NCBI GenBank assembly: GCA_025963725.1
Contig: JAOQAE010000002.1
Span: 1 to 64,000 of the forward strand
Reading direction: 5' to 3'
Length of the DNA: 64,000 nt
DNA from: Bacteroidota bacterium
GTDB taxonomy: Bacteria > Bacteroidota > Bacteroidia > 2-12-FULL-35-15
The notes under the pieces: generated by a model
Database searches by the model: none
Seen by the model: only the letters and a program-made list of their open reading frames with translations
What the model was told of the DNA's origin: nothing
Made by a program: the position numbers and the translations under genes
Shown: piece by piece, positions 1-64,000 of the stretch
Position numbering within the stretch: the first letter of the stretch is position 1
Layout: each line of letters opens with the position of its first letter

Positions 1-3000
1 GTCAGCTGCCTGATCTTATCCAGCAGGCTTGTATAGCTGTCCCCGCCGCTGAACCTTGCCCGTAACGCCAGCGTATTCAAATAAAAGCCGATCTGGTTCT
101 CCAGGTCGGAGTGTTCACGGCCGGCGATAGGGCTGCCGGTGATCATATCCTCCTGCCCGGTATAACGGTATAACAATGTATTTACCGCCGCCAGCAAGCC
201 CATGAACAATGTGCCGCCCTGCAGCTGGCTGATGGCCTTTAATTCCCCGCTAAGCTCTTTACCGATCGTACAGCTCAGTGAGCTGCCATTATAGGTTTTT
301 ACGGCGGGGCGGGGCTTATCGCCCTGTAGTTCCAATACCGGCAGCTCGCCTTCAAATTGCTTCAGCCAGTATTCCTTGTGCGATTTTAAGCGCTCAGCGC
401 TCAGTTCCTGTTGCTGCCATACCGAATAATCCTTGTACTGGACCGGTAATGGTGCCAGCGCAGTTTCTTCATTCTTCACATACGCGTTGTAAAAAGAAAG
501 CACTTCTCTTATCAGGATCTCCATCGACCAGCCATCGCTGATGATGTGGTGCATCACATAGCTGAACACATGCTTATTCTCTTCTACCTGGTATAGCGAT
601 GCGCGCAGCAAAGGCCCTGCAGAAAGGTCAAATGCCTTTTCTGAAAAGGCCTGCACAGGCCCTTTTACTTTCTCTTCCCTGTCAGCATCCGTACGAAGGT
701 CTTGGTAAGTAATGCTAAAATCCAGCGCTTCCGCTGTTTGGATCCACTGGCGGACTTCCCCCGTTTCATCTTCCTTAAATACCGTGCGCAGGATCTCATG
801 CCGTTCGATCAGCATTTTAAAAGAATGCCCCAGCGCCTCTTTATTAAAAATGCCTTCAAATACATAAACGCCGGGCATATTATAAGCCATGCTACTCTCT
901 TGGAACTGGCAAAGGACCCACAACCGGCGTTGTGATGAGGATAAGGGATAGGAATCGTGGAGCTGGGCAGGCGCTATGTTCTCGAATCGGCTTTTCGCTG
1001 ACTGACTGATAAGTGTTGCCTGTTGTGTAATTGTTACATTGCTGAAAAGGTCCTTCAGCTCTGTCCTTACTTCAAATTCTTTATGGATCCGGCTGACGAG
1101 GCGTGTTGCTTTTAAGCTGTGGCCGCCGATCTCAAAAAAGTTATCCTTCACGCTGATCTTTTCTTTCCCGATCCCCAATACCTCGCTCCAGATCGCTAAG
1201 AGTTTCTCCTCCGTTGCATTGCTCGCAGCTACGTATTCTGTACCTGTACTCATTCCCGAATCTTCCGGAACGGGAAGGGCTTTTCTGTTGATCTTCCCGT
1301 TGTTTGCCAGGGGCATTTTGTCGAGCCGGATGAAATAAGAAGGCACCATGTATGCCGGAAGGGAATTGCTTAAATATGTGCGCAGCGCTGTAATATTAAA
1401 TGTGTCCCTGCTTACTAAATATGCAATGAGCTCCTGTTCTCCTGCGGAGTTGGCACGCGCCAGTACCAGACAGCTTTCTACACCGGGATATTGCCCCAAT
1501 AAATGTTCGATCTCACCTGATTCTACGCGGTAGCCGCGGATCTTCACCTGGTCGTCCTTGCGTCCGATAAACTCGATGTTCCCATCCGGAAGCCGTCTGC
1601 CCAGATCTCCCGTTTTATAAATTCGCTCTGCGGGCTTAAAAGGATGGGCGACAAATTTTTCTTTTGTTAATTCAGGCTTGTTCAGGTATCCGCGCGCGAG
1701 GCTGTCGCCTCCTATGCAGATCTCGCCGGCTACGCCCAGCGGTAATAAATTATTGTTGTTCCCTAAAATGTATATCTGCTCATTTACCAGTGCTTTACCA
1801 ATTGTTAATTGTGAGCTGGTGGTTATATCCGAACAGCTGCTCCAGATCGTTGTTTCTGTAGGGCCGTATACATTTATTACCTTAACTCCGTTCAGCTTTT
1901 TTAAACGGATATAATTAGTTTCGCTTAAGGGCTCTCCGCCAATTAAAAGGATCTTTAACTGATTAAAAGCTTCGAGGCTGCCGGGGCTGAGCTCTAAAAA
2001 CTGGTTTAAGCGTGAAGGTGTGATCTGCAGCGCATTAATACTGTGCTCTTTGATATAATTTAAAATGCCGGCGGGCTCTTTTTCGGGAATCAAAAAAGTT
2101 TTTATGCCTTTGGTGACCGTGCAGATCAATTCCAATACAGAAATATCAAAAGTGAAATTTGTAATTGCGCCGAAGGCAATGCTTTCATCGAAAGCAAACC
2201 TGTGTTCCATGTTTTCCAGGAAATTCACAAGGCTTCCGTGTTCAACCATTACTCCCTTAGGCTTTCCCGTTGAGCCGGAAGTATAGATCACGTAAGCAAG
2301 GTCCCGCGGGCTGTTCACATGTTTCAGGTCGTCCTTTTCATAATTGCCCGATCCTGCGTCAAACTTCTGCAGCTCTGCGTCATCCAGCACTACCCTGCAA
2401 CGGCTGTCTGCCACCATATAATCGATCCGCTCCTGTGGATAATCAGGATCTATCGGAACGTAAGCGCCACCTGATTTTAATATGGCCAGAATGGAGATGA
2501 TCATCCATTCGTTGCGATCCACTTTAATGCCTATCAGGTCATCCGGCTTTACCAGGTAGTTCTCGCGTAAATATCGGGCCAGCTGGTTGCTTCGCTCATT
2601 AAGCTCGAGGTAGCTTAGTGCCTTTGTGCCGCACACTATCGCTGTTTTAGCAGGATCGGCCTTTGCCTGCTGTTCAAACAGCTCAACTATGGTTTTAGCC
2701 TTTTGATATTTTACTTTTGTGTCGTTAAATGTTTCCAGCAGTTCCTGTCTTTCCCGTACAGCCATGTACTCCGGGGCACCGATGCTGATACCCGGATCTT
2801 TTAAAAAGAGCTGCGTCAGTGAATCAAAGTGCCTGATAAGGTTCTGAATGACAGACTTGTCAAAGTGCCCCGTTTTATAGTCAAAGCAAAGGAGGAGGTC
2901 TTCCTCTTCGGAATACTCCAGCAGGTGGATCGCAATGTCCTCCAGCTGTTCTTTATTATGCAGATAGGTGATGCTGAAATCCAAGCCATCAAGGCTGTTC

Positions 3001-4061
3001 TGATAGGCAAGCTTTTGATAGGAGAATAAAATATTATATACATTATTGCTCAGGTCAATTTCATCGGAAAGGTCGGCTATCGGGAATTTCTGATGACGGA
3101 AAAGGGCTCTCGTTTCCTCTTTCACAGTTTTTAATAACTGGGCAAATGTAAGGTGTTCAGGCAGAACGATCGAGAATGGAAGTGTGTTTATAAAAGTCCC
3201 CAGTGTTTGCTTTTGCAGCTTACTGCTCCTGTTAAAGACAGGTAACCCGATGGTAATATCCGGATTGTTATAATACTTATTCAGTAAAACAATGATGGCG
3301 ATAAAATAATGGAAGGGAGAACAATTTCCATTGGATGTGCAGAGGCTTTTGATCTGATTGAAAGTAGCCCTGGGTAAAACAAGCTCTAACCTTTCTGAAG
3401 ATAATGAATCTGCTTTATTGTTTTTTGAGCAGGATAAAAAGGATGAATTGAGGTCACCGATCCCTTGCAGCCTGTTTAACCAAAATGCCTTATCATTTAT
3501 ATATTCGGGTGACGATTTATACTTTTTTTCTTCGGTAATGTATTTTGAGTAGGAATAGCTGCTGAGATCAATATATTCCTCCGGATCATTCAGGATGCGC
3601 GAATAAGCAGAGCAAACATCATTAAAGAAAAGCGACATGGCATACCCGTCAAAAAATAGGTGATGTACTTTCACATACCAGAAAAAATGCATGTCGGAAG
3701 ATTTAAGGATCTTCACCTGAAGGGGATGATCCATGCCCACAGCTTTACAGAGATCCTGCTCCAAATATCCCTTGCAGAATCGGGCGGGGTCTTTTTCACC
3801 TGAAAAATCAGTGTATTCGATAGTATAACCGGGTGTTCCATTCCCGTTTGTTGAAATGATGGCCCGGCCCGGCCAACCGCCATTGATTATATCACACGAA
3901 TTTAGCCTGGCGCAGATCGCTTCTTTAAGAGCAGTTACGTTTAAGTGACCTTTGATTTCAGCATATCCCCCGACATTAAAGACACTGGAATGCGGGTATT
4001 TGCTTTGAGTGATCCATATACTTTTTTGAATAGATGATAAAGCTTCAAACTGATTCTCCAT
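1..4061 (-). CDS. Nonribosomal peptide synthetase, C-A-T-C(partial), predicted glycine-activating
   Basis: This is the N-terminal 1353 residues of an NRPS that runs off the left edge. Reading leftwards from ATG 4061, the first condensation domain (about 1-430) has HHLFFDG with H133/H134. An adenylation domain (about 440-960) follows, with the YTSGSTGKPKG loop near residue 588, NVYGPTETT, YKTGDLGR and NGKINRKALP. A carrier domain has FFEIGGHSL with phosphopantetheine Ser982. A second condensation domain (from about 1010) has HHIISDG at 1171. Aligning the A domain to GrsA gives the pocket residues D-I-L-Q-L-G-V-I-W-K, close to the known glycine code DILQLGLIWK. The opening C domain suggests that the protein takes an acyl or peptidyl group from an upstream carrier. 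The reading frame is open throughout. No clear TAnnTTTG box was found upstream. The product is unknown. Confidence 0.95.
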   Translation of the reverse strand, partial: MENQFEALSSIQKSIWITQSKYPHSSVFNVGGYAEIKGHLNVTALKEAICARLNSCDIINGGWPGRAIISTNGNGTPGYTIEYTDFSGEKDPARFCKGYLEQDLCKAVGMDHPLQVKILKSSDMHFFWYVKVHHLFFDGYAMSLFFNDVCSAYSRILNDPEEYIDLSSYSYSKYITEEKKYKSSPEYINDKAFWLNRLQGIGDLNSSFLSCSKNNKADSLSSERLELVLPRATFNQIKSLCTSNGNCSPFHYFIAIIVLLNKYYNNPDITIGLPVFNRSSKLQKQTLGTFINTLPFSIVLPEHLTFAQLLKTVKEETRALFRHQKFPIADLSDEIDLSNNVYNILFSYQKLAYQNSLDGLDFSITYLHNKEQLEDIAIHLLEYSEEEDLLLCFDYKTGHFDKSVIQNLIRHFDSLTQLFLKDPGISIGAPEYMAVRERQELLETFNDTKVKYQKAKTIVELFEQQAKADPAKTAIVCGTKALSYLELNERSNQLARYLRENYLVKPDDLIGIKVDRNEWMIISILAILKSGGAYVPIDPDYPQERIDYMVADSRCRVVLDDAELQKFDAGSGNYEKDDLKHVNSPRDLAYVIYTSGSTGKPKGVMVEHGSLVNFLENMEHRFAFDESIAFGAITNFTFDISVLELICTVTKGIKTFLIPEKEPAGILNYIKEHSINALQITPSRLNQFLELSPGSLEAFNQLKILLIGGEPLSETNYIRLKKLNGVKVINVYGPTETTIWSSCSDITTSSQLTIGKALVNEQIYILGNNNNLLPLGVAGEICIGGDSLARGYLNKPELTKEKFVAHPFKPAERIYKTGDLGRRLPDGNIEFIGRKDDQVKIRGYRVESGEIEHLLGQYPGVESCLVLARANSAGEQELIAYLVSRDTFNITALRTYLSNSLPAYMVPSYFIRLDKMPLANNGKINRKALPVPEDSGMSTGTEYVAASNATEEKLLAIWSEVLGIGKEKISVKDNFFEIGGHSLKATRLVSRIHKEFEVRTELKDLFSNVTITQQATLISQSAKSRFENIAPAQLHDSYPLSSSQRRLWVLCQFQESSMAYNMPGVYVFEGIFNKEALGHSFKMLIERHEILRTVFKEDETGEVRQWIQTAEALDFSITYQDLRTDADREEKVKGPVQAFSEKAFDLSAGPLLRASLYQVEENKHVFSYVMHHIISDGWSMEILIREVLSFYNAYVKNEETALAPLPVQYKDYSVWQQQELSAERLKSHKEYWLKQFEGELPVLELQGDKPRPAVKTYNGSSLSCTIGKELSGELKAISQLQGGTLFMGLLAAVNTLLYRYTGQEDMITGSPIAGREHSDLENQIGFYLNTLALRARFSGGDSYTSLLDKIRQL

Positions 4062-4329
4062 AGAATAAACAATTGAACGGTACAGATAGGAGTAGTATCT
4101 ATATCGAGCGACGATCTTAAAAAATAAAAAATATCTATCGGGGTAATAAATAAATGTTCAATGCAAATGAAACTAAAAAAGCACAGAAAAGCAATCTTTT
4201 CGCAATAATTATGACTGGGATAAAGTCGCCTGTTCAGCCGGATAACTTCCCTGAAGCCGGAACAAATTGCTGGTTTTCATAAAATAATTTATATTTATCC
4301 GGTTTCTAAATTCTGACACAGACATACTT
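4062..4329. other. Divergent intergenic region between NRPS and GT9-like gene
   Basis: This 268-bp AT-rich spacer separates two divergently starting genes, so it must contain both promoters. I could not find a convincing TAnnTTTG box for the NRPS. A one-mismatch box (TATATTTA, near 4291) lies upstream of the rightward gene. No hairpin or ORF is evident. Confidence 0.5.
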
Positions 4330-5526
4330 ATGGAAAAATATACGGAGTTATTAAGCAAGATCGGATCAAATAACAAGGTTCGCCGGGAAAAGGTAAAAAA
4401 GGTGTTAGTGCTGATCGACCTTAAGCGTTTTTATATCGGTGATACATGCATCCATGTGTCGCGTTTTAAAAAAACAAGGGAATATTATCCGAATGCAATA
4501 ATAGATGCGAATACCGTCAACAGTAAGCATCACAGCCTGATCACGCCTTTTCTGCAAAACAATCCGTATGTAGGCAGGTATGATAACCTTGCCTGGACAA
4601 ACATAGATTTCAGTTCTTACGATGTGATCATTTGCGGATGCATTCCCGAACAGGAATTCCTGGATTTCCTGTATGATAATCTTGCGCATAAGATCCTCGA
4701 CGGTTCTATGACATCGGCTATTTTTTCGGCGGCCGGAAGCATTGGTTTTGAAGAAGAGCAATTGTATGGCAAGCCCGTTTTACCTGTTCATACTGAATAT
4801 AATGCGTATGAATTGAGCGCAGAGCTGAATGCGGACATGTTGTCGAACGAATTGTTCATTTCGCAAACAGAAGAAACATGGGCGGCAGACTGGCTGAAAG
4901 GCAAAGGCTTAGAGGAAGGGGAGGAGTTGTATGTTTTCCTCGACAGCGCATCCATCAAGGATAAGCTATTGAGAATAGATGTGTATTTTGATGTTTTATC
5001 TGCCTTTTTAACGGAAAAGAATGTGAAGATCCTTCTTTTTGACGAGGCAAAAATCGGAAAAAAGGAGTTTTATGAAGCTTGGCTGGGGCAGGAGTTATCA
5101 AAAAAACTGATCTTTGTTGAAGGCTTGTCCATCAGGGAAGCATTTTGCCTCCTTGGCAATTCATCTATAAAGTTCATTTTTGGCCCCAGTACGGGATTGT
5201 TGCATTGTGCTTCCGGAATATATACTGTGATGTCGAGGGGAAGAAAAAATATGGAGGTGCCTTTGATGATCTCCTACAATGGCATTGTAGAGAACCGCTT
5301 CGTAGAGCATTTATGGTGGAACGGTTCACTGGTTGATGGCATCGCTTTAACTAAGGATGCTTCCCCTTCAGGAAAAATAATATCAGTTAAAGAATTAGAT
5401 ATTAATAAGAAAGTGATCACTGAAGGGGTGCTCAGCTGCCCTGAATTTACTTCTGGCATTTTGATAAATTATATCAGGGGTAAGTTTATGGAGAGGGTAG
5501 GGAGGAAGTATAATGCGGTGGTTTAG
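4330..5526 (+). CDS. GT9-like (heptosyltransferase-fold) hypothetical protein
   Basis: The 398-residue cytoplasmic protein has no signal peptide or membrane span. The N-terminal half has a Rossmann-like beta strand (KKVLVLIDLKRF, about 23-34). The C-terminal half contains FIFGPSTGLLHCASG at about residues 281-295. This resembles the nucleotide-sugar-binding loop of GT-B glycosyltransferases of family 9 (ADP-heptose:LPS heptosyltransferase type), where a D/S-T-G..H motif precedes a helix. Length also fits that fold. The match is to one motif and general layout only, so function is inferred; it may be a degenerate or non-catalytic relative. It starts 268 bp from, and divergent to, the NRPS, so it could decorate the peptide or be unrelated. 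A strong bidirectional terminator follows. Confidence 0.6.
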   Translation: MEKYTELLSKIGSNNKVRREKVKKVLVLIDLKRFYIGDTCIHVSRFKKTREYYPNAIIDANTVNSKHHSLITPFLQNNPYVGRYDNLAWTNIDFSSYDVIICGCIPEQEFLDFLYDNLAHKILDGSMTSAIFSAAGSIGFEEEQLYGKPVLPVHTEYNAYELSAELNADMLSNELFISQTEETWAADWLKGKGLEEGEELYVFLDSASIKDKLLRIDVYFDVLSAFLTEKNVKILLFDEAKIGKKEFYEAWLGQELSKKLIFVEGLSIREAFCLLGNSSIKFIFGPSTGLLHCASGIYTVMSRGRKNMEVPLMISYNGIVENRFVEHLWWNGSLVDGIALTKDASPSGKIISVKELDINKKVITEGVLSCPEFTSGILINYIRGKFMERVGRKYNAVV

Positions 5527-5573
5527 AGAGGTACAGCCGTTTCAATAACGCCATTATAAAATCGTGTTCTTAA

Positions 5574-5608
5574 AATGAAACAGCCCCGAAAACCGGGGCT
5601 GTTTCATT
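5574..5608. terminator. Bidirectional terminator between convergent genes
   Basis: A long hairpin with arms AATGAAACAGCCCCG and CGGGGCTGTTTCATT around a short A-rich loop lies between the convergent GT9-like and caspase-like genes. A/T-rich flanks on both sides suit termination in both directions. Confidence 0.85.
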
Positions 5609-5639
5609 GTGGACACATAAGACCACCTTTCATAATTTA

Positions 5640-6449
5640 TCATAGTGAAAATGGCTTTTGACTGTCAAAAGGTAGATTGGCCTGGCCAATGTTATAATAA
5701 TTAGGAGTTTGTTCCGGCGGCATTAAATTCATTATTTGCTTGTAGAATGAAAGGTAATCACCACTGAACTTACCCCCGTTCCAGATTCTTTTTAGCGCAG
5801 CAGTAAATTGGCCATTAAATGTTCCATCATAGGAATATTGATTATCCTGACATCCTGCAATTAATTTCACACTTGCCTGAATATTTTCTGAATCAACATC
5901 TTTTACGCTTTTCAGGATGCTGTTGTAAAATTCTTTATTATTGAAATATGTTGTTGATGCAATTTCATCCGGCATACACTTAGGGGTGAATTCAGTTCTT
6001 GCCCTCTCGGAACTCCTCGCTAATTTTGCAATTGTTCCGCTATGACAACTATCAGAAATAATTAAAATGCGAACTCCTTTTTTGAAAGTTGACCATAGAT
6101 TAGATAATTCGTCATCTACCAGCTCACCATCAAATAAACACCATGTTTCATCCATGCTATCGGCTTCATCTCCATTCATATCGGGTAGCTGTCCGCCGTG
6201 CCCTGAGTAGGAGATAACAAACAAATCATTTGCTGCCAAAGTAGCGGCGGCAGTTTTAATTTTTGAAATAACTGCAGATCTCGTTGCTTCATTCCTGATA
6301 AGCGTCGTGGGTTGAAGTCCCTGGGATTTGGTTATTAAATACATGTCGTTTGCATCGTATTCAGCGGCGGTAAGCTTCCCGTCCCAGCCTGAATAATGAT
6401 TAGGGTCTACATAGTTGAGACCAATGTGAAGTGAAATTCCTTTTGTCAT
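5640..6449 (-). CDS. Caspase-like (metacaspase/orthocaspase, peptidase C14) protein
   Basis: The 269-residue protein is a bare caspase-type p20 domain. The catalytic dyad is visible: His84 in YSGHGG and Cys135 in the DSCHSG loop, each after a hydrophobic strand (LFVIS and RILIISDS). The N-terminal ISLHIGLNYVDP strand is also typical of the family. Residues D90, D94 and D97-D100 around the His-Cys linker could bind calcium, as in type I metacaspases. No signal peptide, membrane segment or fused effector domain is present, so this is a cytoplasmic, stand-alone protease. Family members cleave after Arg or Lys; roles include stress response, programmed death and phage defence, none of which the sequence proves. 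Base composition appears more AT-rich than the housekeeping genes further right. It has no operon partner. Confidence 0.9.
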   Translation of the reverse strand: MTKGISLHIGLNYVDPNHYSGWDGKLTAAEYDANDMYLITKSQGLQPTTLIRNEATRSAVISKIKTAAATLAANDLFVISYSGHGGQLPDMNGDEADSMDETWCLFDGELVDDELSNLWSTFKKGVRILIISDSCHSGTIAKLARSSERARTEFTPKCMPDEIASTTYFNNKEFYNSILKSVKDVDSENIQASVKLIAGCQDNQYSYDGTFNGQFTAALKRIWNGGKFSGDYLSFYKQIMNLMPPEQTPNYYNIGQANLPFDSQKPFSL

Positions 6450-6566
6450 GGTGATTTGTTTGTTTTATGGGTTAAATACAAAATACGTTTCAAAAGTATT
6501 TTGTAAAAAGATAGAAGTCAACCCGTAAAAGCACCCGATTACTTACCGGGGTTTTTTATGACAATT

Positions 6567-6631
6567 CCATAAAATAAAAAAAGCCACAACGACTGTTGGG
6601 GCTTTGTAGCGAGATCGGGTTTGAACCCGAG
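6567..6631. repeat. Left direct repeat flanking GIY-YIG gene
   Basis: This copy of a roughly 65-bp direct repeat has its partner at 6983-7048. It includes a slightly decayed copy of the tRNA terminator hairpin (arms AGCCACAAC/GTTGGGGCT, 6582-6603) and the tRNA acceptor/T-arm sequence. The two copies bracket the GIY-YIG gene. Confidence 0.85.
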
Positions 6632-6680
6632 TCCGCCCGGGCGGATATGAATCTTGCGCTTTTCCATTGAGCAAGCTCGC
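6606..6680 (-). pseudogene. tRNA-like pseudogene with palindromic insert
   Basis: Read on the minus strand, this has tRNA-like acceptor ends (AGCGAG.. / ..CTCGCT), a degenerate D-arm, the anticodon-loop sequence TTCATA and an intact T-arm (TCGGGTTCAAACCCGA). The 3' anticodon stem and variable region are replaced by the 14-bp perfect palindrome TCCGCCCGGGCGGA (6632-6645). The anticodon stem cannot form normally, so I call it a pseudogene derived from tRNA-Met. Confidence 0.7.
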
Positions 6681-6695
6681 TCATATAAACAATGA

Positions 6696-6986
6696 TTAAT
6701 AGTCTGTAACAACGTCTTGATGTGCAGATATAAATCCTTCACCTTTCACAAAATGAGCGTTGATCCATTCTCTGCCTTTTCCTGTTTTGAAGTGCTTCTC
6801 CCTGTTTAATGCTTCAGCTTTCGTTTCAAAAAATTCAACATGAATAACCTTCCATGGTCTGAACCGGGTGGTAAAGCCTTTTTTGCCATTGTTATGCCAG
6901 TAGATGCGTTGAATAAGATTGGCTGAGTAACCGATATAGAATCGATCGGCGGAAAAGGAATAAAGGATGTAAGTGACGTGATCCAT
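6696..6986 (-). CDS. Small GIY-YIG nuclease family protein
   Basis: This 96-residue protein consists of one GIY-YIG domain. The first motif reads YILYS and the second FYIGYS, in place of GIY and YIG, and the conserved Arg follows in LIQRIYWHN. The catalytic Glu is probably in the FFETKAEALNREKHFK segment. Stand-alone members of this size (YhbQ/UPF0213 type) are nuclease-like proteins of uncertain role, common in Bacteroidota. The start ATG (6984-6986) lies at the edge of the tRNA-terminator repeat, and the stop falls just before the tRNA-like pseudogene. The gene is therefore framed on both sides by duplicated tRNA 3' sequence. That arrangement suggests it arrived or duplicated together with the tRNA unit. 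No separate promoter box was found. Confidence 0.88.
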   Translation of the reverse strand: MDHVTYILYSFSADRFYIGYSANLIQRIYWHNNGKKGFTTRFRPWKVIHVEFFETKAEALNREKHFKTGKGREWINAHFVKGEGFISAHQDVVTDY

Positions 6987-7048
6987 AAAATAAAAAAAGC
7001 CCCAACGGCTGTTGGGGCTTTGTAGCGAGATCGGGAGTTGAACCCGAG
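6983..7048. repeat. Right direct repeat flanking GIY-YIG gene
   Basis: Partner of 6567-6631. This copy is the functional one: it contains the intact terminator and the 3' part of the real tRNA gene. The first bases of the repeat form the start codon of the GIY-YIG gene. Confidence 0.85.
6988..7020 (-). terminator. Rho-independent terminator of tRNA-Met
   Basis: On the minus strand the hairpin AGCCCCAAC-AGCC-GTTGGGGCT is followed by a run of seven T, a few bases after the tRNA 3' end. This is a textbook intrinsic terminator. Confidence 0.9.
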
Positions 7049-7096
7049 ACCTCAGGGTTATGAATCCTGCGCTCTAACCATCTGAGCTACCTCGCC
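7023..7096 (-). tRNA. tRNA-Met (anticodon CAU)
   Basis: The 74-nt minus-strand sequence folds as a full cloverleaf. The acceptor is GGCGAGG/TCTCGCT with G-U pairs at both ends, and the D-arm is GCTC...GAGC. The anticodon stem CAGGA/CCCTG has one A-C mismatch next to the loop TTCATAA (anticodon CAT). The T-arm is TCGGG/CCCGA with TTCAACT, and the discriminator is A. CCA is not encoded. A CAT anticodon could also be tRNA-Ile2 with lysidine; the sequence alone does not separate it from elongator Met. It is not an initiator, because the acceptor begins with a G-U pair and the anticodon stem lacks three G-C pairs. Confidence 0.92.
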
Positions 7097-7288
7097 ATAT
7101 ATACTAACTAAAAAAATGAACTAATGTCGTTGGATCCGAGTCCGCCTAGGCGGATATGAATCCTGCGCTCTAACCATCTGAGCTACCTCGCCATATATAA
7201 CTAACTAAAAAATGAACTAATGTCGTTAGCCCCGAGTCCGCCTGGGCGGATATGAATCCTGCGCTCTAACCATCTGAGCTACCTCGCC
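7059..7288 (-). repeat. Three-copy, 96-bp-period array of tRNA-Met 5' halves
   Basis: The 38-bp segment covering acceptor 5' strand, D-arm and anticodon loop of tRNA-Met occurs at 7059-7096 (the real tRNA), 7155-7192 and 7251-7288, at an exact 96-bp step, with conserved AT-rich spacers. The two upstream copies lack the T-arm. Instead they carry the palindromes TCCGCCTAGGCGGA (7141-7154) and TCCGCCTGGGCGGA (7237-7250) directly after the anticodon loop. Confidence 0.92.
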
Positions 7289-7329
7289 ATATTACCACTC
7301 GAGTTGCCTCTTATTGGTTTTTGAGGGCG

Positions 7330-7337
7330 CAAATATA
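7330..7337 (-). promoter_or_regulatory. -7 box of the tRNA array
   Basis: The minus-strand box TATATTTG fits the TAnnTTTG consensus and lies about 40 bp before the outermost tRNA-half copy. No such box occurs between the copies, so one transcript probably runs through both halves into the real tRNA. No good -33 element was seen. Confidence 0.55.
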
Positions 7338-7451
7338 GTATTTATCTTTCCATTTGTATAGTTGCTTTAAATATTTTTAACGTTTGAGGGGTATTGACTA
7401 ATTAGTTTTTTTTTATATATTGCGTAAATTTTTGTTCAAATTTGAGCTGAA

Positions 7452-8624
7452 ATGAGTAAGAAACAAACGATGAAAAAACCGGCAAAAAAGGCAGCAAAGC
7501 CAGCTAAAAAGGCTGCTGCGAAGCCTGTGAAAAAAGCAGTTAAAGCTAAGCCTGTAAAGGGCGGTAAGGCTGCAAAACCTACGAAAGCTGCAAAGCCTTC
7601 CAAAAAAGCCGTTGTTAAAAAGGTAATAAAGAAAGTTGTGTCGAAGAAGCCCATCATTAAAAAGTCAGTAAAACCGGTAAAAAGCCTGAAAAAAGCTGTG
7701 AAATCTGCAACTGCAGGCAAAACTGCAGCTAAGGCCGCGGTAAAAAAGAGCATTAAGAAGGTAGCACCTAAGAAAATAGCAAAAAAGCCGCTTAAAAAAT
7801 CTGCCCCAAAGCCTAAAGCTGCCGTAAAAAAAACGGTAAAAAAGATCCAGAAGCCTGTTGTGCTTGTAAAACAGGTGAAAACAAAGGCGCCGGCCAAGCC
7901 TGCCGAAAAAAAGCCCCTTAAAAAGTCAGCTCCTGCAAAGGAAAAAGAAAAGGAAAAGCCAGTAACAGCGTCAAAACCGGTTAAACCAGTTAAACCGGAG
8001 CCTCCGAAAGCTGAAAAAGTAAAGCCTGCGCGCAGGGGTAAAAAAAGCAAAAAAGCAGATGACGATGATGAACCGGCGATCGAGATCGATCCGCTGATCG
8101 AAGAGATCATCCGCTCCACCAAAAAGAAAACATCACAGCCTAAAAAGCCGAAGCTCATCCAGACCTTCGTAAATCCAATGGCTTCACTTGTTGTGGCTTT
8201 GCCTCCCGATTCAGGGAAAAAGTCCTCAGCGCCTAAAAAAGAGCCGAAAGGCAAATTCGAGCTGGAGTATGTTGTAAGGACATCCGCCGGGATCCTGTAT
8301 GAATTCCTCACCTCGCCAAGCGGGCTTTCCGAATGGTTTGCCGATGATGTGAATATCCGTGACGGAATATTTACCTTCTATTGGGATGGCAGCGAGCAAA
8401 AAGCCCGCCTGCTGAATTTCAAGGACGACAAATACGTCCGCATGCAATGGGTCGATAAGCCGGAAGGAACCTATTTCGAGTTCCGCATCGAGAAAGATGA
8501 GCTCACGGGCGATATTTCCCTGATCATTGTCGACTTTGCAGATGAAGGCTCCGACCTTGAAACGTCCAAGCGCTTGTGGGACAGCCAGGTGAACAAGCTG
8601 TTGCATGTGATCGGCTCGTATTAG
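7452..8624 (+). CDS. Histone H1-like Lys/Ala-rich tail fused to a START-like (AHSA1/SRPBCC) domain
   Basis: The 390-residue protein has two unlike parts. Residues 1 to about 200 are almost entirely Lys, Ala, Pro and Val in PAKKA/KPVKK-type repeats, like histone H1 C-terminal tails and bacterial H1-like proteins, and should bind DNA or RNA non-specifically. An acidic patch (DDDDEPAIEIDP, about 199-210) and a short linker follow. Residues about 262-390 form a START-like domain of the type conserved in Bacteroidota. It opens with FELEYVVRTSAGILYEFLTSP and includes SEWFADDV and the terminal helix around LWDSQVNKLL. That domain normally stands alone at about 130 residues, so the basic extension is the unusual part. 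The long antisense ORF here is a by-product of the biased composition. Ligand and role are unknown. Confidence 0.9.
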   Translation: MSKKQTMKKPAKKAAKPAKKAAAKPVKKAVKAKPVKGGKAAKPTKAAKPSKKAVVKKVIKKVVSKKPIIKKSVKPVKSLKKAVKSATAGKTAAKAAVKKSIKKVAPKKIAKKPLKKSAPKPKAAVKKTVKKIQKPVVLVKQVKTKAPAKPAEKKPLKKSAPAKEKEKEKPVTASKPVKPVKPEPPKAEKVKPARRGKKSKKADDDDEPAIEIDPLIEEIIRSTKKKTSQPKKPKLIQTFVNPMASLVVALPPDSGKKSSAPKKEPKGKFELEYVVRTSAGILYEFLTSPSGLSEWFADDVNIRDGIFTFYWDGSEQKARLLNFKDDKYVRMQWVDKPEGTYFEFRIEKDELTGDISLIIVDFADEGSDLETSKRLWDSQVNKLLHVIGSY

Positions 8625-8625
8625 T

Positions 8626-8654
8626 TTGTGATATAAGCCTTTCCTTTATCTTTG
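8626..8654 (+). promoter_or_regulatory. Promoter of PAP2 phosphatase gene
   Basis: TTG (8626-8628), 18 bp, then TATCTTTG (8647-8654) is an excellent match to the Bacteroidota sigma-factor consensus. The upstream TTG start candidate of the gene (8652) lies inside the -7 box, which excludes it as the start codon. Confidence 0.75.
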
Positions 8655-8672
8655 CAGCATAAATCTGTTGAT

Positions 8673-9323
8673 GTGAGAACTGTTTCCAGGAACAATTTCC
8701 CTTTTCTTATTCCATACGCATTGTTTCTCCTTGCCGGGGCAATTCTCATCATTGCCAACAGCAAGGCCGAAACACACCTGGAGTTCAACCGCTTTCACAA
8801 TCATTTCTTTGATATCTTCTTTCAATACCTCACGTATTTCGGGGATGGCTATATCGCTATAATCACCGTGGTAGTGTTGCTCACCGTTAAATTCAGGTAT
8901 GCGCTTCTTACCGCGCTTGCCAGCCTGATTTCCGCGCTCATCACTCAAACGCTGAAGCATACCTTATTTTCGGAAGTGGTAAGGCCGGCAAAATTCTTCG
9001 AAGGCCTGCACGACCTGTACCTTGTGCCCGGCATGGAGAATAATTTTTATAACAGCTTTCCTTCCGGGCATACCACCTGCGCCTTTGCGCTTTATTTTTC
9101 CATCGCGCTCATTGTGGAGAACAGGGGCCTGAAATTTTTCTGCTTTCTTTTTGCGCTTGCCATAGGCTATTCAAGGATCTACCTTTCGCAGCATTTCTTT
9201 GAGGATGTGTATGCGGGATCGCTGATCGGCGTAATTACCACTCTCATTGTATACCTGCTGCTCCGGAACAGCCAAGCTCCCTGGATGGACCACTCATTAA
9301 GGGTTTTAAAAAGGGCGGCATAA
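8673..9323 (+). CDS. PAP2-family membrane phosphatase
   Basis: This integral-membrane phosphatase of the PAP2 superfamily (216 residues from GTG 8673) probably acts on a lipid phosphate such as undecaprenyl diphosphate or lipid A at the periplasmic face. The three family motifs are present: K..RP in LKHTLFSEVVRP (with a longer spacing than usual), SFPSGHTT, and SRIYLSQHFFED with the catalytic His and Asp. About five to six hydrophobic segments surround them. The longer reading frame begins at a TTG inside the promoter's -7 box, so I prefer the downstream GTG; the leader would then be only about a dozen bases. Its position before the LptF/G permease and glycosyltransferases supports a role in envelope lipid metabolism. 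Substrate is not determined. Confidence 0.88.
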   Translation: MRTVSRNNFPFLIPYALFLLAGAILIIANSKAETHLEFNRFHNHFFDIFFQYLTYFGDGYIAIITVVVLLTVKFRYALLTALASLISALITQTLKHTLFSEVVRPAKFFEGLHDLYLVPGMENNFYNSFPSGHTTCAFALYFSIALIVENRGLKFFCFLFALAIGYSRIYLSQHFFEDVYAGSLIGVITTLIVYLLLRNSQAPWMDHSLRVLKRAA

Positions 9324-9375
9324 TACAGCACGATATTTGCCTTGCTGCGGCTCCCGTTTTTCTTATACTTATTAT

Positions 9376-9383
9376 TATCTTTG
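9376..9383 (+). promoter_or_regulatory. -7 box before LptF/G permease
   Basis: TATCTTTG eight bases before the ATG at 9391 fits TAnnTTTG and implies a very short leader. No clear -33 TTG at the usual spacing. Confidence 0.6.
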
Positions 9384-9390
9384 CTAAGCT

Positions 9391-10830
9391 ATGAAAACCC
9401 TGCACAAGTTTATACTGAAGTCCTACGTGGGCCCTTTCGTAATGACGTTTTTCATTGCCATGTTCGTGTTTTTCATGATGTTCATTTTTAAGTACATCGA
9501 TGATTTTGTAGGCAAGGGGCTGGGTGCAGGCGTTTTATCGGAGCTCTTCTTTTATTTTTCGCTCACTACCATCCCAATGGCTTTGCCGCTGGCCATCCTG
9601 CTTTCTTCGCTCATGACCTTCGGGAACCTGGGCGAGCATTTTGAGCTTTCCGCATTGAAAAGCGCCGGGCTTTCGCTGCAGCGGATCATGCTTCCCCTCA
9701 TCATTACCGTGTTTTTGCTTTCTGCCTCCGCCTTTTACTTTTCAAACAACATTCTTCCGTATACCAACCTGAAAGCCGGCTCACTCTTGTACGATGTACG
9801 CGAATCAAAGCCTGCATTGCTGTTCAAGGATGGCGTGTTTAACAACAGCATCGATGGCTTCAGCATCCGCGTTGGAAAAAAGGAAGAGGACGGCAAAACC
9901 CTGCGCAATGTAATGATCTACGACCACCGTGCCCTGCAGGGAAATAATATTGTGCTTTCGGCGCAAAAAGGGAAGATGGAGGAGACGGCCGACAAAAATT
10001 ATCTTGTGCTCACCTTGAGCGATGGCGTAAGCTATAAGGAAATGGCAGACAATGAAAAGGATGCGAGGACCCATCCGCTCATCCGCGATAAGTTCGATGA
10101 GCGCGTGATCCGATTCGACCTTTCCGAGTTTAAGATGAGCCGCACCAACGAAGACCTGTTCAAGAACAATTACCAGATGCTGAACCTTAGCCAGCTCCAG
10201 ACCACGGTGGATTCGCTCAGCAACAAGATCGATAAAAGAAGGTATAACTTCGGGACACAGCTTAAAAAGAGCTATTACATGCGTTCGATGCCGTATATCG
10301 ATAAGCCCGATCCGAATGTGAGTGATGCAGAGAACGGAAAATATTTTGCAGCTTATTCAAAGGAAGAAAAGCTGAACATCCTTGAAACCGCCAGCAATAT
10401 CGCACGGAGTGCCAAAGCATATTCGGAGTCGGTTTCCAACGATTATTATGCCGATTACTATTCGCTTCTCAAATATGACATAGAATGGCACCGTAAGTTC
10501 ACCCTCTCGATCGCCTGCCTCGTATTATTTTTCATCGGCGCGCCTCTTGGTGCCATCATCCGCAAAGGCGGGCTCGGGATGCCTGTAGTGATCTCCGTGC
10601 TGTTCTTCATCACGTTTCACATCCTCTCGATCACCGGCGAAAAGCTGGCAAAAGAAGGCAGCATGCCTACCTGGGAAGGTATGTGGATGGCCACCTTCGT
10701 GCTGCTGCCGATCGGTATTTTCCTCACGTATAAAGCAACTGCCGACAGTAATTTGTTTGATGCCAGCTCATACATCGGCTGGTTCAAAAAAGTTCTGAAC
10801 AGCAAAAAGAAAGCACCACGCGTTCAATGA
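9391..10830 (+). CDS. LptF/LptG family LPS-export permease (YjgP/YjgQ)
   Basis: This 479-residue inner-membrane protein is a permease subunit of the Lpt ABC transporter, which extracts LPS from the inner membrane and passes it to the periplasmic bridge. The layout is diagnostic. Three N-terminal membrane helices (about 12-35, 50-75, 100-122) include the ALPLAILLSSLMTFGNLGEHFELSA-type coupling region. A large periplasmic beta-rich domain follows (about 125-365), then three C-terminal helices (about 370-450) with GAPLGAIIRKGGLG. The periplasmic domain is longer than in E. coli, as is common in Bacteroidota. LptF and LptG cannot be separated safely from sequence alone. The stop overlaps the next glycosyltransferase start (ATGA), so the genes are probably co-translated. 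Confidence 0.92.
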   Translation: MKTLHKFILKSYVGPFVMTFFIAMFVFFMMFIFKYIDDFVGKGLGAGVLSELFFYFSLTTIPMALPLAILLSSLMTFGNLGEHFELSALKSAGLSLQRIMLPLIITVFLLSASAFYFSNNILPYTNLKAGSLLYDVRESKPALLFKDGVFNNSIDGFSIRVGKKEEDGKTLRNVMIYDHRALQGNNIVLSAQKGKMEETADKNYLVLTLSDGVSYKEMADNEKDARTHPLIRDKFDERVIRFDLSEFKMSRTNEDLFKNNYQMLNLSQLQTTVDSLSNKIDKRRYNFGTQLKKSYYMRSMPYIDKPDPNVSDAENGKYFAAYSKEEKLNILETASNIARSAKAYSESVSNDYYADYYSLLKYDIEWHRKFTLSIACLVLFFIGAPLGAIIRKGGLGMPVVISVLFFITFHILSITGEKLAKEGSMPTWEGMWMATFVLLPIGIFLTYKATADSNLFDASSYIGWFKKVLNSKKKAPRVQ

Positions 10831-12032
10831 GGATTCTCCAGCTCTGTAACAAAGTACCTTATCCTCCGAAAGATGGCGGCTGCATTGCGATGAACAACCT
10901 TACACAGGGCCTGTTAAAGGAAGGGCATACGGTGAAGGTGCTTGCCATCAATACGCCGAAGCTTACTACCGACATCAACAGCCTGCCTGCCGGATACCGT
11001 TCGCAAACGGACATTGAAGCCGTGTTCATCGACACTGCCGTGAAGCTGATCCCTTCCTTCATTAATTTATTTACAAGCGGATCCTACAACATTGCCAGGT
11101 TCTATTCTCCTGCATTTGAAGCAAAGCTGATCCAGGTGCTGGAGAAGGATGCGTACGACATCGTGCAGCTGGAAAGCCTGTTTGTGAGCATGTATATTCC
11201 TGCCATTCGCCGCCATTCAAAAGCGAAAGTGGTGTTGCGCGCCCACAACATCGAGCACCGGTTATGGGAACGTAATGCAGACACAGCCGGAAAGCTTCTG
11301 AAAAAAAAATATTTTTCATTTCTTGCCGGAAGGCTGAAGCAATACGAGCTCGAAACACTCAACAGTTATGATGCCGTTGCGGCCATCACTCCACAGGATG
11401 CAGGCTGGTTCAGCGAAAGCGGATTTAATAAGCCGCTGAGCGTGATCCCTTTCGGGATGGACCTTAATTCCATTCAGCAGAAGAACGGCATCCAGGAAGA
11501 TAAGGCCTCCGTGTTCCACATCGGGGCGATGGACTGGAAGCCCAACATGGAAGGCGTAAACTGGTTCCTCGAAAAGGTTTGGGACAAAGTGCTCATGGAA
11601 CATCCCAATGCCAAATTATACCTTGCCGGGAGAAATATGAATGATGAGTTGAAAAGCCTGAAGCGTAAAAATGTAGAGATTGTGGGAGAAGTGGCGGATG
11701 CGCATGAGTTTATTCAGTCGAAAGGATTAATGATCGTGCCCCTGCTGTCGGGAGGCGGCATGCGTGTAAAGCTCATAGAAGGCATGGCGCTGGGCAAAGT
11801 GGTGCTCTCCACGACCATCGGAGCGGAGGGTGTGGAATGCGAGGATGGCATGAACATACTCATTGCCGATGATCCCGCCGACTTTGCTGCCGTGATCGGG
11901 AAATACCTTTCGGATCAAAGCCACCTGGCGCCGATCGGCGTGAGGGCAAAGCAATTCGCCGCAGAGTACTATAATAATGATGATATTAGCAGAAAATTAA
12001 CCCTGTTTTATAAGTCGGTACTGGAACAATGA
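10827..12032 (+). CDS. GT4-family glycosyltransferase (first of a tandem pair)
   Basis: The 401-residue protein has the GT-B fold of family 4. The N-terminal domain opens with MRILQLCNKVPYPPKDGG, and the C-terminal nucleotide-sugar domain (about 306-335) has SGGGMRVKLIEGMALGKVVLST, including the conserved Glu of the EX7E-type motif and the loop that binds the donor. It presumably adds a sugar to LPS or an exopolysaccharide on the cytoplasmic side; donor and acceptor cannot be read. It overlaps the LptF/G gene by 4 bp and the next glycosyltransferase by 4 bp, so the three form one translationally coupled unit. Confidence 0.9.
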   Translation: MRILQLCNKVPYPPKDGGCIAMNNLTQGLLKEGHTVKVLAINTPKLTTDINSLPAGYRSQTDIEAVFIDTAVKLIPSFINLFTSGSYNIARFYSPAFEAKLIQVLEKDAYDIVQLESLFVSMYIPAIRRHSKAKVVLRAHNIEHRLWERNADTAGKLLKKKYFSFLAGRLKQYELETLNSYDAVAAITPQDAGWFSESGFNKPLSVIPFGMDLNSIQQKNGIQEDKASVFHIGAMDWKPNMEGVNWFLEKVWDKVLMEHPNAKLYLAGRNMNDELKSLKRKNVEIVGEVADAHEFIQSKGLMIVPLLSGGGMRVKLIEGMALGKVVLSTTIGAEGVECEDGMNILIADDPADFAAVIGKYLSDQSHLAPIGVRAKQFAAEYYNNDDISRKLTLFYKSVLEQ

Positions 12033-13195
12033 AGATCCTGGTCATTTTATCGCGCGTGCCCTATCCCCTCGAAAAGGGGGATAAGCTGCGTGCATTCAAC
12101 CAGGTGAAAGAGCTGTCGAAAAAGCACCAGGTGATCCTTTTTGCGCTGAATGATACTACGCTGGATGAACATGCGAAAGAGGAGCTCAAAAAATACTGCG
12201 TGGCTTATTCCATTATGCCGCTTCCTAGATCAACGGTGATAAAAAATCTTGCGCGCTCGTTCTTCAGCGGCATGCCCATGCAGGTAGGCTATTTTTACTT
12301 TCAGAAAGCGCAGCGCAAGATCGATGAGCTGGTCAGGAAGCACAATCCCGATCACATCTACTGCCAGCTGATCCGAACGGCGGAGTATGCAAAGCCGTAT
12401 CCGAACATCCCGAAAACACTGGATTACATGGATGTTTTTTCCAAGGGCATCGAGCGAAGATTGAAAACAGATCCATTCTACATGAAGCCTGTGCTTTCCA
12501 TGGAATACAGGAGGTTGTTGAAATACGAGCGGAAGGTATTTTCCATGTTCAATAACAAAACCATTATCTCGGCACAGGACCGCGACCTGATCCCGCATCC
12601 CGACAGGCTGCAGATAAAGGTGATCCCGAATGGCGTGGATACAGGTTTCTTTAAGCCGCTGGCCCGCAAAAAAGAATTTGAGCTGCTGTTCAATGGAAAT
12701 ATGAATTATCCGCCCAACGTGGAAAGCGTTGAATACCTTGTGGAGAAAGTGATGCCGTATGTCTGGAGCAAGCTGCCGGCAACGCGCCTGCTGATCTCCG
12801 GCGCATCGCCCAACGCGAGGGTGATGGAGCTGGGCTCGGAGAGAGTGGTGATCAGCGGCTGGGTGGATGATGTGCGCGAAAATTATTCCAAGTCGAAGAT
12901 CCTCGTTGCTCCCATGCAGATCAGCATCGGGCTGCAGAATAAATTGCTGGAGGCCATGGCCATGCAGCTGCCCTGCGTTACTTCAGCGCTTGCAAACAAT
13001 GCATTGGGTGCAAAGCACAATGAGCAGATCATGGTTGCCGACCAGCCCGAGCAGTATGCCCGCCACATCATCGAGCTGCTGCAGAACGAGGCGAAGGCAA
13101 AGCAGATCGCCATGAACGGCTACCGTTTCGCGGTGGATAATTTTAACTGGCAAAGCACCACTGCGGCGCTGGAGCAGCTGATGCAGAAAAAATAA
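12029..13195 (+). CDS. GT4-family glycosyltransferase (second of pair)
   Basis: The 388-residue GT-B protein begins MKILVILSRVPYPLEKGDKL, closely matching the previous gene's start, so the two are probably diverged duplicates. The donor-binding segment (about 294-330) reads APMQISIGLQNKLLEAMAM and is followed by LPCVTS. The opening VPYPxxKGDKLR resembles the TIGR03087-type sugar transferases of exopolysaccharide loci, but that is a weak analogy. The ATG overlaps the stop of the upstream gene (ATGA). Substrate is unknown; an envelope polysaccharide role is inferred from position. Confidence 0.9.
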   Translation: MKILVILSRVPYPLEKGDKLRAFNQVKELSKKHQVILFALNDTTLDEHAKEELKKYCVAYSIMPLPRSTVIKNLARSFFSGMPMQVGYFYFQKAQRKIDELVRKHNPDHIYCQLIRTAEYAKPYPNIPKTLDYMDVFSKGIERRLKTDPFYMKPVLSMEYRRLLKYERKVFSMFNNKTIISAQDRDLIPHPDRLQIKVIPNGVDTGFFKPLARKKEFELLFNGNMNYPPNVESVEYLVEKVMPYVWSKLPATRLLISGASPNARVMELGSERVVISGWVDDVRENYSKSKILVAPMQISIGLQNKLLEAMAMQLPCVTSALANNALGAKHNEQIMVADQPEQYARHIIELLQNEAKAKQIAMNGYRFAVDNFNWQSTTAALEQLMQKK

Positions 13196-13226
13196 GGCGC
13201 TTCCTGGTAAATCAATTCGGCTTTCA

Positions 13227-13796
13227 ATGAAAATACTTGTGCTCGATAATTACGACAGCTTCACCTACAACCTCGTGCATTACCTCGAAAAGGTAAGCGA
13301 TGCGGAAATAGAAGTGCATCGTAACGATCAGATCAGCCTGGAGGAGATCGGCCGCTTTGATAAGATCCTGCTTTCACCCGGCCCGGGGATCCCTTCCGAG
13401 GCAGGCATATTGCAGGATGTGATCCGCAAATATGCTTCTTCAAAAAGCATCCTGGGGATCTGCCTCGGGATGCAGGCGATCGGCGAAGTGTTCGGCGGAA
13501 CGCTGCGCAACCTCGATACTGTTTTTCACGGTGTGGCCACGCCTGTGAAAGTGATTAAGGACGACCTGCTCTTCACCGGAATTCCTGCCGGATTTAAGGC
13601 CGGACGGTATCATTCATGGGTGGTAGATACAAATGGCTTCCCGGATGTGCTTGAAGTTACGGCAGTGGATGATGCGGGGCAGGTGATGGCGTTAAAGCAC
13701 AAAACAATGGATGTGCGCGGCGTGCAATTTCACCCGGAAAGCATTTTAACGGAATATGGAACGGAGCTGATCGGCAATTGGGCCAATACACAATGA
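13227..13796 (+). CDS. Glutamine amidotransferase, anthranilate/aminodeoxychorismate synthase component II
   Basis: This 189-residue class I glutamine amidotransferase supplies ammonia from glutamine to chorismate for anthranilate (TrpG) or aminodeoxychorismate (PabA). It shows MKILVLDNYDSFTYNLVHYL at the start, the oxyanion segment SPGPG, nucleophile Cys79 in GICLGMQA, and the His169/Glu171 pair in QFHPES. All three catalytic residues are present at family length. TrpG and PabA are often one protein and cannot be told apart here. trpF two genes downstream favours tryptophan synthesis, but no trpE, trpD or trpC lies in the window. It starts 31 bp after the glycosyltransferase. Confidence 0.93.
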   Translation: MKILVLDNYDSFTYNLVHYLEKVSDAEIEVHRNDQISLEEIGRFDKILLSPGPGIPSEAGILQDVIRKYASSKSILGICLGMQAIGEVFGGTLRNLDTVFHGVATPVKVIKDDLLFTGIPAGFKAGRYHSWVVDTNGFPDVLEVTAVDDAGQVMALKHKTMDVRGVQFHPESILTEYGTELIGNWANTQ

Positions 13797-14299
13797 GAGA
13801 TATGAAGCTGAATTATAAAAAAGCCGACAGGCAGGATGCAGGGCTGATCGCTGCTCTTGCAGAAAGGATCTGGAAAAAGCATTACATCACGATCATCAGC
13901 ATGGAGCAGATCGAATTTATGCTGGAAAAGATGTATTCCGCCGAAAGCCTGATCCGGCAAATGGAAGAGGGGCACGTGTTCACGCTCGTGTATCTTGACG
14001 ATCGTCCCGTAGGTTATATATCATTAAGTACAAAGGATCACAAAAATTATTTCCTTCACAAATTTTATGTGGAAGCGGATGAGCAGGCCAAAGGTATTGG
14101 GAGCCGGCTGTTAGCCCATATCCTCGGATCGCTGAAAGGTGCTGAAAGCCTTGAGCTCACCGTGAACCGGCAAAATTACAAGGCCATTAATTTTTATTTC
14201 AAAAATGGGTTCGTGATCAGGGAGGTGGCGGATTTCGACATTGGCGGCGGATATTTCATGAACGATTTTATAATGGTCAAAAAAATAGGGAAGCAATGA
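13793..14299 (+). CDS. GNAT-family N-acetyltransferase
   Basis: The 168-residue GNAT-fold protein has the acetyl-CoA loop EQAKGIGSRLLAHIL (Q/RxxGxG/A motif) and the following strand-helix LELTVNRQNYKAINFYFKNGF typical of the family C-terminus. The longer frame begins at TTG 13778; ATG 13793 is chosen because it overlaps the upstream stop as ATGA, the same coupling seen at the next junction. It lies between the amidotransferase and trpF, with overlaps on both sides. That implies co-translation but not necessarily a tryptophan role. The acetyl acceptor is unknown. Confidence 0.88.
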   Translation: MRDMKLNYKKADRQDAGLIAALAERIWKKHYITIISMEQIEFMLEKMYSAESLIRQMEEGHVFTLVYLDDRPVGYISLSTKDHKNYFLHKFYVEADEQAKGIGSRLLAHILGSLKGAESLELTVNRQNYKAINFYFKNGFVIREVADFDIGGGYFMNDFIMVKKIGKQ

Positions 14300-14901
14300 A
14301 ATTAAAGGTATGCGGGCTCAAATATTCCGATAACATCCGGCAGGTGGCCGAGCTTAATCCCGATTACATGGGCTTCATCTTCTATGAAGGCTCGAAACGC
14401 TTTGTCGGTGAGGATTTTGTAATGCCGCTGATCTCAGAAAGCATCCGCAAGGCCGGCGTTTTTGTAAATGCTTCTGAAGAATACATCCTTGAAAAGGTTA
14501 AAAAATATGGTCTGAGCATTGTACAGCTCCATGGCGATGAATCGCCGGAGTTCTGCCAGAAACTCGCAATACACATTCCCGTGATCAAAGCGTTTGGCGT
14601 GGATGAAAATTTTAAGCTGGAAATGCTGGAGCCGTATTTCGGCCACTGCAGCTTTTTCCTGTTCGATAACAAGGCCGAAACCTTTGGTGGCAGCGCACAG
14701 CCCTTCAACTGGGAAGTGCTGATAAATTATAACAATGCAACACCTTACTTTATTGCCGGCGGAATGGACCTTGAGCGCTTCCGGAAAATAGATGCGCTCA
14801 AGCTAAACGTTTACGGCGTGGATGTAAACAGCAGGATCGAGATCAAGCCCGGTTACAAGGACATTATCAAGGTGATCCAGTTCAGGAATAACATCCGCTA
14901 A
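14296..14901 (+). CDS. trpF: Phosphoribosylanthranilate isomerase
   Basis: The 201-residue TIM-barrel enzyme catalyses the Amadori rearrangement of phosphoribosylanthranilate to CdRP in tryptophan synthesis. The family signatures are KVCGLK with catalytic Cys6, MGFIFYEGSKR, VQLHGDES, FDNKAETFGGSAQPFNWE (the catalytic Asp in LFDN) and the phosphate-binding PYFIAGGM. Length is normal. The start ATG overlaps the GNAT stop, so it is translationally coupled. The other trp genes are not in this window, so the pathway is split or lies elsewhere. Confidence 0.93.
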   Translation: MKLKVCGLKYSDNIRQVAELNPDYMGFIFYEGSKRFVGEDFVMPLISESIRKAGVFVNASEEYILEKVKKYGLSIVQLHGDESPEFCQKLAIHIPVIKAFGVDENFKLEMLEPYFGHCSFFLFDNKAETFGGSAQPFNWEVLINYNNATPYFIAGGMDLERFRKIDALKLNVYGVDVNSRIEIKPGYKDIIKVIQFRNNIR

Positions 14902-14998
14902 GCTTCTTAAAATATCAATATTCTGTCTGAAAAATACCGGGAGCAGCCTTTTGCAGGCTGATTTATATTTCTTATCTTGTGTTCAAATTCCCCCTTGA

Positions 14999-17900
14999 AT
15001 GCTACGCAAATTACCTTTTTTACTGGCTTGCCTGTTTATTTATCAGCCTGCTTCTGCCCAGGACTGGATCAGGAAAATGAATGATCCTTCCGTTAATTTT
15101 TACGATGTGCAATCTTCATTCAACCGTTACTGGAAGAAAGAAGAACGCAAAGAGAAAGTCCGGAGCTTCTTTAGTCCGCGCCGCGAAACCGAAGAGGAAA
15201 ATGAAGGGCTGATCCTGTACAAGCGCTGGGAAAGCTTTGTGGAGCCGCGCGTATCTCCTTCCGGCGACAGAAGCTTACTGCTCAACAATGCACTGGAGCT
15301 GGAAAAGATCATCAGCAGCCATTCCTACAGGAGCTCGAGGCAGGCCGGCGGTAACTGGCAGCCATTGGGCGCTTTTACAGTACCTACAAACGGAGGAGGG
15401 GCAGGCCGCCTGAATTGCGTCCGCTTTAATCCGCTTAACCCGAATATAACGTATGTTGGAGCGCCTGTGGGCGGACTCTGGATCAATAGCGGAGCCGGCT
15501 GGTCGACCAATACCGATGGGCTCCCTACGCTCGGCGTCAACGATATTGCCGTGGATCCTACAGATGCCAACGTGATGTATCTCGCTACCGGCGATATGGA
15601 TGCCGGCGATTCTTTTGGAGTGGGTGTGCTCAAATCAACCGATGGCGGCATCACCTGGAATATTACAGGCCTGAATACTTTGGTTTCCCAGGGAAGATAC
15701 GTGTCACGCGTGCTCATCAACCCGAACGACCATAACATGATCTTTGCAGGAACAAGCGTAGGTTTGTTCAAATCAACAGATGCAGGAATTACCTGGACGA
15801 GGACTCTCGCTTCCAACCCGGTCAGGGATATGGAGTTTAAGCCCGGCAACCCATCCGTGATCTATGCAGTTGCATCCAAAACACTTTACAGGTCCACCAA
15901 TACCGGCGACAGCTTTACCTCCGTTACCACGGGGCTGCCTGTCGGGACTACTGTTAACCGCGCCGCAATTGCCGTAACCGCAGCTGATCCGAACTATGTG
16001 TATATTATTTTTTCCAATGCAACTTCCAATGGCTTTTATGGCTTTTACCGCTCTTCCGACGGAGGCTCCACCTTCAGCACGCAGGCCACTTCGCCCAATT
16101 TATTAGGCTGGGATCCCAACGGCACCGACAGCGACGGACAAGGATGGTACACTCTTTCCATTGCAGCTTCCCCGGTGAATAAAGATGAAGTGATGGTTGG
16201 CGGTGTTAACGTATGGAAAACAGATGATGGCGGGCTCTCCTGGAATATTACCGGCCATTGGTACGGTGCAGGTTCTATCCCTTATGTGCATGCCGATATT
16301 CACGACCTCAATTACCGTCCCGACGGTAGCGCATGCTATGCAGCCTGCGATGGCGGCATCTTTGAAACGGTTGACGGCGGCGGGTCATGGCAGGATAAAA
16401 GCGATGGATTGCAGATTGGGCAGATGTACCGCCTCGGATGCGCTGCAACAAATGCAAACCTTGTGATCCAGGGCTGGCAGGATAACGGTACCAACCTCTA
16501 CAGCGCCGGCAGCTGGAAACGGCCGATCGGCGGCGACGGCTTCGAATGTTTTATCGACTGGAGCAATGATAACAACATGTTCGGCGAGCTTTATTACGGC
16601 GACATACAGCGCTCTACAAATGGCGGGGTCACCTTTAATGGGATCAAAAATAATATCACGGAGGATGGCGACTGGAATACACCATGGCAGCAGGATCCGA
16701 TCGATCCGCAAACGCTGTATGCCGCGTATAAGAACGTATGGAAATCAACCGATCTTGGAAATACCTGGACTGCGATCTCCTCTTTCGGAGGCGGAAACCA
16801 AAAGGCAATGGCCGTTGCGCCTTCCGATCCCAATTATATTTATGTGACCAATGGCACCACGCTCAGGAGGACAACCGATGGCGGCGCCAACTGGAATACC
16901 ATCAGCTACCCGCTCGCAGGAGTGGATGTGATCACGTATATCGCGGTGTCGCCAACCAATCCCGACAAGTTCTGGATTACGCGCTCCGGTTATGCTGCCG
17001 ATAACAAAGTGTACCGCAGCAATGATGGAGGCGCTACCTGGATCAATCTTTCCAGCGGCCTGCCGAACCTTCCGGCCAACTGCGTAGTTTGCCAGGCAGG
17101 CACCAATGATGGCATTTATGTAGGCCTCGATGCAGGCGTGTATTACCGCGATGATCTTACTCCGGGCTGGATGCCTTATTCCAACGGGCTTCCAAACACG
17201 GTGATCGACGAGCTGGAGATCCATTACGGCTCCAACAAGCTGCGTGCAGCCACGTATGGCAGGGGATTGTGGGAATCAGCGATCTATGATCCTTCGGCAA
17301 CAACACCATTCGCCAACTTTGCAGCCGATACCACAAGCGGCTGTCCGGGGCTCACGGTGCAGTACACCGACAGCTCCACCAATTCGCCGACTGCCTGGAG
17401 CTGGACCTTCCCGGGCGGAACGCCTTCCTCATCCACCTTGCAGAATCCGGTAGTGACGTACAATACACCGGGCTTATATCATGATGTAAAGCTGGTAGTT
17501 ACAAATGCTTCCGGAAGCGACTCTGCCACCAAATACAGCTATATCGCGATCAGCCCGCAGGTGATCCCGACCATTACGCTGAACGGCAACGATTCCATCT
17601 GCACCGGCACCAGCGTGCAGCTGAAAGGCTCTTATGCGCAAACGTACAGCTGGGTGCCAACGGGACAAACCTCGTACCTCATCACGGTGAACAGCACCGG
17701 CACATATTCCGTAAATGTGAAGGATGCATTTGGCTGTATGACCACTTCGCTGCCTGTAAATATTTACGTGTTTCCCGCAGTTTCCACTCCCACGATCACT
17801 GTGATCGGCGACACATTGTACTCCAGCGCTTCCTCCGGGAACCAGTGGTATTACAACGGCGCTGCCATCGGCGGGGCAACATCCAATTCCTATGTAATGG

Positions 17901-18256
17901 CCACCACAGGCGGCACCTATTATGTAATGGTAAGCGATAGCCTTGGCGTTTGCTCCAAAACATCTGCCGTGTTCGTAGGGATCAATGAAGCAAGCAGCAT
18001 CGGCCTAAGCTATAATTTATATCCTAATCCAAATAACGGCATAGGAACGCTGTCGGTGGTAACGCAGGAAAATTCTGTGTTGCAGCTCGAGGTCACCGAC
18101 GTGCTCGGTAAGCTCATCTACAGGGAAACGATCCGTGCAAAAGCAAACCAGGCATCGGAAAGCAGCATCGACCTTTCCGCTTACGGCAAAGGCATGTACC
18201 TGCTGAAGCTGAGCAATGAGAAGGGAAGCACATCACAAAAAATAATCATTTACTAA
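14999..18256 (+). CDS. Secreted multi-BNR/VPS10-like propeller protein with PKD domain and T9SS sorting domain
   Basis: The 1085-residue exported protein has a signal peptide (1-20, ending ASA-QD). Residues about 110-760 hold repeated BNR/sortilin-type blades with S/N-x-D-x-G-x-T-W cores (for example KSTDGGITWN, STDAGITWT, RTTDGGANWN, RSNDGGATWI), as in VPS10 and GH74-like propellers. A PKD-type domain follows (about 775-860, PTAWSWTFPGGTPSS), then an Ig-like stretch. The last 80 residues are a type A T9SS sorting domain (YNLYPNPNNG ... GKGMYLLKLSNEKG). It should cross the outer membrane by T9SS and be attached or released. GH74 catalytic Asp residues were not identified, so enzymatic activity is uncertain; it may be an adhesin or binding scaffold. 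Confidence 0.88.
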   Translation: MLRKLPFLLACLFIYQPASAQDWIRKMNDPSVNFYDVQSSFNRYWKKEERKEKVRSFFSPRRETEEENEGLILYKRWESFVEPRVSPSGDRSLLLNNALELEKIISSHSYRSSRQAGGNWQPLGAFTVPTNGGGAGRLNCVRFNPLNPNITYVGAPVGGLWINSGAGWSTNTDGLPTLGVNDIAVDPTDANVMYLATGDMDAGDSFGVGVLKSTDGGITWNITGLNTLVSQGRYVSRVLINPNDHNMIFAGTSVGLFKSTDAGITWTRTLASNPVRDMEFKPGNPSVIYAVASKTLYRSTNTGDSFTSVTTGLPVGTTVNRAAIAVTAADPNYVYIIFSNATSNGFYGFYRSSDGGSTFSTQATSPNLLGWDPNGTDSDGQGWYTLSIAASPVNKDEVMVGGVNVWKTDDGGLSWNITGHWYGAGSIPYVHADIHDLNYRPDGSACYAACDGGIFETVDGGGSWQDKSDGLQIGQMYRLGCAATNANLVIQGWQDNGTNLYSAGSWKRPIGGDGFECFIDWSNDNNMFGELYYGDIQRSTNGGVTFNGIKNNITEDGDWNTPWQQDPIDPQTLYAAYKNVWKSTDLGNTWTAISSFGGGNQKAMAVAPSDPNYIYVTNGTTLRRTTDGGANWNTISYPLAGVDVITYIAVSPTNPDKFWITRSGYAADNKVYRSNDGGATWINLSSGLPNLPANCVVCQAGTNDGIYVGLDAGVYYRDDLTPGWMPYSNGLPNTVIDELEIHYGSNKLRAATYGRGLWESAIYDPSATTPFANFAADTTSGCPGLTVQYTDSSTNSPTAWSWTFPGGTPSSSTLQNPVVTYNTPGLYHDVKLVVTNASGSDSATKYSYIAISPQVIPTITLNGNDSICTGTSVQLKGSYAQTYSWVPTGQTSYLITVNSTGTYSVNVKDAFGCMTTSLPVNIYVFPAVSTPTITVIGDTLYSSASSGNQWYYNGAAIGGATSNSYVMATTGGTYYVMVSDSLGVCSKTSAVFVGINEASSIGLSYNLYPNPNNGIGTLSVVTQENSVLQLEVTDVLGKLIYRETIRAKANQASESSIDLSAYGKGMYLLKLSNEKGSTSQKIIIY

Positions 18257-18284
18257 TGATTAAAATGTTTGCAACAGATCATCT

Positions 18285-20375
18285 ATGAGATCTTCTAAGC
18301 TGTTTGTTTTCTTCTTTATTTTTTCTTTCACCGGGCTGTTTGCGCAGCCGGATATCGATTCCCTTCAAAAGGAACTGGCGAAGGCTGCTGCGGATACTTC
18401 CCGCATTCATATACTTTCCGGGCTGGCAAGCTCTTACTTCAGGGATAATAATTTCGAAAAGACGAAGGATTGCGCCGATCAGATAGCAGTGCTTGCGGAG
18501 AAAACAAAGAACCATAAAGGGCAGGCAAGGGCTTACGAGATCTATGGCCTGCTCGATGATGCCAGGAGCGATTTTGATGCGGCCCTTCAGAACTATGCAC
18601 TCGCGCTTCCGCTTTACGAAAAGGAAGGCGATGCTTACAACACGTCGATCCTTCACCAGGACATTGCAAATGCCTATTACAGCCTCGGCACAAACGATAA
18701 GGCGCTGAAGCATTATATGGAATCGCTGAAGCTGCGCGAGCAGATGGGCGACAGCAGCGCTATGGCCAGCTCCTACATGGGAATGAGCAATGTGTACGGG
18801 CAGATGAACCGCCATGACCTCTCCCTCGACTTCGCTAAAAAAGCGTTGCGCCTCAAGCAGAAATACAATGAGCAGCGCATGGTATCGTGGCTGCTGAACA
18901 ATATCGGCGCCATTTATCTTGAAAGCGGAGATACAGCTTCGGCCCTGCCATATTATTCAAGGTCGGTGGAATTGAAGAAGCAGCTCAACGATCAATATGG
19001 ATTAGCTACAACCTACAAGAACATCGGTACGATCGAGCTGCGAAAAAAGCAGTATGCGGCAGCGCTTGGCCATTACCGTCTGGCGCTTGAGATCCGCATG
19101 AAGCTGAACCCCGATGATGCCTATGAAATGGCGGTTTGCTTTGATGATATCGGTTCGGTGTACATGGACATGGGAATGAACGACAGCGCCGTTCATTACA
19201 TAGCCCAAGCGATTGAGCTGGGCGAAAAAATAAACTCCTGGGAGCTGCTGCGCCTGCCGTATTCCAACATGGCGCAGGTGCTTGCCAAAAAAGGAGATTA
19301 CGAGGGAGCCTACAAGTACGAGCTGAAATACCGCGCTGCAAAGGATTCTACACTGAGCAGCGAGACCAACGCACTCATGACGGAGATGGCGGCGAAGTAT
19401 GATAATGAGAAGAAGGAGCAGCGGATAGCGCTGCAGGAGCTGGAGCTCAGCGACCAGAAGAAAATGAACATCCTTGTAATTGCTGTTGCCCTGTTTGCGG
19501 TATTGCTGGCCTTTGTAATGCTTCGCGGCTACCTCAGCAAGAAGAAAGCAAATCGTCAGCTGCAGGAAAAGAACGAGCTGATCGAGCATCAGAAAGCGCT
19601 GGTGGAAGAGAAGAACAAGGATATCACCGATAGCATTCACTATGCACAGCGCATCCAGCGGGCCATCCTGCCTTCGGCCGAATACCAGCAGAAGCTGATC
19701 CCGGATTCGTTCACGCTGTTCAGGCCGAAGGATATTGTAAGCGGCGACTTTTACTGGATGGAGCAATGGAATGGCAAAACCGTGATCGCCGTGGTGGATT
19801 GCACGGGGCACGGTGTTCCGGGTGCATTTATGACCTTTGTTGCCTACAGCCTTTTGAATGAGGCCGTGCTGGAGCATGGTATTTCCGATCCTGCGGCTGT
19901 TTTAAACGAGATGCGCAGAAACCTGAACAGGATGCTGCGGCAGAAAAATGATGCGGAAGCCCTGAAGGATGGGATGGATATTTCCATCTGCGTGCTCGAC
20001 CGTAATACGATGACGCTTGACTATGCCGGCGCCTATAATCCCTTATGGCTTGTGCGGAACGGAACGCTGAGGGAAACCAAAGCCGATAAGCAGCCCATTG
20101 GCGTATTTACCGGCGAAGGGGAGAAGCCATTTACAACGCATAGCATTGCCCTTGAAAAAGGCGACGTGATCTACCTGTTTACGGATGGTTACGCAGATCA
20201 GTTTGGCGGCGACAAAGGGAAAAAATTCAAGTATAAATCACTGCAGCAACTGCTGGCCTCTCTCCACGATAAGCCAATGGGAGAGCAAAAAGCGGAGCTC
20301 GACCGCACGTTTGAAAGCTGGAAAGGCAGGCTGGAGCAGCTCGATGATGTATGTGTGTTTGGGATGAGGATTTAG
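18285..20375 (+). CDS. TPR-SpoIIE (PP2C-type) serine phosphatase sensor
   Basis: The 696-residue protein has a signal peptide (1-20), about seven tetratricopeptide repeats (about 30-370) in the periplasm, one membrane helix (about 394-412, NILVIAVALFAVLLAFVML), a coiled coil (about 415-445), and a cytoplasmic SpoIIE-type PP2C domain (about 450-696). The linker IHYAQRIQRAILPS is the hallmark of this Bacteroidota family. Metal-binding Asp residues are visible in VSGDFYWM (about 485) and VVDCTGHGVPGAFM (about 504), with LFTDGYADQFGG later. Such proteins dephosphorylate anti-anti-sigma factors (STAS) in partner-switching pathways. No STAS or anti-sigma gene lies next to it. It starts 28 bp after the T9SS propeller gene, possibly co-transcribed. 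Confidence 0.9.
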   Translation: MRSSKLFVFFFIFSFTGLFAQPDIDSLQKELAKAAADTSRIHILSGLASSYFRDNNFEKTKDCADQIAVLAEKTKNHKGQARAYEIYGLLDDARSDFDAALQNYALALPLYEKEGDAYNTSILHQDIANAYYSLGTNDKALKHYMESLKLREQMGDSSAMASSYMGMSNVYGQMNRHDLSLDFAKKALRLKQKYNEQRMVSWLLNNIGAIYLESGDTASALPYYSRSVELKKQLNDQYGLATTYKNIGTIELRKKQYAAALGHYRLALEIRMKLNPDDAYEMAVCFDDIGSVYMDMGMNDSAVHYIAQAIELGEKINSWELLRLPYSNMAQVLAKKGDYEGAYKYELKYRAAKDSTLSSETNALMTEMAAKYDNEKKEQRIALQELELSDQKKMNILVIAVALFAVLLAFVMLRGYLSKKKANRQLQEKNELIEHQKALVEEKNKDITDSIHYAQRIQRAILPSAEYQQKLIPDSFTLFRPKDIVSGDFYWMEQWNGKTVIAVVDCTGHGVPGAFMTFVAYSLLNEAVLEHGISDPAAVLNEMRRNLNRMLRQKNDAEALKDGMDISICVLDRNTMTLDYAGAYNPLWLVRNGTLRETKADKQPIGVFTGEGEKPFTTHSIALEKGDVIYLFTDGYADQFGGDKGKKFKYKSLQQLLASLHDKPMGEQKAELDRTFESWKGRLEQLDDVCVFGMRI

Positions 20376-20383
20376 AAGTTAAA

Positions 20384-21760
20384 TTAATTCACCACCACCT
20401 TTTTCACCTGCCTGTTAGTTCCCTGTATGATCTCGATGGTATAAACGCCTTTTGAGCAGCCGCTGAGATCGATCTCTTTTTTATACTCACCTCCATGATC
20501 CTTAACGGTTTCCGAATATAGCTGCCGGCCTTCATTGTCGGTAACCTTCAGTTGAAGATCCTGTTTCTCTGCCGAGTTGTACAACAAGGTAACCATGCTG
20601 CCGGAAGGATTCGGAAAAAGAGCGATCGCAGGAGGATCATTCCCCGTTTCTTTCACTGCCGTTGCTCCCTCTTCCGATACTTTAATAAGTAAAGCATCGT
20701 GGTTATCGGTATTCTCGTACGCAGCCACATAAACGTTGTTCCCCGATTTTATAACATCGGTGGTTAAGTAAGCTCCTACCGGGAAATTATATACGAGGGT
20801 ATCGTGTGAGAACTTGATAAGCGCAGATCCTTCGAAATGAGTTCCTCCCGCATCGGCATAGCTGCCGGTTGTGTATACATCGGCCTGGTGGCAATACACC
20901 GTCGACAGGTAATGTTGAGAAACATACAGATCGTACATTAAATTGGTATTGAAATCAAGTTTGTGAATGCTGGAGCCCTGCTCGCTATAGCAATTCCCCA
21001 AACTGTTTATATCAATTAAAATTCCCGAGGAATAATTGGAATTCACTTCCAGCCCTGTCGCATTGTATTTTTTAATGTAATCACTGGCCGTGGAGTAATC
21101 ATATACGCTCACAAAAATATTATTGGTGTCGAAAACTGCCATGTCCTTGGCTGCATCAACGCTTAAGCACTTGCTCCATAGATAGCTGCCGTCGGAAGCC
21201 GAGTACCTCGCAAGAAAATTATGGGAACAAGGTCCGGAGGATAAATACCCGGCGAAGGACCGGCCGAGAAAATAGATCTCCCCGTCAACCACCTTGCAGG
21301 TAACATTTGAAACGTTCAAAAACATTTTTGCCCATAAAACATGCCCTTCAAGGTCATATTTCACGAGGTAGGAGGAAGTGTAAGCTGAATCGGGCTTTGT
21401 AAGGCGGATGCTGTCAAATTGTAATAATTTATTATCGCCGCCTGTAGAATTCCCGGCTAAGTAGAGCGCATTGCCGGTACAGACCAGGGCTGTAGGGTAG
21501 GAGCTGCGCACTTCTACAGTATCGAACCAGAGCAGGCCGCCTGTAGAATCGTATTTGTGTACGAAAATGCCCTGGGGGCCTGTTCCGTGGTAAGATGTGC
21601 TGTAGCCGCCGCAGGCATAAATATTACCGTTCGCGTCGGCCGCGAGCTCTGCGATGCTGGATGCAAAGTTATACTGGATCGTGTTCTCCCAGGCTATTTG
21701 CTGGCTATAGCTGCGGAAACATGCATGAATGATAATGAATGTAAGTATGAGCTTCTTCAT
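20384..21760 (-). CDS. Secreted beta-propeller-like protein with T9SS sorting domain
   Basis: The 458-residue protein has a signal peptide (1-19, SYS-QQ). A central region (about 25-360) of repeated LxKYDxxGxxLWxK-type strands (for example FVHKYDSTGGLLWFD, LVKYDLEGHVLWAK) resembles SBBP beta-propeller repeats. A C-terminal type A T9SS sorting domain (about 380-458) contains FPNPSGSMVTLLY and ends GVYTIEIIQGTNRQVKKVVVN. It is therefore probably surface-attached cargo. No catalytic motif was found. It converges on the TPR-SpoIIE gene with an 8-bp gap and no obvious terminator between them. Confidence 0.82.
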   Translation of the reverse strand: MKKLILTFIIIHACFRSYSQQIAWENTIQYNFASSIAELAADANGNIYACGGYSTSYHGTGPQGIFVHKYDSTGGLLWFDTVEVRSSYPTALVCTGNALYLAGNSTGGDNKLLQFDSIRLTKPDSAYTSSYLVKYDLEGHVLWAKMFLNVSNVTCKVVDGEIYFLGRSFAGYLSSGPCSHNFLARYSASDGSYLWSKCLSVDAAKDMAVFDTNNIFVSVYDYSTASDYIKKYNATGLEVNSNYSSGILIDINSLGNCYSEQGSSIHKLDFNTNLMYDLYVSQHYLSTVYCHQADVYTTGSYADAGGTHFEGSALIKFSHDTLVYNFPVGAYLTTDVIKSGNNVYVAAYENTDNHDALLIKVSEEGATAVKETGNDPPAIALFPNPSGSMVTLLYNSAEKQDLQLKVTDNEGRQLYSETVKDHGGEYKKEIDLSGCSKGVYTIEIIQGTNRQVKKVVVN

Positions 21761-21826
21761 GGAACAGGTTTTAATACTTCTTGCGATACAAAAAATATTC
21801 CTGTGGAATAGATAGTTCCGGGTGGA

Positions 21827-22540
21827 TTAAAATCCGAGGTAGTAATCCTTCGTCAGCTCCTTGTACGCATCGGTATAGGAATGCCGTTCATCCTCTTCAA
21901 TGGTGATGGAATCTTCGGAGAAGGTTTTGCGCGTGAACTCGAAGCGCATGAGCCAGCGCTTTTCGGGCTTGTCGGTACGCGTGATCACACGGGTAAGCTT
22001 GGTGAGGAATAGCTTATGCTCTTCGGCAAGGTCCCTGAACTGCTCGCTTTCCTTGGTCGGCAGGATCACATAAAATTTGCCGTCGGGGTTGAGCAATGCA
22101 AGTACGCCCTTCAGCAGGTCGTCATAAGGCAGCTGGTCGGTGTGCCGCGCGTTGCTCCGCGACTCTTCCGATGCTTTGGAGGAATCAATGAAAAAAGGCG
22201 GGTTGCTCACGATCAGGTCGTATTTCTGGTCATGCTCCTTTACGTACTGCTGCAGCGAAATGTGGTGAACATGGATATGCTCCTTCCATTTGCAGGCAGC
22301 CACGTTCTCGGTGGCCTGGATGTATGCGTTGTTGTCGATGTCGATCGCGTCGATCATCGCGTTGGAGCGCTGTGCAAGCATCAGCGCAATAATGCCCGTG
22401 CCTGTGCCGATGTCGAGAATGGAATTTGCATTGGAGGGATTTACCCATGAACCCAGCAGAACAGCATCTGTGCCGACCTTCATCGCGCACTTGTCCTGCA
22501 TTATCTTGAATTGTTTAAAAACAAATTCCTGGCTGGCCAT
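21827..22540 (-). CDS. trmN6: tRNA1(Val) adenine-37 N6-methyltransferase
   Basis: The 237-residue class I SAM methyltransferase is of the YfiC/TrmN6 type, which modifies A37 of tRNA-Val. It shows the entry segment FKQFKIMQDKCAMKVGTDAVLLG, the SAM loop DIGTGTGIIALMLAQ, the acidic strand IDAIDIDN, and the N6-adenine catalytic motif NPPF in IVSNPPFFIDSSK. Length and motif order match the family. It is the last gene of a leftward group with rimM and a DinB-like gene, all close to rpsP, consistent with a translation-related cluster. Confidence 0.92.
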   Translation of the reverse strand: MASQEFVFKQFKIMQDKCAMKVGTDAVLLGSWVNPSNANSILDIGTGTGIIALMLAQRSNAMIDAIDIDNNAYIQATENVAACKWKEHIHVHHISLQQYVKEHDQKYDLIVSNPPFFIDSSKASEESRSNARHTDQLPYDDLLKGVLALLNPDGKFYVILPTKESEQFRDLAEEHKLFLTKLTRVITRTDKPEKRWLMRFEFTRKTFSEDSITIEEDERHSYTDAYKELTKDYYLGF

Positions 22541-22624
22541 AAAAGTTCATTAAGGCTGGAAGCGTTAATGGTTTCGGTTTAAATCTATAATAAAGTTAAT
22601 CTAAATTCTTCAGAAAACAAGGTT

Positions 22625-23188
22625 TTATTCAATTTCCTCTTTGTCTTCGTCCTTGTCTGCCTGCGGGCTCAGATAAATATCGATAAGGCCTTCCGGCGCG
22701 TGCAGCGCAATGGTTTTTGCATCCCGGTCGATGCTGATGATGAACTCATCCTTCACGGGGATAAGGATCTCCGTTTCTCCTTTTTTGATCTGGAACAGTG
22801 CCTGTGTGGGATAATCAAGCACATTCTTAATGATGCCGATATCGCCATACACTTTGTCTGTTGCGGCAAATCCCAGCACTTCATGGTAATAGAATTTTTT
22901 GCCTTTCAGCGGCGGCAGGAAGCTGAGCGGAAGGTAAAGCGAGTTGCGCGTGATCTGCTCGGCCCTTTCGGTGGTGTTCACGCCATCGAACGTTACCTTG
23001 GCGCCGTTGCCTCTCATCTCTATGTGCGTGATGAAGAAGGGCACCAGCTCCTTGTTGATCTCCACGAAGATCGATTCGAGCTTGCGGTAGCGGCTCACAT
23101 CATCCACATCCAGGATAAGCAGCAGCTCGCCTTTGTTGCCAACTGTTTTTGAAATGTACCCGAGGTTAAAACATTCGTCTTTATTCAT
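22625..23188 (-). CDS. rimM: Ribosome maturation factor RimM
   Basis: The 187-residue protein assists late assembly of the 30S head and binds S19. The N-terminal beta-barrel begins CFNLGYISKTVGNKGELLLILDVDD, and the PRC-barrel C-terminal half includes FYYHEVLGFAATDKVYGDIGII and EILIPVKDEFI. The frame extends to a TTG at 23206, but ATG 23188 gives the canonical start and a smaller (8-bp) overlap with the upstream DinB-like gene. In many bacteria rpsP, rimM, trmD and rplS are adjacent; here only rpsP and rimM are near each other, with a DinB-like gene between. Confidence 0.93.
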   Translation of the reverse strand: MNKDECFNLGYISKTVGNKGELLLILDVDDVSRYRKLESIFVEINKELVPFFITHIEMRGNGAKVTFDGVNTTERAEQITRNSLYLPLSFLPPLKGKKFYYHEVLGFAATDKVYGDIGIIKNVLDYPTQALFQIKKGETEILIPVKDEFIISIDRDAKTIALHAPEGLIDIYLSPQADKDEDKEEIE

Positions 23189-23714
23189 GATCTTTATTTT
23201 GTGCAAGGATTAGCTGTAAGTGTCCGCAATGCTGCTTTCCGTGCCATGCATACAGGGCAACGAATTCATCCAGCCGGAATTCGCGGTTGTATTCGGGGTG
23301 AATGTATTTCTTTGAAAAGTCGCTTTCGCTCATCGCCTTCAGCACCCAGATCCAGCGTTCGTGTATGGCTTCCACCATTTTCAGGGAAGAGGCAATGGGT
23401 GCATGCTTTGCATCTTCCAGCGCGCACCATGCATCCTGGTCATAAGGCTTGATCACTGGGGACTCTTCCGTGAGCGCCAGCTTTACGCGGATCAATGCGT
23501 TGGAATGGCTGTCGGCAATGTGGTGAATGATCTGCCGGGCAGTCCAACCGCCGGGGCGGTAGCTTATTTCCAGCTGCTCATTGCTGAGCCGTTCCGCAAG
23601 CACATTGAGCAGTGCAGGCAGGGCCGCGATCTCTTCGATGTGCGTTGCGGTGTCGCTCTTTGAATAGGCCTTGCCGTATTCAAACCTGCCGTAAGGATAT
23701 TTTAAATGTCCCAT
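23181..23714 (-). CDS. DinB/YfiT-family putative metal-dependent protein (bacillithiol-transferase-like)
   Basis: The 177-residue four-helix-bundle protein is of the YfiT branch of DinB. The metal ligands are visible: WTARQIIHHIADSH and, near the C-terminus, WHGKQHCGHLQLIL. The opening KYPYGRFEY and the YRPGGWTARQ segment are typical of putative thiol S-transferases. The frame continues upstream to a GTG, but ATG 23714 gives the usual family start. It lies between rpsP and rimM, after the rpsP terminator, and overlaps rimM by 8 bp. Family members are linked to bacillithiol or DNA-damage responses, but the substrate here is unknown. Confidence 0.85.
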   Translation of the reverse strand: MGHLKYPYGRFEYGKAYSKSDTATHIEEIAALPALLNVLAERLSNEQLEISYRPGGWTARQIIHHIADSHSNALIRVKLALTEESPVIKPYDQDAWCALEDAKHAPIASSLKMVEAIHERWIWVLKAMSESDFSKKYIHPEYNREFRLDEFVALYAWHGKQHCGHLQLILAQNKDHE

Positions 23715-23766
23715 TGTTTTAAAAAATAAACGCACATCATTCCGAATGTAGGAACAACTTTAAATA

Positions 23767-23798
23767 AAACAGGCACCCTTCATGAAGGATGCCTGTTT
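23767..23798 (-). terminator. rpsP terminator
   Basis: On the minus strand the hairpin AAACAGGCA...TGCCTGTTT with an inner CCTTCATGAAGG palindrome is followed by TTTTATTT, just after the S16 stop codon. It should separate rpsP from the DinB-rimM-trmN6 genes at least partly. Confidence 0.85.
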
Positions 23799-23818
23799 GA
23801 GATAATGCATTAAATAAA

Positions 23819-24355
23819 TTATGCTTCTGCTTCTGCTTCCGGTGTTGCAGGAGCTTCAGCCTCAGGAGCCGCTGTTTCTTCAACTGCTGCAGGAGGAGGA
23901 GTATTTTTTGCTTCGATCTTGGCAGCTTTAGCAGCTTTTGCTTCTGCTTCGGCAGCCATACGTTTTTTATACGCATCTTTCTTAGCATTGTCAAGCTTGC
24001 TTACTTTGCCTTCTACTTTCGCATCTTTTTCAGAAACCCATTTAGCAAATTTTGCATCTGCCTGTTCCTGGGTTAAAGCGCCTTTTGTAACACCACCCTG
24101 TAAGTGGTTCCTGTACAGGATCCCTTTGTAAGAAAGGATCGCGCGGCAAGTGTCTGTAGGCTGCGCACCATTGTTTAACCATGTAAGCGCTTTGTCGCTG
24201 TCGATTAAAATAGTTGCAGGATTTGTAGTTGGGTTGTACGTACCAATTTTCTCAATGAACTTTCCATCACGAGGTGCACGACCATCCGCAATTACAATAT
24301 GGAAGAAAGCCGCAGCTTTTTTACCATGACGTTGTAATCTGATTTTTACTGGCAT
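23819..24355 (-). CDS. rpsP: 30S ribosomal protein S16 with acidic/alanine-rich tail
   Basis: S16 binds 16S rRNA in the 30S body. The core (1 to about 85) is canonical: MPVKIRLQRHGKKAAAFFHI, VIADGRAPRDGKFIEKIGTYNP and the later LNNGAQPTDT segment. The remaining 90 residues form an extension, first lysine-rich then almost pure Ala/Glu/Pro and ending in an alternating EAEA run. S16 is about 80-90 residues in E. coli; long low-complexity tails are usual in Bacteroidota. It has its own promoter and terminator. Confidence 0.96.
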   Translation of the reverse strand: MPVKIRLQRHGKKAAAFFHIVIADGRAPRDGKFIEKIGTYNPTTNPATILIDSDKALTWLNNGAQPTDTCRAILSYKGILYRNHLQGGVTKGALTQEQADAKFAKWVSEKDAKVEGKVSKLDNAKKDAYKKRMAAEAEAKAAKAAKIEAKNTPPPAAVEETAAPEAEAPATPEAEAEA

Positions 24356-24429
24356 TTGTTTTTTGTTTTTATGTCCGGCTTACCCGAAGTCAGACTGATT
24401 AATAATGTTCCCAATTCATTTTGGGAGGG

Positions 24430-24462
24430 CAAAGATACAAAATCTATTCGGAATCACACAAA
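24430..24462 (-). promoter_or_regulatory. rpsP promoter
   Basis: Minus strand: TTTG (24459-24462), 21 bp, TATCTTTG (24430-24437). This fits the Bacteroidota TTTG/TAnnTTTG consensus and leaves a leader of about 70 bases before the rpsP ATG. Confidence 0.75.
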
Positions 24463-24607
24463 ATGTCTCCGCAAAAATACGCCTGTTTTGCCATTGAACG
24501 TATGAGTACAGGACAAATACCCTGTAAATACCTTATTCTCAGCCCCGGACAGCAGAAGCTTCCATCACCTAAACGGCTTGTTTTATCAGACGAACCGGAT
24601 AATTTTA

Positions 24608-24638
24608 TTGTTAAACCCAACTTTTATTAGTACTTTTG
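24608..24638 (+). promoter_or_regulatory. Universal stress protein promoter
   Basis: TTG (24608-24610), 20 bp, TACTTTTG (24631-24638), about 20 bases before the ATG. Good match to the phylum consensus. Confidence 0.75.
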
Positions 24639-24658
24639 CAAAAAATTAATCATATACT

Positions 24659-25480
24659 ATGTCAAATCCAACATCATCCATTTTAGTTCCAATTGATTCA
24701 ACCGAACAAACCATTATCGCTTTAGGCCAATCCTATAACCTTGCCCGCCTCACTAACTCAAAGATCGTATTGCTGAGCATCGACGAAGGAAATCCTCCGT
24801 TCGTACAAAAAAAGCTTGACGAGCTGGCAAAGGATACTTCGGCTAAAGCGGGTGTTCCGGTAGAAACAATGGTGCGTAAAGGGAATGTGTACGAGGAGAT
24901 CAATAAAGTGGCGGATGTGATCAACCCTTTATTTGTGATGATCGGCTTGTCGTCCAAGATCACCCTGGGCAAGATCATCGGGCAGAACGCATTTAAAATG
25001 GTGCGCGAATCCAAGCACCCTGTAATTACCATCCGCGGCAAAGTGCACCGCGACGGCTGCAAAACCATCCTGCTGCCGCTCGACCTTACAAAAGAAACAC
25101 GTGAAAAAGTAAACAAAGCCGTGGAGCTTGCAAAAATATTCAATGCAGATATCCGCGTGATCTCCATCCTTGCCCAAAAGGACGAAGAGGCGGAGAACAA
25201 GCTGATCTCTTACTCCAACCAGGTTTGGAAACATATCAAGGACCAGGATGTGCGCTGTACCATCAAAACACTCCGCGGAACAGATATCCCTCAAATGGTG
25301 CTCGATTACGGGCATGAAGTGGAAGCAGACCTGATCCTGATCATGAGCAAGGCGGAATTGAGCATGAAGGAATTCTTCATCGGAACTGTTGCGCAGCGCA
25401 TCATCAACGAAAGCGATATCCCGGTATTAAGCTACCGTCCGATGGAGCGCAAGGATACTTCGGTATTTACGCCGTACTAA
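24659..25480 (+). CDS. Universal stress protein with two Usp domains
   Basis: The 273-residue cytoplasmic protein is built from two UspA folds in tandem (about 5-125 and 135-268). Each begins with a hydrophobic strand and a short polar turn (SSILVPIDSTEQ and KTILLPLDLTKE). Each ends in the motif region that in ATP-binding members is G2xG9xG(S/T): first GKIIGQNAFKMVRESKHPVITI, second GTVAQRIINESDIPVLSY. The second copy keeps the G/T/AQRI pattern only partly, so nucleotide binding is uncertain. Such proteins respond to starvation and redox stress. It stands alone with its own promoter and terminator. Confidence 0.9.
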   Translation: MSNPTSSILVPIDSTEQTIIALGQSYNLARLTNSKIVLLSIDEGNPPFVQKKLDELAKDTSAKAGVPVETMVRKGNVYEEINKVADVINPLFVMIGLSSKITLGKIIGQNAFKMVRESKHPVITIRGKVHRDGCKTILLPLDLTKETREKVNKAVELAKIFNADIRVISILAQKDEEAENKLISYSNQVWKHIKDQDVRCTIKTLRGTDIPQMVLDYGHEVEADLILIMSKAELSMKEFFIGTVAQRIINESDIPVLSYRPMERKDTSVFTPY

Positions 25481-25500
25481 TCATTATTTCAAACAAAACA

Positions 25501-25540
25501 AAAAAGCCTTTCCGATATCCGGGAAGGTTTTTTTTTATAA
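25501..25540 (+). terminator. Terminator after universal stress protein
   Basis: The hairpin GCCTTTCC..GGGAAGGT lies in an A-rich upstream and T8 downstream context immediately after the gene; the T run is on the plus strand. Confidence 0.8.
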
Positions 25541-25584
25541 CAGTTCTCGATACTTTCGCTGAAAAAGCGAAAACTCGAACTGAC
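25541..25584. repeat. Dispersed palindromic repeat, family A (single copy)
   Basis: On the minus strand it begins with GTCAGTTCGAGTTTTCGCT and ends with TATCGAGAACTG, with an inner AGCGAAA/TTTCGCT hairpin. The same ends recur at 41255-41370. Confidence 0.7.
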
Positions 25585-25611
25585 ATAGTATTCTGACATT
25601 TAGTTATAAAC

Positions 25612-27639
25612 TCAATACTCTTTCAGGTCCGGCGGGTTCATTCCCCGGCCCAGCGCCATTTTATCGATCTCCAGCTCGCCCTGTGAGGTGACCTTTAGCA
25701 GCGCTGCTTTTACATTCATTTCTTTTTCAAGCTTAATGAATATCCACTGCCATTTATTTTCAGCGGCAGCAGTAAAATCCTTTTTCCAGCCTTCCAGCTC
25801 AACGCTGCCGCCTTGCCTGTTCCTGCTGCGCACAAAAAGCTTGATGTAAACATCGCCTGCGTTATGCTCAAGGTCGCGCTGATCGATCATATAGCCCAGC
25901 CACTGGTCTTTCTGAAGGATCACTACGCTTTCGGAATACGTGAAGCTGGGCGGGGTGGCGGCCTTGTCATAGATCGTATTAATAATGATCCCCGCTGAGC
26001 TGGTATCCGGCACTTCCGCTTCGAAGATCATCTCTTTCCGCCAGCGGGAAGGATGCTCATACTGGTGCCAGCGGTCGAGCTGGTAGAACACATACGGCTT
26101 CGCGCTCTTATCGAAAAAATAAACGCTGCCCTGCCGCCTCGCTTTAATACGAATGGTTTCCCCGTCGATCTTTATTTCAACGGGCTTGTCGGTTGCAAAC
26201 CGCTCCGTGTTGGACGATGGCTGAAGCGTTGCCGCAATGATGTATTGCTGCTTCTGATCGTGCTTCCGCACAGCTACCAGTACATCCTTGTCGTTCACGG
26301 GATAAGTGACCACCGGGTTGCCTTTTTCATCCATCAGCACATTTCCATTCCGGAAGATCTCCCTGTAATGCGTGGTAACGGCCTGGGCATACGCCGGTAT
26401 TGCAGCCTGCCATACGTAATTTTCCGGCTTTGTGAAGGGCTGCCTCAAGTTAAAGTAGGCCACATAATAGAATTCTGCCCCCACTACCGAAAGGCATTTC
26501 AACAACCCGAGCCATTGCCCCGGGCGGATATCTTTTTCAGGATTGGTGTCCCAGCCGGCGGCCACAAAAGGTGAAAAAAAGCGGTCGCCGCTCCTGATCT
26601 CGTTCATGCGCCCGTCGTTGATCCATTTCCAGCCGTGCCAGGCGCCCTGCCAGAGCTTCCAGTTGTTGGGATGGCGCGGATAAAAATCGGGGGTTGAATA
26701 ATAATTCCCTTTGATCTGCGAGCATGTTTTCTTTGAAGCGTTCCAGTCGAAGCGGTTGATCGGCCCGCCTTCCACGGCATACACCGTGAACCATGTTTTC
26801 TTTAATGCGGGAAGGCTCATGAACTGCGAGGAATACACAGTACGGATATGCTGTTTTTTCACGGCCATGTAAATGTTCCAGTTGCCGATGCCCAGCTTTT
26901 TCTTGTCGGCGATCATATCGGCATCGCCCGAAACATCGCTTTCACTCATATTTCCGGGCGGCTCTTCGCCGTTCTCATTGATCAGGTCGATGGGGCGGGT
27001 AAGGTGATCCAGCAGGTTCTGCAGGCATTTCTTCTGCATCTGCCCGTCTTCTGCAAAAAGTGAATCGGGAGCGGCAAAATTGATCCTTTTCTTAACTACG
27101 GCGCCGGTTTTATCCTTCACATAAAAGCGGTCGGGAAGGTCCTGCAGCAAAATATTCGGCCGCTTCTTTTTATAGCCGAGCTTCTCCGGCTGCAGCTGCA
27201 TCCAGAAAACAGTGGTGCCCAGCGGCACTTCGGGATATTTATTGGCCAGCTTCACATAAGAGCCGAAAGGTGAATTGGGGTCGGAGAACGGGTTTGCATC
27301 AAAAGCGTAGGTGGCATTCGGAATGAAGAGAAAGTAATTCCAGTGCAGGATCAGCTCTTCCTGGATCTTATAAGCGGCTTCGATGGCATCCTTTTTCTTT
27401 ATTTCCTTTTGCCCCAGGCCGCCCATGTAAAGCGGGTTCATCCAGTTGAAAAGGCGGATGAGATCGTTGCCGGGAACATAGCGAGGCGAAGGAAAAGATT
27501 CGAGCTGCTGCAATGCGGAAGCGGAGCGGAGCGGGTAGCCGGGCTGGAACTCGAGCGTATCGATGCCCGTTTGCGCGGTGCAGGTGTTGATGATAAACAG
27601 TAAAAAGGCGAATAAAAAAAAGTGTTTTTTCGGGAGCAT
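25612..27639 (-). CDS. Secreted protein of unknown function
   Basis: I do not recognise this 675-residue protein. It has a clear signal peptide (1-22, NTCTA-QT). The long middle region is rich in aromatic residues (for example HWNYFLFIPNATYAF, WQGAWHGWKWIND, GAEFYYVAYFNL), as in carbohydrate-active TIM-barrel enzymes, but I found no catalytic signature. The last 140 residues look like a beta-sandwich carbohydrate-binding-type module (SYFDK-like strands, GYMIDQRDLE, KWQWIFIKLE). No T9SS sorting domain or lipobox is present, so it is probably periplasmic or released. It begins 3 bp after the 188-residue unknown gene, so the two are co-transcribed. A role in glycan turnover is only suggested, by the nearby murQ. 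Confidence 0.65.
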   Translation of the reverse strand: MLPKKHFFLFAFLLFIINTCTAQTGIDTLEFQPGYPLRSASALQQLESFPSPRYVPGNDLIRLFNWMNPLYMGGLGQKEIKKKDAIEAAYKIQEELILHWNYFLFIPNATYAFDANPFSDPNSPFGSYVKLANKYPEVPLGTTVFWMQLQPEKLGYKKKRPNILLQDLPDRFYVKDKTGAVVKKRINFAAPDSLFAEDGQMQKKCLQNLLDHLTRPIDLINENGEEPPGNMSESDVSGDADMIADKKKLGIGNWNIYMAVKKQHIRTVYSSQFMSLPALKKTWFTVYAVEGGPINRFDWNASKKTCSQIKGNYYSTPDFYPRHPNNWKLWQGAWHGWKWINDGRMNEIRSGDRFFSPFVAAGWDTNPEKDIRPGQWLGLLKCLSVVGAEFYYVAYFNLRQPFTKPENYVWQAAIPAYAQAVTTHYREIFRNGNVLMDEKGNPVVTYPVNDKDVLVAVRKHDQKQQYIIAATLQPSSNTERFATDKPVEIKIDGETIRIKARRQGSVYFFDKSAKPYVFYQLDRWHQYEHPSRWRKEMIFEAEVPDTSSAGIIINTIYDKAATPPSFTYSESVVILQKDQWLGYMIDQRDLEHNAGDVYIKLFVRSRNRQGGSVELEGWKKDFTAAAENKWQWIFIKLEKEMNVKAALLKVTSQGELEIDKMALGRGMNPPDLKEY

Positions 27640-27642
27640 CGT

Positions 27643-28209
27643 TTAGCCGATTCGTTTTTGTACAAATAATTCCACCTTGTCAAACAGCTGCTGCGGGCTC
27701 GATGTGCGCCATGCAATGTCGTCCAGCTGTCCGCCTGAAACAATGTAATAATCAATATTCGCCCGGTTGAACTCTTTCAGGACGTGTTCCCTGAAATTGA
27801 GGAAGGCGATCCATCCGTCTTCCACTTCCTCGAACCATTCCTCGTAATAGCAATCATCGGAGTAATGGAAATTGAGCACATTCTCACCAATGAGAATAAA
27901 TTTATTAACGCCATGCTCCATGATCTTTTCGATGATGTCGCGCTTCAGGATCATGATGTCGTTATTGATGCAATCGTTCCATTCGCCGATCAGCTCTATG
28001 ATCGCGTAGCCCTGGTCATAATCCACGAACAGTATTTTGATGTAAAGGGTAGGGGAGTCGATGTCGTCCCACTGCGGGTGGATCACATAATTGTAAATGG
28101 CATTGGTGTATTCAAACTCGCTGTATTCCCGCTCATAGAAAGGGGAGCGCTCATCCTCCGATGCGATGTAGAGATGTCTCCAGTTGTAATATGGTTCAAT
28201 ATCCTGCAT
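27643..28209 (-). CDS. Conserved-looking cytoplasmic protein of unknown function
   Basis: The 188-residue protein is acidic and rich in Tyr, Trp and Asp, with no signal peptide or membrane span. It reads as alternating strands and helices (LYIKILFVDYDQGYAIIELIGEWNDC, KFILIGENVLNFHY, FNRANIDYYIVSGG), suggesting a compact alpha/beta domain. I cannot assign a family. The stop lies 3 bp before the start of the secreted 675-residue gene downstream and the start is 43 bp after murQ, so all three may form one leftward transcript. Confidence 0.75.
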   Translation of the reverse strand: MQDIEPYYNWRHLYIASEDERSPFYEREYSEFEYTNAIYNYVIHPQWDDIDSPTLYIKILFVDYDQGYAIIELIGEWNDCINNDIMILKRDIIEKIMEHGVNKFILIGENVLNFHYSDDCYYEEWFEEVEDGWIAFLNFREHVLKEFNRANIDYYIVSGGQLDDIAWRTSSPQQLFDKVELFVQKRIG

Positions 28210-28252
28210 GCTACTAATGCCATTTTATCCACGATAGCAAATGAATGCCATT

Positions 28253-29074
28253 TTAAAGATTCTTCGTTACATTCATTTCACTCTCCACCGCCTTACGTAC
28301 GCTTCCGTACTTCAGCAGCAGCTCATTTGCTTTTTTATAAGTGACCTTTAGTTCTTTGGCTACCATATTTGTGCCACGGTCCACCAGCTTATTGTTGCTC
28401 AGCTGCATGTCCACCATCTTGTTCCCCTTCACTCTTCCCAGCTTTATCATCACGGAAGTGGAGATCATATTCAGCACCAGCTTTTGCGCTGTTCCCGATT
28501 TCATGCGTGTGCTGCCGGTCACAAATTCGGGCCCTACAACCACTTCTATCTTATGCTTTGCAGCCTTTGCAACATTGCTTCCCTTATTGCAAACGATGCA
28601 GCCGGTAACAATATTGCTTTTGTTGCATGCTTCCAAAGCGCCTATCACGTAAGGTGTTGAGCCCGAAGCGGCAATGCCGATCACTACATCCCTGGGCGTG
28701 ATCTTATGCTGCTGCAGGTCCTTCCATCCCTGCGCGGTATCATCTTCTGCAAACTCCACGGCTTTGCGGATGGCTTTGTCGCCGCCGGCTATGATGCCGA
28801 TCACCATACCCTGCGGAACGCCGTACGTAGGCGGGCATTCGCTGGCATCCACGATCCCGAGCCGGCCGCTGGTGCCTGCGCCCATGTAGAATAACCGTCC
28901 GCCAAGCTTCATCTGTTTCACGATCACATTCACTAACTTTTCAATTTTGGGGATCGCCTTTTCAACGGCAAGCGGCACTGTTTTGTCTTCAGCATTTATA
29001 TTGCCGAGCAATTGCTTCACGCTCATTTTTTCAAGAGCGTCGTATTTTGAATCGGATTCGGTGGTGCGTTTCAT
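28253..29074 (-). CDS. murQ: N-acetylmuramic acid 6-phosphate etherase
   Basis: MurQ (273 residues) cleaves the lactyl ether of MurNAc-6-phosphate to give GlcNAc-6-phosphate and D-lactate during cell-wall recycling. The SIS domain is intact: FYMGAGTSGRLGIVDASECPPTYG with the catalytic Glu, then IGIAASGSTPYVIGAL and GSTRMKSGTAQKLVLNM. The frame extends to ATG 29086, but that codon is formed by the end of a dispersed repeat (29082-29167), so ATG 29074 (MKRTTESDSKYD) is preferred. Length is slightly shorter than E. coli MurQ (298). Amidase, kinase and transporter genes of the pathway are not seen here. Confidence 0.93.
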   Translation of the reverse strand: MKRTTESDSKYDALEKMSVKQLLGNINAEDKTVPLAVEKAIPKIEKLVNVIVKQMKLGGRLFYMGAGTSGRLGIVDASECPPTYGVPQGMVIGIIAGGDKAIRKAVEFAEDDTAQGWKDLQQHKITPRDVVIGIAASGSTPYVIGALEACNKSNIVTGCIVCNKGSNVAKAAKHKIEVVVGPEFVTGSTRMKSGTAQKLVLNMISTSVMIKLGRVKGNKMVDMQLSNNKLVDRGTNMVAKELKVTYKKANELLLKYGSVRKAVESEMNVTKNL

Positions 29075-29081
29075 ACAAACG

Positions 29082-29167
29082 GTCATCTCGGGCGTAGCCG
29101 AGAGATCTTTTTATTTTTCAACTGGTGGAACATAATAACAAGATTCCTCCGCTACGGTCGGAATGAC
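29082..29167. repeat. Dispersed palindromic repeat, family B, with 28-bp inverted arms
   Basis: The left arm GTCATCTCGGGCGTAGCCGA (29082 on, to 29109) and the right arm (29140-29167) are imperfect inverted copies sharing GTCAT, CGTAGC, GAGG/GAGA and ATCTT. The element abuts the murQ start and lies between murQ and the E1 gene. Confidence 0.8.
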
Positions 29168-29181
29168 ATTAGACTGAGATC

Positions 29182-31617
29182 TTAATAGATCCCCGGGAAC
29201 CTTTCCGGGTCGCTTTCCTGCATGATCTCATAAACCGCGTCGAACACATCATCCGCGCTTGGCTTGCTGAAATAATCGCCATCAGAGCCATAAGCAGGGC
29301 GGTGGTCTTTGGCAGGCAGCGTTTGCGGCTTTGCATCAAGGTATTTATAGCCTTCCTGCTCTTCCACAATTTTCTGGAGGATGTACGCGCTTGCCCCGCC
29401 CGGAACATCTTCATCGAGCACCAGCAGGCGGTTGGTTTTCTTAACGGATTCCACGATCGCGTGGTTAAGGTCGAATGGCAATAATGTCTGCACATCGATC
29501 ACTTCCACCGAAATGTCAGCTTCCGCAAGCATTTTCACGGCTTCCATCGCGATCCTGCAGCAGGAGCCATAGGTAACAAGCGTGATGTCGGAGCCTTCAT
29601 TGATGGTTTCAACAACACCCAAGGGCACTTTATATTCGCCGAGGTTGGTAGGCAGTTGTTCCTTGAGGCGGTAGCCGTTCAACGGCTCGATCACCAGCGC
29701 AGGCTCATCGGCTGAAAGCAATGTATTGTAAAATCCTGCGGCCTGGGTCATGTTGCGTGGAACACATACATGGATCCCGCGAACGGAATTGATGATCATT
29801 CCCATTGGCGAGCCGCTGTGCCAGATGCCTTCGAGGCGGTGGCCGCGGGTACGGATGATCACCGGCGCTTTTTGTCCGCCTTTGGTACGGTATTGAACGG
29901 TGGCAAGGTCATCGCTCATGATCTGCAATGCATACAGCAGGTAATCCAGATATTGAATTTCGGCGATAGGGCGGAGGCCGCGCATGGATAAGCCGATGGC
30001 CTGGCCCATGATGGTAGCTTCACGGATGCCCGTATCAAACACCCTGATCTCGCCGTATTTGTCCTGTAAGCCTTCAAGCCCCTGGTTCACGCCGCCGATC
30101 TTTCCGCTGTCCTCACCGAAGATCATCACCTCGGGGTATTTTGCAAGGATCGCATCGAAGTTCTCGCGGAGCAGCTCTCGCCCGTCAACCTGTTTGGCTT
30201 CGCCGGCATATTCTGCCTGCACGGGCTTAATGTTGAGTGCATTCAGGTCCGATTCGCTTTGCAGGTAAGAGCTGTAGCGGTCGTAATTGGCAATTTTAGA
30301 TTCGCTCAGCCAGCTGCTCAGCTGTGCTTTTGCGGCAATGTTCTCCGAGCGGCTCATGCGCAGCACGCGCTTTGCAGCTACGATGATATCCCTGCGGATC
30401 GGTTCTACGATCCCGCTGAGCTCGGTGGTGACCTTTTCTATAAACACTTTATTGGAAGAAGATTTCGCGATCTCATTGATCATCGCGATCACTTCTGTAC
30501 GCTCATTTTTTATTGGCGTGAGGTATGCATTCCAGGCAGCGGCTTTTGCTTCGCGCACCACTTTTTTTGCATTTTCCTCGATCGAGCTCAGCTCGCTCTC
30601 GGTTGCAATTTTATTACTGAGGATCCATTCGCGCATTTTTTTAATGCCGTCGAAATCGGTTTCCCATTGCAGGCGGTCCTTCGATTTGTAGCGCTCATGC
30701 GAGCCGGAAGTGCTGTGGCCCTGCGGCTGCGTTACTTCTTCCACATGGACGAGCACAGGCACATGCTCTTCGCGGCAAACGCGCGATGCATTTTCGTATG
30801 TTTCGCATAAATGGGCGTAATCCCAGCCTTTGGTTTTGAAGATCTCGTAGCCGGCACCGCCTTTTTCACGCTGAAAGCCTTTCAGGATCTCGGAGATGCT
30901 TTCCTTGGTAGTCTGGTATTTTTTAGGCACGGAGATGCCATGCCCGTCGTCCCATACGGAAACCAGCATCGGGATCTGCATTACGCCGGCAGCGTTGATG
31001 GTTTCCCAGAACAATCCTTCGGAAGTGCTGGCATCGCCGATGGTACCGAACGCGATCTCGTTCCCCTTGTTGGAAAGGTGCTGGAATTTGCTGCTTTGTA
31101 AAGCGGGGTTTTGCTTGAAATATTTTGATGCCATCGCAAGGCCGAGCAAACGCGGCATTTGTCCGCCTGTAGGGGAAATGTCGGGCGATGAGTTCTTCAT
31201 TTTTGTAAGGTCTTTCCAGCTGCCGTCGGCATTGAGGCTGCGCGTGCCGAAGTGTCCGCCCATCTGGCGGCCTGCGCTCATAGGCTCCAGGTCAATGTCG
31301 GTATGTCCGTACAAGCCTGCAAACCATTCCTGCAGGGTGAGGTTGCCGGTGGCGAACATAAAGGTTTGGTCGCGGTAATATCCCGAGCGGAAATCGCCGT
31401 TGCGGAAGGCTTTTGCCATGGCCAGCTGCGCTATTTCCTTGCCATCGCCGAAGATCCCGAACTTTGCCTTTCCCGTAAGCACCTCGCGCCTGCCCATGAG
31501 GCTGGCTTCGCGGCTTTCATTGGCAATGCGGTAATCGTTCAACACGATGTTCACAAATTCATCCTTGGAAAATAATTGTTTTTTTTCAGCCGAAACTGTT
31601 TCTCCTGATTTTGACAT
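29182..31617 (-). CDS. 2-oxoacid dehydrogenase E1 component, alpha-beta fusion
   Basis: The 811-residue protein joins both thiamine-diphosphate-dependent E1 subunits. The alpha part (about 25-400) has the GGHFGTRS region, SPDISPTGGQMPRLLGLAMA, and the thiamine-binding GTIGDASTSEGLFWETINAA followed by VSVWDDGHGISVP. The beta part (about 465-811) begins VDGRELLRENFDAIL and has FGEDSGKIGGVNQG, FDTGIREATIMGQAIGLSM and the catalytic-loop IRTRGHRLEGIWHSGSP. It decarboxylates a 2-oxoacid (branched-chain or pyruvate) and passes the acyl group to an E2 lipoyl protein that is not in the window. Such fusions are widespread in Bacteroidota. Substrate specificity is not determined here. Confidence 0.92.
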   Translation of the reverse strand: MSKSGETVSAEKKQLFSKDEFVNIVLNDYRIANESREASLMGRREVLTGKAKFGIFGDGKEIAQLAMAKAFRNGDFRSGYYRDQTFMFATGNLTLQEWFAGLYGHTDIDLEPMSAGRQMGGHFGTRSLNADGSWKDLTKMKNSSPDISPTGGQMPRLLGLAMASKYFKQNPALQSSKFQHLSNKGNEIAFGTIGDASTSEGLFWETINAAGVMQIPMLVSVWDDGHGISVPKKYQTTKESISEILKGFQREKGGAGYEIFKTKGWDYAHLCETYENASRVCREEHVPVLVHVEEVTQPQGHSTSGSHERYKSKDRLQWETDFDGIKKMREWILSNKIATESELSSIEENAKKVVREAKAAAWNAYLTPIKNERTEVIAMINEIAKSSSNKVFIEKVTTELSGIVEPIRRDIIVAAKRVLRMSRSENIAAKAQLSSWLSESKIANYDRYSSYLQSESDLNALNIKPVQAEYAGEAKQVDGRELLRENFDAILAKYPEVMIFGEDSGKIGGVNQGLEGLQDKYGEIRVFDTGIREATIMGQAIGLSMRGLRPIAEIQYLDYLLYALQIMSDDLATVQYRTKGGQKAPVIIRTRGHRLEGIWHSGSPMGMIINSVRGIHVCVPRNMTQAAGFYNTLLSADEPALVIEPLNGYRLKEQLPTNLGEYKVPLGVVETINEGSDITLVTYGSCCRIAMEAVKMLAEADISVEVIDVQTLLPFDLNHAIVESVKKTNRLLVLDEDVPGGASAYILQKIVEEQEGYKYLDAKPQTLPAKDHRPAYGSDGDYFSKPSADDVFDAVYEIMQESDPERFPGIY

Positions 31618-31652
31618 AACAAGCCCTTTATTTGATAAGATTCCTATTTCTA

Positions 31653-31660
31653 CAAATATA
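31653..31660 (-). promoter_or_regulatory. -7 box before E1 gene
   Basis: Minus-strand TATATTTG, about 35 bases before the ATG at 31617. No convincing -33. Confidence 0.55.
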
Positions 31661-31738
31661 AGTATTTGCAGGACTTTAAAAGAGGGCTTTTAAAATTTTG
31701 TGGAAAAATGTCTTGGTAAAAAGAAGGTGTGTTTGGGT

Positions 31739-31825
31739 GTCATGCTGAGCTTTTGCGAAGCATCTCATAAAAGCGTGCTGTTTTTTTAGAGATCCTTCAC
31801 TTCATTTCATTCCGTTCAGGATGAC
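31739..31825. repeat. Dispersed palindromic repeat, family B
   Basis: It begins GTCATGCTGAGC and ends (inverted) with GTCATCCTGAAC. The inner parts GCGAAGCATCTC and GAAGGATCTC pair across an A/T-rich centre. It fills the 213-bp gap between the E1 gene and the small secreted gene, which holds nothing else beyond the E1 promoter. Confidence 0.75.
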
Positions 31826-31830
31826 ATAAT

Positions 31831-32325
31831 TTAAAAACGCACATTGTAAAGCCCCACCGCTTTCTTATAATTGGCCGCTTTGCGGTGATGTGCGATCGGG
31901 GAAATGATGATGCAGGAAAGCGAAGCTGCCAGGAGGCTGATCCCCGCGGGGCGCATCCAGTTGTTGCCCAGCTGGTTCTGCCGGATGCAGCCGGCGGCAA
32001 GGATGCCCAGCGGCACCGCGGCAAAAGCGATGAATTCCCTGTTGCGGTTCCGCTTCGCTTTATGCACAAGCTGAATGATCTCCCTGTTCTTGGACGCCAG
32101 CAGCTGCGCTTCCAGGAGCGAGGTGTTGCGGTCGGCGTAAATGGACTGCTCCTTTGTATAACGGATCTTATAGTACGTATAGGTGTAGCCGGAAACCTTT
32201 TGGCTCAGGGTTACAGGGGGAATGACCTCAGTTGCCCTGTCGTTCATTTCGGGGACAGGCTCCTGCGCAGGCGCTGCGAGGCAAGCCAGCAGGAAGAATA
32301 CAGAAAAAAGAAAATGTTTTCTCAT
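31831..32325 (-). CDS. Small exported membrane protein, paralogue of upstream gene
   Basis: The 164-residue protein has a signal peptide (MRKHFLFSVFFLLACLAAPA-QE) and two C-terminal hydrophobic segments (FIAFAAVPLGILAAGC and ISLLAASLSCIIISPIAHH), ending KKAVGLYNVRF. The frame reaches further upstream, but ATG 32325 gives the signal peptide and starts right after the stop of the upstream gene. Its C-terminal 80 residues match the upstream gene's in order and spacing, so the two are tandem duplicates. Function unknown. Confidence 0.8.
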   Translation of the reverse strand: MRKHFLFSVFFLLACLAAPAQEPVPEMNDRATEVIPPVTLSQKVSGYTYTYYKIRYTKEQSIYADRNTSLLEAQLLASKNREIIQLVHKAKRNRNREFIAFAAVPLGILAAGCIRQNQLGNNWMRPAGISLLAASLSCIIISPIAHHRKAANYKKAVGLYNVRF

Positions 32326-32326
32326 G

Positions 32327-33022
32327 TTAATATTTCTGGTTATAAAGCTCAACGGCTTTGCGGTTGCTTGCGTTGCGCTTATGCTTGTAAACACCTGAAA
32401 TGATAGGGCAGGCGATGGCTCCGCCCAGCAACAAAAGGCTCCCGGTAACGGTTCCCGTGCTCAGCCTTCCCTTAGCGGCCGCTCCGGTTTCCAGCACATA
32501 AAGAGCGGCAATGCCGAGCGGAATGGCTGCAAAGCCGACAAACTGCAGCTTATGCGCATCCTTCGAAGCCTGGATGAGCGGAACGATCTCGCGGTCCTGT
32601 GTTTTCATCAGGATGCGGTGCATTTCATTCTCACCGATCCGGCGCCCCTGGTATTTGTATTTGGAGCCGTAAGGCTGCATTTTATCAACGTGCAGCGCCT
32701 TTTGCTCATTCGGGTCGTAATAGTCGGTGGTTGTTCCCGCATTGGGAGCTTTTGCAGGAGCTGCAGCTGCCGGTTTGGAAGAGGACATCTGCTCTGTTAT
32801 GCCGTTGGAATATTTCAGGTATCTGATGTCCGACCGGTTTTCTACGTAAGTAGGCCCATCCTGGAAATTGAACTTTTTATATTTTATTTCAGCCGGCCCT
32901 ACTTCCGTGATCTTCGCCTGGATCACCTCGCCATTTGTTTTCATGATGGTATCCTGGGCAAAAGCAGCATGAGAAAGAAAAAAAGCGGAAATGATAAATA
33001 GAAGTGCGTGTCTCATGTTCAT
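32327..33022 (-). CDS. Exported protein of unknown function (tandem paralogue)
   Basis: The 231-residue protein has a signal peptide (1-22, AAFA-QD). An N-terminal domain (about 25-75) opens DTIMKTNGEVIQAKITEVGP and includes ADIKY/IRYLKYSNG; this beta-strand arrangement is seen in many small Bacteroidota secreted proteins that begin with a DxI-xxNG motif. A proline/alanine linker follows. The C-terminal part has two hydrophobic segments (FVGFAAIPLGIAALYVLE and LLLLGGAIACPIISGVYKH), then KAVELYNQKY, matching the downstream gene. Probably inner-membrane anchored. No function can be assigned. Confidence 0.8.
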   Translation of the reverse strand: MNMRHALLFIISAFFLSHAAFAQDTIMKTNGEVIQAKITEVGPAEIKYKKFNFQDGPTYVENRSDIRYLKYSNGITEQMSSSKPAAAAPAKAPNAGTTTDYYDPNEQKALHVDKMQPYGSKYKYQGRRIGENEMHRILMKTQDREIVPLIQASKDAHKLQFVGFAAIPLGIAALYVLETGAAAKGRLSTGTVTGSLLLLGGAIACPIISGVYKHKRNASNRKAVELYNQKY

Positions 33023-33059
33023 GTGGCAGATTGCTTAAGACGAATATACGCAAAAAAAT

Positions 33060-33085
33060 AAATCGCACCGGTGAGGATGCGATTT
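33060..33085 (-). terminator. Terminator-like hairpin
   Basis: The AAATCGCA/TGCGATTT stem is followed on the minus strand by TATTTTTTT. It lies 140 bp past the stop of the 105-residue gene and before the 231-residue gene, so it may end the upstream transcript. Confidence 0.65.
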
Positions 33086-33092
33086 TAATGTG

Positions 33093-33166
33093 AGAAGGGC
33101 TGGGGAGCGAGAAATGCTACGAACTCACTCCCCAGTTTTTTGCACGAACTTTTTTACAGCCCTTCT
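33093..33166. repeat. Nested inverted repeats, possible switch-like hairpins
   Basis: The outer arms AGAAGGGCTG (33093-33102) and CAGCCCTTCT (33157-33166) enclose an inner pair CTGGGGAG (33100-33107) and CTCCCCAG (33128-33135). The arms overlap at CTG, so the two hairpins compete. Confidence 0.6.
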
Positions 33167-33221
33167 GCGGTGGGATCTTTTTTGGTGGTTTTAATTCTAT
33201 AACGCCGGGGGATCCCGAAAG

Positions 33222-33539
33222 TTACAGCACTTTGAAATTAATAGCTACAAAATAAGTAGCGCTTTGCTTTTCAGCGGCATTCGCAAAGTTCATTTTGCCG
33301 AACTGCTCAATGATGCAGCGCTTTAATTCCGCATTCGACGTTTCAACGCTGATCACGGAAGCTTTCCCGTTCTCCACTGTGAATGCAACATTTACTTTTT
33401 CATCCAGCTTCTGGTTTTTTAAGGAGGCAGGAAGCTTGATCTGGCTGGTGATCGCCTTGTGGATGGTGTTGCCGTTGCCTGCGTATGTTGCGATATAACT
33501 GAAGAAGATCGCAACAACTAATAGAATGATTTTTTTCAT
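33222..33539 (-). CDS. Small periplasmic protein of unknown function (TonB-C-like fold possible)
   Basis: The 105-residue protein has a signal peptide (1-20, TYA-GN). The mature part reads ITSQIKLPASLKNQKLDEKVNVAFTVENGKASVISVETSNAELKRCIIEQF. This beta-strand pattern (V-x-V-x-F-x-V-x-x-x-G-x-V) resembles the C-terminal domain of TonB-like proteins, where a strand-helix-strand follows. No membrane anchor or T9SS tail. The match is to pattern only. It is followed by hairpins at 33060-33166 and has no close partner. Confidence 0.75.
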   Translation of the reverse strand: MKKIILLVVAIFFSYIATYAGNGNTIHKAITSQIKLPASLKNQKLDEKVNVAFTVENGKASVISVETSNAELKRCIIEQFGKMNFANAAEKQSATYFVAINFKVL

Positions 33540-33621
33540 GGGGATGTTGTTTAATATTTTTTTATTTTCTGAACACTGGACGAAGCACCTGATCTAAAGT
33601 TACAGGATCCGTAAATTTTTT

Positions 33622-35340
33622 TTAACCTATTTTTGGATGAGCCGGCGGGGCAGGAGGTGCCAACACCTTTGAGCTGTCAATTGCGGGGCTGATGTCGAGC
33701 CCTTCACAATCGATGCACTGCAATCCTTTTTTTGTCATGATCCACCTGCGCTCCAGCATGTCCTCATCAAGCACATCGTTCACATTGTGGATGTCGAAAA
33801 TAATCCGCTCCATGCTCCTGCTCAGGTATATCACTTTATTAACCGGCACTTTCAGGGTGAGCTGCAGGTCCTGTGCGCGAAGCTTATCCACGTTCTTAAC
33901 ATCGTAAAAGCCGTTAAAGGAAATGGTGGAATCGTTTTGCGTGATCGAATACTCTATGTTCTTCGCCCTGTTGAGGGCATCCTTCCTGTCGTACCCGTTC
34001 GCGGTGCGGATGGCAACAAGCTCGAAGCTGTCGGTTTCGCTGGGCGCAATGTCCATCACGGGATAGCCGAAGCGGAATTTTTCATCGTCCTTCGCGATCA
34101 GCACCCATTCGCCGAAATTGATATGCCTGTGTCCATACCTGTGGATCCTGTCCCATTCGTCTTCTTCGCCGGAAAATTTCGCATCGAGGTACAGCGTGCC
34201 GTTCTGCGGCTGCTTAATATAGATGCGCTGCCTGTGGCTTGCCTGGTTGGAGAAATCGCTTGCAATGAGGCTTCCTATGTAGAACATGAGCACTACGCCG
34301 CAAAGCCAGAGGATGTTCGCAGTGTATTTCACAATGCGGTTCTTTTGTTTGATGCCGAACAAAAAGCGGATGCCGCTGTAGATCACCATTAACAATGGAA
34401 CGCCAAGGAAAAGGATCAGGCCGAGCACTACCAGCTCCACTGAAAGATCAGAAGGCAATGCCACTGCGCTGAATTCATACAGTGAAAAGCGGATGCTGCC
34501 ACCCGGGCCGTAGAAAGGGTTAATAGTGCCTTTTCCGAAGATGGTGGCGAGGAGGCCAACCATCAGCACAATGCCAATGAATACAAGGAATACGGCAATG
34601 ATCTTTCCAAACACTTTGATCATATTGTGGAATACATCGCCTACGAATTCGGTAGCGCGCCTTGCGCTTGATTTAATGCGCGCTTTGTTTTCAGGAGAGC
34701 TCACATCGTCGCCGAAGCCCTTCATTCGTTTTTTGAAATCCTCGAACTCGTCGGTCACGGCCTTGCCGATGTTGTTTATATCCACCTTTTCGCCGCGCAT
34801 TTCCAGCTTTTCAGCGGTTGTTTTGGCTTCGGGGATGATCATCCAGAGAATGACATATAACAGGAACCCGGACCCGAACACGAAGAAGCTGATCGCAAAT
34901 GCGCCGCGGAGCCAGATAGGGTCGAAGTCGAAATAATGCGCGATGCCGGAGCAAACCCCTCCAAGCATTTTTTCATCCGGGTCGCGGAACACGCGCTTTC
35001 TTCTTCCGTTGTACGAGCGGCGGGAGCCTTCATTGGAGGTATAGTCGGTGGGGCCCGACTGTTCTGCGTGTACGTTGTCGCCTGCAAAATCCTCCGGCTT
35101 GCCCATCACTGCGATCACGCTCTCCACGTCCATCATCAGCACGGCCTGCTTGGTTTTGTTGACTTTTTCCTGGAGCATTTCAGCAATGCGCGATTCTATA
35201 TCGTTCATTATTTCGTCTCTTCCATCCGAATCCTTAAAATAACTCCTGATCGTAGAGAGGTATTTATTAAGCTTGTCGTATGCATCTTCTTCAATGTGGA
35301 AAATGATGCCGCTTAAGTTCATTGTGATTGTACGATTCAT
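33622..35340 (-). CDS. PspC-domain membrane protein
   Basis: The 572-residue protein has an N-terminal region found in Bacteroidota PspC proteins (1-105, SGIIFHIEEDAYDKLNKYL then a MLQEKVNKTKQAVL helix). A PspC domain (about 115-175) follows with RVFRDPDEKMLGGVCSGIAHYFDFDPIWLR, then its membrane helix. Further helices lie near 230-270, 290-320 and 340-360, and a large C-terminal beta-rich domain (about 370-572) is rich in Asp and aromatic residues. PspC proteins sense envelope stress. A PadR regulator lies just upstream, as is common for this family, so the pair probably forms one regulated unit. Confidence 0.9.
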   Translation of the reverse strand: MNRTITMNLSGIIFHIEEDAYDKLNKYLSTIRSYFKDSDGRDEIMNDIESRIAEMLQEKVNKTKQAVLMMDVESVIAVMGKPEDFAGDNVHAEQSGPTDYTSNEGSRRSYNGRRKRVFRDPDEKMLGGVCSGIAHYFDFDPIWLRGAFAISFFVFGSGFLLYVILWMIIPEAKTTAEKLEMRGEKVDINNIGKAVTDEFEDFKKRMKGFGDDVSSPENKARIKSSARRATEFVGDVFHNMIKVFGKIIAVFLVFIGIVLMVGLLATIFGKGTINPFYGPGGSIRFSLYEFSAVALPSDLSVELVVLGLILFLGVPLLMVIYSGIRFLFGIKQKNRIVKYTANILWLCGVVLMFYIGSLIASDFSNQASHRQRIYIKQPQNGTLYLDAKFSGEEDEWDRIHRYGHRHINFGEWVLIAKDDEKFRFGYPVMDIAPSETDSFELVAIRTANGYDRKDALNRAKNIEYSITQNDSTISFNGFYDVKNVDKLRAQDLQLTLKVPVNKVIYLSRSMERIIFDIHNVNDVLDEDMLERRWIMTKKGLQCIDCEGLDISPAIDSSKVLAPPAPPAHPKIG

Positions 35341-35400
35341 TTTTCTTTAGTATTTAAATGTTGTCTGTTGGTTGTTTGTGGTTTTCCCTTTTTTTCGTGG

Positions 35401-35742
35401 TTATTCGCCCGGGATGGGCCTGTTGGTTGTTTTGTGAACCGCTTCCACCAGCTCTTTCCAGGTAGTGTCGAGCTCCTTGAGGAACTGCTCGCCAACCGGT
35501 GTTAGCTTGTAATACTTGCGTGGCGGGCCTGATGTGGACTCTTCCCAGCGGTAGCTTAATAGGCCGTCGTTTTTCAGGCGCATCAGCAGCGGGTAAAGTG
35601 TTCCTTCCACAACGATCAGCTTTGCTTCCTTCATCTTTTCAATGATCTCGGATGGGTAATTTTCACCATTTGAAAGGATGGACAGAATACAAAACTCAAG
35701 AACCCCCTTTTTCATTTGCGCTTTTGTGTTTTCTATATTCAT
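35401..35742 (-). CDS. PadR-family transcriptional regulator
   Basis: The 113-residue winged-helix repressor fits the PadR family: KKGVLEFCILSILSNGENYPSEIIEKMKEAKLIVVEGTLYPLLMRLKNDGLLSYRW is the classic PadR helix-turn-helix and wing. The ligand region, KYYKLTPVGEQFLKEL, follows. It ends 60 bp before the PspC gene and is read in the same direction, so it probably controls that gene and itself. A candidate operator lies at 36063-36087. Confidence 0.93.
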   Translation of the reverse strand: MNIENTKAQMKKGVLEFCILSILSNGENYPSEIIEKMKEAKLIVVEGTLYPLLMRLKNDGLLSYRWEESTSGPPRKYYKLTPVGEQFLKELDTTWKELVEAVHKTTNRPIPGE

Positions 35743-35876
35743 GTTTGTTTTTTATTAAAATGTGTATGCGTACTAAATTGGTTCGAACAATCTTTAAGCA
35801 ATGGTTAATCTTTAATCTTCAATTAAATCTCAAAATTTATATTCGCCTTCATCCCGATTTCAGAACACACCCTCAG

Positions 35877-35892
35877 CCCCTCTCGAGAGGGG
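35877..35892. repeat. Dispersed palindrome, family C
   Basis: CCCCTCTCGAGAGGGG followed by AATTGATC and preceded by CACACCCTCAG. The same arrangement appears at 57455-57470. Confidence 0.75.
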
Positions 35893-35958
35893 AATTGATC
35901 GTGCTCAATTTTCAGCACTGTGCCTTGGGGGAATTCAGATCAGGAATAAAAAAGAACT

Positions 35959-36012
35959 TCAATCAATTTTTAATCTTTCAATCTTTAATTTTTCAATCTT
36001 TCAATCTTCAAC
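35959..36012. repeat. Short-period TCAATCTT/TTAATCTT tandem tract
   Basis: Repeats of 7-8 bases (CAATCTTT, TAATCTTT, CAATCTTC) form an imperfect tandem tract in the padR leader. Confidence 0.7.
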
Positions 36013-36043
36013 TGTACAGTGCTATACCTTCTAATTGACATTG

Positions 36044-36051
36044 CAAAGATA
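36044..36051 (-). promoter_or_regulatory. -7 box of padR
   Basis: Minus-strand TATCTTTG fits TAnnTTTG. The -33 region would fall inside the inverted repeat at 36063-36087. Confidence 0.6.
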
Positions 36052-36062
36052 TATACAAAAGG

Positions 36063-36087
36063 TAGTACCTTGTATCACATAGTACTA
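36063..36087. promoter_or_regulatory. Candidate PadR operator
   Basis: The inverted repeat TAGTAC-N13-GTACTA sits exactly where the padR -33 element would be, so binding there would block transcription. No other gene in the window has this pair. Confidence 0.5.
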
Positions 36088-36162
36088 AAATAATTTTAAA
36101 ATTATGCATAAGTCATTGGATTTCAGTAAGAAAAAAAATATAGGGATTAAAGGAAATCTCCT

Positions 36163-36170
36163 TATTTTTG
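36163..36170 (+). promoter_or_regulatory. -7 box before terC
   Basis: TATTTTTG, about 16 bases before the ATG at 36187. No clear -33. Confidence 0.55.
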
Positions 36171-36186
36171 TAAAAATTATTCGATT

Positions 36187-36954
36187 ATGCATTTAGCGCA
36201 GGACTTCCAGGAGCTTTTTTCAGTAGCATCCATCATCAGCTTATTAACCTTATCTATCCTGGAAATCGTTTTGGGGATCGATAATATCATCTTCATCTCC
36301 ATTATTGCGGGGAAGCTGCCGAAAGCAAGCCAGGGAAAGGCACGCACCATAGGGTTGATGCTGGCGCTGGTAATGCGTGTAGCATTGCTTTTCAGTATTT
36401 CATGGATCGCAGGATTAAAGGATCCGCTGTTCATGATCGGTGATTTCGGGGTAACCGGCCGCGATTTGATCCTGTTTGCAGGAGGGGTTTTCCTGTTGTA
36501 CAAAACCACTACCGAGCTGCATAACAAGGTGCAGGGCTATGATGATGAGCAGATGAGCGTGAAGAAAGTAAGCTTTAACGCGATCGTGCTGCAGATCGTG
36601 CTCATTGATATTGTATTTTCCTTCGATTCCATCCTTACCGCTGTGGGCCTTGTATCCAACCTCATCATTATGGTGCTCGCGGTGATTATTGCCATGATCA
36701 TCATGATCATGTTCTCGGGCAAGGTGAGCGATTTCATTAATGAGAACCCAACCATTAAAGTGCTGGCATTATCCTTCCTGCTCATGATCGGCGTGGTGCT
36801 GATCCTTGAAGCCTGCCATGAGCATGTCGACAAGAAATTCATCTACATCTGTATCGCCTTCTCACTCTTTGTGGAGCTGCTGAACATCCGCATGCGCAGG
36901 AAAGAGGAAAAGCGAAACCGGGATACGAATAACGACCGGCGGGATATTATTTAG
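36187..36954 (+). CDS. TerC/Alx family membrane protein
   Basis: This 255-residue integral-membrane protein of the TerC family has about seven hydrophobic helices. The signatures are EIVLGIDNIIFISIIAGKLP near residue 26, with the intramembrane Asp, and DIVFSFDSILTAVGL (about 140) with a second acidic residue. TerC/Alx proteins export metal ions such as Mn2+ and have been implicated in metallation of secreted proteins and in tellurite resistance. The tail is rich in Arg, Lys and Asp. It is transcribed away from padR with its own -7 box. Confidence 0.92.
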   Translation: MHLAQDFQELFSVASIISLLTLSILEIVLGIDNIIFISIIAGKLPKASQGKARTIGLMLALVMRVALLFSISWIAGLKDPLFMIGDFGVTGRDLILFAGGVFLLYKTTTELHNKVQGYDDEQMSVKKVSFNAIVLQIVLIDIVFSFDSILTAVGLVSNLIIMVLAVIIAMIIMIMFSGKVSDFINENPTIKVLALSFLLMIGVVLILEACHEHVDKKFIYICIAFSLFVELLNIRMRRKEEKRNRDTNNDRRDII

Positions 36955-37024
36955 TTGGGAGGAGGGAGGTTGGAGAGCTGAGGCTGTGCCGGAAGGCATC
37001 TCTCGGTATCTTTCAGAATGTTTC

Positions 37025-37063
37025 GTCATGCCGTGCCACGACACGGCATCTCTGTACAATGAC
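37025..37063. repeat. Short family B palindrome
   Basis: It starts GTCATGCCGTGCCACGACAC and ends with an inverted ...TGAC. Inner arms ATGCCGTG/CACGGCAT. It lies between terC and yihY (a 157-bp gap with nothing else). Confidence 0.7.
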
Positions 37064-37111
37064 GAATGTTAACCGTCTACGAACTACCAATTCTAAACCA
37101 CTAACTAAAAC

Positions 37112-38038
37112 CTACTCCGGCATTTCTTCCATTTTGCTTTTCGCGGTGTGGATGCTGGCGTTGAGGTCGAATCCCAGCAGCAGGATGAGTGAGTTGATGT
37201 AGATCCACATCATGATCACGATGAGCGTTCCGATGGAGCCGTAGAGCTTATTGTAATTCCCGAAATTATTCACGTAATACGCAAATGCAAACGATGCGGC
37301 AGCAATGAGTATGGTTGCGAACATTGAGCCTGCAGAGAAGAACCTCCAGCCTTTTTTACGCTTCGGCCCGATGTAATAATTGAAGGAGATGAGGCAGAAG
37401 CATAACACGAAGAGCACGGCCCATTTACCGAAGAGCAGCATGTAATAGGCGGTTTTGTCGGCATGCACGAGCTTATGCAGGCCGATCTCGCTGAAGATGA
37501 TCAGTGCAATAGCAATACCGATCATAAGTATGGTGGCACATGCCATGATGAGCGAAACCAGCCGCTGATAGAGCGGCTTACGGGTTTCCATGGTATGATA
37601 GGTTTCATTGAAGGCATTGATCATCGCATTAAAGCCGTTGGTGGAGAAGTACAGCGCGGAGATGAAACCGAAGGAAAGCAAGCCGCTCCGTGGCTTCTGG
37701 ATAATATCGGTAATGGTTTCTTCCGCCGCTTCAAAAGCATTTTTAGGCATCACGCTGCGCAGCATCTCAAACAGCTGGAACTGGAAATTCTCGATCGGGA
37801 TGTAGGGAATGAGCGTAAACAAAAAGATGATGGAAGGGAAGAGGGCAAGGAAAAAGCTGAATGCAAGCGAGGTTGCCCTCATGTTCACGGAGCCGTTCTT
37901 GATGCCTTTAAAGAAGAATTTGGAAACAACGTAGAGCGACTGGCCTTCGAACCCCGGAATGACGATCCTCTTGCTGCCTTTCATAACAGAATGCGCAGGC
38001 CTGAATTTAACCAATTTCCTGGTGTGCTTTAGCTCCAT
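37112..38038 (-). CDS. YihY/BrkB-family inner-membrane protein
   Basis: The 308-residue membrane protein fits the YihY/virulence factor BrkB family: six membrane helices (about 60-82, 120-140, 165-190, 210-230, 240-265, 275-300), with the family segments RATSLAFSFFLALFPSIIFLF and GSIGTLIVIMMWIYINSLILLLGFDLNA. The family was once annotated as RNase BN, which is not supported. Function is unknown. It starts at the stop of nadC (TAATG overlap), so it is co-transcribed with nadC. Confidence 0.9.
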   Translation of the reverse strand: MELKHTRKLVKFRPAHSVMKGSKRIVIPGFEGQSLYVVSKFFFKGIKNGSVNMRATSLAFSFFLALFPSIIFLFTLIPYIPIENFQFQLFEMLRSVMPKNAFEAAEETITDIIQKPRSGLLSFGFISALYFSTNGFNAMINAFNETYHTMETRKPLYQRLVSLIMACATILMIGIAIALIIFSEIGLHKLVHADKTAYYMLLFGKWAVLFVLCFCLISFNYYIGPKRKKGWRFFSAGSMFATILIAAASFAFAYYVNNFGNYNKLYGSIGTLIVIMMWIYINSLILLLGFDLNASIHTAKSKMEEMPE

Positions 38039-38907
38039 TAGATCGCTTTTAGGCTAAGGTCGAGGCTTTTGATGTGATGCGTGAGGGCTCCGACAGAAAT
38101 AAAATCGACCCCGCATTTTGCGAAGCTGCGGATGGTTTTTTCATTGATGCCGCCGGATGCTTCAGTCTCGTATTTGCCGCCGATCAGCTTTACCGCCTTG
38201 CGGATATCGGCATAGCTGAAATTATCGAGCATGATCCTGTGCACTTTTCCTATGGCAAGGATCTGCTTCACTTCATCCAGGTCGCGCGCTTCTATTTCGA
38301 TCTTCAGTTTTTTCTTATTGGCTTTGAGGTATTCATTCGCCGCTTTGATGGCCTGTGGAATGCCGCCGGCGTAGTCGATGTGGTTGTCCTTGATGAGGAT
38401 CATGTCGTATAGCCCGATGCGGTGGTTGGCGCCGCCCCCGATCACAACAGCCCATTTTTCAAGCCCGCGCAGATTCGGCGTGGTTTTGCGCGTATCGATC
38501 ACCTTTGCGTTGGTGCCTTTGCACAGGGTGACCAGCATATTTGTTTTTGTGGCGATGCCGCTCATCCGCTGCATGCAGTTCAGCACCAGCCTTTCGGCCA
38601 CAAGTATGGATTGTGAGCTTCCTTCAACCGTAAGCACGATGTCGCCAACCTTAATCGGGCTGCCATCTTTCAGGAGAACTTTTACTTTGAGCGCGGGATC
38701 AACGGCTTTGAAGATCTGCAGTGCAAGCTCAACGCCTGCGAGGATGCCGTTCTCCTTAACGAGCAGCTTTGCTTTTCCTTTTGCATCTTTGGGAATGCAG
38801 GCAAGGGAGGTATGGTCGCCATCGCCGATGTCTTCGGCCAAAGCCCGGGAAATAAATTGTGGTATGCTGAAATTATAAAGTTGTTCGGGCTTTATGGCTT
38901 TATTCAT
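38038..38907 (-). CDS. nadC: Nicotinate-nucleotide pyrophosphorylase (carboxylating)
   Basis: This 289-residue quinolinate phosphoribosyltransferase converts quinolinate and PRPP to nicotinate mononucleotide, CO2 and PPi in NAD synthesis. It has the N-terminal ALAEDIGDGDHTSLA, the catalytic RKTTPNLRGLEKWAVVIGGGANHRIGLYD with the conserved Arg, His and Lys, IKDNHI, IEIEARDL, LDNF and the final EASGGI. Length is normal. It overlaps the DUF4783-like gene upstream by 8 bp and yihY downstream by 1 bp. Confidence 0.95.
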   Translation of the reverse strand: MNKAIKPEQLYNFSIPQFISRALAEDIGDGDHTSLACIPKDAKGKAKLLVKENGILAGVELALQIFKAVDPALKVKVLLKDGSPIKVGDIVLTVEGSSQSILVAERLVLNCMQRMSGIATKTNMLVTLCKGTNAKVIDTRKTTPNLRGLEKWAVVIGGGANHRIGLYDMILIKDNHIDYAGGIPQAIKAANEYLKANKKKLKIEIEARDLDEVKQILAIGKVHRIMLDNFSYADIRKAVKLIGGKYETEASGGINEKTIRSFAKCGVDFISVGALTHHIKSLDLSLKAI

Positions 38908-39289
38908 TTTCAGTTTCGATTCTAAAGAGCTGGATCTGGCTTTGCGCGCCCAGCTTGATCAGGAAATAGGTCCTGAACTTTCCGTTGGAGGTTTCAAGCG
39001 TTCCGATCACGTATTGTGAGCCGTTCTTCGGTTCACTTTTGTGCGCAACGGTAAAGGATTTTACGGCATGCTTGCTGAAGAAATCCTTCAGGATCATTTC
39101 TGCCTGCTGCTTGCTGTATACGTCGTCCTGGTCAATGACCTTTAAATCGATGTTCTCAATAAAGAATTTGGAAATGTTCTTGGGGTTCCCGGAACGGATC
39201 GCGGAAGCAATATCGTCGATCACATCAATGCGGAAGGCGAATGATGAGAAAGCGATGATAAATAGCGCAAGAACTGCTTTGGTTTTCAT
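38900..39289 (-). CDS. DUF4783-like small exported protein
   Basis: The 129-residue protein has a hydrophobic leader (KAVLALFIIAFSSFA) and then an NTF2-like alpha/beta sequence (DVIDDIASAIRSGNPKNISKFF, EMILKDFFSKHAVKSFTVAH, YVIGTLETSNGKFRTYFLIK). This pattern is that of the Bacteroidota DUF4783 family, where a small SnoaL/NTF2-like domain is exported. No function is known. It overlaps nadC by 8 bp on the same strand. Confidence 0.82.
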   Translation of the reverse strand: MKTKAVLALFIIAFSSFAFRIDVIDDIASAIRSGNPKNISKFFIENIDLKVIDQDDVYSKQQAEMILKDFFSKHAVKSFTVAHKSEPKNGSQYVIGTLETSNGKFRTYFLIKLGAQSQIQLFRIETENE

Positions 39290-39423
39290 TTTATGTGTTA
39301 TTTACCTTGTCCGTTGCAAGAATTGAGCCAGCATGCGATGCAGCGCTTTCCTGATGTTCTTTCCCGCTTTGTTTGGCTATGCCACAAAAATATAGTTTTT
39401 TTGCATGTAAATCAGCAAATCAA

Positions 39424-39897
39424 ATGAAAATTACGCTTATTCTCAATGGCCGCACCGAGGACGATTACATTATAAAGGGCTTTTCCGTGTACGAGCAGCG
39501 GCTGAAGCATTACCTGCCTTTTGAAACGGTGGTGATCCCGGCGCTGAAGAACACCAAGGCAATGAGCGTGGAGCAGCAGAAGCAGAAGGAAGGCGAGCTG
39601 ATCCTGAAAAGCATCCAGAGCTCCGACAAGTTGATCCTGCTGGATGAGAACGGGAAGGAATATCATTCGGCCGGCTTTGCGGAGTTTGTGCAGCAGCAGA
39701 TGAATTCCGGGATTAAGAACCTTGTATTTGTTGTTGGCGGCCCGTATGGCTTTTCAGAGGAGATCTACAAGCGGGCGAATGGAAAGCTGTCGCTGTCGAA
39801 AATGACCTTTTCACACCAGATGGTGCGCTTGTTCTTTGTGGAGCAGGTGTACAGGGCAATGACGATTTTAAAGAATGAGCCGTATCATCATCAGTAA
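39424..39897 (+). CDS. rlmH: 23S rRNA (pseudouridine-1915-N3)-methyltransferase
   Basis: This 157-residue SPOUT-class methyltransferase methylates pseudouridine 1915 in helix 69 on assembled 70S ribosomes. It has the knot motif VVGGPYGFSEEIYKRANGKLSLSKMTFSHQMVRLFFVEQVYRA and the entry KITLILNGRTED. E. coli RlmH is 155 residues, which fits ATG 39424; the longer frame starts at a TTG and is rejected. Confidence 0.94.
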   Translation: MKITLILNGRTEDDYIIKGFSVYEQRLKHYLPFETVVIPALKNTKAMSVEQQKQKEGELILKSIQSSDKLILLDENGKEYHSAGFAEFVQQQMNSGIKNLVFVVGGPYGFSEEIYKRANGKLSLSKMTFSHQMVRLFFVEQVYRAMTILKNEPYHHQ

Positions 39898-39919
39898 GGC
39901 TTCATTTTGACCGCTAATG

Positions 39920-39945
39920 ATCGTCATCCGCGCGAACTGACATTG
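39920..39945. repeat. Fragment resembling family A repeat
   Basis: GATCGTCATCCGCGCGAACTGACATTG contains the GCGAACTGAC end seen in the family A elements, in the 48-bp gap between rlmH and the convergent cvfB. Confidence 0.4.
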
Positions 39946-40779
39946 CTACCGCCTGATCAGCTCAACACCTTTATCGGTAAGCTTTACCAGCTGCTCCTTG
40001 TAAAGGGCGCCAACCGCTTTTTTGAATGCTTTTTTGCTGATCTGCAGCGCCGCTTTTATTTCTTCGGGTGAGCTGCCGTCGTGCAGGGGAAGGAATCCGT
40101 CTTTTTGCTTGAGGAGATTTAATATTTTCCATTTCACATCATCCACCAGCTCGTAGCCGCTTTTCTGCAAGCTCAGGTCGATCTTGTTATCCTCACGCAC
40201 CTGCTTCACATATCCTTTAACACGGTCGCCAATGCGGATGGTATCGAAGATCTCGTTGCGGTAGATCAATCCCGCGTATGTGTTATTGATGATCGCGTTG
40301 AATCCTTTATCGGTTTCGGAAAAAATAAGCAGGTCTACAATGTCGCCCTCGCGGAGATCGATATCGTCATGCTCAATGAACTTGTTCAGCTTGGCGCTTG
40401 CCACAATGCGGTCGGTTTCCTCATCCACGTAAACAAACACCACGTAGCTTTTCCCTTCTTCCATCTTGCCCACCTGTTCGCGGAAAGGAACCAGCAGGTT
40501 CTTTTCCATTCCCCAGTCGAGAAAGGCGCCCATGCTATTGGCCTGCTGCACCTCGAGGAACGCGAATTCACCCGCAAGCGCATAAGGCTTGATGGTGGTG
40601 GTGATCAGCCTGCCTTCCGAATCACGGAACACAAACACATCCATCACATCGCCGATGCGCGTATCCTTCGGCACCCATTTCAAAGGCATCAGGATCTCGT
40701 GCGTTCCATCGGTAAGATAGATCCCGAAATCCATTTCCTTGATTACTTTCAGTTCATTATAGCGGCCTACCTGGATCAT
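39946..40779 (-). CDS. CvfB-like S1-domain RNA-binding protein
   Basis: The 277-residue protein resembles CvfB/YitL: three S1-like OB folds in tandem (about 5-65, 68-130, 140-215), then a C-terminal winged-helix (about 222-277, KQKDGFLPLHDGSSPEEIKAALQISKKAFKKAVGALYKEQLV). The middle fold contains ALAGEFAFLEVQQANSMGAFLDWGMEKNLLVPF, typical of the family. CvfB binds RNA and affects virulence gene expression in Staphylococcus; here it is probably an RNA-binding regulator. It converges on rlmH. Confidence 0.92.
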   Translation of the reverse strand: MIQVGRYNELKVIKEMDFGIYLTDGTHEILMPLKWVPKDTRIGDVMDVFVFRDSEGRLITTTIKPYALAGEFAFLEVQQANSMGAFLDWGMEKNLLVPFREQVGKMEEGKSYVVFVYVDEETDRIVASAKLNKFIEHDDIDLREGDIVDLLIFSETDKGFNAIINNTYAGLIYRNEIFDTIRIGDRVKGYVKQVREDNKIDLSLQKSGYELVDDVKWKILNLLKQKDGFLPLHDGSSPEEIKAALQISKKAFKKAVGALYKEQLVKLTDKGVELIRR

Positions 40780-40832
40780 GATTAAAGTTCGAATTCGAAA
40801 GTTCCAATTCGGAAGTGAAAAATGGTTAAAAA

Positions 40833-41198
40833 TTAAATTCCTCCCTCGTTCTCATCGCGTTTCTTCACGCCTTCGAGCACCGAGGTGATAAGCGAGAGGA
40901 TGAGGCTGAAGAGCAGCGCATACCAGAAGCCATCCACATGAAAGCCATCCACGATCTTTGCTGCAAGCAGGATCATGAGCGCATTGATCACGAGCAGGAA
41001 CAAGCCTAAGGTAACCACGGTGATCGGGATCGTTAAAATGATCATGATGGGCTTGATCACGGCATTCAGGAATGAAAGCACGGCGGCCACCACCAGCGCG
41101 GTGAGGAAGCTGTTGTTTTCGATGCTTACTCCCGGCAGAATGTACGAGGAGATCAAAACAGCAAGCGTTGAAATCACAAGTTGGATCAAAAACTTCAT
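40833..41198 (-). CDS. Phage holin family IV-like membrane protein
   Basis: The 121-residue protein has four hydrophobic segments (LIQLVISTLAVLISSYILPG, LTALVVAAVLSFLNAVIKPI, IPITVVTLGLFLLVINALMILLAA, WYALLFSLILSLITSVLEG). This is the PF04020-type 'phage holin family' membrane protein, usually chromosomal and not phage-derived. ATG 41198 is used because the frame's first 35 residues are non-homologous and lie upstream of the -7 box (41216-41223). No lysin or phage genes are nearby. Function unknown. Confidence 0.88.
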   Translation of the reverse strand: MKFLIQLVISTLAVLISSYILPGVSIENNSFLTALVVAAVLSFLNAVIKPIMIILTIPITVVTLGLFLLVINALMILLAAKIVDGFHVDGFWYALLFSLILSLITSVLEGVKKRDENEGGI

Positions 41199-41215
41199 AT
41201 CTTTTTTGTTTTTTG

Positions 41216-41223
41216 CAAAGGTA
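41216..41223 (-). promoter_or_regulatory. -7 box before holin-like gene
   Basis: Minus-strand TACCTTTG, 17 bases before ATG 41198, supports that start. No clear -33. Confidence 0.55.
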
Positions 41224-41254
41224 ATATTAAAAACGTGATTGCGGATGCTAATAG

Positions 41255-41370
41255 CGTCAGTTCGAGTGTTCTCTGACGAAGGAAGAGAATGTATCGAGAA
41301 CAAGCGTACTTAATCATCCTGCTAACAACACTTCTCGATACGCTCCAAGCGTTCCGCACTCGAAGTGACA
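41255..41370. repeat. Family A repeats in head-to-head pair
   Basis: The left copy starts GTCAGTTCGAGTG and runs to TGTATCGAGAA; the right copy is inverted, running from TTCTCGATACGC to CACTCGAAGTGAC. Together they form a 116-bp imperfect inverted repeat. This occupies most of the gap between the holin-like gene and the FAD dehydrogenase. Confidence 0.8.
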
Positions 41371-41382
41371 CCCGTTAGTAGT

Positions 41383-42966
41383 TTACTGTATCATCGCAAT
41401 TGCGTTCGCACATTTCTGCCCATCGATGGCGGCCGAAACGATCCCACCTGCGTAGCCGGCGCCTTCCGCGCAGGGATACAATCCTTTTACCTGCGGATGC
41501 TGCAGCGTTTCATTGTTCCGCGGAATGCGCACAGGCGAGGATGTGCGTGATTCAACACCCACGATCACGGCTTCATTGCTGAGGTAGCCGCGCATCTTGT
41601 TCCCGAATTCCTTAAAGCCGATCTGGAGCCGCTTCCCGATCTCCGGCGGAAGCAGGCTGTGCAGCGGCGCAGAAGCAATGCCGGGCTGGTACGAAACATC
41701 GGGCAGTGTAGCCGATACTTTATTGTTCACAAAATCGAGCAAGCGCTGTGCGGGCGCGGTTTGTGTTTGTCCGCCCGCATTCCATGCCATCTGCTCCAGC
41801 GCCTGCTGGTAGCGCAATCCTGCAAGCGGGCCATATTCTTTGTATTTCGCATAATCTTCCGGCTCTATAGTTACCACGATCCCGGAGTTTGCAAAAGGGT
41901 TGTTGCGCTTGGAGGGCGACCATCCGTTGGTGACCACTTCTTCCGGCGATGTGGCGCAGGGCGCGATAATGCCGCCGGGGCACATGCAGAAGGAATATAC
42001 GCCGCGTCCCATCGCCTGGTGAACAAGGCTGTAGGAGGCTGCAGGGAGAAAATCCCGCTTTCTTTCCACCTCCCCGGTTGTGCAGTGGTATTGCAGGCTG
42101 TCGATCAGCGCCTGCGGATGCTCCACGCGCACGCCCATCGCAAATGTTTTTCCTTCTATGAGGATGTTCTTTTTGTGCAGCAGCTCAAAAATATCGCGGG
42201 CGCTGTGCCCGGTTGCGAGGATCAGCTGATCGGCATTGAATTCGGCGGTTGTGTTTTCTTCAAGGTTATCACAGATCACGCCTTTTACGGAATCATTCTT
42301 TAGGATAAGGTCGGTCACGTGCATGTTGAAATGCACTTCACCGCCGGCATCGGTAATGCTTTGCCGCATGGCTTGGATGATCTTGGGCAGCTTGTTGGTG
42401 CCGATGTGCGGATGCGCTTCTACGAGGATGTTCTCATCGGCGCCGTGCGCAACAAAAATTTCCAGTACTTTATTTACATCGCCGCGCTTGGTGGAGCGGG
42501 TGTAGAGCTTGCCGTCGCTGTAGGTTCCCGCGCCGCCTTCGCCGAAGCAGTAGTTGGAATGCGGGTTCACGATGTGCTGCTTGTTGATGGCGGCAAGGTC
42601 GCGCCGGCGGCTTTTCACATCTTTTCCGCGCTCGAGCACAATTGGCTTCATGCCATTCTCGATCAATTGCAACGCGGCAAACAATCCGGCCGGGCCGGCA
42701 CCGACAACAATCACGGGCTTTGCAGCGCTTACGTCGGGATAATTTATTTTATAATCGGATGGAGCAGGAGGAAGCTCATCGAGGTACACCTCAATTTTGA
42801 GATTGATCTTTATGTTCCGGGAACGCGCATCCACAGAGCGTTTCAGGATCTTGAGAAAGGTGATGCGGGAAGGCTGTGCGGAGAGCTGCTTTGCAGCGAT
42901 GTCTTTTAGCCGGGCTTCACTGGCTGCTTCCTCGGGGGAAACAACGAGGCTGAGTTCGTTCTTCAT
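41383..42966 (-). CDS. FAD-dependent dehydrogenase (COG2509-type)
   Basis: The 527-residue flavoprotein has an N-terminal domain (1-80) followed by the Rossmann motif VVGAGPAGLFAALQL (about 86-100) and the later ATGHSARDIFELL FAD-binding segment. It also has the family segment HSNYCFGEGGAGTYSDGKLYTR. It belongs to the uncharacterised FAD-dependent dehydrogenases related to BaiN/HI0933. The C-terminal YPCAEGAGYAGGIVSAAIDG binds FAD. Substrate is unknown. The gene lies downstream of porT with 46 bp between, so it is probably the last gene of the aspartate-aminotransferase run. Confidence 0.9.
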   Translation of the reverse strand: MKNELSLVVSPEEAASEARLKDIAAKQLSAQPSRITFLKILKRSVDARSRNIKINLKIEVYLDELPPAPSDYKINYPDVSAAKPVIVVGAGPAGLFAALQLIENGMKPIVLERGKDVKSRRRDLAAINKQHIVNPHSNYCFGEGGAGTYSDGKLYTRSTKRGDVNKVLEIFVAHGADENILVEAHPHIGTNKLPKIIQAMRQSITDAGGEVHFNMHVTDLILKNDSVKGVICDNLEENTTAEFNADQLILATGHSARDIFELLHKKNILIEGKTFAMGVRVEHPQALIDSLQYHCTTGEVERKRDFLPAASYSLVHQAMGRGVYSFCMCPGGIIAPCATSPEEVVTNGWSPSKRNNPFANSGIVVTIEPEDYAKYKEYGPLAGLRYQQALEQMAWNAGGQTQTAPAQRLLDFVNNKVSATLPDVSYQPGIASAPLHSLLPPEIGKRLQIGFKEFGNKMRGYLSNEAVIVGVESRTSSPVRIPRNNETLQHPQVKGLYPCAEGAGYAGGIVSAAIDGQKCANAIAMIQ

Positions 42967-43012
42967 AGTGTTTGTGGCACGTGTTTATCGTGCAGCGGCA
43001 CAAAAATACGAA

Positions 43013-43723
43013 TTATCCTTCAAAGGTGATGGAAACGAGGAAGATCTTGGAGTTGAGCTTGTCGACGGAGTTGGAGTAGATGGTGTTGTCCTTGATCAGC
43101 AGGTTCCTTGTGCCGATGCTGAGCTTTCCTTCGATGGCGAATTTAAAATATTGCAGGTAAAATTCGCCTCCGGCGCCCACTTCATAGGAAAAGTCGTCGC
43201 GCTTTAATTTTACGATCGCGTCTGTTCCGGTGGTGTTCTGCACTTTTCGCTTCGAAGCAAGATCGAGGCTGTAGCCGCCGCCGGCAAGGATGTATGCCCC
43301 GAAATTCTTCACGCGCTTGGAGCGCAATTTAAGGTCGAGCGGGAAATTAAGAAAGGTGGATTCGATGCTTTTTACACGTACAATGGTGTCGTGCCCCTCG
43401 AAATAATACTGGAGGTTGCGCTCTGCGAAGGAAAGGTTCGGGATAAAGCGCAGGGTGACGTATTGGTGCAGGCGGAGCTCGGAAACGATCCCGAGGTTAA
43501 AGCCGAACTTAGGAGCCGACCTTACCCATTTCAGGGAATCGAAGCGCTCGAAATGCGGCGCGGGATGAATGATGAAGTTGGTGCGGTTTACGCCAAGGGT
43601 GAAGCCGAAGTGCAGGGCTTCCTTGTAATAATTAGGGAGATTGCCTCTTTCTTCCTGCGCCACGGTGATCGAGGATGCAAAAAGCAGGATGGACAAAAGC
43701 GTGTATGTTATCGTTTTTTTCAA
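43013..43723 (-). CDS. porT: PorT-family outer-membrane beta-barrel protein (T9SS)
   Basis: The 236-residue protein has a signal peptide (1-21, TVA-QE) and then amphipathic beta strands of an 8-stranded-type barrel. The opening LPNYYKEALHFGFTLGVNRTNFII and the end IFLVSITFEG with a C-terminal aromatic-type strand fit the PorT family, a T9SS outer-membrane component. P. gingivalis PorT is of similar length. Adjacency to ubiE is the conserved arrangement I know for Bacteroidota porT. The family is diverse, so the assignment rests on size, strand pattern and neighbourhood. Confidence 0.82.
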   Translation of the reverse strand: MKKTITYTLLSILLFASSITVAQEERGNLPNYYKEALHFGFTLGVNRTNFIIHPAPHFERFDSLKWVRSAPKFGFNLGIVSELRLHQYVTLRFIPNLSFAERNLQYYFEGHDTIVRVKSIESTFLNFPLDLKLRSKRVKNFGAYILAGGGYSLDLASKRKVQNTTGTDAIVKLKRDDFSYEVGAGGEFYLQYFKFAIEGKLSIGTRNLLIKDNTIYSNSVDKLNSKIFLVSITFEG

Positions 43724-43764
43724 TAGTATCGGCGCAGTTTAAACGTAAAGCTTACAAAGATATT

Positions 43765-44493
43765 TTATTTTTTCGCAAAATAGATGGAAGCGATCCCAAA
43801 TGCCACTGTCTGCGCTTTTGTTGAGGTAAACCCGGCCTTTTGCAGCACGCGGAGAAAATCCTCGCCATCTGGAAAAGCATTCACGGATTCGGGTAAATAG
43901 GTATATGCTGCATTGTCCTTCGAAAATAACTTGCCGACGGTAGGAGTGATGAAGCGCGAATAAAATTTATACAGCTGCTTGATGGGGAATGCACGCGGCT
44001 TCGAAAATTCAAGCACTACAAGTGTTCCGTTCTTATTCAGCACGCGGTAAATATCGGAGATGCCTTTTTCCAGGTTTTCAAAATTCCGCACGCCAAAGCC
44101 CACGGTAACGGCATCGAAGCTATTGTCGGGGAATGCGAGGTTCTCGGAATCACCTGGCTTTAATTCGATCTTATGGCTCAGCCCGAGCTTGTTCACCTTT
44201 TCCACGCCAAGCTTCAGCATGCCTTCCGAAATGTCGACCCCAACCACTTTTTCGGGGTCCAGCTTCATGGCCTCAATAGCAAAATCGCCGGTGCCTGTGG
44301 CTATGTCGAGTATGGTACGCGGCTTTTCAGCTGCCAGCATGCGGATGGCTTTTCTTCTCCAGCCTTTGTGAATGCCAAGCGATAATACCTGGTTAAGGAA
44401 ATCGTATTTGGGGGCAATGTTGTTGAACATGGCAGCTACCTGTTCTTTCTTGCTGGCATTTGGGTCGTTATAGGGAGTTACTGTTTTTGCCAT
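43765..44493 (-). CDS. ubiE: Demethylmenaquinone methyltransferase UbiE/MenG
   Basis: This 242-residue class I SAM methyltransferase makes menaquinone from demethylmenaquinone. Signature segments are FNNIAPKYDFLNQVLSLGIHKGWRRKAI, the SAM loop DIATGTGDFAIEA, VGVDISEGML, FDAVTVGFGVRNFENLEKGI and the end of the family motif VLEFSKPRAFPIKQLYKFY. The stop is 41 bp before porT and its start is at the heptose-kinase stop, so it belongs to a leftward operon. Menaquinone is the usual quinone in this phylum, so the menG role is the likely one. Confidence 0.94.
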   Translation of the reverse strand: MAKTVTPYNDPNASKKEQVAAMFNNIAPKYDFLNQVLSLGIHKGWRRKAIRMLAAEKPRTILDIATGTGDFAIEAMKLDPEKVVGVDISEGMLKLGVEKVNKLGLSHKIELKPGDSENLAFPDNSFDAVTVGFGVRNFENLEKGISDIYRVLNKNGTLVVLEFSKPRAFPIKQLYKFYSRFITPTVGKLFSKDNAAYTYLPESVNAFPDGEDFLRVLQKAGFTSTKAQTVAFGIASIYFAKK

Positions 44494-45498
44494 TTAGGAA
44501 TTCAGTTTAAGCGCTTCTGCAAGCAATTCTTTTTTGTTCACCGGCACAACGCCCACTTTTTCACAGACAAGCCCGCCGGCAAGATTGGCAAGCACCGCAG
44601 TGGTTTCCGCAGGAAGTGCAAGGGCAATACAAAGCGCCGCAACGCTTACAACGGTATCGCCTGCGCCCGACACATCTGTAATGTCGCGCACATGGGCCGG
44701 GATCAGCGTTTTTGTTTTTTTATCGTTGATGTACACGCCTTTTTCCGAAAGGGTGATGAGCGCCGAATCAATATTCTGCTTTTTGAGGAAGCTGTCGACG
44801 GTCTTTGTCAGCTCTTTCATATTGCCGCTGTCGAAATCCACTTTCAGTCCTTCTCTTAATTCTTTCAGGTTGGGCTTGAACAGCGTAACGCCGGCATAAG
44901 CCATAAAGTTCCGCTTCTTGGGGTCTACAACAACCGGAATGCCTTTTTGTTTGGCGAGGGCCACCACCGAACGGATGAGCTCCGGAGTGATGCATCCTTT
45001 ATCGTAATCTTCAAAAATGATCACATCAATTTTTTTTCCGCTAATGAGCTTTTTAATTCCTGCAAAAAGTGCTGCTGTTTCCTTTTCGCTTACAGGTGCA
45101 TCGTCCTCTTCGTCTACGCGGATCATCTGGTGGCTTCCGCCCAATACGCGTGTTTTGATGGTAGTGATGCGGCTCTTGCTTTTAAGGATGCCTTCCGCCG
45201 ATAATTTTTGTTTTTTGAGCAGGGAAGAAAATAATTTTTCTCCTTCATCATCGCCAACCAGGGAGCACAAAACCGGGTTTGCGCCCATGGCCTGTATGTT
45301 GAGCGCTACGTTTGCGGCGCCTCCCAGGCGGTTCTCGCGTTTACTTACGGCAACAACGGGAACAGGAGCTTCCGGTGAAATGCGGTTCACATTTCCCCAC
45401 ATGTACGCATCGATCATCACATCGCCGATGATGAGCACATTGAGGTTATTGAATGATTTGAAAATCTGTTGTATTGTTGTATTGTTATATTGTTGCAT
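44494..45498 (-). CDS. rfaE1: D-glycero-beta-D-manno-heptose-7-phosphate kinase (PfkB family)
   Basis: The 334-residue ribokinase-fold enzyme phosphorylates heptose-7-phosphate for the ADP-heptose of LPS. It has NVLIIGDVMIDAYMWGNVNRISPEAPVPV, LGGAANVALNIQAMGA, and the PfkB active-site segment VSGAGDTVVSVAAL with the catalytic Asp. It lacks the HldE C-terminal adenylyltransferase domain, so that step must be elsewhere. The N-terminus (MQQYNNTTIQQ) is encoded by a short-period repeat (CAATACAA) and may not be the true start. It lies 12 bp after the aspartate aminotransferase gene and abuts ubiE. Confidence 0.9.
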   Translation of the reverse strand: MQQYNNTTIQQIFKSFNNLNVLIIGDVMIDAYMWGNVNRISPEAPVPVVAVSKRENRLGGAANVALNIQAMGANPVLCSLVGDDEGEKLFSSLLKKQKLSAEGILKSKSRITTIKTRVLGGSHQMIRVDEEDDAPVSEKETAALFAGIKKLISGKKIDVIIFEDYDKGCITPELIRSVVALAKQKGIPVVVDPKKRNFMAYAGVTLFKPNLKELREGLKVDFDSGNMKELTKTVDSFLKKQNIDSALITLSEKGVYINDKKTKTLIPAHVRDITDVSGAGDTVVSVAALCIALALPAETTAVLANLAGGLVCEKVGVVPVNKKELLAEALKLNS

Positions 45499-45510
45499 TG
45501 CTGGTCCGGA

Positions 45511-46704
45511 TCATTTTAAAAGAGCGAGCGCGGCCTTGATGCGCCTTACGGCTTCGATCAGCTTGTCCTCGGATGTTGCGTAGGAAAAGCGGATGCAGTT
45601 GTCGTCGCCGAAAGCATCACCCGATACCAGCGCTACATTGCCCTGTTCGAGCAGGAATTCGCTGAGGTCGTTCGAGTTCTTGATCCTGTAGCCATCGTAT
45701 GCTTTTCCAAAATAATAAGAAATATCGGGGAAGATGTAGAATGCGCCTTCGGGTACATTGGTCTTCATTCCGGGGATCTCCTGCATGAGCTTCAGCACAA
45801 GGTCCCTGCGCCTCTGGAAGGCATCGCGCATTTCATACGTGATGGAAGGCTCTGCCTGGATGCCGGCCATTGCCGCCATCTGTGAAACGGAAGAAGTTCC
45901 GGAAGTGAATTGTCCCTGCATCTTGTCGCAGGCATCGGCGATCCATTTCGGTGCGCCGATGTAGCCGATCCTCCAGCCGGTCATGGCAAATCCTTTTGAC
46001 ACGCCATTTACAGTGATCACGCGGTCGTAGATAAAATCAAACTGCGCAAGGCTTTCATGCTTTCCGCCGAAGTTGATGTATTCGTAGATCTCATCGGAGA
46101 TCACGTACAGGTCGGGGAATTCGATGATCACCGAAGCGAGCGCTTTTAATTCTTCCTTGCTGTATACCGAGCCGCTTGGATTGCAGGGCGTACTGAACAC
46201 CATCATTTTGGTTTTCGGGGTGATCGCTTTTTTCAGCTGCTCCGGGGTGATCTTGAAATTGGAGTCGATGCTTGTAGGTATGGTAACCGGGATGCCTTCC
46301 GCCAGCTTGATCGTTTCGATATAGCTTACCCAGTATGGAATGGGTACGATCACTTCCTCGCCGGGGTTGATCATGCTGAGGATCACATTGGCGATGGATT
46401 GCTTTGCGCCGGTGGAAACAATGATCTGGTCAAAATTATAATTAAGCCCGTTATCGCGCTTGAACTTTGCTGCGATCGCTTTGCGAAGCTCCAAAATTCC
46501 GGCAACGGGAGTATAGTGTGTAACGTTGTTATCGATGGCCCTTTTACCTGCATCTTTGATGAACTGCGGCGTGTCAAAATCCGGCTCGCCGATGCTGAGG
46601 CTGATGATGTCCTTTCCCTGCGCCTGGAGCTCACGGCTTTTTTTTGCCATTGCCAGTGTTTGTGATTCAGAGAGGTTGTTTATACGGTCAGATAATTTAC
46701 TCAT
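45511..46704 (-). CDS. aspC: Aspartate aminotransferase (class I PLP aminotransferase)
   Basis: The 397-residue class I PLP-dependent aminotransferase is most similar to bacterial aspartate/prephenate aminotransferases of the I-beta type: LSIGEPDFDTP, YTPVAGILELRKAI, STGAKQSI, FSTPCNPSGSVYS, the SDEIYE loop, and Lys237 in NGVSKGFAMTGWRIGYIG, which binds PLP. The final part keeps CIRFSYATSED with the Arg that contacts the carboxylate. It is the first gene of the leftward run with rfaE1, ubiE, porT and the FAD dehydrogenase, and has a -7 box upstream. Confidence 0.93.
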   Translation of the reverse strand: MSKLSDRINNLSESQTLAMAKKSRELQAQGKDIISLSIGEPDFDTPQFIKDAGKRAIDNNVTHYTPVAGILELRKAIAAKFKRDNGLNYNFDQIIVSTGAKQSIANVILSMINPGEEVIVPIPYWVSYIETIKLAEGIPVTIPTSIDSNFKITPEQLKKAITPKTKMMVFSTPCNPSGSVYSKEELKALASVIIEFPDLYVISDEIYEYINFGGKHESLAQFDFIYDRVITVNGVSKGFAMTGWRIGYIGAPKWIADACDKMQGQFTSGTSSVSQMAAMAGIQAEPSITYEMRDAFQRRRDLVLKLMQEIPGMKTNVPEGAFYIFPDISYYFGKAYDGYRIKNSNDLSEFLLEQGNVALVSGDAFGDDNCIRFSYATSEDKLIEAVRRIKAALALLK

Positions 46705-46727
46705 ACGTTCAAAATATTTATCTCCGG

Positions 46728-46735
46728 CAAAGCTA
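46728..46735 (-). promoter_or_regulatory. -7 box before aspC run
   Basis: Minus-strand TAGCTTTG, about 24 bases before the ATG, likely promoter for the aspC-rfaE1-ubiE-porT-FAD genes. No clear -33. Confidence 0.55.
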
Positions 46736-46794
46736 ATAAAATACTTATTCGATTGTTTGTTAAATACGATAAGCGGGATTTTTCGGGTGACGAA

Positions 46795-48003
46795 TCAATT
46801 CAGGATATGAAATCCAAGCGATACGCTTAACACTACGCCCGAAGCAGAGGTTCCGGGTGAATCCCTGAGGTACCTGCCGTTGTATTTCCATTTGCTGCCT
46901 GCACAGTCGAGCGAATAGCCGCCGGCAAGGCCCAGGGAAAGCCAGTTGAGGTTAAGGCGAACGTTCAGCATGCCATCGAGGGTGGGAGAGGGGTTCCGGT
47001 AAACGCGCGATTCGCCTTCATGGAAGGTATAAGGGGCAGTACCGGTAGTGCGGATCTCGGATACCTTGAGCCGCAGCCGCTGGAAGCCGACCCCGATGCT
47101 CGGAATGACCTGGATCACATCCGAGTTCAGCAGGTCGCCGCCGATGGAAACAGAGGAGAAAAAGCCTGCAAGGCGCAAGCGTACGGAATCGTTGAGGTCG
47201 GCAGTTACTGCAGGGATCCAGTCCACGCTCAAAGCTCCGTACAAAGGAGAGCTGCCGCCGGAGTATTCAAATCCCACCGCGCCTACCTGGTTGCTGAGCG
47301 GATGGCTTCCCGCCTGAAAAAAGTAGCGGTTCAGCTGTTTGAAGTCGATGTAATGCACGGAGGCGTGAAGGCCGAAATTGATCGCATCAAAGCTTTCTTC
47401 CTGCGGTTCAAAATAATGATCATCGGCGTATGAGGCGGAATCAACCTCTTCGGTTTTGCTAACTGAATCCTTCGTGTATAATTTGCGGATGCCGGTTGCA
47501 AAATCATACTCCTCGGTTTTTATCATTTTCGTGACCACTTTTTTTTGCGTGAAAGTTTCCCAGGTCCCTGAAGGCTTTCCGTTTGCATAATATCCCTTTT
47601 TTATAATATTTCCGTCGGTGTCATACTCCAGCCATTCGCCCTCCTTTAATCCGTTCCTGTAATTCCCGCTGATATAGATGCTTCCCGGGATCAGCGGATT
47701 GGCCTCGTCATCCTCTTCATACCAGTTGTATTCAATATACCTTCCATTGTAGGAGCCTTCCCAAAGCTTTTTTCCGCTTTTGCCGTAGTATACCCAGGTG
47801 CTGTCAGGCGTACCATTCTCAAGGCACTTGCCCTGCCATTTGATCTGCCCGTTGCTGTAAAAGGTAGTGTACAGCCCGGCCATGGTGGATGTCTTTTCAT
47901 AGCGCTTTTTTGTTTCGGCCCGCCAGAAATTATCTTCCCAGTGTTCCTGCGAGATGGCATTAAAAGAAAGGATCACAAACAATGAAAGAAGAAGCTTTTT
48001 CAT
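46795..48003 (-). CDS. Exported YwqK-repeat (MORN-like) protein
   Basis: The 402-residue protein has a signal peptide (MKKLLLSLFVILSFNAIS-QE). Residues about 40-155 contain MORN-like YwqK repeats: FYSNGQIKWQGKCLENGTPDSTWVYYGKSGKKLWEGSY, YRNGLKEGEWLEYDTDGNIIKKGYYANGKPSGTWETF. The rest (about 210-402) is beta-strand rich, ends with hydrophobic residues like an outer-membrane barrel (SASGVVLSVSLGFHILN), and may insert in the outer membrane. The frame's extra 70 N-terminal residues overlap the DinB gene and are rejected; ATG 48003 gives the signal peptide. YwqK is the antitoxin in one Bacillus system, but here no toxin is adjacent. Confidence 0.82.
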   Translation of the reverse strand: MKKLLLSLFVILSFNAISQEHWEDNFWRAETKKRYEKTSTMAGLYTTFYSNGQIKWQGKCLENGTPDSTWVYYGKSGKKLWEGSYNGRYIEYNWYEEDDEANPLIPGSIYISGNYRNGLKEGEWLEYDTDGNIIKKGYYANGKPSGTWETFTQKKVVTKMIKTEEYDFATGIRKLYTKDSVSKTEEVDSASYADDHYFEPQEESFDAINFGLHASVHYIDFKQLNRYFFQAGSHPLSNQVGAVGFEYSGGSSPLYGALSVDWIPAVTADLNDSVRLRLAGFFSSVSIGGDLLNSDVIQVIPSIGVGFQRLRLKVSEIRTTGTAPYTFHEGESRVYRNPSPTLDGMLNVRLNLNWLSLGLAGGYSLDCAGSKWKYNGRYLRDSPGTSASGVVLSVSLGFHILN

Positions 48004-48053
48004 AAAAGTTTTTTTTATTAAGACAGCGCAATTGAAAAATGGTTGTGCCGGAA

Positions 48054-48554
48054 TTAATCCGGCGCCACCATGTTCCATTGTGCCCATTCCTCCTTCGAAG
48101 GCCCGTAAACTCCCGGCACTTTTAAGCCGGCCTGGCGCATGAGCACTGTGAGCTGTCCGCGGTGATGCGCCTGGTGGCCGATGAGGATGCGCAGCACTAC
48201 GCCTTTTTTCCATTCCTCGCCGTACATCGGCACTTTTTCTTCCAGCACCGCGTCGGTCCAGTTTTTCTGCACTTCCGCCGTTACCGAGGCTGCCGATGCT
48301 TCATACGCGGAAATGATCTCGGCAATGGTAGCAGGCGGCTTGCTGTGCTCTGCCGGTCCGCTTACATTTAATCCCGCCTTGTTCATCATTTCGCCGGGCG
48401 TGATGGTGATGTGCCACGCAAGCACTGCAATGCTTCTTACATTGTCGTTGTCCTTCCGGTTCAGCGCCTCGTTGCTGATGTTCTTAAATACGTTGAGGGT
48501 TCCTTCGCTTTCGTATTTCCATTCGGAAATAAAATCTTCAATTGTTCTGTACAT
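48054..48554 (-). CDS. DinB-family protein
   Basis: The 166-residue protein is a DinB-type four-helix bundle with the three His ligands of the metal site visible: WHITITPGEMM near residue 47 and IGHQAHHRGQLTVLMRQAGLKVPGVYGPS near residue 128. The last motif (HxxHHRGQ) and PGVYGPS are typical. These proteins include thiol-dependent metalloenzymes; the substrate here is unknown. It is followed by the YwqK-repeat gene in the same direction, 50 bp away. Confidence 0.88.
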   Translation of the reverse strand: MYRTIEDFISEWKYESEGTLNVFKNISNEALNRKDNDNVRSIAVLAWHITITPGEMMNKAGLNVSGPAEHSKPPATIAEIISAYEASAASVTAEVQKNWTDAVLEEKVPMYGEEWKKGVVLRILIGHQAHHRGQLTVLMRQAGLKVPGVYGPSKEEWAQWNMVAPD

Positions 48555-48797
48555 AGTAAATAGATTGATTTTTAAGAATTAGTAAATATAGATCGGTGAA
48601 CCTGCGGCGATAGTAAGGTTCCGCCGGTTAACGCTGTGGAAGCGGGCCCAAAATAAAGCTTTTGCATTTTTGTGTGGCTGTTGATAAATAGATTTTGCAC
48701 TAAAACTATATATATTTACCGTAAATTCCGATATTTAACCGCAGAAAATCCGGGATTGTTCTCAGTCACCGCATTCCCGCACACCAAATGCTATAAA

Positions 48798-49316
48798 ATG
48801 GAGCCACTCTTTCAAATTGTAATGATCATACTTCCCTCGGGGATCGTATTTTTAACTACGTATTACCTTGTAAAGAATTTCCTTGACCATGAAAGCAGGA
48901 AAAAAACGCTGGACCTGAAGCTGGCGAACCAAACGGTGCTTACGCCGATCAGGCTGCAGGCCTACGAGCGCGTTGTTCTGTTCCTGGAGCGTATCGGCCC
49001 TAACGGGATGGTGATGCGCGCCAATAAGAACATGAGCGCCGCTATTTTCCAGGCCGAATTGCTCAAGACCATCCGGAGTGAATATGAGCACAACCTTTCG
49101 CAGCAGATCTACATGAGCAACAAATCATGGGAAGCGGTGGTGAAAGCGAAGGAAGAAACTATCAAGCTGATCAATGTGGCATCTTCAAAAGTAAGCCCCG
49201 ATGCTACAGGCATGGAGCTGGCGCAAACCATCATCGCCGTATCCTCGCAGCTGTCGGAGCTTCCTTCAAAAAACGCTATTGATGCGATCAAGCGGGAGAT
49301 CGGGAAAGAATTTTAA
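48798..49316 (+). CDS. Membrane-anchored protein of unknown function
   Basis: The 172-residue protein has one N-terminal membrane helix (FQIVMIILPSGIVFLTTYYLV) and a long alpha-helical cytoplasmic part, with the recognisable segment PIRLQAYERVVLFLERI followed by an N-linked-looking NMSAAIF run and a TMATIIS-like helical end (IIAVSSQLSELPSKNAIDAIKREI). I recall similar DUF-type proteins in Bacteroidota but cannot name one with confidence. The frame extends to 48672 (GTG), but ATG 48798 puts the membrane helix at the N-terminus and is preferred. Confidence 0.82.
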   Translation: MEPLFQIVMIILPSGIVFLTTYYLVKNFLDHESRKKTLDLKLANQTVLTPIRLQAYERVVLFLERIGPNGMVMRANKNMSAAIFQAELLKTIRSEYEHNLSQQIYMSNKSWEAVVKAKEETIKLINVASSKVSPDATGMELAQTIIAVSSQLSELPSKNAIDAIKREIGKEF

Positions 49317-49382
49317 ACTACCAATTACGAATTTTTACCAATTTACCAATCTGTGTAAATCACAGGCAGAGAAATTAAGATG

Positions 49383-49428
49383 CAGGTTAGTACGAATTAG
49401 CAGATTAGTATAGATTAGTATTTAGTAG
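49383..49428. repeat. Short-period ATTAGTA tandem tract
   Basis: CAGGTTAGTA, GAATTAGCA, GATTAGTATA and GATTAGTATTTAGTAG are imperfect 8-10-base repeats before the mutase gene. Confidence 0.6.
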
Positions 49429-49429
49429 A

Positions 49430-50995
49430 ATGGAAGAGAAAGAACGCAAAGAAAAATTTTTAACCGATTCGAACATCGAGATCAAGCGGGTGTATCCGAA
49501 GCAGGATGTGAAGGAGGAGCAGCCCGGGGAATTTCCGTTTACACGCGGCGTACAGTCAACCATGTACCGCAGCAGGTTCTGGACCATGCGGCAGTACGCA
49601 GGGTTTTCAACCGCGGAAGAATCTAACAAGCGCTATCACTATTTGCTGAATAACGGCACCACCGGATTGTCGGTGGCATTCGACCTTCCCACGCAGATCG
49701 GCTACGACAGCTCGCATGATTTTGCCGATGGCGAAGTGGGAAAAGCAGGCGTAGCGATCGATTCGCTGAGGGATATTGAGATTTTATTTGAGGGCATTAA
49801 GCTGGAGAACATCACCACGTCCATGACGATCAACTCAACGGCATCTATTCTTTTATCGATGTACATTGCATTGGCGAAGAAGCAGGGCGCCGACCTGAAA
49901 AAGATCTCGGGAACTATCCAGAACGACATATTAAAAGAATATGCGGCGCGCGGCACCTATATTTATCCGCCGAAGCCAAGCATGCGCATCATCACCGATA
50001 TTTTTGAATATTGCAGCAAAGAGGTGCCAAAATGGAACACCATTTCCATCTCGGGCTACCATATCCGCGAGGCAGGGTCGACGGCGGTGCAGGAGCTGGC
50101 ATTTACGCTGGCGAACGGCAAAGCCTACCTGAAGGCGGCCCTCGACAAAGGCCTGGATATTAACGTATTTGCAAAGCGGCTTTCCTTCTTTTTCAATGCG
50201 CATAACAACCTGTTCGAGGAAGTGGCGAAATTCCGCGCTGCAAGAAGAATGTGGGCGCAGATCACGAAGGAGCTGGGCGCTACCGACCCGCGGGCGCAGA
50301 TGCTGCGTTTTCACACGCAGACCGGCGGGTCCACGCTCACGGCGCAGCAGCCGCAGAACAATATTATCCGCGTTACCACGCAGGCTTTATCGGCCGTGCT
50401 GGGCGGAACGCAGAGCCTTCATACCAATGGCTTTGATGAGGCCATTGCCCTGCCTACAGAGGAAGCGGCACGCATTGCCTTGCGTACGCAGCAGGTGATC
50501 GCTTATGAAAGCGGCGCTGCCGACACGGTTGACCCGCTGGCGGGCTCCTATTTTGTGGAAGCCCTCACAAACGAAGTGGAAGCGGCTGCATGGGATTATA
50601 TCCGCAAAATTGATGCGATGGGCGGCTCGGTTTCCGCAATTGAGCAGGGATACATGCAGAATGAGATAGCGGCATCCTCCTATAAATACCAGAAGGATAT
50701 CCAAACCGGGGAGAAGATAATTGTGGGTGTGAATAAATTTAATGTTGAAGAAGCGCCATTAAAGGATATATTTACGGTCGATGATTCCATCCGCCAGCTG
50801 CAGATCGATAAGATCAACAAGGTAAAAGCAGAGCGGGACAATGAACAAGTGAAGCGGATCCTTGCCAGCCTCGATGCAAATGCAAGGGCGGATGTGAACC
50901 TGATGCCCTCCATACTGGAAGCGGCGGAAAGCTATGCAACACTGGGCGAGATCGCTGATACAATGAGAAATGTTTTTGGAGAATACACAGGATAA
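49430..50995 (+). CDS. Methylmalonyl-CoA mutase large-subunit catalytic domain
   Basis: The 521-residue protein is the TIM-barrel (alpha) subunit of an acyl-CoA mutase, lacking the C-terminal B12-binding domain. It carries [18 protein letters not shown] with Tyr56 (Tyr89 of P. shermanii MCM), [14 protein letters not shown], the substrate Arg174 in ARGTYIYPP (Arg207 of MCM), and His211 in [10 protein letters not shown] (His244). Tyr and Arg at those positions indicate methylmalonyl-CoA rather than isobutyryl-CoA specificity. The missing B12 domain must be a separate subunit, not in this window, as in archaeal-type MCM. It is followed 6 bp later by a response regulator. Confidence 0.92.
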
Positions 50996-51001
50996 GAGGA
51001 C

Positions 51002-51409
51002 ATGAAGAAACACATTGAAGAATTATTGATTTACAGCGTGGATGACGACAAGGATGAGCGTTTCTTTATCAAGGAAGCATTCACTGATTTCCTGCGCGAT
51101 GAGCAAGTGCGCTTTTTCTCCAACGGGCTGGAGCTGATCAATACCTTAGGCGAAGAAGCCCTGTATCCTGATTTTATCATGATGGACCTGAACATGCCGC
51201 TCATGAACGGGAAAGAAGCGCTGGAGATCATTAAAAAGAATCCCGACTGGAAGCACATCCCGGTAGTCATCTTCAGCACCAGCAACTATGAGCTCGACAT
51301 TGCCAAATGTCTCGGCCTGGGCGCAAAAAAATACATCTGCAAGCCTGCAAGCATGATGGAATATCCGAAAATTTTCAAAGGGCTGATCGACGAGATGCTG
51401 GAAGCGTAA
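51002..51409 (+). CDS. Stand-alone response regulator receiver domain
   Basis: The 135-residue CheY-like protein has the acidic cluster Asp14-Asp16, phosphoacceptor Asp62 in FIMMDLNMPLMNG, Ser92 in FSTSN and Lys114 in YICKPAS. Only a receiver domain is present, with no output domain. It starts 6 bp after the mutase stop, so the pair may be co-transcribed, but no functional link is visible. The cognate kinase is unknown. Confidence 0.92.
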   Translation: MKKHIEELLIYSVDDDKDERFFIKEAFTDFLRDEQVRFFSNGLELINTLGEEALYPDFIMMDLNMPLMNGKEALEIIKKNPDWKHIPVVIFSTSNYELDIAKCLGLGAKKYICKPASMMEYPKIFKGLIDEMLEA

Positions 51410-51494
51410 TTTCTGCTTTTTACACGGTGTAAGACCATTATTGTACTACCTTCGCACCCGCAACAGAACAATTGCTTTTATTTTTTTCTTATTT

Positions 51495-52481
51495 ATGAAC
51501 AAAAGACTACTCCTCTTTTTTTCTGCCGTACTCCTTTTTTCCGTACAGCTCCGCGCTGTATGCACCATGACGGCGAAATGCACGGGCGGCAATTGGTCAT
51601 CCGCAGGTACCTGGACTACCTCAGGCTGCGCGGCGCTCACAACTCCTACAGATAATTGCATCATTATTATTCCCGTATGCGCCACGGTTACCATGGACAT
51701 TAATTCGCCGGAATACAGCAATATGGAGGTATATGTATATGGAACGCTTGATTTTGGCAACGGCCAGAAGCTGAACATGTGCAACGGTTATATCAAAGTA
51801 TTTACAGGCGGAATGCTTACCGGCGGTACTCCCGGATCGAAGATCAATATTTGCGGGGTTACTGTGTGGAACGGCGGCATCACTACGAATGGGATTGTTA
51901 CGTACGGAGGCGGCACCACGCTGCCGATCGAGCTGATCTATTTCGATACGCATGCCTGCGGAAAATCGGTTTGCGCCGAATGGACAACCGCAAGCGAGCT
52001 GAATAACGATTTCTTTACATTAGAGAAAACAAGGAACGGGGTAGAATTTGAAACAGTTGGCATTGTGCGAGGAGCGGGAAACAGCACGGCCCTGCTGAGC
52101 TATTCCCTGGAGGATGCCGATCCTTATGAGGGACAATCGTACTACCGCCTGATGCAGACCGATGTTAACGGGGATTATTCCTATTCTGCGCTTTCCGCGG
52201 TGGATGTGTCAGCTGAGGCCGAATTTGATTTTATTGTTTATCCTAACCCGGGGAACGGGGATGAGATCCTTTTTAATGTGAATAATTTCCCGGAAGGTTC
52301 CCTGCAAATAGTGGTGCGGGATCTCACAGGCAAGGAGGTCTTCTCACAACAGGTGGAGGCGGATGGGAAAAAGGAAGCGGTATTTTCTGTGTTCCCTCCA
52401 AACAGGCTGTCGCCGGGCATGTACATGATCACGGTGATCAGCGCCCAGAAAAGCTATTACAGGAAGCTGCTGGTGAGCTGA
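51495..52481 (+). CDS. Secreted protein with T9SS sorting domain
   Basis: The 328-residue protein has a signal peptide (1-21, QLRA-VC), then a beta-strand-rich, Cys-containing region (about 25-150) with repeated strands (TVTMDINSPEYSNMEVYVYGTLDFGNG). A region (about 150-245) beginning LPIELIYFDTHACGKSVCAEWTTASELNNDFF resembles the fibronectin-like unit found before T9SS tails. A type A sorting domain follows from about 250 (FIVYPNPGNGDEILF ... PGMYMITVIS). The frame extends upstream to 51441, but ATG 51495 gives the signal peptide. No enzymatic motif was found. Confidence 0.85.
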   Translation: MNKRLLLFFSAVLLFSVQLRAVCTMTAKCTGGNWSSAGTWTTSGCAALTTPTDNCIIIIPVCATVTMDINSPEYSNMEVYVYGTLDFGNGQKLNMCNGYIKVFTGGMLTGGTPGSKINICGVTVWNGGITTNGIVTYGGGTTLPIELIYFDTHACGKSVCAEWTTASELNNDFFTLEKTRNGVEFETVGIVRGAGNSTALLSYSLEDADPYEGQSYYRLMQTDVNGDYSYSALSAVDVSAEAEFDFIVYPNPGNGDEILFNVNNFPEGSLQIVVRDLTGKEVFSQQVEADGKKEAVFSVFPPNRLSPGMYMITVISAQKSYYRKLLVS

Positions 52482-52482
52482 T

Positions 52483-52776
52483 CTAATTCTTTTCTTCCAC
52501 GATCTTGAAGATCTCTTCATTGTCGCGCTTCATCAGGTATTTCTCGCGTGCAAATTTTTCAAGCGTTTTCGGATTGCTGGTCAGCTCCTTCAGGTCGGAG
52601 CTTATTTCCGCGATCTCATGGGCATAGTAATTCCGTTCTTCCTGCAGCTGCTTTACCTCTTTGCGCAGCTCCAGCTGGGTGCGCAGGTCGTTCTTGTCAA
52701 AAAAGATCACCCATACCGCCAGCCCGATCACCGTGAGCAGGTATTTATTTTTAAGCGCAGAAACTACTTTTTTCAT
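52483..52776 (-). CDS. FtsB/DivIC-family septum formation initiator
   Basis: The 97-residue protein is short: a cytoplasmic start, one membrane helix (YLLTVIGLAVWVIFF), then a coiled coil (about 28-65, RTQLELRKEVKQLQEERNYYAHEI) and the terminal FAREKYLMKRDNEEIFKIV typical of the family. It should bridge FtsL and FtsQ in the divisome. The frame extends to a TTG at 52797, but ATG 52776 fits the family start. It converges on the T9SS gene with 1 bp between. Confidence 0.9.
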   Translation of the reverse strand: MKKVVSALKNKYLLTVIGLAVWVIFFDKNDLRTQLELRKEVKQLQEERNYYAHEIAEISSDLKELTSNPKTLEKFAREKYLMKRDNEEIFKIVEEKN

Positions 52777-52865
52777 CCGGATGGAATAATTTAGCACAAA
52801 TTTAACTGTGTTTTCTGCGTTTAACTTTTCAGGAAAATTATTTTATCAACTTAATAATTAACATT

Positions 52866-53621
52866 ATGGCCGGCCGCATCCTTGTTTACCTGTTGTTCTC
52901 ACTTCTCTCATTCACTGACATGAGCGCGCAAAGCTTTAAAGCGGAGCAGCAGAAAGCCCCGCGCGTGAAAGCGGCTTATGCCGAGAAATGGGAGGGGCTG
53001 AAAGCTGAGATGCAGAAAAAGGGAATGGATGCAAACGGCTTTGAGCTCTTCATCCGCGTGTTCAAGCAGGAGAAGCTGGTGGAGGTATGGCTGAAGCCCC
53101 AAAATGAAAAAGAATACCGGCTTTTTAAGACGTATCCCATCTGCTACTATTCCGGCGATCTCGGCCCCAAGCGCAAGCAGGGCGACGGGCAGGTGCCGGA
53201 AGGCTTTTACAGCATTGCCGTGTTCAATCCCTACAGCAGCTATCATTTATCGCTGGGAGTAAGCTATCCGAATGCAAGCGATAAGATCATCGGGAAATCG
53301 AACCTCGGCGGCGATATTATGATCCATGGCAATTGCCTGAGCATCGGCTGCATCCCGATCACCGATGTATTTATCAAGGAGCTGTATGTGCTTGCCGTGG
53401 AAGCGAAAAATGCGGGGCAGGCAAGCATCCCGGTGCATATCTTCCCGATACGGATGGATGCTGCCGGAATGGGTTTCCTGAATTCAACCTATGAGAGCAA
53501 TGCCACGTTGCAGGCCTTCTGGAAGAACCTTCAAACGGGCTATGCGCATTTCGAGGAAAAGAAAAAGCTTCCGAAAGTAAGTGTTGATAAGGAGGGTGTG
53601 TATGTTTTCAGTGAGAAGTGA
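52866..53621 (+). CDS. YafK-like L,D-transpeptidase
   Basis: The 251-residue exported protein has a signal peptide (1-21, MSA-QS). The YkuD/YafK catalytic domain includes VPEGFYSIAVFNPYSSYHLSLGVSYPN and the active site HGNCLSIGCIPITD with His154 and Cys162. YafK-type enzymes act on peptidoglycan or on lipoprotein-peptidoglycan links. No peptidoglycan-binding domain is fused. It is transcribed toward the GH9 gene, which starts 47 bp later with its own -7 box. Confidence 0.9.
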   Translation: MAGRILVYLLFSLLSFTDMSAQSFKAEQQKAPRVKAAYAEKWEGLKAEMQKKGMDANGFELFIRVFKQEKLVEVWLKPQNEKEYRLFKTYPICYYSGDLGPKRKQGDGQVPEGFYSIAVFNPYSSYHLSLGVSYPNASDKIIGKSNLGGDIMIHGNCLSIGCIPITDVFIKELYVLAVEAKNAGQASIPVHIFPIRMDAAGMGFLNSTYESNATLQAFWKNLQTGYAHFEEKKKLPKVSVDKEGVYVFSEK

Positions 53622-53639
53622 GCAATCTTTATAATTGTT

Positions 53640-53647
53640 TATATTTG
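53640..53647 (+). promoter_or_regulatory. -7 box before GH9 cellulase
   Basis: TATATTTG, 21 bases before ATG 53669, which supports that start over the upstream 53618. Confidence 0.55.
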
Positions 53648-53668
53648 AGTGAAACAAACCTCATCCTC

Positions 53669-55849
53669 ATGAAAAGATTTCTTCTGTCTTTTTGCGCTAC
53701 CCTTTTCAGCTCCTTTCTCATCGCGGCTCCCGGCACCATTTCGCAGTTCATCAAAACCGACCAGTTCGGCTATCAGACTACAGCACAAAAGATCGCGGTG
53801 ATCAGCGATCCGCAGCTGGGCTATAATGCGGCGCTGTCGTTCAGCCCGGGAACCACGTACGAAGTGCGCAACTGGGTAACGGACGCTGTTGTGTTCAGCG
53901 GCCCTGTTACCAGCTGGAATGGCGGTGCCACACATGCACAATCGGGGGATAAGGTGTACTGGTTCGACTTTTCTTCCTGCAGCACTGCAGGCAGCTATTA
54001 TATTTTTGATCCTACAAATAACGTGGGCTCCTATCGCTTCGAGATCGGCGATTGCGTTTACAACAATGTGCTGAAAGGCGCCATGCGCATGTTCTACTAC
54101 CAGCGCTGCGGGTTTGAGAAGCAATTGCCTTTTGCCGATACAGGCTATGTGGATGCCGCAAGCCACCTTGGCCCGCAGCAGGACCTCGATTGCAGGCTGT
54201 ACAACAATACCAGCGCAGCCACATCAAAGAACCTTTCCGGCGGCTGGTACGATGCCGGCGATTACAACAAGTATGTGAATTTTACATGGGGAACATTAAC
54301 GGATCTGCTGTTATCGTATGAGCAAAACCCCACAGCCTGGGCAGATGATTACAACATTCCGGAATCGGGCAACGGTGTTCCCGACCTGCTGGATGAAACA
54401 AAGGTGGAGCTCGACTGGCTGCTGAAAATGCAGAACTCCGACGGCAGCGTGCTTTGTGTTGTAGGGGGAGGTGGGGCAAGCCCGCCATCGGCGGATGTTG
54501 CGGCAAGGCGTTACGGCCCGGCCACCACATCGGCCACGTATACGGCGGCAAGCGTGTTTTCGCTGGCAGCTATCGAATACAATTCGGCAGGCATGACGGC
54601 TTACGGAAGCGCTTTGCAGGCTGCGGCCATCAACGCATGGAACTGGGCAAATGCAAATCCCGGCATCACCTTTTACAATGCGGGAACGCTGGCGGCGGGA
54701 GAGCAGGAGGTGGATGCTTACGGAACCTTCTCGCGGCAGATCTCGGCAGCGATATACCTGTATGCGCTTACCGGCGGAAGCACTTACCAGGGCTTCGTGG
54801 ATGCCAATTATATGAACATGCACCTGATCCAGTGGACCTTCGCTTATCCATTTGAAGGGCCGGAACAGGATGCCTTGCTGTATTATGCAAAAACGGCGGG
54901 CGCCACCACATCGGTGAAGAATGCGATCAAAACCGCATACACCGCTTCGCTGAAAACCAACAATGCGGATAACCTGCCTTCGTATACCGCGCAAACAGAT
55001 GCGTACAGGGCTTACCTGGCCGATAACAATTATACCTGGAACAGTAACCAGACGAAATCGAAGCAGGCGATCATGTTCCTGAACATGAACGTGTATGCAA
55101 TGGATCCGGGGAATGCGGCCAATTACAAAAACGCGGCTTCCGGCTTCCTGCATTATTTTCACGGCGTAAACCCGAATTCAAAAACATACCTGAGCAACAT
55201 GATAAAATACGGCGCGGAAAACTCTGTTAGCTCTTTTTATCACAGCTGGTTTGAGGATGGCAGCGCGCTCTGGGACGAAGTGGGAGTTTCCACCTACGGA
55301 CCTGCACCGGGATTTATGCCCGGAGGCGTAAACCCTACGTACGACTGGGATGGCTGTTGTCCTGCAGGCTGCGGAAGCGCCGCCAGCAATGCGCTGTGCT
55401 ACTCGGAAACCATCGACCCGCCAAAGAACCAGCCCATCCAGAAATCGTGGAAGGATTTTAATACCAGCTGGCCGATCAATTCATGGACGATCACGGAAGC
55501 GGGGATCTATACGCAGGCGGCGTATGCAAGGCTGCTCTCGCATTTCTGCCCGAGCACAGCATGTGTAAGCACAGGCATCCGCGATGCGGCAGCGCATGCA
55601 GGACTTGTAGAAATGATCTATCCGCAGCCGGCGAAGAACGAGCTCGTGGTTAAATTTTATGAAGCCTCTTCAAAAGCGGTAAAATTTACATTGTACGATA
55701 TAAGCGGAAAAGAGCTGATGAGCAGCCAGCAAAATGTTTCCGCTGACGGCACCATGGAAGTACAGCTGCCTGTGGCAGCGCCGGGAATCTATTTTGTAAA
55801 GCTCGTATCTGAAAGCAGATCGGAAGTAAGGAAGGTCGTTATTGAGTAA
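53669..55849 (+). CDS. GH9 endoglucanase (cellulase) with T9SS sorting domain
   Basis: The 726-residue exported enzyme has a signal peptide (1-18, IAA-PG). An N-terminal CelD_N/Ig-like domain (about 20-115, FIKTDQFGYQTTAQKIAVI) comes first, then the (alpha/alpha)6-barrel GH9 domain (about 125-625). The catalytic base pair Asp195/Asp198 lies in GGWYDAGDYNKYV, and the acid Glu610 in SWTITEAGIYTQ fits the family's late Glu. Residues FHGVNPNSKTYLSNM fit the substrate-binding motif. A type A T9SS domain (about 645-726, MIYPQPAKNELVV ... GIYFVKLVSES) ends the protein. It probably hydrolyses beta-1,4-glucan (cellulose or related) outside the cell. Start ATG 53669 gives the signal peptide. Confidence 0.92.
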   Translation: MKRFLLSFCATLFSSFLIAAPGTISQFIKTDQFGYQTTAQKIAVISDPQLGYNAALSFSPGTTYEVRNWVTDAVVFSGPVTSWNGGATHAQSGDKVYWFDFSSCSTAGSYYIFDPTNNVGSYRFEIGDCVYNNVLKGAMRMFYYQRCGFEKQLPFADTGYVDAASHLGPQQDLDCRLYNNTSAATSKNLSGGWYDAGDYNKYVNFTWGTLTDLLLSYEQNPTAWADDYNIPESGNGVPDLLDETKVELDWLLKMQNSDGSVLCVVGGGGASPPSADVAARRYGPATTSATYTAASVFSLAAIEYNSAGMTAYGSALQAAAINAWNWANANPGITFYNAGTLAAGEQEVDAYGTFSRQISAAIYLYALTGGSTYQGFVDANYMNMHLIQWTFAYPFEGPEQDALLYYAKTAGATTSVKNAIKTAYTASLKTNNADNLPSYTAQTDAYRAYLADNNYTWNSNQTKSKQAIMFLNMNVYAMDPGNAANYKNAASGFLHYFHGVNPNSKTYLSNMIKYGAENSVSSFYHSWFEDGSALWDEVGVSTYGPAPGFMPGGVNPTYDWDGCCPAGCGSAASNALCYSETIDPPKNQPIQKSWKDFNTSWPINSWTITEAGIYTQAAYARLLSHFCPSTACVSTGIRDAAAHAGLVEMIYPQPAKNELVVKFYEASSKAVKFTLYDISGKELMSSQQNVSADGTMEVQLPVAAPGIYFVKLVSESRSEVRKVVIE

Positions 55850-55858
55850 CTATTTGGC

Positions 55859-56803
55859 TTAATTCAACTTCACCTTCTCATAATCGCTGATCTTTCTCAG
55901 GTCCTGCGACGTTTGCCCGCGCTCATTCTGGCTGAATACGCTGATCCATTTTGCACCGTACACGAGCTCTTCATACGTATAGGAATGCCTCGCGCTCACG
56001 TTCTGTGAGAAGGTATCATCAAAGCCGTTGAGGGATACGAGAAATTCAACATCCGCTTCCTTCATATCCGCTTCCGTCATCCCGTAAAGCGGGCTGTTCT
56101 CATCGATCGGGTGATTGATGGTCCAGGTCATCGGGAAGAAAACAATCGTAGGCACTTCCAGGTCGAGCGGCCTGAAGCGCCTGAGCTTTGTGCCGTTCTC
56201 CACTTCAAATTTTGCGACGGTAACGCGGCACGACATATCGGTGATCTGGCTGTTCCGCATCTTATTGGCAAGGCGGAACTGGAATGCATTTCCACTTTTA
56301 AATGGCGCAATGATGGCGTTGCTGCTGAAGATCATGCGTGCCACCGGGCGTGCAAAGCGCCCGTAGAGCAAACCCGTTGCGAGCGCAAACCCGAGCAAGC
56401 CTACCAACGATTCGGCGGCGGCAATGCTGCTGGTGGCGTGTGTTGCAGGGCTCAGCCTCCCGAAGCCCACGGTGCTGAATGTTTGTGTGCTGAAAAAAAA
56501 TGCTTCCAGGAATTTATCAAGCTCGGTGGTTGCTTCAACGCCGTTAAGGCCTTCCACTCCCACAGCATAATAAAGGCTTGCAAAGATGAGGTTGATCACA
56601 ATGAAATAAAGAAAAACAATAGCGGTGAATTTATACCATGGCATCCGCGTTAGCGCATGATAAGGGCTGGTGGAGCTCCAGCGCGAGATCTCGATGCGGT
56701 CGATGTTGAACGACCCGTCCTTGTTGACCAGCCTTGTGCGCTGTGTAGATGTTTTTGAGCCAAAGCCCAGCTCGTTCTCCCTTTTTGTTCGTAATGAAGC
56801 CAT
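55859..56803 (-). CDS. Inward-rectifier (Kir-type) potassium channel
   Basis: The 314-residue protein has the prokaryotic Kir layout. An N-terminal slide helix (about 30-55) is followed by membrane helix 1 (about 56-80), a pore helix and the filter TVGFG (111-115) in FFFSTQTFSTVGFGRLSP, then helix 2 (about 127-150, ESLVGLLGFALATGLLYGRFARP). A cytoplasmic immunoglobulin-like domain follows (about 165-314; MTWTINHPIDENSPLYGMTEADM is a family motif). It lets K+ cross the inner membrane; gating ligand unknown. ATG 56803 (MASLRTKRENEL) is chosen; the frame's extra 24 residues extend past the -7 box. A divergent gene shares the promoter region. Confidence 0.93.
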   Translation of the reverse strand: MASLRTKRENELGFGSKTSTQRTRLVNKDGSFNIDRIEISRWSSTSPYHALTRMPWYKFTAIVFLYFIVINLIFASLYYAVGVEGLNGVEATTELDKFLEAFFFSTQTFSTVGFGRLSPATHATSSIAAAESLVGLLGFALATGLLYGRFARPVARMIFSSNAIIAPFKSGNAFQFRLANKMRNSQITDMSCRVTVAKFEVENGTKLRRFRPLDLEVPTIVFFPMTWTINHPIDENSPLYGMTEADMKEADVEFLVSLNGFDDTFSQNVSARHSYTYEELVYGAKWISVFSQNERGQTSQDLRKISDYEKVKLN

Positions 56804-56845
56804 GTGTGGTGTAACAATGTTCGAAGCATAAATGTTTATGCAAAA

Positions 56846-56878
56846 CAAATATAGAATTAATTGATAATTTTGCACAAA
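56846..56878 (-). promoter_or_regulatory. Promoter of Kir channel gene
   Basis: Minus-strand TTTG (56875-56878), 21 bp, TATATTTG (56846-56853). Overlaps the rightward promoter of the next gene. Confidence 0.7.
56865..56872 (+). promoter_or_regulatory. -7 box of divergent gene
   Basis: TAATTTTG, 17 bases before ATG 56890, lies between the two Kir promoter elements, so the two polymerases would compete. Confidence 0.6.
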
Positions 56879-56889
56879 TTAAAAAGGGC

Positions 56890-57429
56890 ATGGAATACAT
56901 CGGGAAGCGCATCAGCATAAAGCGGGGCGACAATGAAACAAGCATCGTGATCGTATCACAGTCGGAGAAGGTGAAGAACATCCTGCTGTTCTCCTGGTTC
57001 TTTATCTGGACCGTGAGCGGCATTGTGGTGATGGCGCAATACTTCATGATCCCCGACCCGAACACGAAAGTGATGCTGATGGTATGGATGGCCTTTTGGG
57101 CGTATTTTGAATACCGGATCTTTAAGGCATTCATGTGGAGGAAATACGGTGTGGAGAAGATCAAGCTGCGGGAGAACAAATTATTTTACAAGCGCGATGT
57201 GGCCGGCAAGGGAAAAGTGAAAGCGTATGAATTTGATTTTATAAAAGACCTTCGCATTATTGAGCCGAAAGAGAATTCGTTTGCCGACAGCATGAGCACA
57301 TCGTACTGGCTGGTGGCCGGGGAGAAGATCGCTTTTGATTATTATGGGAAAGAGATCAGGCTGGCATTGCAGGTGGAGAGCGCTGAAGCGATGGCGCTGC
57401 TGAAGGTGATCAGGGCCGCTGTTAAGTAG
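56890..57429 (+). CDS. Membrane protein of unknown function (PH-like)
   Basis: The 179-residue protein has two hydrophobic segments near the N-terminus (ILLFSWFFIWTVSGIVVMAQYF, about 31-52, and VMLMVWMAFWAYFEYRIFKAF, about 61-81). The soluble C-terminal part (KIKLRENKLFYKRDVAGKGKVKAYEFDFIKDL) has the strand pattern of bacterial PH-domain membrane proteins. No family is certain. It is divergently transcribed from the Kir gene with an overlapping promoter. Confidence 0.8.
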   Translation: MEYIGKRISIKRGDNETSIVIVSQSEKVKNILLFSWFFIWTVSGIVVMAQYFMIPDPNTKVMLMVWMAFWAYFEYRIFKAFMWRKYGVEKIKLRENKLFYKRDVAGKGKVKAYEFDFIKDLRIIEPKENSFADSMSTSYWLVAGEKIAFDYYGKEIRLALQVESAEAMALLKVIRAAVK

Positions 57430-57454
57430 TACGGATCGCTTAACACACCCCTAA

Positions 57455-57470
57455 CCCCTCTCAAGAGGGG
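57455..57470. repeat. Dispersed palindrome, family C
   Basis: CCCCTCTCAAGAGGGG preceded by CACACCCCTAA and followed by AATAGATC, matching the copy at 35877-35892. Confidence 0.75.
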
Positions 57471-57530
57471 AATAGATCCTGCACTCCCAATCATTCGTTT
57501 TTTCAAGATACTTCCATCTACAATCGTACG

Positions 57531-57580
57531 ACCTCCAACCTCCCACCTCCCACCTCCAATCTCCAATCTCCAATCCAACC
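57531..57580. repeat. Short-period CCTCCCA/CTCCAAT tandem tract
   Basis: Three to four units of CCTCCCA and then CTCCAAT form an imperfect 7-base tandem array; the remainder of the 212-bp gap before the VTT-type gene holds only the family C palindrome and AT-rich sequence. Confidence 0.75.
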
Positions 57581-57641
57581 CGGCACATTTTTTTAAACAC
57601 GCCACATAACCCCGGTAAGCCGGCATCTTATAAAAAAAATT

Positions 57642-58253
57642 ATGTGGTATCATTACCTGCTTGTTTTTCTTGGTGCAATGCTTGTGGATCTTTTCCCATT
57701 CCCGCTGCCGCCGGCATTTACCGTAATGATCTTCCTGCAGATCAAATACGACCTCAGCATCTGGCCCGTGATCTTCATTGGCGTGGCGGGCTCTATCCTC
57801 GGACGTTATATTCTCACACTTTATATTCCGCATGTTTCCGGGAAGATCTTTAAGAAGGCCAAGAATGAGGATGTGCAGTTCCTCGGAAAAAAGCTGAGCG
57901 AGAAAAGCTGGAGAAGCCACGCTATTGTGCTCGTGTATTCGCTCATGCCATTGCCTACAACACCTTTGTTCCTGGCGGCAGGCATCGCGAAAATGAAGCC
58001 CTATTACATCATCCCTGCTTTTACCGTAGGAAAGCTTGTCAGCGATACGATCGCGGTATGGATGGGTGATTATGCGGCAAAGAACACTACAGACCTTGTG
58101 CATGGGATCGTCTCATGGAAATCGGTGCTGGGGCTGGTGGTAGGATTAACGCTGTTGTTTGCGCTGCTGTTCATCGACTGGAGGACGCTGCTGCAAAAGA
58201 AAAAGCTGGCTTTTAAATTCGACATCTGGAACCGTTCGCATTCAAAAAAATAA
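57642..58253 (+). CDS. VTT/DedA-like membrane protein
   Basis: The 203-residue protein has four to five hydrophobic helices and the loop FPFPLPPAFTVMIFLQIKYDLS near the N-terminus, with LVYSLMPLPTTPLFLAAGIAKMKPYYIIPAFTVGKLVSDTI in the middle. The helix arrangement and the paired proline-rich re-entrant segments are those of the VTT (SNARE-associated/DedA) fold. DedA-like proteins include lipid scramblases and flippases. The first helix and the exact family remain uncertain. It converges on the GNAT gene with no gap. Confidence 0.78.
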   Translation: MWYHYLLVFLGAMLVDLFPFPLPPAFTVMIFLQIKYDLSIWPVIFIGVAGSILGRYILTLYIPHVSGKIFKKAKNEDVQFLGKKLSEKSWRSHAIVLVYSLMPLPTTPLFLAAGIAKMKPYYIIPAFTVGKLVSDTIAVWMGDYAAKNTTDLVHGIVSWKSVLGLVVGLTLLFALLFIDWRTLLQKKKLAFKFDIWNRSHSKK

Positions 58254-58700
58254 TCAGAGCTGCTTGTCCATGAGGTAATGCTGGATCTCTCCCCACATCA
58301 GGAAGCTTTTCTCAACAATTGAATACCCGCATTTTTTATAGAACTCAACTGCAATTTCCCTTGCCTGGAGGATCATTTTTTTTGCGCCCTGCTGCCTGGC
58401 TTTTTGCTCTGCATAGCTGATGAGCTTTTTCCCGATGCCGAGCCCCTGCGTATCGCCTTTTACGCCCATGTAACGCAGCTGCGCTTCGGCAGGGGAGTTG
58501 AGCTGCAGGCGGCAAACGCCCAGCACTTCATCGTGGTCATTTACAGCCATAATGTGGGTGCATTCGTGTTCCTGCGCGTCCTTTTCCGAGCCGGGGGGCT
58601 GGTTCCAGGGCTTGCGCAGCACTTCGTACCGCAGTAAATAATAAGCCTCAAACTGTTCATCAGTTTGAGGCTCTGTTATTTTTATGGAATTCGTTTTCAA
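58254..58700 (-). CDS. GNAT-family N-acetyltransferase
   Basis: The 148-residue GNAT protein has the acetyl-CoA motif RYMGVKGDTQGLGIGKKLISYAEQKARQQGAKKMILQAREIAVEFYKKCGY, with QGLGIG as the pyrophosphate loop. It resembles ElaA/YjcF-type proteins. The acceptor is unknown. It is 2 bp before the outer-membrane barrel gene's end on the same strand, so they may share a transcript. Confidence 0.9.
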   Translation of the reverse strand: MKTNSIKITEPQTDEQFEAYYLLRYEVLRKPWNQPPGSEKDAQEHECTHIMAVNDHDEVLGVCRLQLNSPAEAQLRYMGVKGDTQGLGIGKKLISYAEQKARQQGAKKMILQAREIAVEFYKKCGYSIVEKSFLMWGEIQHYLMDKQL

Positions 58701-58702
58701 AC

Positions 58703-59668
58703 TTAGAATTTAGACCTTGTCCTTCTTTTGTATGGGATCTTGTAAGATGCGGTAACGTTAAGGAACATGTATGCATCCTTGTCCTTCGGGTCGCCGCGCT
58801 GCTCGCCTGTAGCCGATTGCACGGCGCCTGTGGCATTTCCGCCAAGCTCGGCCGGGTAGTTCAGCAGGGAAGGGTCGGCCAGGTCGGCCGCCATATCGCC
58901 TTTTGCAGCCCTTAAAGCAGCATTGTCGTAATACACGGAGCTAACATCGTCGATGTAATCGGTGAATGTTTTCCTTACACCGATCTCGAGCCCGATCGCC
59001 CAATCCTTGTTCAGGTTATATTTGGCGCCGATCCCGTACGGAATGCAAACGCTGATCCTGGAATATTTTTTCTTTCCTCCCGGAAGGCCTTGTCCCTCGG
59101 TGCTCAAAGGCTGGAGATTCACCCAATGGCCTTTGTACATGGCTTGCGGATTAAAATAAAAACCGCCGATGCCCACAAAAAGATAAGCCTGGTAGTCGTA
59201 ATTTTTCATCCCTTTTGCATTCTTGATCTTATAGCGGTGTCCCTGCTGTTCCTTGGTAAGGTAAAATTCGGCTTGCGCGGAAACTTCGAAGAGGTGCGAC
59301 CTGAAGCTTAGATTCCTGTTGTTGCGGTATGGCTCTTTTGTAAGCCTGTCGGCCCCGCTCACGAGCTGGTAATAAAATCCGCCTTTTACGGCAAAGCGTT
59401 TTGCAAATTTATAGCGCATGCCGATGGCTGCGGAAGGGCGGGTCATTGAAAATTCAAGATCTTTTACGAAGTTGGTGCCGATCTGGTTGGCGCCTCCCAG
59501 TTCCCCGAGAAAGTTGGCTGCGCCGATGCCGAACACATATTCCTTGCGGATCTTGTTGCGGCTGCTGGAAAAGTTATTCGCCCTTTTATATTTTGGTTTA
59601 CTCCTGTACTGTGCGGATGCCAGCATAGGAATGATCAGCAATAATGAGAGTAGTATCTTTTGGCGCAT
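58703..59668 (-). CDS. DUF6089-like outer-membrane beta-barrel protein (possible PorG-type T9SS component)
   Basis: The 321-residue protein has a signal peptide (1-19, ASA-QY), a basic stretch (about 20-45), then beta-barrel strands: KEYVFGIGAANFLGELGGANQIG, RPSAAIGMRYKFAKRFAVKGG, YLFVGIGGFYFNP and IGLEIGVRKTFTDYIDDVSSVYYD. The last motif (Y-x-D-D-V-S-x-x-Y) and length match the DUF6089 family that includes PorG, an outer-membrane T9SS protein. The match is by motif recall, so PorG identity is tentative. It has its own promoter. Confidence 0.75.
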   Translation of the reverse strand: MRQKILLSLLLIIPMLASAQYRSKPKYKRANNFSSSRNKIRKEYVFGIGAANFLGELGGANQIGTNFVKDLEFSMTRPSAAIGMRYKFAKRFAVKGGFYYQLVSGADRLTKEPYRNNRNLSFRSHLFEVSAQAEFYLTKEQQGHRYKIKNAKGMKNYDYQAYLFVGIGGFYFNPQAMYKGHWVNLQPLSTEGQGLPGGKKKYSRISVCIPYGIGAKYNLNKDWAIGLEIGVRKTFTDYIDDVSSVYYDNAALRAAKGDMAADLADPSLLNYPAELGGNATGAVQSATGEQRGDPKDKDAYMFLNVTASYKIPYKRRTRSKF

Positions 59669-59698
59669 TTGTTCTGTTCTTAAAAACTAAGAAGTTCA

Positions 59699-59730
59699 CA
59701 AAAATATAAAAAAAGTTCTATACTGTGCAA
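59699..59730 (-). promoter_or_regulatory. Promoter of DUF6089-like gene
   Basis: Minus-strand TTG (59728-59730), 21 bp, TATTTTTG (59699-59706), about 30 bases before the ATG. Confidence 0.65.
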
Positions 59731-59767
59731 GTCAATTGTAACTTATTTGCCAGCAGCTGATTGTGGG

Positions 59768-60838
59768 CTATTTGATGTGGAAGGCGGTGGTCCTTACATT
59801 CCTGCAGTCAGTACCTTCCGCTGTCCATGTATTCACAAGGGATGCAGCCCGGGGCTCCGAAAATACCTCCTGCAGCGAGCGGATCATTCCGGCGGGAATA
59901 TCTTTCTTTACCAGCTCAGCCATCAGCTCATCCGCGCTGCGGTTTAAAAATGCCGGCTTTAATGCCTCAAAAAGGGCTTGCCTGTTCTTCACCCTTTCGG
60001 GGTTGGTTGAAAAGCGGGGATCATCGCTTAATTCACCGCAGCCGAGCACGCTGCAAAGCTGTATGAACTGCTTGTTGCTGCCGATCGCGAGCACCAGCTG
60101 CCTGTTGTCGGAAGTGATGAATATTTCGCCGTAAGGCGCAATGTTGGGGTGAAGCGAACCGATGCGCTGCGGGTTCTCATGCGCCATGAGCCAGTTCCCC
60201 GCCTGGTTGGCGAGCGATGCAATGGCTGCATCGTACAGCGACACCGATACTTTGGAGCCTTCACCTGTTTTCATACGTTTGATGAGCGCAAGAAGGATGC
60301 CTTCCTTGAGCTGATGCGCCGCAAGAATATCGATGAGCGCCACCGGCATTTTCACAGGGCCGCTTTCCGGCGTGCCGTTCATGTGCATGAAGCCTGTTTC
60401 GGCCTGCAGCACGAGGTCGTAGGCGGTGCGCTGCACATCTTCGCCAAAGCCGGTGATGGCCGCGTAAATAATATCCGGCTTTATTTTTTTGATGCTTTCA
60501 TGGTCCATTCCGAGCTTCACATCATCGCCGGGCTTGTAATTGCAGATCACGATGTCGGCCGATCCCAGCAGGCCGTAAACCTTCTGCCTGTCGGCATCAT
60601 CATGAAGGTTGGCCATCATGCTTTGCTTGCCGGGGTTCACGGAAGCGTAATAGGCGGAAAGCGGTGCTGCCGGGTCTTCCGACGAAAGCTTCCAGCTGCG
60701 TGTAACATCCCCGTTCGTAAGCTTGTTCTCCACCTTGATCACATCTGCGCCAAGCTCCGCGAAGAACAATCCTGTGGCCGGGCCTGCCAGCACATTCGCC
60801 AGCTCCACCACTTTCAGGCCTTTAAAGAATGCTTCCAT
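59768..60838 (-). CDS. Class III (CaiB/BaiF) CoA-transferase
   Basis: The 356-residue protein belongs to the formyl-CoA transferase/CaiB family, whose members move CoA between carboxylic acids through an enzyme anhydride. It opens LKVVELANVLAGPATGLFFAELGADVIKVE. Asp141 in AYDLVLQAETGFMHMNG aligns with the catalytic Asp, and PVALIDILAAHQLKEGILLALI is the CoA-binding helix. Length is somewhat shorter than FRC (about 428). Substrate is not determined. It ends the same leftward run as the aldo/keto reductase, 5 bp apart. Confidence 0.92.
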   Translation of the reverse strand: MEAFFKGLKVVELANVLAGPATGLFFAELGADVIKVENKLTNGDVTRSWKLSSEDPAAPLSAYYASVNPGKQSMMANLHDDADRQKVYGLLGSADIVICNYKPGDDVKLGMDHESIKKIKPDIIYAAITGFGEDVQRTAYDLVLQAETGFMHMNGTPESGPVKMPVALIDILAAHQLKEGILLALIKRMKTGEGSKVSVSLYDAAIASLANQAGNWLMAHENPQRIGSLHPNIAPYGEIFITSDNRQLVLAIGSNKQFIQLCSVLGCGELSDDPRFSTNPERVKNRQALFEALKPAFLNRSADELMAELVKKDIPAGMIRSLQEVFSEPRAASLVNTWTAEGTDCRNVRTTAFHIK

Positions 60839-60843
60839 CTTTT

Positions 60844-61830
60844 TTAAAATTTAGGCTGAACCGGTTTGTTCTGCAGGATCGTTTCAATATTCAGCATCAC
60901 ATCCTCCGTTAGCTTCTCAACCACCTCCAGCGCATGCAGGTTGTCTTTCAGCTGTTCCACCTTCGATGCGCCGGTGATCACGGTGCTCACATTGTTATTT
61001 TTCAGGCACCATGCCAGCGCCATCCGCGGCAGCGTAGTATCGAGCTCCTTCGCAAGCACCGTAAGCTTTTTTACCTTTTCGATCTTATCCTTTGCAGCAT
61101 CGCCCACTGTGGCTTCCTTCAGCCATTCGAGCGTAGGCAGGTGAATGCGGGTATCATCGGGGATCCCGTTATTGTATTTGCCGGTAAGGAGCCCGGATGC
61201 AAGCGGCGACCAGATGGTGGTTCCGAGCCCGATCTCCGGATACAGCCGTGCGTACTCCACTTCAAATCGCTCGCGGTGGAACATGTTGTATTGCGGCTGC
61301 TCCATGGTTGGCGGCGTAAGGTTGTACTGCCGCGCAACGCTGTAGGCTTCCATGATCTGCTGCGCGCTCCATTCGCTGGTTCCCCAGTAAAGCACTTTGC
61401 CCTGCGTGATCAGGTCGTGCATGGCGCGTACGGTCTCTTCAACGGGCGTGTTGCGGTCGGGACGGTGACAAAAATAAAGGTCGAGGTAATCCACCTGCAG
61501 CCGCTTCAGTGCGGCATGGCAGGCCTCCATCACATGCTTGCGGCTCAGCCCGGTTTGGTTGGGCAGCTTTCCTCCCCAAAACACTTTGCTGGAAACAATA
61601 TACGTTGTGCGGTCCCAGCCCATCTTTTTCAGGATGTTTCCCATCACTGTTTCCGACTTCCCGTGCGCGTATGTTTCTGCGTTGTCAAAAAAATTAATGC
61701 CGTTGTCGTACGCCACCTTCATGCATTCCTCTGCAATTGCATCGCCCACCTGGTTGCCGAAGGTTACCCATGATCCGAATGATAATGCGCTTACCTGCAG
61801 GCCTGATCTGCCTAATCTTCTGTATTCCAT
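60844..61830 (-). CDS. Aldo/keto reductase (Kv-beta/YghZ-like)
   Basis: This 328-residue TIM-barrel NADPH-dependent oxidoreductase is of the AKR family near the voltage-gated K+ channel beta subunit. It opens [21 protein letters not shown]. The tetrad is visible: Asp49, Tyr54 ([12 protein letters not shown]), Lys82 (SSKVFW) and His112 (YFCHRPD). The C-terminal [14 protein letters not shown] binds the cofactor. The frame's first 10 residues fall in a -7 box (61858-61865), so ATG 61830 is used. Substrate is unknown. Kv-beta relatives associate with channels in animals, but a link to the Kir gene is unproven. Confidence 0.92.
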
Positions 61831-61857
61831 TTGTCTGAACTTTAGATCGTAAAAGTA

Positions 61858-61865
61858 CAAATGTA
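61858..61865 (-). promoter_or_regulatory. -7 box before aldo/keto reductase
   Basis: Minus-strand TACATTTG. The TTG at 61860 that begins the longest frame is part of this box, which excludes it as the start. Confidence 0.6.
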
Positions 61866-62027
61866 TTGCCTCTGGATTTTATAAAGCGCCGGAATAATTC
61901 TCCGCCCGGGCTTTTGTGTAAAACGGAACAGGACTGAAAAAATATTACATCTGTAAGTAATTAGCGCCTGAATGTCAGGGTAATCCAATAAATACGGCTA
62001 TTTTTACGGCAAAACACACACAGAAAC

Positions 62028-64000
62028 ATGTCGGATGAACCATTAAAGCAGCCCGGAAGGGCTGGGAAGCATGAACAATTGAAAACGGAACATCCTGAAA
62101 ACCTTGCCTTTACAGCAGAGGCGTATCGTCATTTTTTTGAGAACATGCTGCATTCATTTGTTTATTGCAGGGTGCTGTTCGATGAGTCGGGAAAGATGGC
62201 GGACTACGTTTACCTCATCGTCAACAAAAAATATGAAGAGATGACGGGCCTGCAGGATGTTACCGGCAAAAAGCTTTCGGAAGTGATGCCGGGCTTGAGG
62301 GCATCGGCTTCGGTTTATCTGGAAACAATTGAAAGGGTAGTGCTGACGGGGAAGCCGGAGCGCTTCGAAACCTTTGCGGAGGCGTTCGGAAAATGGTTCT
62401 CTATTTCATTATACAGCCCGGAGCCGGGATATTTTGTTGCCTTTATCGATAACATTACTGAGCGAAAGGAAGCGGAGGCAAAAATAACACAGCTCAACCG
62501 CCTGTATGCTTTTATCAGCCAGCTGAACCAGGCGATCGTGCATGTGAAGGATGAAAAAACGCTTTTAAGCAAAGCCTGCGGAATAGCGCTGGAGTTTGGA
62601 AAATTTAAGATAGCCTGGATCGGCAAGACCGACCTTATTCAAAAGCGGATGGTGCTCCAGGAGCAGGCAGGCATGGCGCCCGAAGAGCTTCAGCTCTTCA
62701 GCTCGGGATCCTATCTGCCCGGCGGACCGGTAGCGCAGGTGCTCGCTACGGGAACTTCTTACATCAGCAACGATATTGATGTGGATGTGACGATAGCCAA
62801 CCCTTCCCTTGCAGGCTGGAAGCAGAATGCCTGCACGCGCGGGATCCGTTCCATCGCCATACTGCCCTTAAAGAAAGAGGGCGTGGTGACAGGTACTTTT
62901 CACCTGTATTCTTCCGTCCATCATTTCTTTGACGATGAGCAGCTGCGGCTGCTTGAGGAAGCGGCAGGGAATGTTTCATTTGCGCTGGATATTTTTGAAA
63001 AGGAAAAGGCACGGATCGAGATAAAAAAACAGATAGAGGAAGCTGAAAAGAACCATAAAGCGATCTTCGACAACGTATCGGAAGGCTTTGTGCTCCTTGA
63101 TCTGGATTGCAACATAAAGGCGTTTAACGATAAGGCGAAGGAATATATTTTCTCGAATGCTGACAGGGGAGTGGATCCGGGGCAAAGCATTTATGAATTC
63201 ATGGAAGCCCCGCGGAGCAAGGTGCTGAAAGAGATCATGGCAAGAGTGATCAGCGGTGAAACGATCCAGTACGAGCGCTTTTACGGGATAAGGAACAACA
63301 AGCCTTCCTGGTTCAGCTTCACAATGAACCCGGTGAGGGAAAATGAACAGATCACGGGCGTGTGCATCACAGGGCATGATATCACCGAAAAAAAACTGGC
63401 CGAGCAGGAACGGGAGTTTGACCGTAATAACCTGAAATCGCTGATCAACAATACAAGCGACCTCATGTGGAGTGTTGACCGTGATTTTAAGCTGATCACT
63501 TTTAATACAGCCTTTCAGGAGCTGGTAAGCCGGGTTTCGGGTAATCACCTGATGGCGGGTACATACGTGCTTTCCCCTTCCATTGGGTTCGACGCCGAGC
63601 GGCTGAAGCTTTTCTGGGAATATTATAAGCGTGCATTTGCCGGAGAAACCTTTACGGAGATAGAGCATCCGGGCGATTACTGGAGGGAAACATCCTTTCA
63701 CCCGATCTACAGCGGCAGCGAGATCATTGGAACGGCTTGCTACTCGAGGGATATAACGGAGAATAAAAAAAACGAGGCCAGCCTGAAAAGGTCGGAAGCG
63801 CATTTGAAATCGGCGAACAGGGACCTGGAAACCTTTATTTACAGGGCTTCACACGATCTCAGGGGCCCGCTTTCCTCCATCATGGGGCTCACGAATGTAA
63901 GCAGGCTGGAGGTCAGCGATAAAAAAGCATTGTCGTATATCGACATGATCAGCATCTCCACAAAAAGGCTGGACGATACGCTGATCGGGCTTGTGCAGAC
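62028..64000 (+). CDS. Multi-domain PAS-GAF-PAS-PAS sensor histidine kinase (partial)
   Basis: The visible 657 residues of a kinase run off the right edge. From ATG 62028 there is a PAS domain (about 28-150, ending FIDNITERKEAEAK), a GAF domain (about 170-330, with GIRSIAILPLKKEGVVTGTFHLYS), a second PAS (about 345-450, AIFDNVSEGFVLLDLDCNIKAF), a third PAS (about 460-590, TSDLMWSVDRDFKLITF) and the beginning of HisKA with H609 in ASHDLRGP. The ATPase domain lies beyond the window. No membrane helix is visible, so it is a cytoplasmic sensor. The LYAFISQLNQAIVHV segment before GAF is typical of such hybrids. The signal is unknown. A one-mismatch -7 box (TATTTTTA, near 62000) lies upstream. Confidence 0.93.
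   Translation, partial: MSDEPLKQPGRAGKHEQLKTEHPENLAFTAEAYRHFFENMLHSFVYCRVLFDESGKMADYVYLIVNKKYEEMTGLQDVTGKKLSEVMPGLRASASVYLETIERVVLTGKPERFETFAEAFGKWFSISLYSPEPGYFVAFIDNITERKEAEAKITQLNRLYAFISQLNQAIVHVKDEKTLLSKACGIALEFGKFKIAWIGKTDLIQKRMVLQEQAGMAPEELQLFSSGSYLPGGPVAQVLATGTSYISNDIDVDVTIANPSLAGWKQNACTRGIRSIAILPLKKEGVVTGTFHLYSSVHHFFDDEQLRLLEEAAGNVSFALDIFEKEKARIEIKKQIEEAEKNHKAIFDNVSEGFVLLDLDCNIKAFNDKAKEYIFSNADRGVDPGQSIYEFMEAPRSKVLKEIMARVISGETIQYERFYGIRNNKPSWFSFTMNPVRENEQITGVCITGHDITEKKLAEQEREFDRNNLKSLINNTSDLMWSVDRDFKLITFNTAFQELVSRVSGNHLMAGTYVLSPSIGFDAERLKLFWEYYKRAFAGETFTEIEHPGDYWRETSFHPIYSGSEIIGTACYSRDITENKKNEASLKRSEAHLKSANRDLETFIYRASHDLRGPLSSIMGLTNVSRLEVSDKKALSYIDMISISTKRLDDTLIGLVQ

What the first reader, a model, noticed from the sequence alone, without database searches (positions are those of the whole stretch)
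6567..7048. GIY-YIG gene framed by duplicated tRNA 3' end and terminator
A roughly 65-bp direct repeat containing the tRNA terminator and the tRNA T-arm/acceptor flanks a 96-residue GIY-YIG gene; the repeat's first bases form the gene's start codon. The left tRNA is degenerate and has lost its anticodon stem to a palindrome. This looks like a tRNA-plus-GIY-YIG unit that duplicated or inserted at the tRNA. GIY-YIG nucleases are used by homing elements, so a homing-like mechanism at a tRNA is possible.
Basis: partly seen in the sequence, partly recalled or inferred. Interest (0 to 1): 0.65.

Follow-up and report, generated by a model that had tools for sequence, protein, structure and literature searches.

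The report
Nuclease gene unit nesting at tRNA
Beside a methionine tRNA gene sits a tiny DNA-cutting-enzyme gene that carries broken, hairpin-plugged copies of that tRNA, and the same kind of unit recurs at many tRNA genes in the Bacteroidota, often in tandem copies, so it looks like a little-noticed selfish element that amplifies itself at tRNA genes.

Summary
On the minus strand: two truncated tRNA-Met copies, an intact tRNA-Met(CAT), its terminator, a 96-aa GIY-YIG gene, then a degenerate tRNA-Met with a second terminator and five bases of another GIY-YIG gene. All three broken tRNAs carry the palindrome TCCGCC-NN-GGCGGA just after the anticodon. Empty alleles exist: 14 genus relatives have the same tRNA-Met beside the same START-domain gene without GIY-YIG or extra copies; four are filled, a fifth probably. 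In a phylum survey, GIY-YIG genes lie on the same strand beside a tRNA in 29 of 109 places (27 of 36 closer homologues), never antisense. 46 of these 56 loci have partial tRNA copies, often with an arm swapped for a hairpin. Proteins track tRNA identity: the 20 closest new homologues gave 19 tRNA-Met loci, none of another isotype. Arrays reach eight copies. The closest known system is phage SegB, a free-standing GIY-YIG nuclease that cuts tRNA genes and amplifies a tRNA-nuclease segment; this protein is smaller and resembles UPF0213/Slx1 nucleases. Best reading: a chromosomal, SegB-like, tRNA-anchored selfish unit. Cleavage is inferred.

The parts
7332..7360 (-). promoter-like site ahead of the whole array
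   Evidence: 9 of 12 matches; 3 sites found in the scan against 2.8 in shuffles; the same upstream stretch (TATATTTGCGCCCTCAAAA) precedes the empty-allele tRNA in relatives
7226..7288 (-). truncated tRNA-Met copy 1: perfect 5' half, palindrome 7237-7250, decayed T-arm start, then spacer
7130..7192 (-). truncated tRNA-Met copy 2: perfect 5' half, palindrome 7141-7154, decayed T-arm start, then spacer
7022..7096 (-). intact tRNA-Met (CAT)
   Evidence: Rfam tRNA 63.5 bits; identical to the empty-allele tRNA of G007
6996..7021 (-). intrinsic terminator between tRNA and GIY-YIG gene
6696..6986 (-). GIY-YIG nuclease gene, 96 aa (P0001)
   Evidence: purifying selection; invariant residues; model pLDDT 88.5, nearest solved structures UPF0213 BH0048 and Slx1
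6607..6690 (-). degenerate tRNA-Met copy: decayed 5' half, palindrome 6632-6645, intact T-arm and acceptor 3' strand
   Evidence: Rfam tRNA 24.4 bits at 6607-6681; folds with the palindrome as an arm of its own
6580..6605 (-). second copy of the terminator hairpin
   Evidence: D4, I1; not listed as a terminator
6566..6570 (-). ATGGA: first five bases of a lost second GIY-YIG gene
   Evidence: in G032 and G026 the same position holds a decayed second GIY-YIG gene

Best explanation
It is a chromosomal, tRNA-anchored selfish unit: intact tRNA, terminator, minimal GIY-YIG nuclease gene, and a hairpin-plugged partial tRNA as its right end. Proposed working: the nuclease breaks DNA in or beside tRNA genes of its own isotype. 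Repair by recombination between the 3' end of the nuclease gene and the tRNA, which share sequence (here GGATTCATA), copies the segment. That adds units in tandem, or installs the unit at an empty tRNA allele, while one intact tRNA is kept so the host survives. Extra tRNA copies have an arm replaced by a hairpin (for Met, the part just after the anticodon), which would remove them as targets or mark the unit's ends. Shown: anatomy, empty and filled alleles, tandem arrays, same-strand tRNA linkage, isotype tracking, conserved hairpin position and purifying selection. Inferred: cleavage, cleavage site, repair route and the protective role of the hairpin.
For: Empty tRNA-Met alleles in 14 relatives against 4 filled (G000, G018, G026, and G032 across two contigs whose ends overlap by 104 identical bases) and G033, filled by its plugged copies only; at least 2 changes on the START-gene tree, 3 if G033 is counted. 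Same-strand tRNA within 300 bp in 29 of 109 survey places and 27 of 36 P0001-like loci, 0 antisense; survey tRNA density 0.50 per kb near against 0.013 per kb beyond 800 bp. Partial tRNA copies in 46 of 56 tRNA-linked loci, 0 hits for reversed halves; hairpin stem of 6 or more in 53 of 76 copies against 143 of 1074 random windows. Isotype tracking: one row per family and anticodon, nearest neighbour of another family shares the amino acid in 16 of 45 against 4.0 shuffled, 0 of 5000. New test: of the 20 best-scoring new loci, 16 have an intact tRNA-Met, 3 only hairpin-bearing Met-like copies (L257 the least clear), 1 nothing visible, 0 another isotype. A hairpin follows TCATA directly in 20 of 38 loci examined (7 of the 38 sit at other tRNAs), in 8 numbered families plus one unplaced MAG; 20 of 29 such hairpins are TCCGCC..GGCGGA. 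Tandem or truncated second GIY-YIG copies in 22 of 145 loci; arrays of 8 (G108) and 5 (G225, G349). Purifying selection: pN 0.14-0.25 against pS 0.54-0.88. Precedent: T6 SegB cuts tRNA genes and amplifies a tRNA-segB segment, likely through microhomology of the tRNA 5' region and the segB 3' region (PMC13096335, passages).
Against: No cleavage data. The intact tRNA beside the gene is identical to an empty-allele tRNA (G007), so if that sequence alone were the target the unit would cut itself. No sequence-recognition domain was found: the domain match covers residues 3-70 of 96. Horizontal movement is not shown: GIY-YIG identity falls with START-gene identity (G018 98, G032 91, G033 80, G026 72% START) and pS is near saturation. 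Empty alleles were checked for GIY-YIG by tblastn with P0001 within the fetched flank only. 80 of 109 survey places have no tRNA within 300 bp. 10 of 56 tRNA-linked loci show no partial copy; 10 more show a copy but no hairpin of 6 pairs. In survey A alone isotype tracking is weak: amino acid 6 of 29 against 2.0 (135 of 5000); anticodon 1 of 29, as shuffled. A hairpin-plugged tRNA-Met copy without a neighbouring GIY-YIG exists in G016, and G033's GIY-YIG has the plugged 3' half but no intact tRNA beside it. 5 of 21 other tRNAs in the loci also have a partial copy.
Confidence: 0.57

Rival explanations
1. Hairpin-ended transposition (REP/RAYT-like in logic): the nuclease, related to structure-selective Slx1-type enzymes, acts on the hairpins at both ends of the unit, and tRNA-derived hairpin repeats are one flavour of flanking repeat. 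The same proteins would spread the dispersed intergenic hairpin repeats of Bacteroidota genomes.
For: Flanks of GIY-YIG genes carry direct repeats of each other in 86 of 142 loci, including 46 of 79 survey loci without a tRNA, against 0 of 143 cross-locus and 7 of 262 off-gene controls. Many of the non-tRNA flank repeats printed look like hairpin repeats of the GTCATTGCGAGG..GAAGCAATC or GTCATTCCCGCG..GCGGGAATC type (a reading by eye, not counted). In this genome the tRNA palindrome also replaces the loop of two other dispersed repeats. G033 has the unit with plugged tRNA 3' half but no intact tRNA. Nearest folds are UPF0213 and Slx1. None of the 15 papers listed, of 23 found, holds both GIY-YIG and 'repetitive extragenic palindromic'.
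Against: The hairpin of the tRNA-Arg unit in the same genome is not dispersed (2 hits against 4 for the control). Tandem GIY-YIG copies explain part of the flank repeats. No excision footprint or insertion-site pattern was shown. Isotype tracking points to target sequence, not hairpins alone.
Confidence: 0.18
2. Passive duplication: an ordinary nuclease gene lives behind a tRNA and is expressed by read-through; unequal crossing-over or slippage duplicates the stretch and broken copies decay. The nuclease has no part in it.
For: Terminators and tRNA ends are recombinogenic repeats (inference). The upstream copies look alike within G000 and within G018, as under concerted evolution (by eye). Decayed second GIY-YIG copies look like simple duplication relics.
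Against: Does not predict same-strand linkage to many tRNAs, isotype tracking in new loci, a hairpin at one fixed place in broken tRNA-Met copies of 8 families, or direct repeats around non-tRNA GIY-YIG genes. Only 5 of 21 other tRNAs in these loci have copies, three of them in the GIY-YIG array loci L057 and L159.
Confidence: 0.18
3. att-site remnants of tyrosine-recombinase islands that integrate at this tRNA with cross-over near the anticodon arm, the GIY-YIG gene being cargo.
For: This tRNA-Met is an island site in relatives: a phage-integrase gene lies directly behind it in G025. In G002 the native tRNA is cut off at the end of the anticodon arm and a second, different tRNA-Met follows. 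The 5' 44 nt are identical in 17 of 19 START-linked tRNA-Met genes while the 3' half falls into a few discrete versions.
Against: The neighbouring proteins tested by Pfam at the window locus are a caspase-domain protein, a START_2 protein and one without a match; no integrase. GIY-YIG copies lie about 315-600 bp apart in tight tandem arrays, unlike islands. Integrases were not searched for at the other GIY-YIG loci.
Confidence: 0.06

Closest known systems
SegB of T-even phages (free-standing GIY-YIG homing endonuclease; PMC13096335, passages read)
   Same: Free-standing GIY-YIG gene beside tRNA genes; linkage with many tRNA isotypes; tandem amplification of a tRNA-plus-nuclease segment; junction between the tRNA 5' region and the 3' end of the nuclease gene, which share microhomology; truncated nuclease copies.
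   Different: Here in bacterial chromosomes; a 96-aa minimal protein (SegB is longer: recalled); no PHROGs match at 1e-3; broken tRNA copies carry a conserved hairpin at a fixed place; protein subfamilies track tRNA isotype, whereas the paper reports no favoured isotype overall. Cleavage is shown for SegB, not here.
UPF0213 / prokaryotic Slx1-like stand-alone GIY-YIG proteins (PMC1564403, passages)
   Same: Minimal domain without auxiliary domains; nearest solved structures BH0048 (E 4.5e-5) and Slx1.
   Different: The passages read describe links to methyltransferase genes; in them the word tRNA comes up only for a fused TrmH-type methyltransferase domain and in the references, not for linkage to tRNA genes, tandem units or hairpin-plugged tRNA copies.
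REP sequences with RAYT transposases (search listing only; mechanism recalled)
   Same: Nuclease gene flanked by palindromic repeats, some of them dispersed in the genome.
   Different: RAYTs are HUH tyrosine transposases (recalled); here the enzyme is GIY-YIG and many flanks are tRNA-derived.
tRNA-targeting tyrosine-recombinase islands
   Same: Use tRNA genes as sites and leave partial tRNA copies (recalled).
   Different: No integrase among the three neighbours tested at this locus; units are a few hundred bp and in tandem.

Membership tests
GIY-YIG nuclease superfamily | domain match over the curated cut-off | tested here: met
   PF01541, 58.4 bits against 22.6
GIY-YIG nuclease superfamily | conserved Tyr, Tyr-x-Gly, Arg and Glu of the active site (roles recalled) | tested here: met
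   Y6, Y17, G19, R27, H31, E63, K67 invariant in 20 aligned proteins
Free-standing GIY-YIG homing endonucleases (SegB, I-TevI type) | separate C-terminal DNA-binding part (NUMOD fusions: PMC1564403 passage; otherwise recalled) | tested here: not met
   96 aa, domain match 3-70, no further Pfam domain at 0.001; residues 92-96 low confidence
Free-standing GIY-YIG homing endonucleases (SegB, I-TevI type) | occupied and unoccupied target alleles | tested here: met
   4 filled and 1 probably filled, 14 empty tRNA-Met alleles
Free-standing GIY-YIG homing endonucleases (SegB, I-TevI type) | sequence-dependent cleavage of the target and gene conversion | not testable with these tools
   needs purified protein and crosses
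SegB-type segmental amplification | tandem arrays of nuclease plus tRNA segment | tested here: met
   22 of 145 loci with a second copy; arrays of 8, 5, 5 and 3; hairpin-plugged tRNA parts between copies in L252, L258 and L242
UPF0213/Slx1-like structure-selective nucleases | nearest fold | tested here: met
   Foldseek rank 1 BH0048, ranks 2-4 Slx1; the UvrC domain far lower (rank 44)
UPF0213/Slx1-like structure-selective nucleases | cleavage of branched DNA | not testable with these tools
   biochemistry needed
REP/RAYT | HUH tyrosine transposase | tested here: not met
   the only Pfam domain of P0001 is GIY-YIG
REP/RAYT | flanking palindromes of a dispersed family | tested here: inconclusive
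   met for TCCGCC-NN-GGCGGA, not met for the tRNA-Arg hairpin
Tyrosine-recombinase island | integrase gene beside the tRNA | tested here: not met
   only for three proteins near the window unit; met in G025, an allele without GIY-YIG

The most novel reading that the evidence does not exclude
Stand-alone GIY-YIG proteins of the Bacteroidota are the sole proteins of a phylum-wide class of tiny mobile units whose ends are hairpin-plugged pieces of tRNA genes or other hairpin repeats. Each protein subfamily is tied to one tRNA isotype and tRNA arm. Structure-guided cutting by these Slx1-like enzymes both amplifies the units and spreads the dispersed intergenic hairpin repeats whose mobiliser is not known to me.
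Probability: 0.3. Interest if true: 0.88.

Novelty: new variant of a known kind. Interest (0 to 1): 0.72.

Why it matters
If right, small GIY-YIG genes that are usually annotated and passed over are selfish units that live off essential tRNA genes across a phylum. A SegB-like tRNA amplification mechanism would then extend from phages to bacterial chromosomes. The hairpin at a fixed place in broken tRNA copies, the isotype tracking and the tandem arrays give direct handles on how a minimal structure-selective nuclease gains target choice, and on what moves dispersed palindromic repeats. Practically, such arrays would be expected to break assemblies (several here sit at contig ends), and hairpin-plugged copies can confuse tRNA annotation.

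Tried and rejected
Literature: eight searches listed no paper whose title or abstract start describes bacterial chromosomal GIY-YIG/tRNA units; two searches listed mainly mitochondrial genomes, and brought the SegB paper. This covers only the open-licence library and only the rows listed. Phage and plasmid origin: tblastn found 8 phage and 5 plasmid records, all under 60% identity and none covering 80% of the protein, from Listeria, Staphylococcus, Azospirillum, Enterococcus and Neisseria; NCBIfam and PHROGs gave nothing at 1e-3. So the unit was not read as phage-borne.

The idea that tRNA 3'-half versions record past GIY-YIG invasions was dropped: the pair examined (G025/G007) has an integrase behind one tRNA, and aligned similarity between the two genomes stops at the tRNA 3' end. 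The idea that the plugging hairpin is always a genome-wide repeat was dropped for the tRNA-Arg unit. Upstream copies ending in the T-loop at GTTC: 8 of the 11 that kept a recognisable T-arm start, of 19 upstream copies in all; too few to build on. Rfam matches other than tRNA in 6400-7450 are below their cut-offs and taken as chance. On checking, G033 was moved from filled to probably filled: its START-linked place shows plugged copies up to a contig end, while its GIY-YIG gene is on another contig; the confidence was lowered by 0.01 for this.

Sampling: survey A is the 30 loci given plus 79 further places taken down its E-value-ordered list to about 1.1e-15; close neighbours were merged into one place, and G000:C7:690034, already in set B, was left out. 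The list was longer and was itself cut. A 101-base filler region (L163) was dropped. Set B is 36 loci; duplicates of the same place were left out. Families of three named MAG loci (L051, L053, L054) are unknown; L051 and L054, the two of them with a tRNA, were removed before the counts. Flank scores exist for 142 of the 145 loci.

Full report
What is there. The window is G000:C7:1-64000 of a 4.79-Mb, 7-contig genome. Named relatives of its GIY-YIG gene are Bacteroidetes MAGs, so it is taken as a member of the Bacteroidota. On the minus strand, in order: a promoter-like site; two tRNA-Met copies with perfect 5' halves, a palindrome and a decayed T-arm start (7226-7288, 7130-7192); an intact tRNA-Met(CAT) at 7022-7096; a terminator at 6996-7021; the GIY-YIG ORF 6986..6696; and a degenerate tRNA-Met copy with intact T-arm and acceptor strand, a terminator copy and ATGGA, the first five bases of a lost second GIY-YIG gene. 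The three broken tRNAs share TCCGCC-NN-GGCGGA at the same place. The left copy still scores 24.4 bits as a tRNA, and its predicted fold has the palindrome as an arm of its own.

The gene is real and looks active. Between G000, G032, G033, G026 and L051, pN is 0.14-0.25 and pS 0.54-0.88. In 20 aligned proteins Y6, S10, Y17, G19, R27, H31, E63 and K67 are invariant. The model has mean pLDDT 88.5. Its nearest solved structures are UPF0213 BH0048 and Slx1. No second domain was found.

Relatives show the junction. In G032 (L049), G033 (L050) and L051 the GIY-YIG frame runs into GGATTCATATCCGCC, tRNA-Met anticodon arm plus palindrome, so the protein reads ...GFISA. In L050 and L051 the stop codon lies inside the palindrome. 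The window protein keeps the same GFISA motif before its divergent tail. In G032 and G026 the tRNA 3' half is followed by a second, decayed GIY-YIG gene. In the window only ATGGA of it is left.

Empty alleles. The START_2 gene beside the array (P0002) has a match in 35 of 36 genus genomes searched. Thirty loci were fetched. In 14 of them the same tRNA-Met sits beside it with both flanks visible, no GIY-YIG (tblastn with P0001) and no partial copy. Two more are clean upstream but end at the contig end. G002 has a truncated native tRNA followed by a different tRNA-Met. Three have the tRNA in the other orientation; of these G016 carries a plugged copy. Six show no tRNA-Met in the fetched stretch. 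Filled alleles are G000, G018 (gene cut short near the contig end), G026, and G032, whose START contig and GIY-YIG contig overlap by 104 identical end bases. G033 shows two plugged copies at this place up to a contig end; its GIY-YIG gene is on another contig, with the plugged tRNA 3' half but no intact tRNA. On the START tree 18 scored genomes need at least 2 changes, 19 with G033 at least 3. Whether these are gains or losses is open, and horizontal movement is not shown.

Phylum survey. All 118 Bacteroidota genomes searched have GIY-YIG domains, up to 25 in one genome (UvrC also carries this domain, recalled). At 109 survey places a tRNA lies within 300 bp on the same strand in 29 (25 upstream, 4 downstream) and on the other strand in none; 80 have none. 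At 36 loci found with P0001 the figures are 27 (19 and 8), none and 9. Survey tRNA density is 0.50 per kb within 300 bp against 0.013 per kb beyond 800 bp.

Broken tRNA copies. Of the 56 tRNA-linked loci 46 have at least one partial copy of the neighbouring tRNA; reversed halves gave no hit. Of 76 copies 53 hold or adjoin a hairpin stem of 6 or more pairs, against 143 of 1074 random windows of the same loci. By eye, and with exceptions, the arm replaced is mostly the anticodon arm (Met, Val, Ala, Arg-TCT, Gln, Gly, Lys, Pro), the T-arm for most Leu, Ser and Asp, and the D-arm (with the T-arm) for one Arg-CCT. Ten loci have no copy, and ten have copies without such a hairpin. Of 21 other tRNAs in these loci 5 also have partial copies, three of them in the GIY-YIG array loci L057 and L159.

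Isotype tracking. In the protein tree the nearest neighbour from another bacterial family shares the tRNA amino acid in 21 of 54 loci (5.0 expected, 0 of 5000 shuffles). With one row per family and anticodon it is 16 of 45 (4.0 expected, 0 of 5000; 1 of 5000 when shuffled within families). For exact anticodon it is 8 of 45 (1.9; 16 of 5000; 46 of 5000 within families). Survey A alone is weak: 6 of 29 against 2.0 (135 of 5000), and for anticodon no signal. I then searched 395 phylum genomes with a profile of the Met clade. Of 29 fetched loci other than the window, one (L238) was already in the profile. Of the other 28, the 20 with E at or below 4.9e-29 gave 16 with an intact tRNA-Met, 3 with only hairpin-bearing Met-like copies (L242, L246, L257; the last least clear) and 1 with nothing visible. 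The 8 weaker ones gave Asn 4 (one of them, L260, the place already seen as L155), Met, Phe, Ser and Ala.

A conserved hairpin. Directly after TCATA, 20 of 38 loci examined (29 of the profile search and 9 earlier ones; 7 of the 38 sit at other tRNAs) carry a hairpin. They come from 8 numbered families plus one unplaced MAG. Of 29 hairpins 25 start TCC and end GGA, and 20 are TCCGCC..GGCGGA with varying loops. So in the Met units the hairpin belongs to the unit, not only to this genome.

Tandem arrays. 22 of 145 loci hold a second same-strand copy of their own GIY-YIG, whole or truncated; the whole ones are mostly 94-100% identical and mostly about 345-600 bp away. Larger arrays are 8 copies in G108:C34 (one with a stop codon), 5 in G225:C1, 5 in G349:C1 and 3 in G418:C10.

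Beyond tRNAs. The 500-bp flanks on either side of GIY-YIG genes match each other (score 50 or more) in 86 of 142 loci, including 46 of 79 survey loci without a tRNA. Controls gave 0 of 143 (cross-locus) and 7 of 262 (same loci off the gene). Part of this is tandem GIY-YIG copies; many others look by eye like intergenic hairpin repeats. In this genome the palindrome also sits in the loop of two other repeats: 8 perfect and 2 imperfect of 59 hits of GATTGCTTC..TCGCAATGAC, and 4 of 8 of another repeat.

Mechanism. SegB of phage T6 is the nearest documented case. It cuts within tRNA genes, is linked to tRNA genes in phages, and drives tandem amplification of a tRNA-plus-segB segment, likely between the tRNA 5' region and the segB 3' region, which share microhomology (PMC13096335, passages). 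The window unit has that layout: in its relatives GIY-YIG 3' end and tRNA share GGATTCATA. Cutting, repair and the protective role of the hairpin are inference. The main difficulty is that the intact tRNA next to the gene is identical to an empty-allele tRNA, so self-cutting must be tolerated, structure-dependent or context-dependent.

Membership. It is a GIY-YIG nuclease. It works like SegB, but fails the homing-endonuclease feature of a separate DNA-binding part. By fold it is nearest to UPF0213/Slx1. It is therefore filed as a new variant: a minimal Slx1/UPF0213-type GIY-YIG in a SegB-like tRNA unit. No paper describing it was listed.

Noticed in passing
G000 genome, e.g. C3:75577, C4:539219, C6:580901: The 14-bp palindrome TCCGCC-NN-GGCGGA replaces the loop of two unrelated dispersed hairpin repeats, as if a hairpin tip were a swappable module.
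   Followed up: partly
G025, G007 and G002 beside the START gene (L235, L236, L233): The same tRNA-Met is an island site: a phage-integrase gene sits directly behind it in G025, and in G002 the native tRNA is cut at the end of the anticodon arm and a different tRNA-Met follows.
   Followed up: partly
19 START-linked tRNA-Met genes: The first 44 nt are identical in 17 of 19 genes while the 3' half comes in a few discrete versions, even between close relatives (G025 and G007, 98.6% identical in the START stretch).
   Followed up: partly
L179 / L234 (G016): A tRNA-Met copy with three separate hairpins inserted (two in the D-arm region, one after the anticodon) lies upstream of an intact tRNA-Met with a different T-arm; no GIY-YIG was found in L179.
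   Followed up: partly
L050:3000-3300 (G033:C27): The unit away from any intact tRNA: terminator, GIY-YIG gene, palindrome and tRNA-Met 3' half, with no tRNA found in the 6.3-kb locus.
   Followed up: partly
survey loci without tRNA, e.g. L089, L096, L131, L157: Stand-alone GIY-YIG genes framed on both sides by long direct repeats that look like intergenic hairpin repeats.
   Followed up: partly
window 5640-6449 (-): Caspase-domain (Peptidase_C14) gene next to the unit.
   Followed up: no
L002, L028, L029, L030, L037, L075, L084: In several units the GIY-YIG stop codon lies inside the tRNA-derived D-arm or hairpin sequence.
   Followed up: partly
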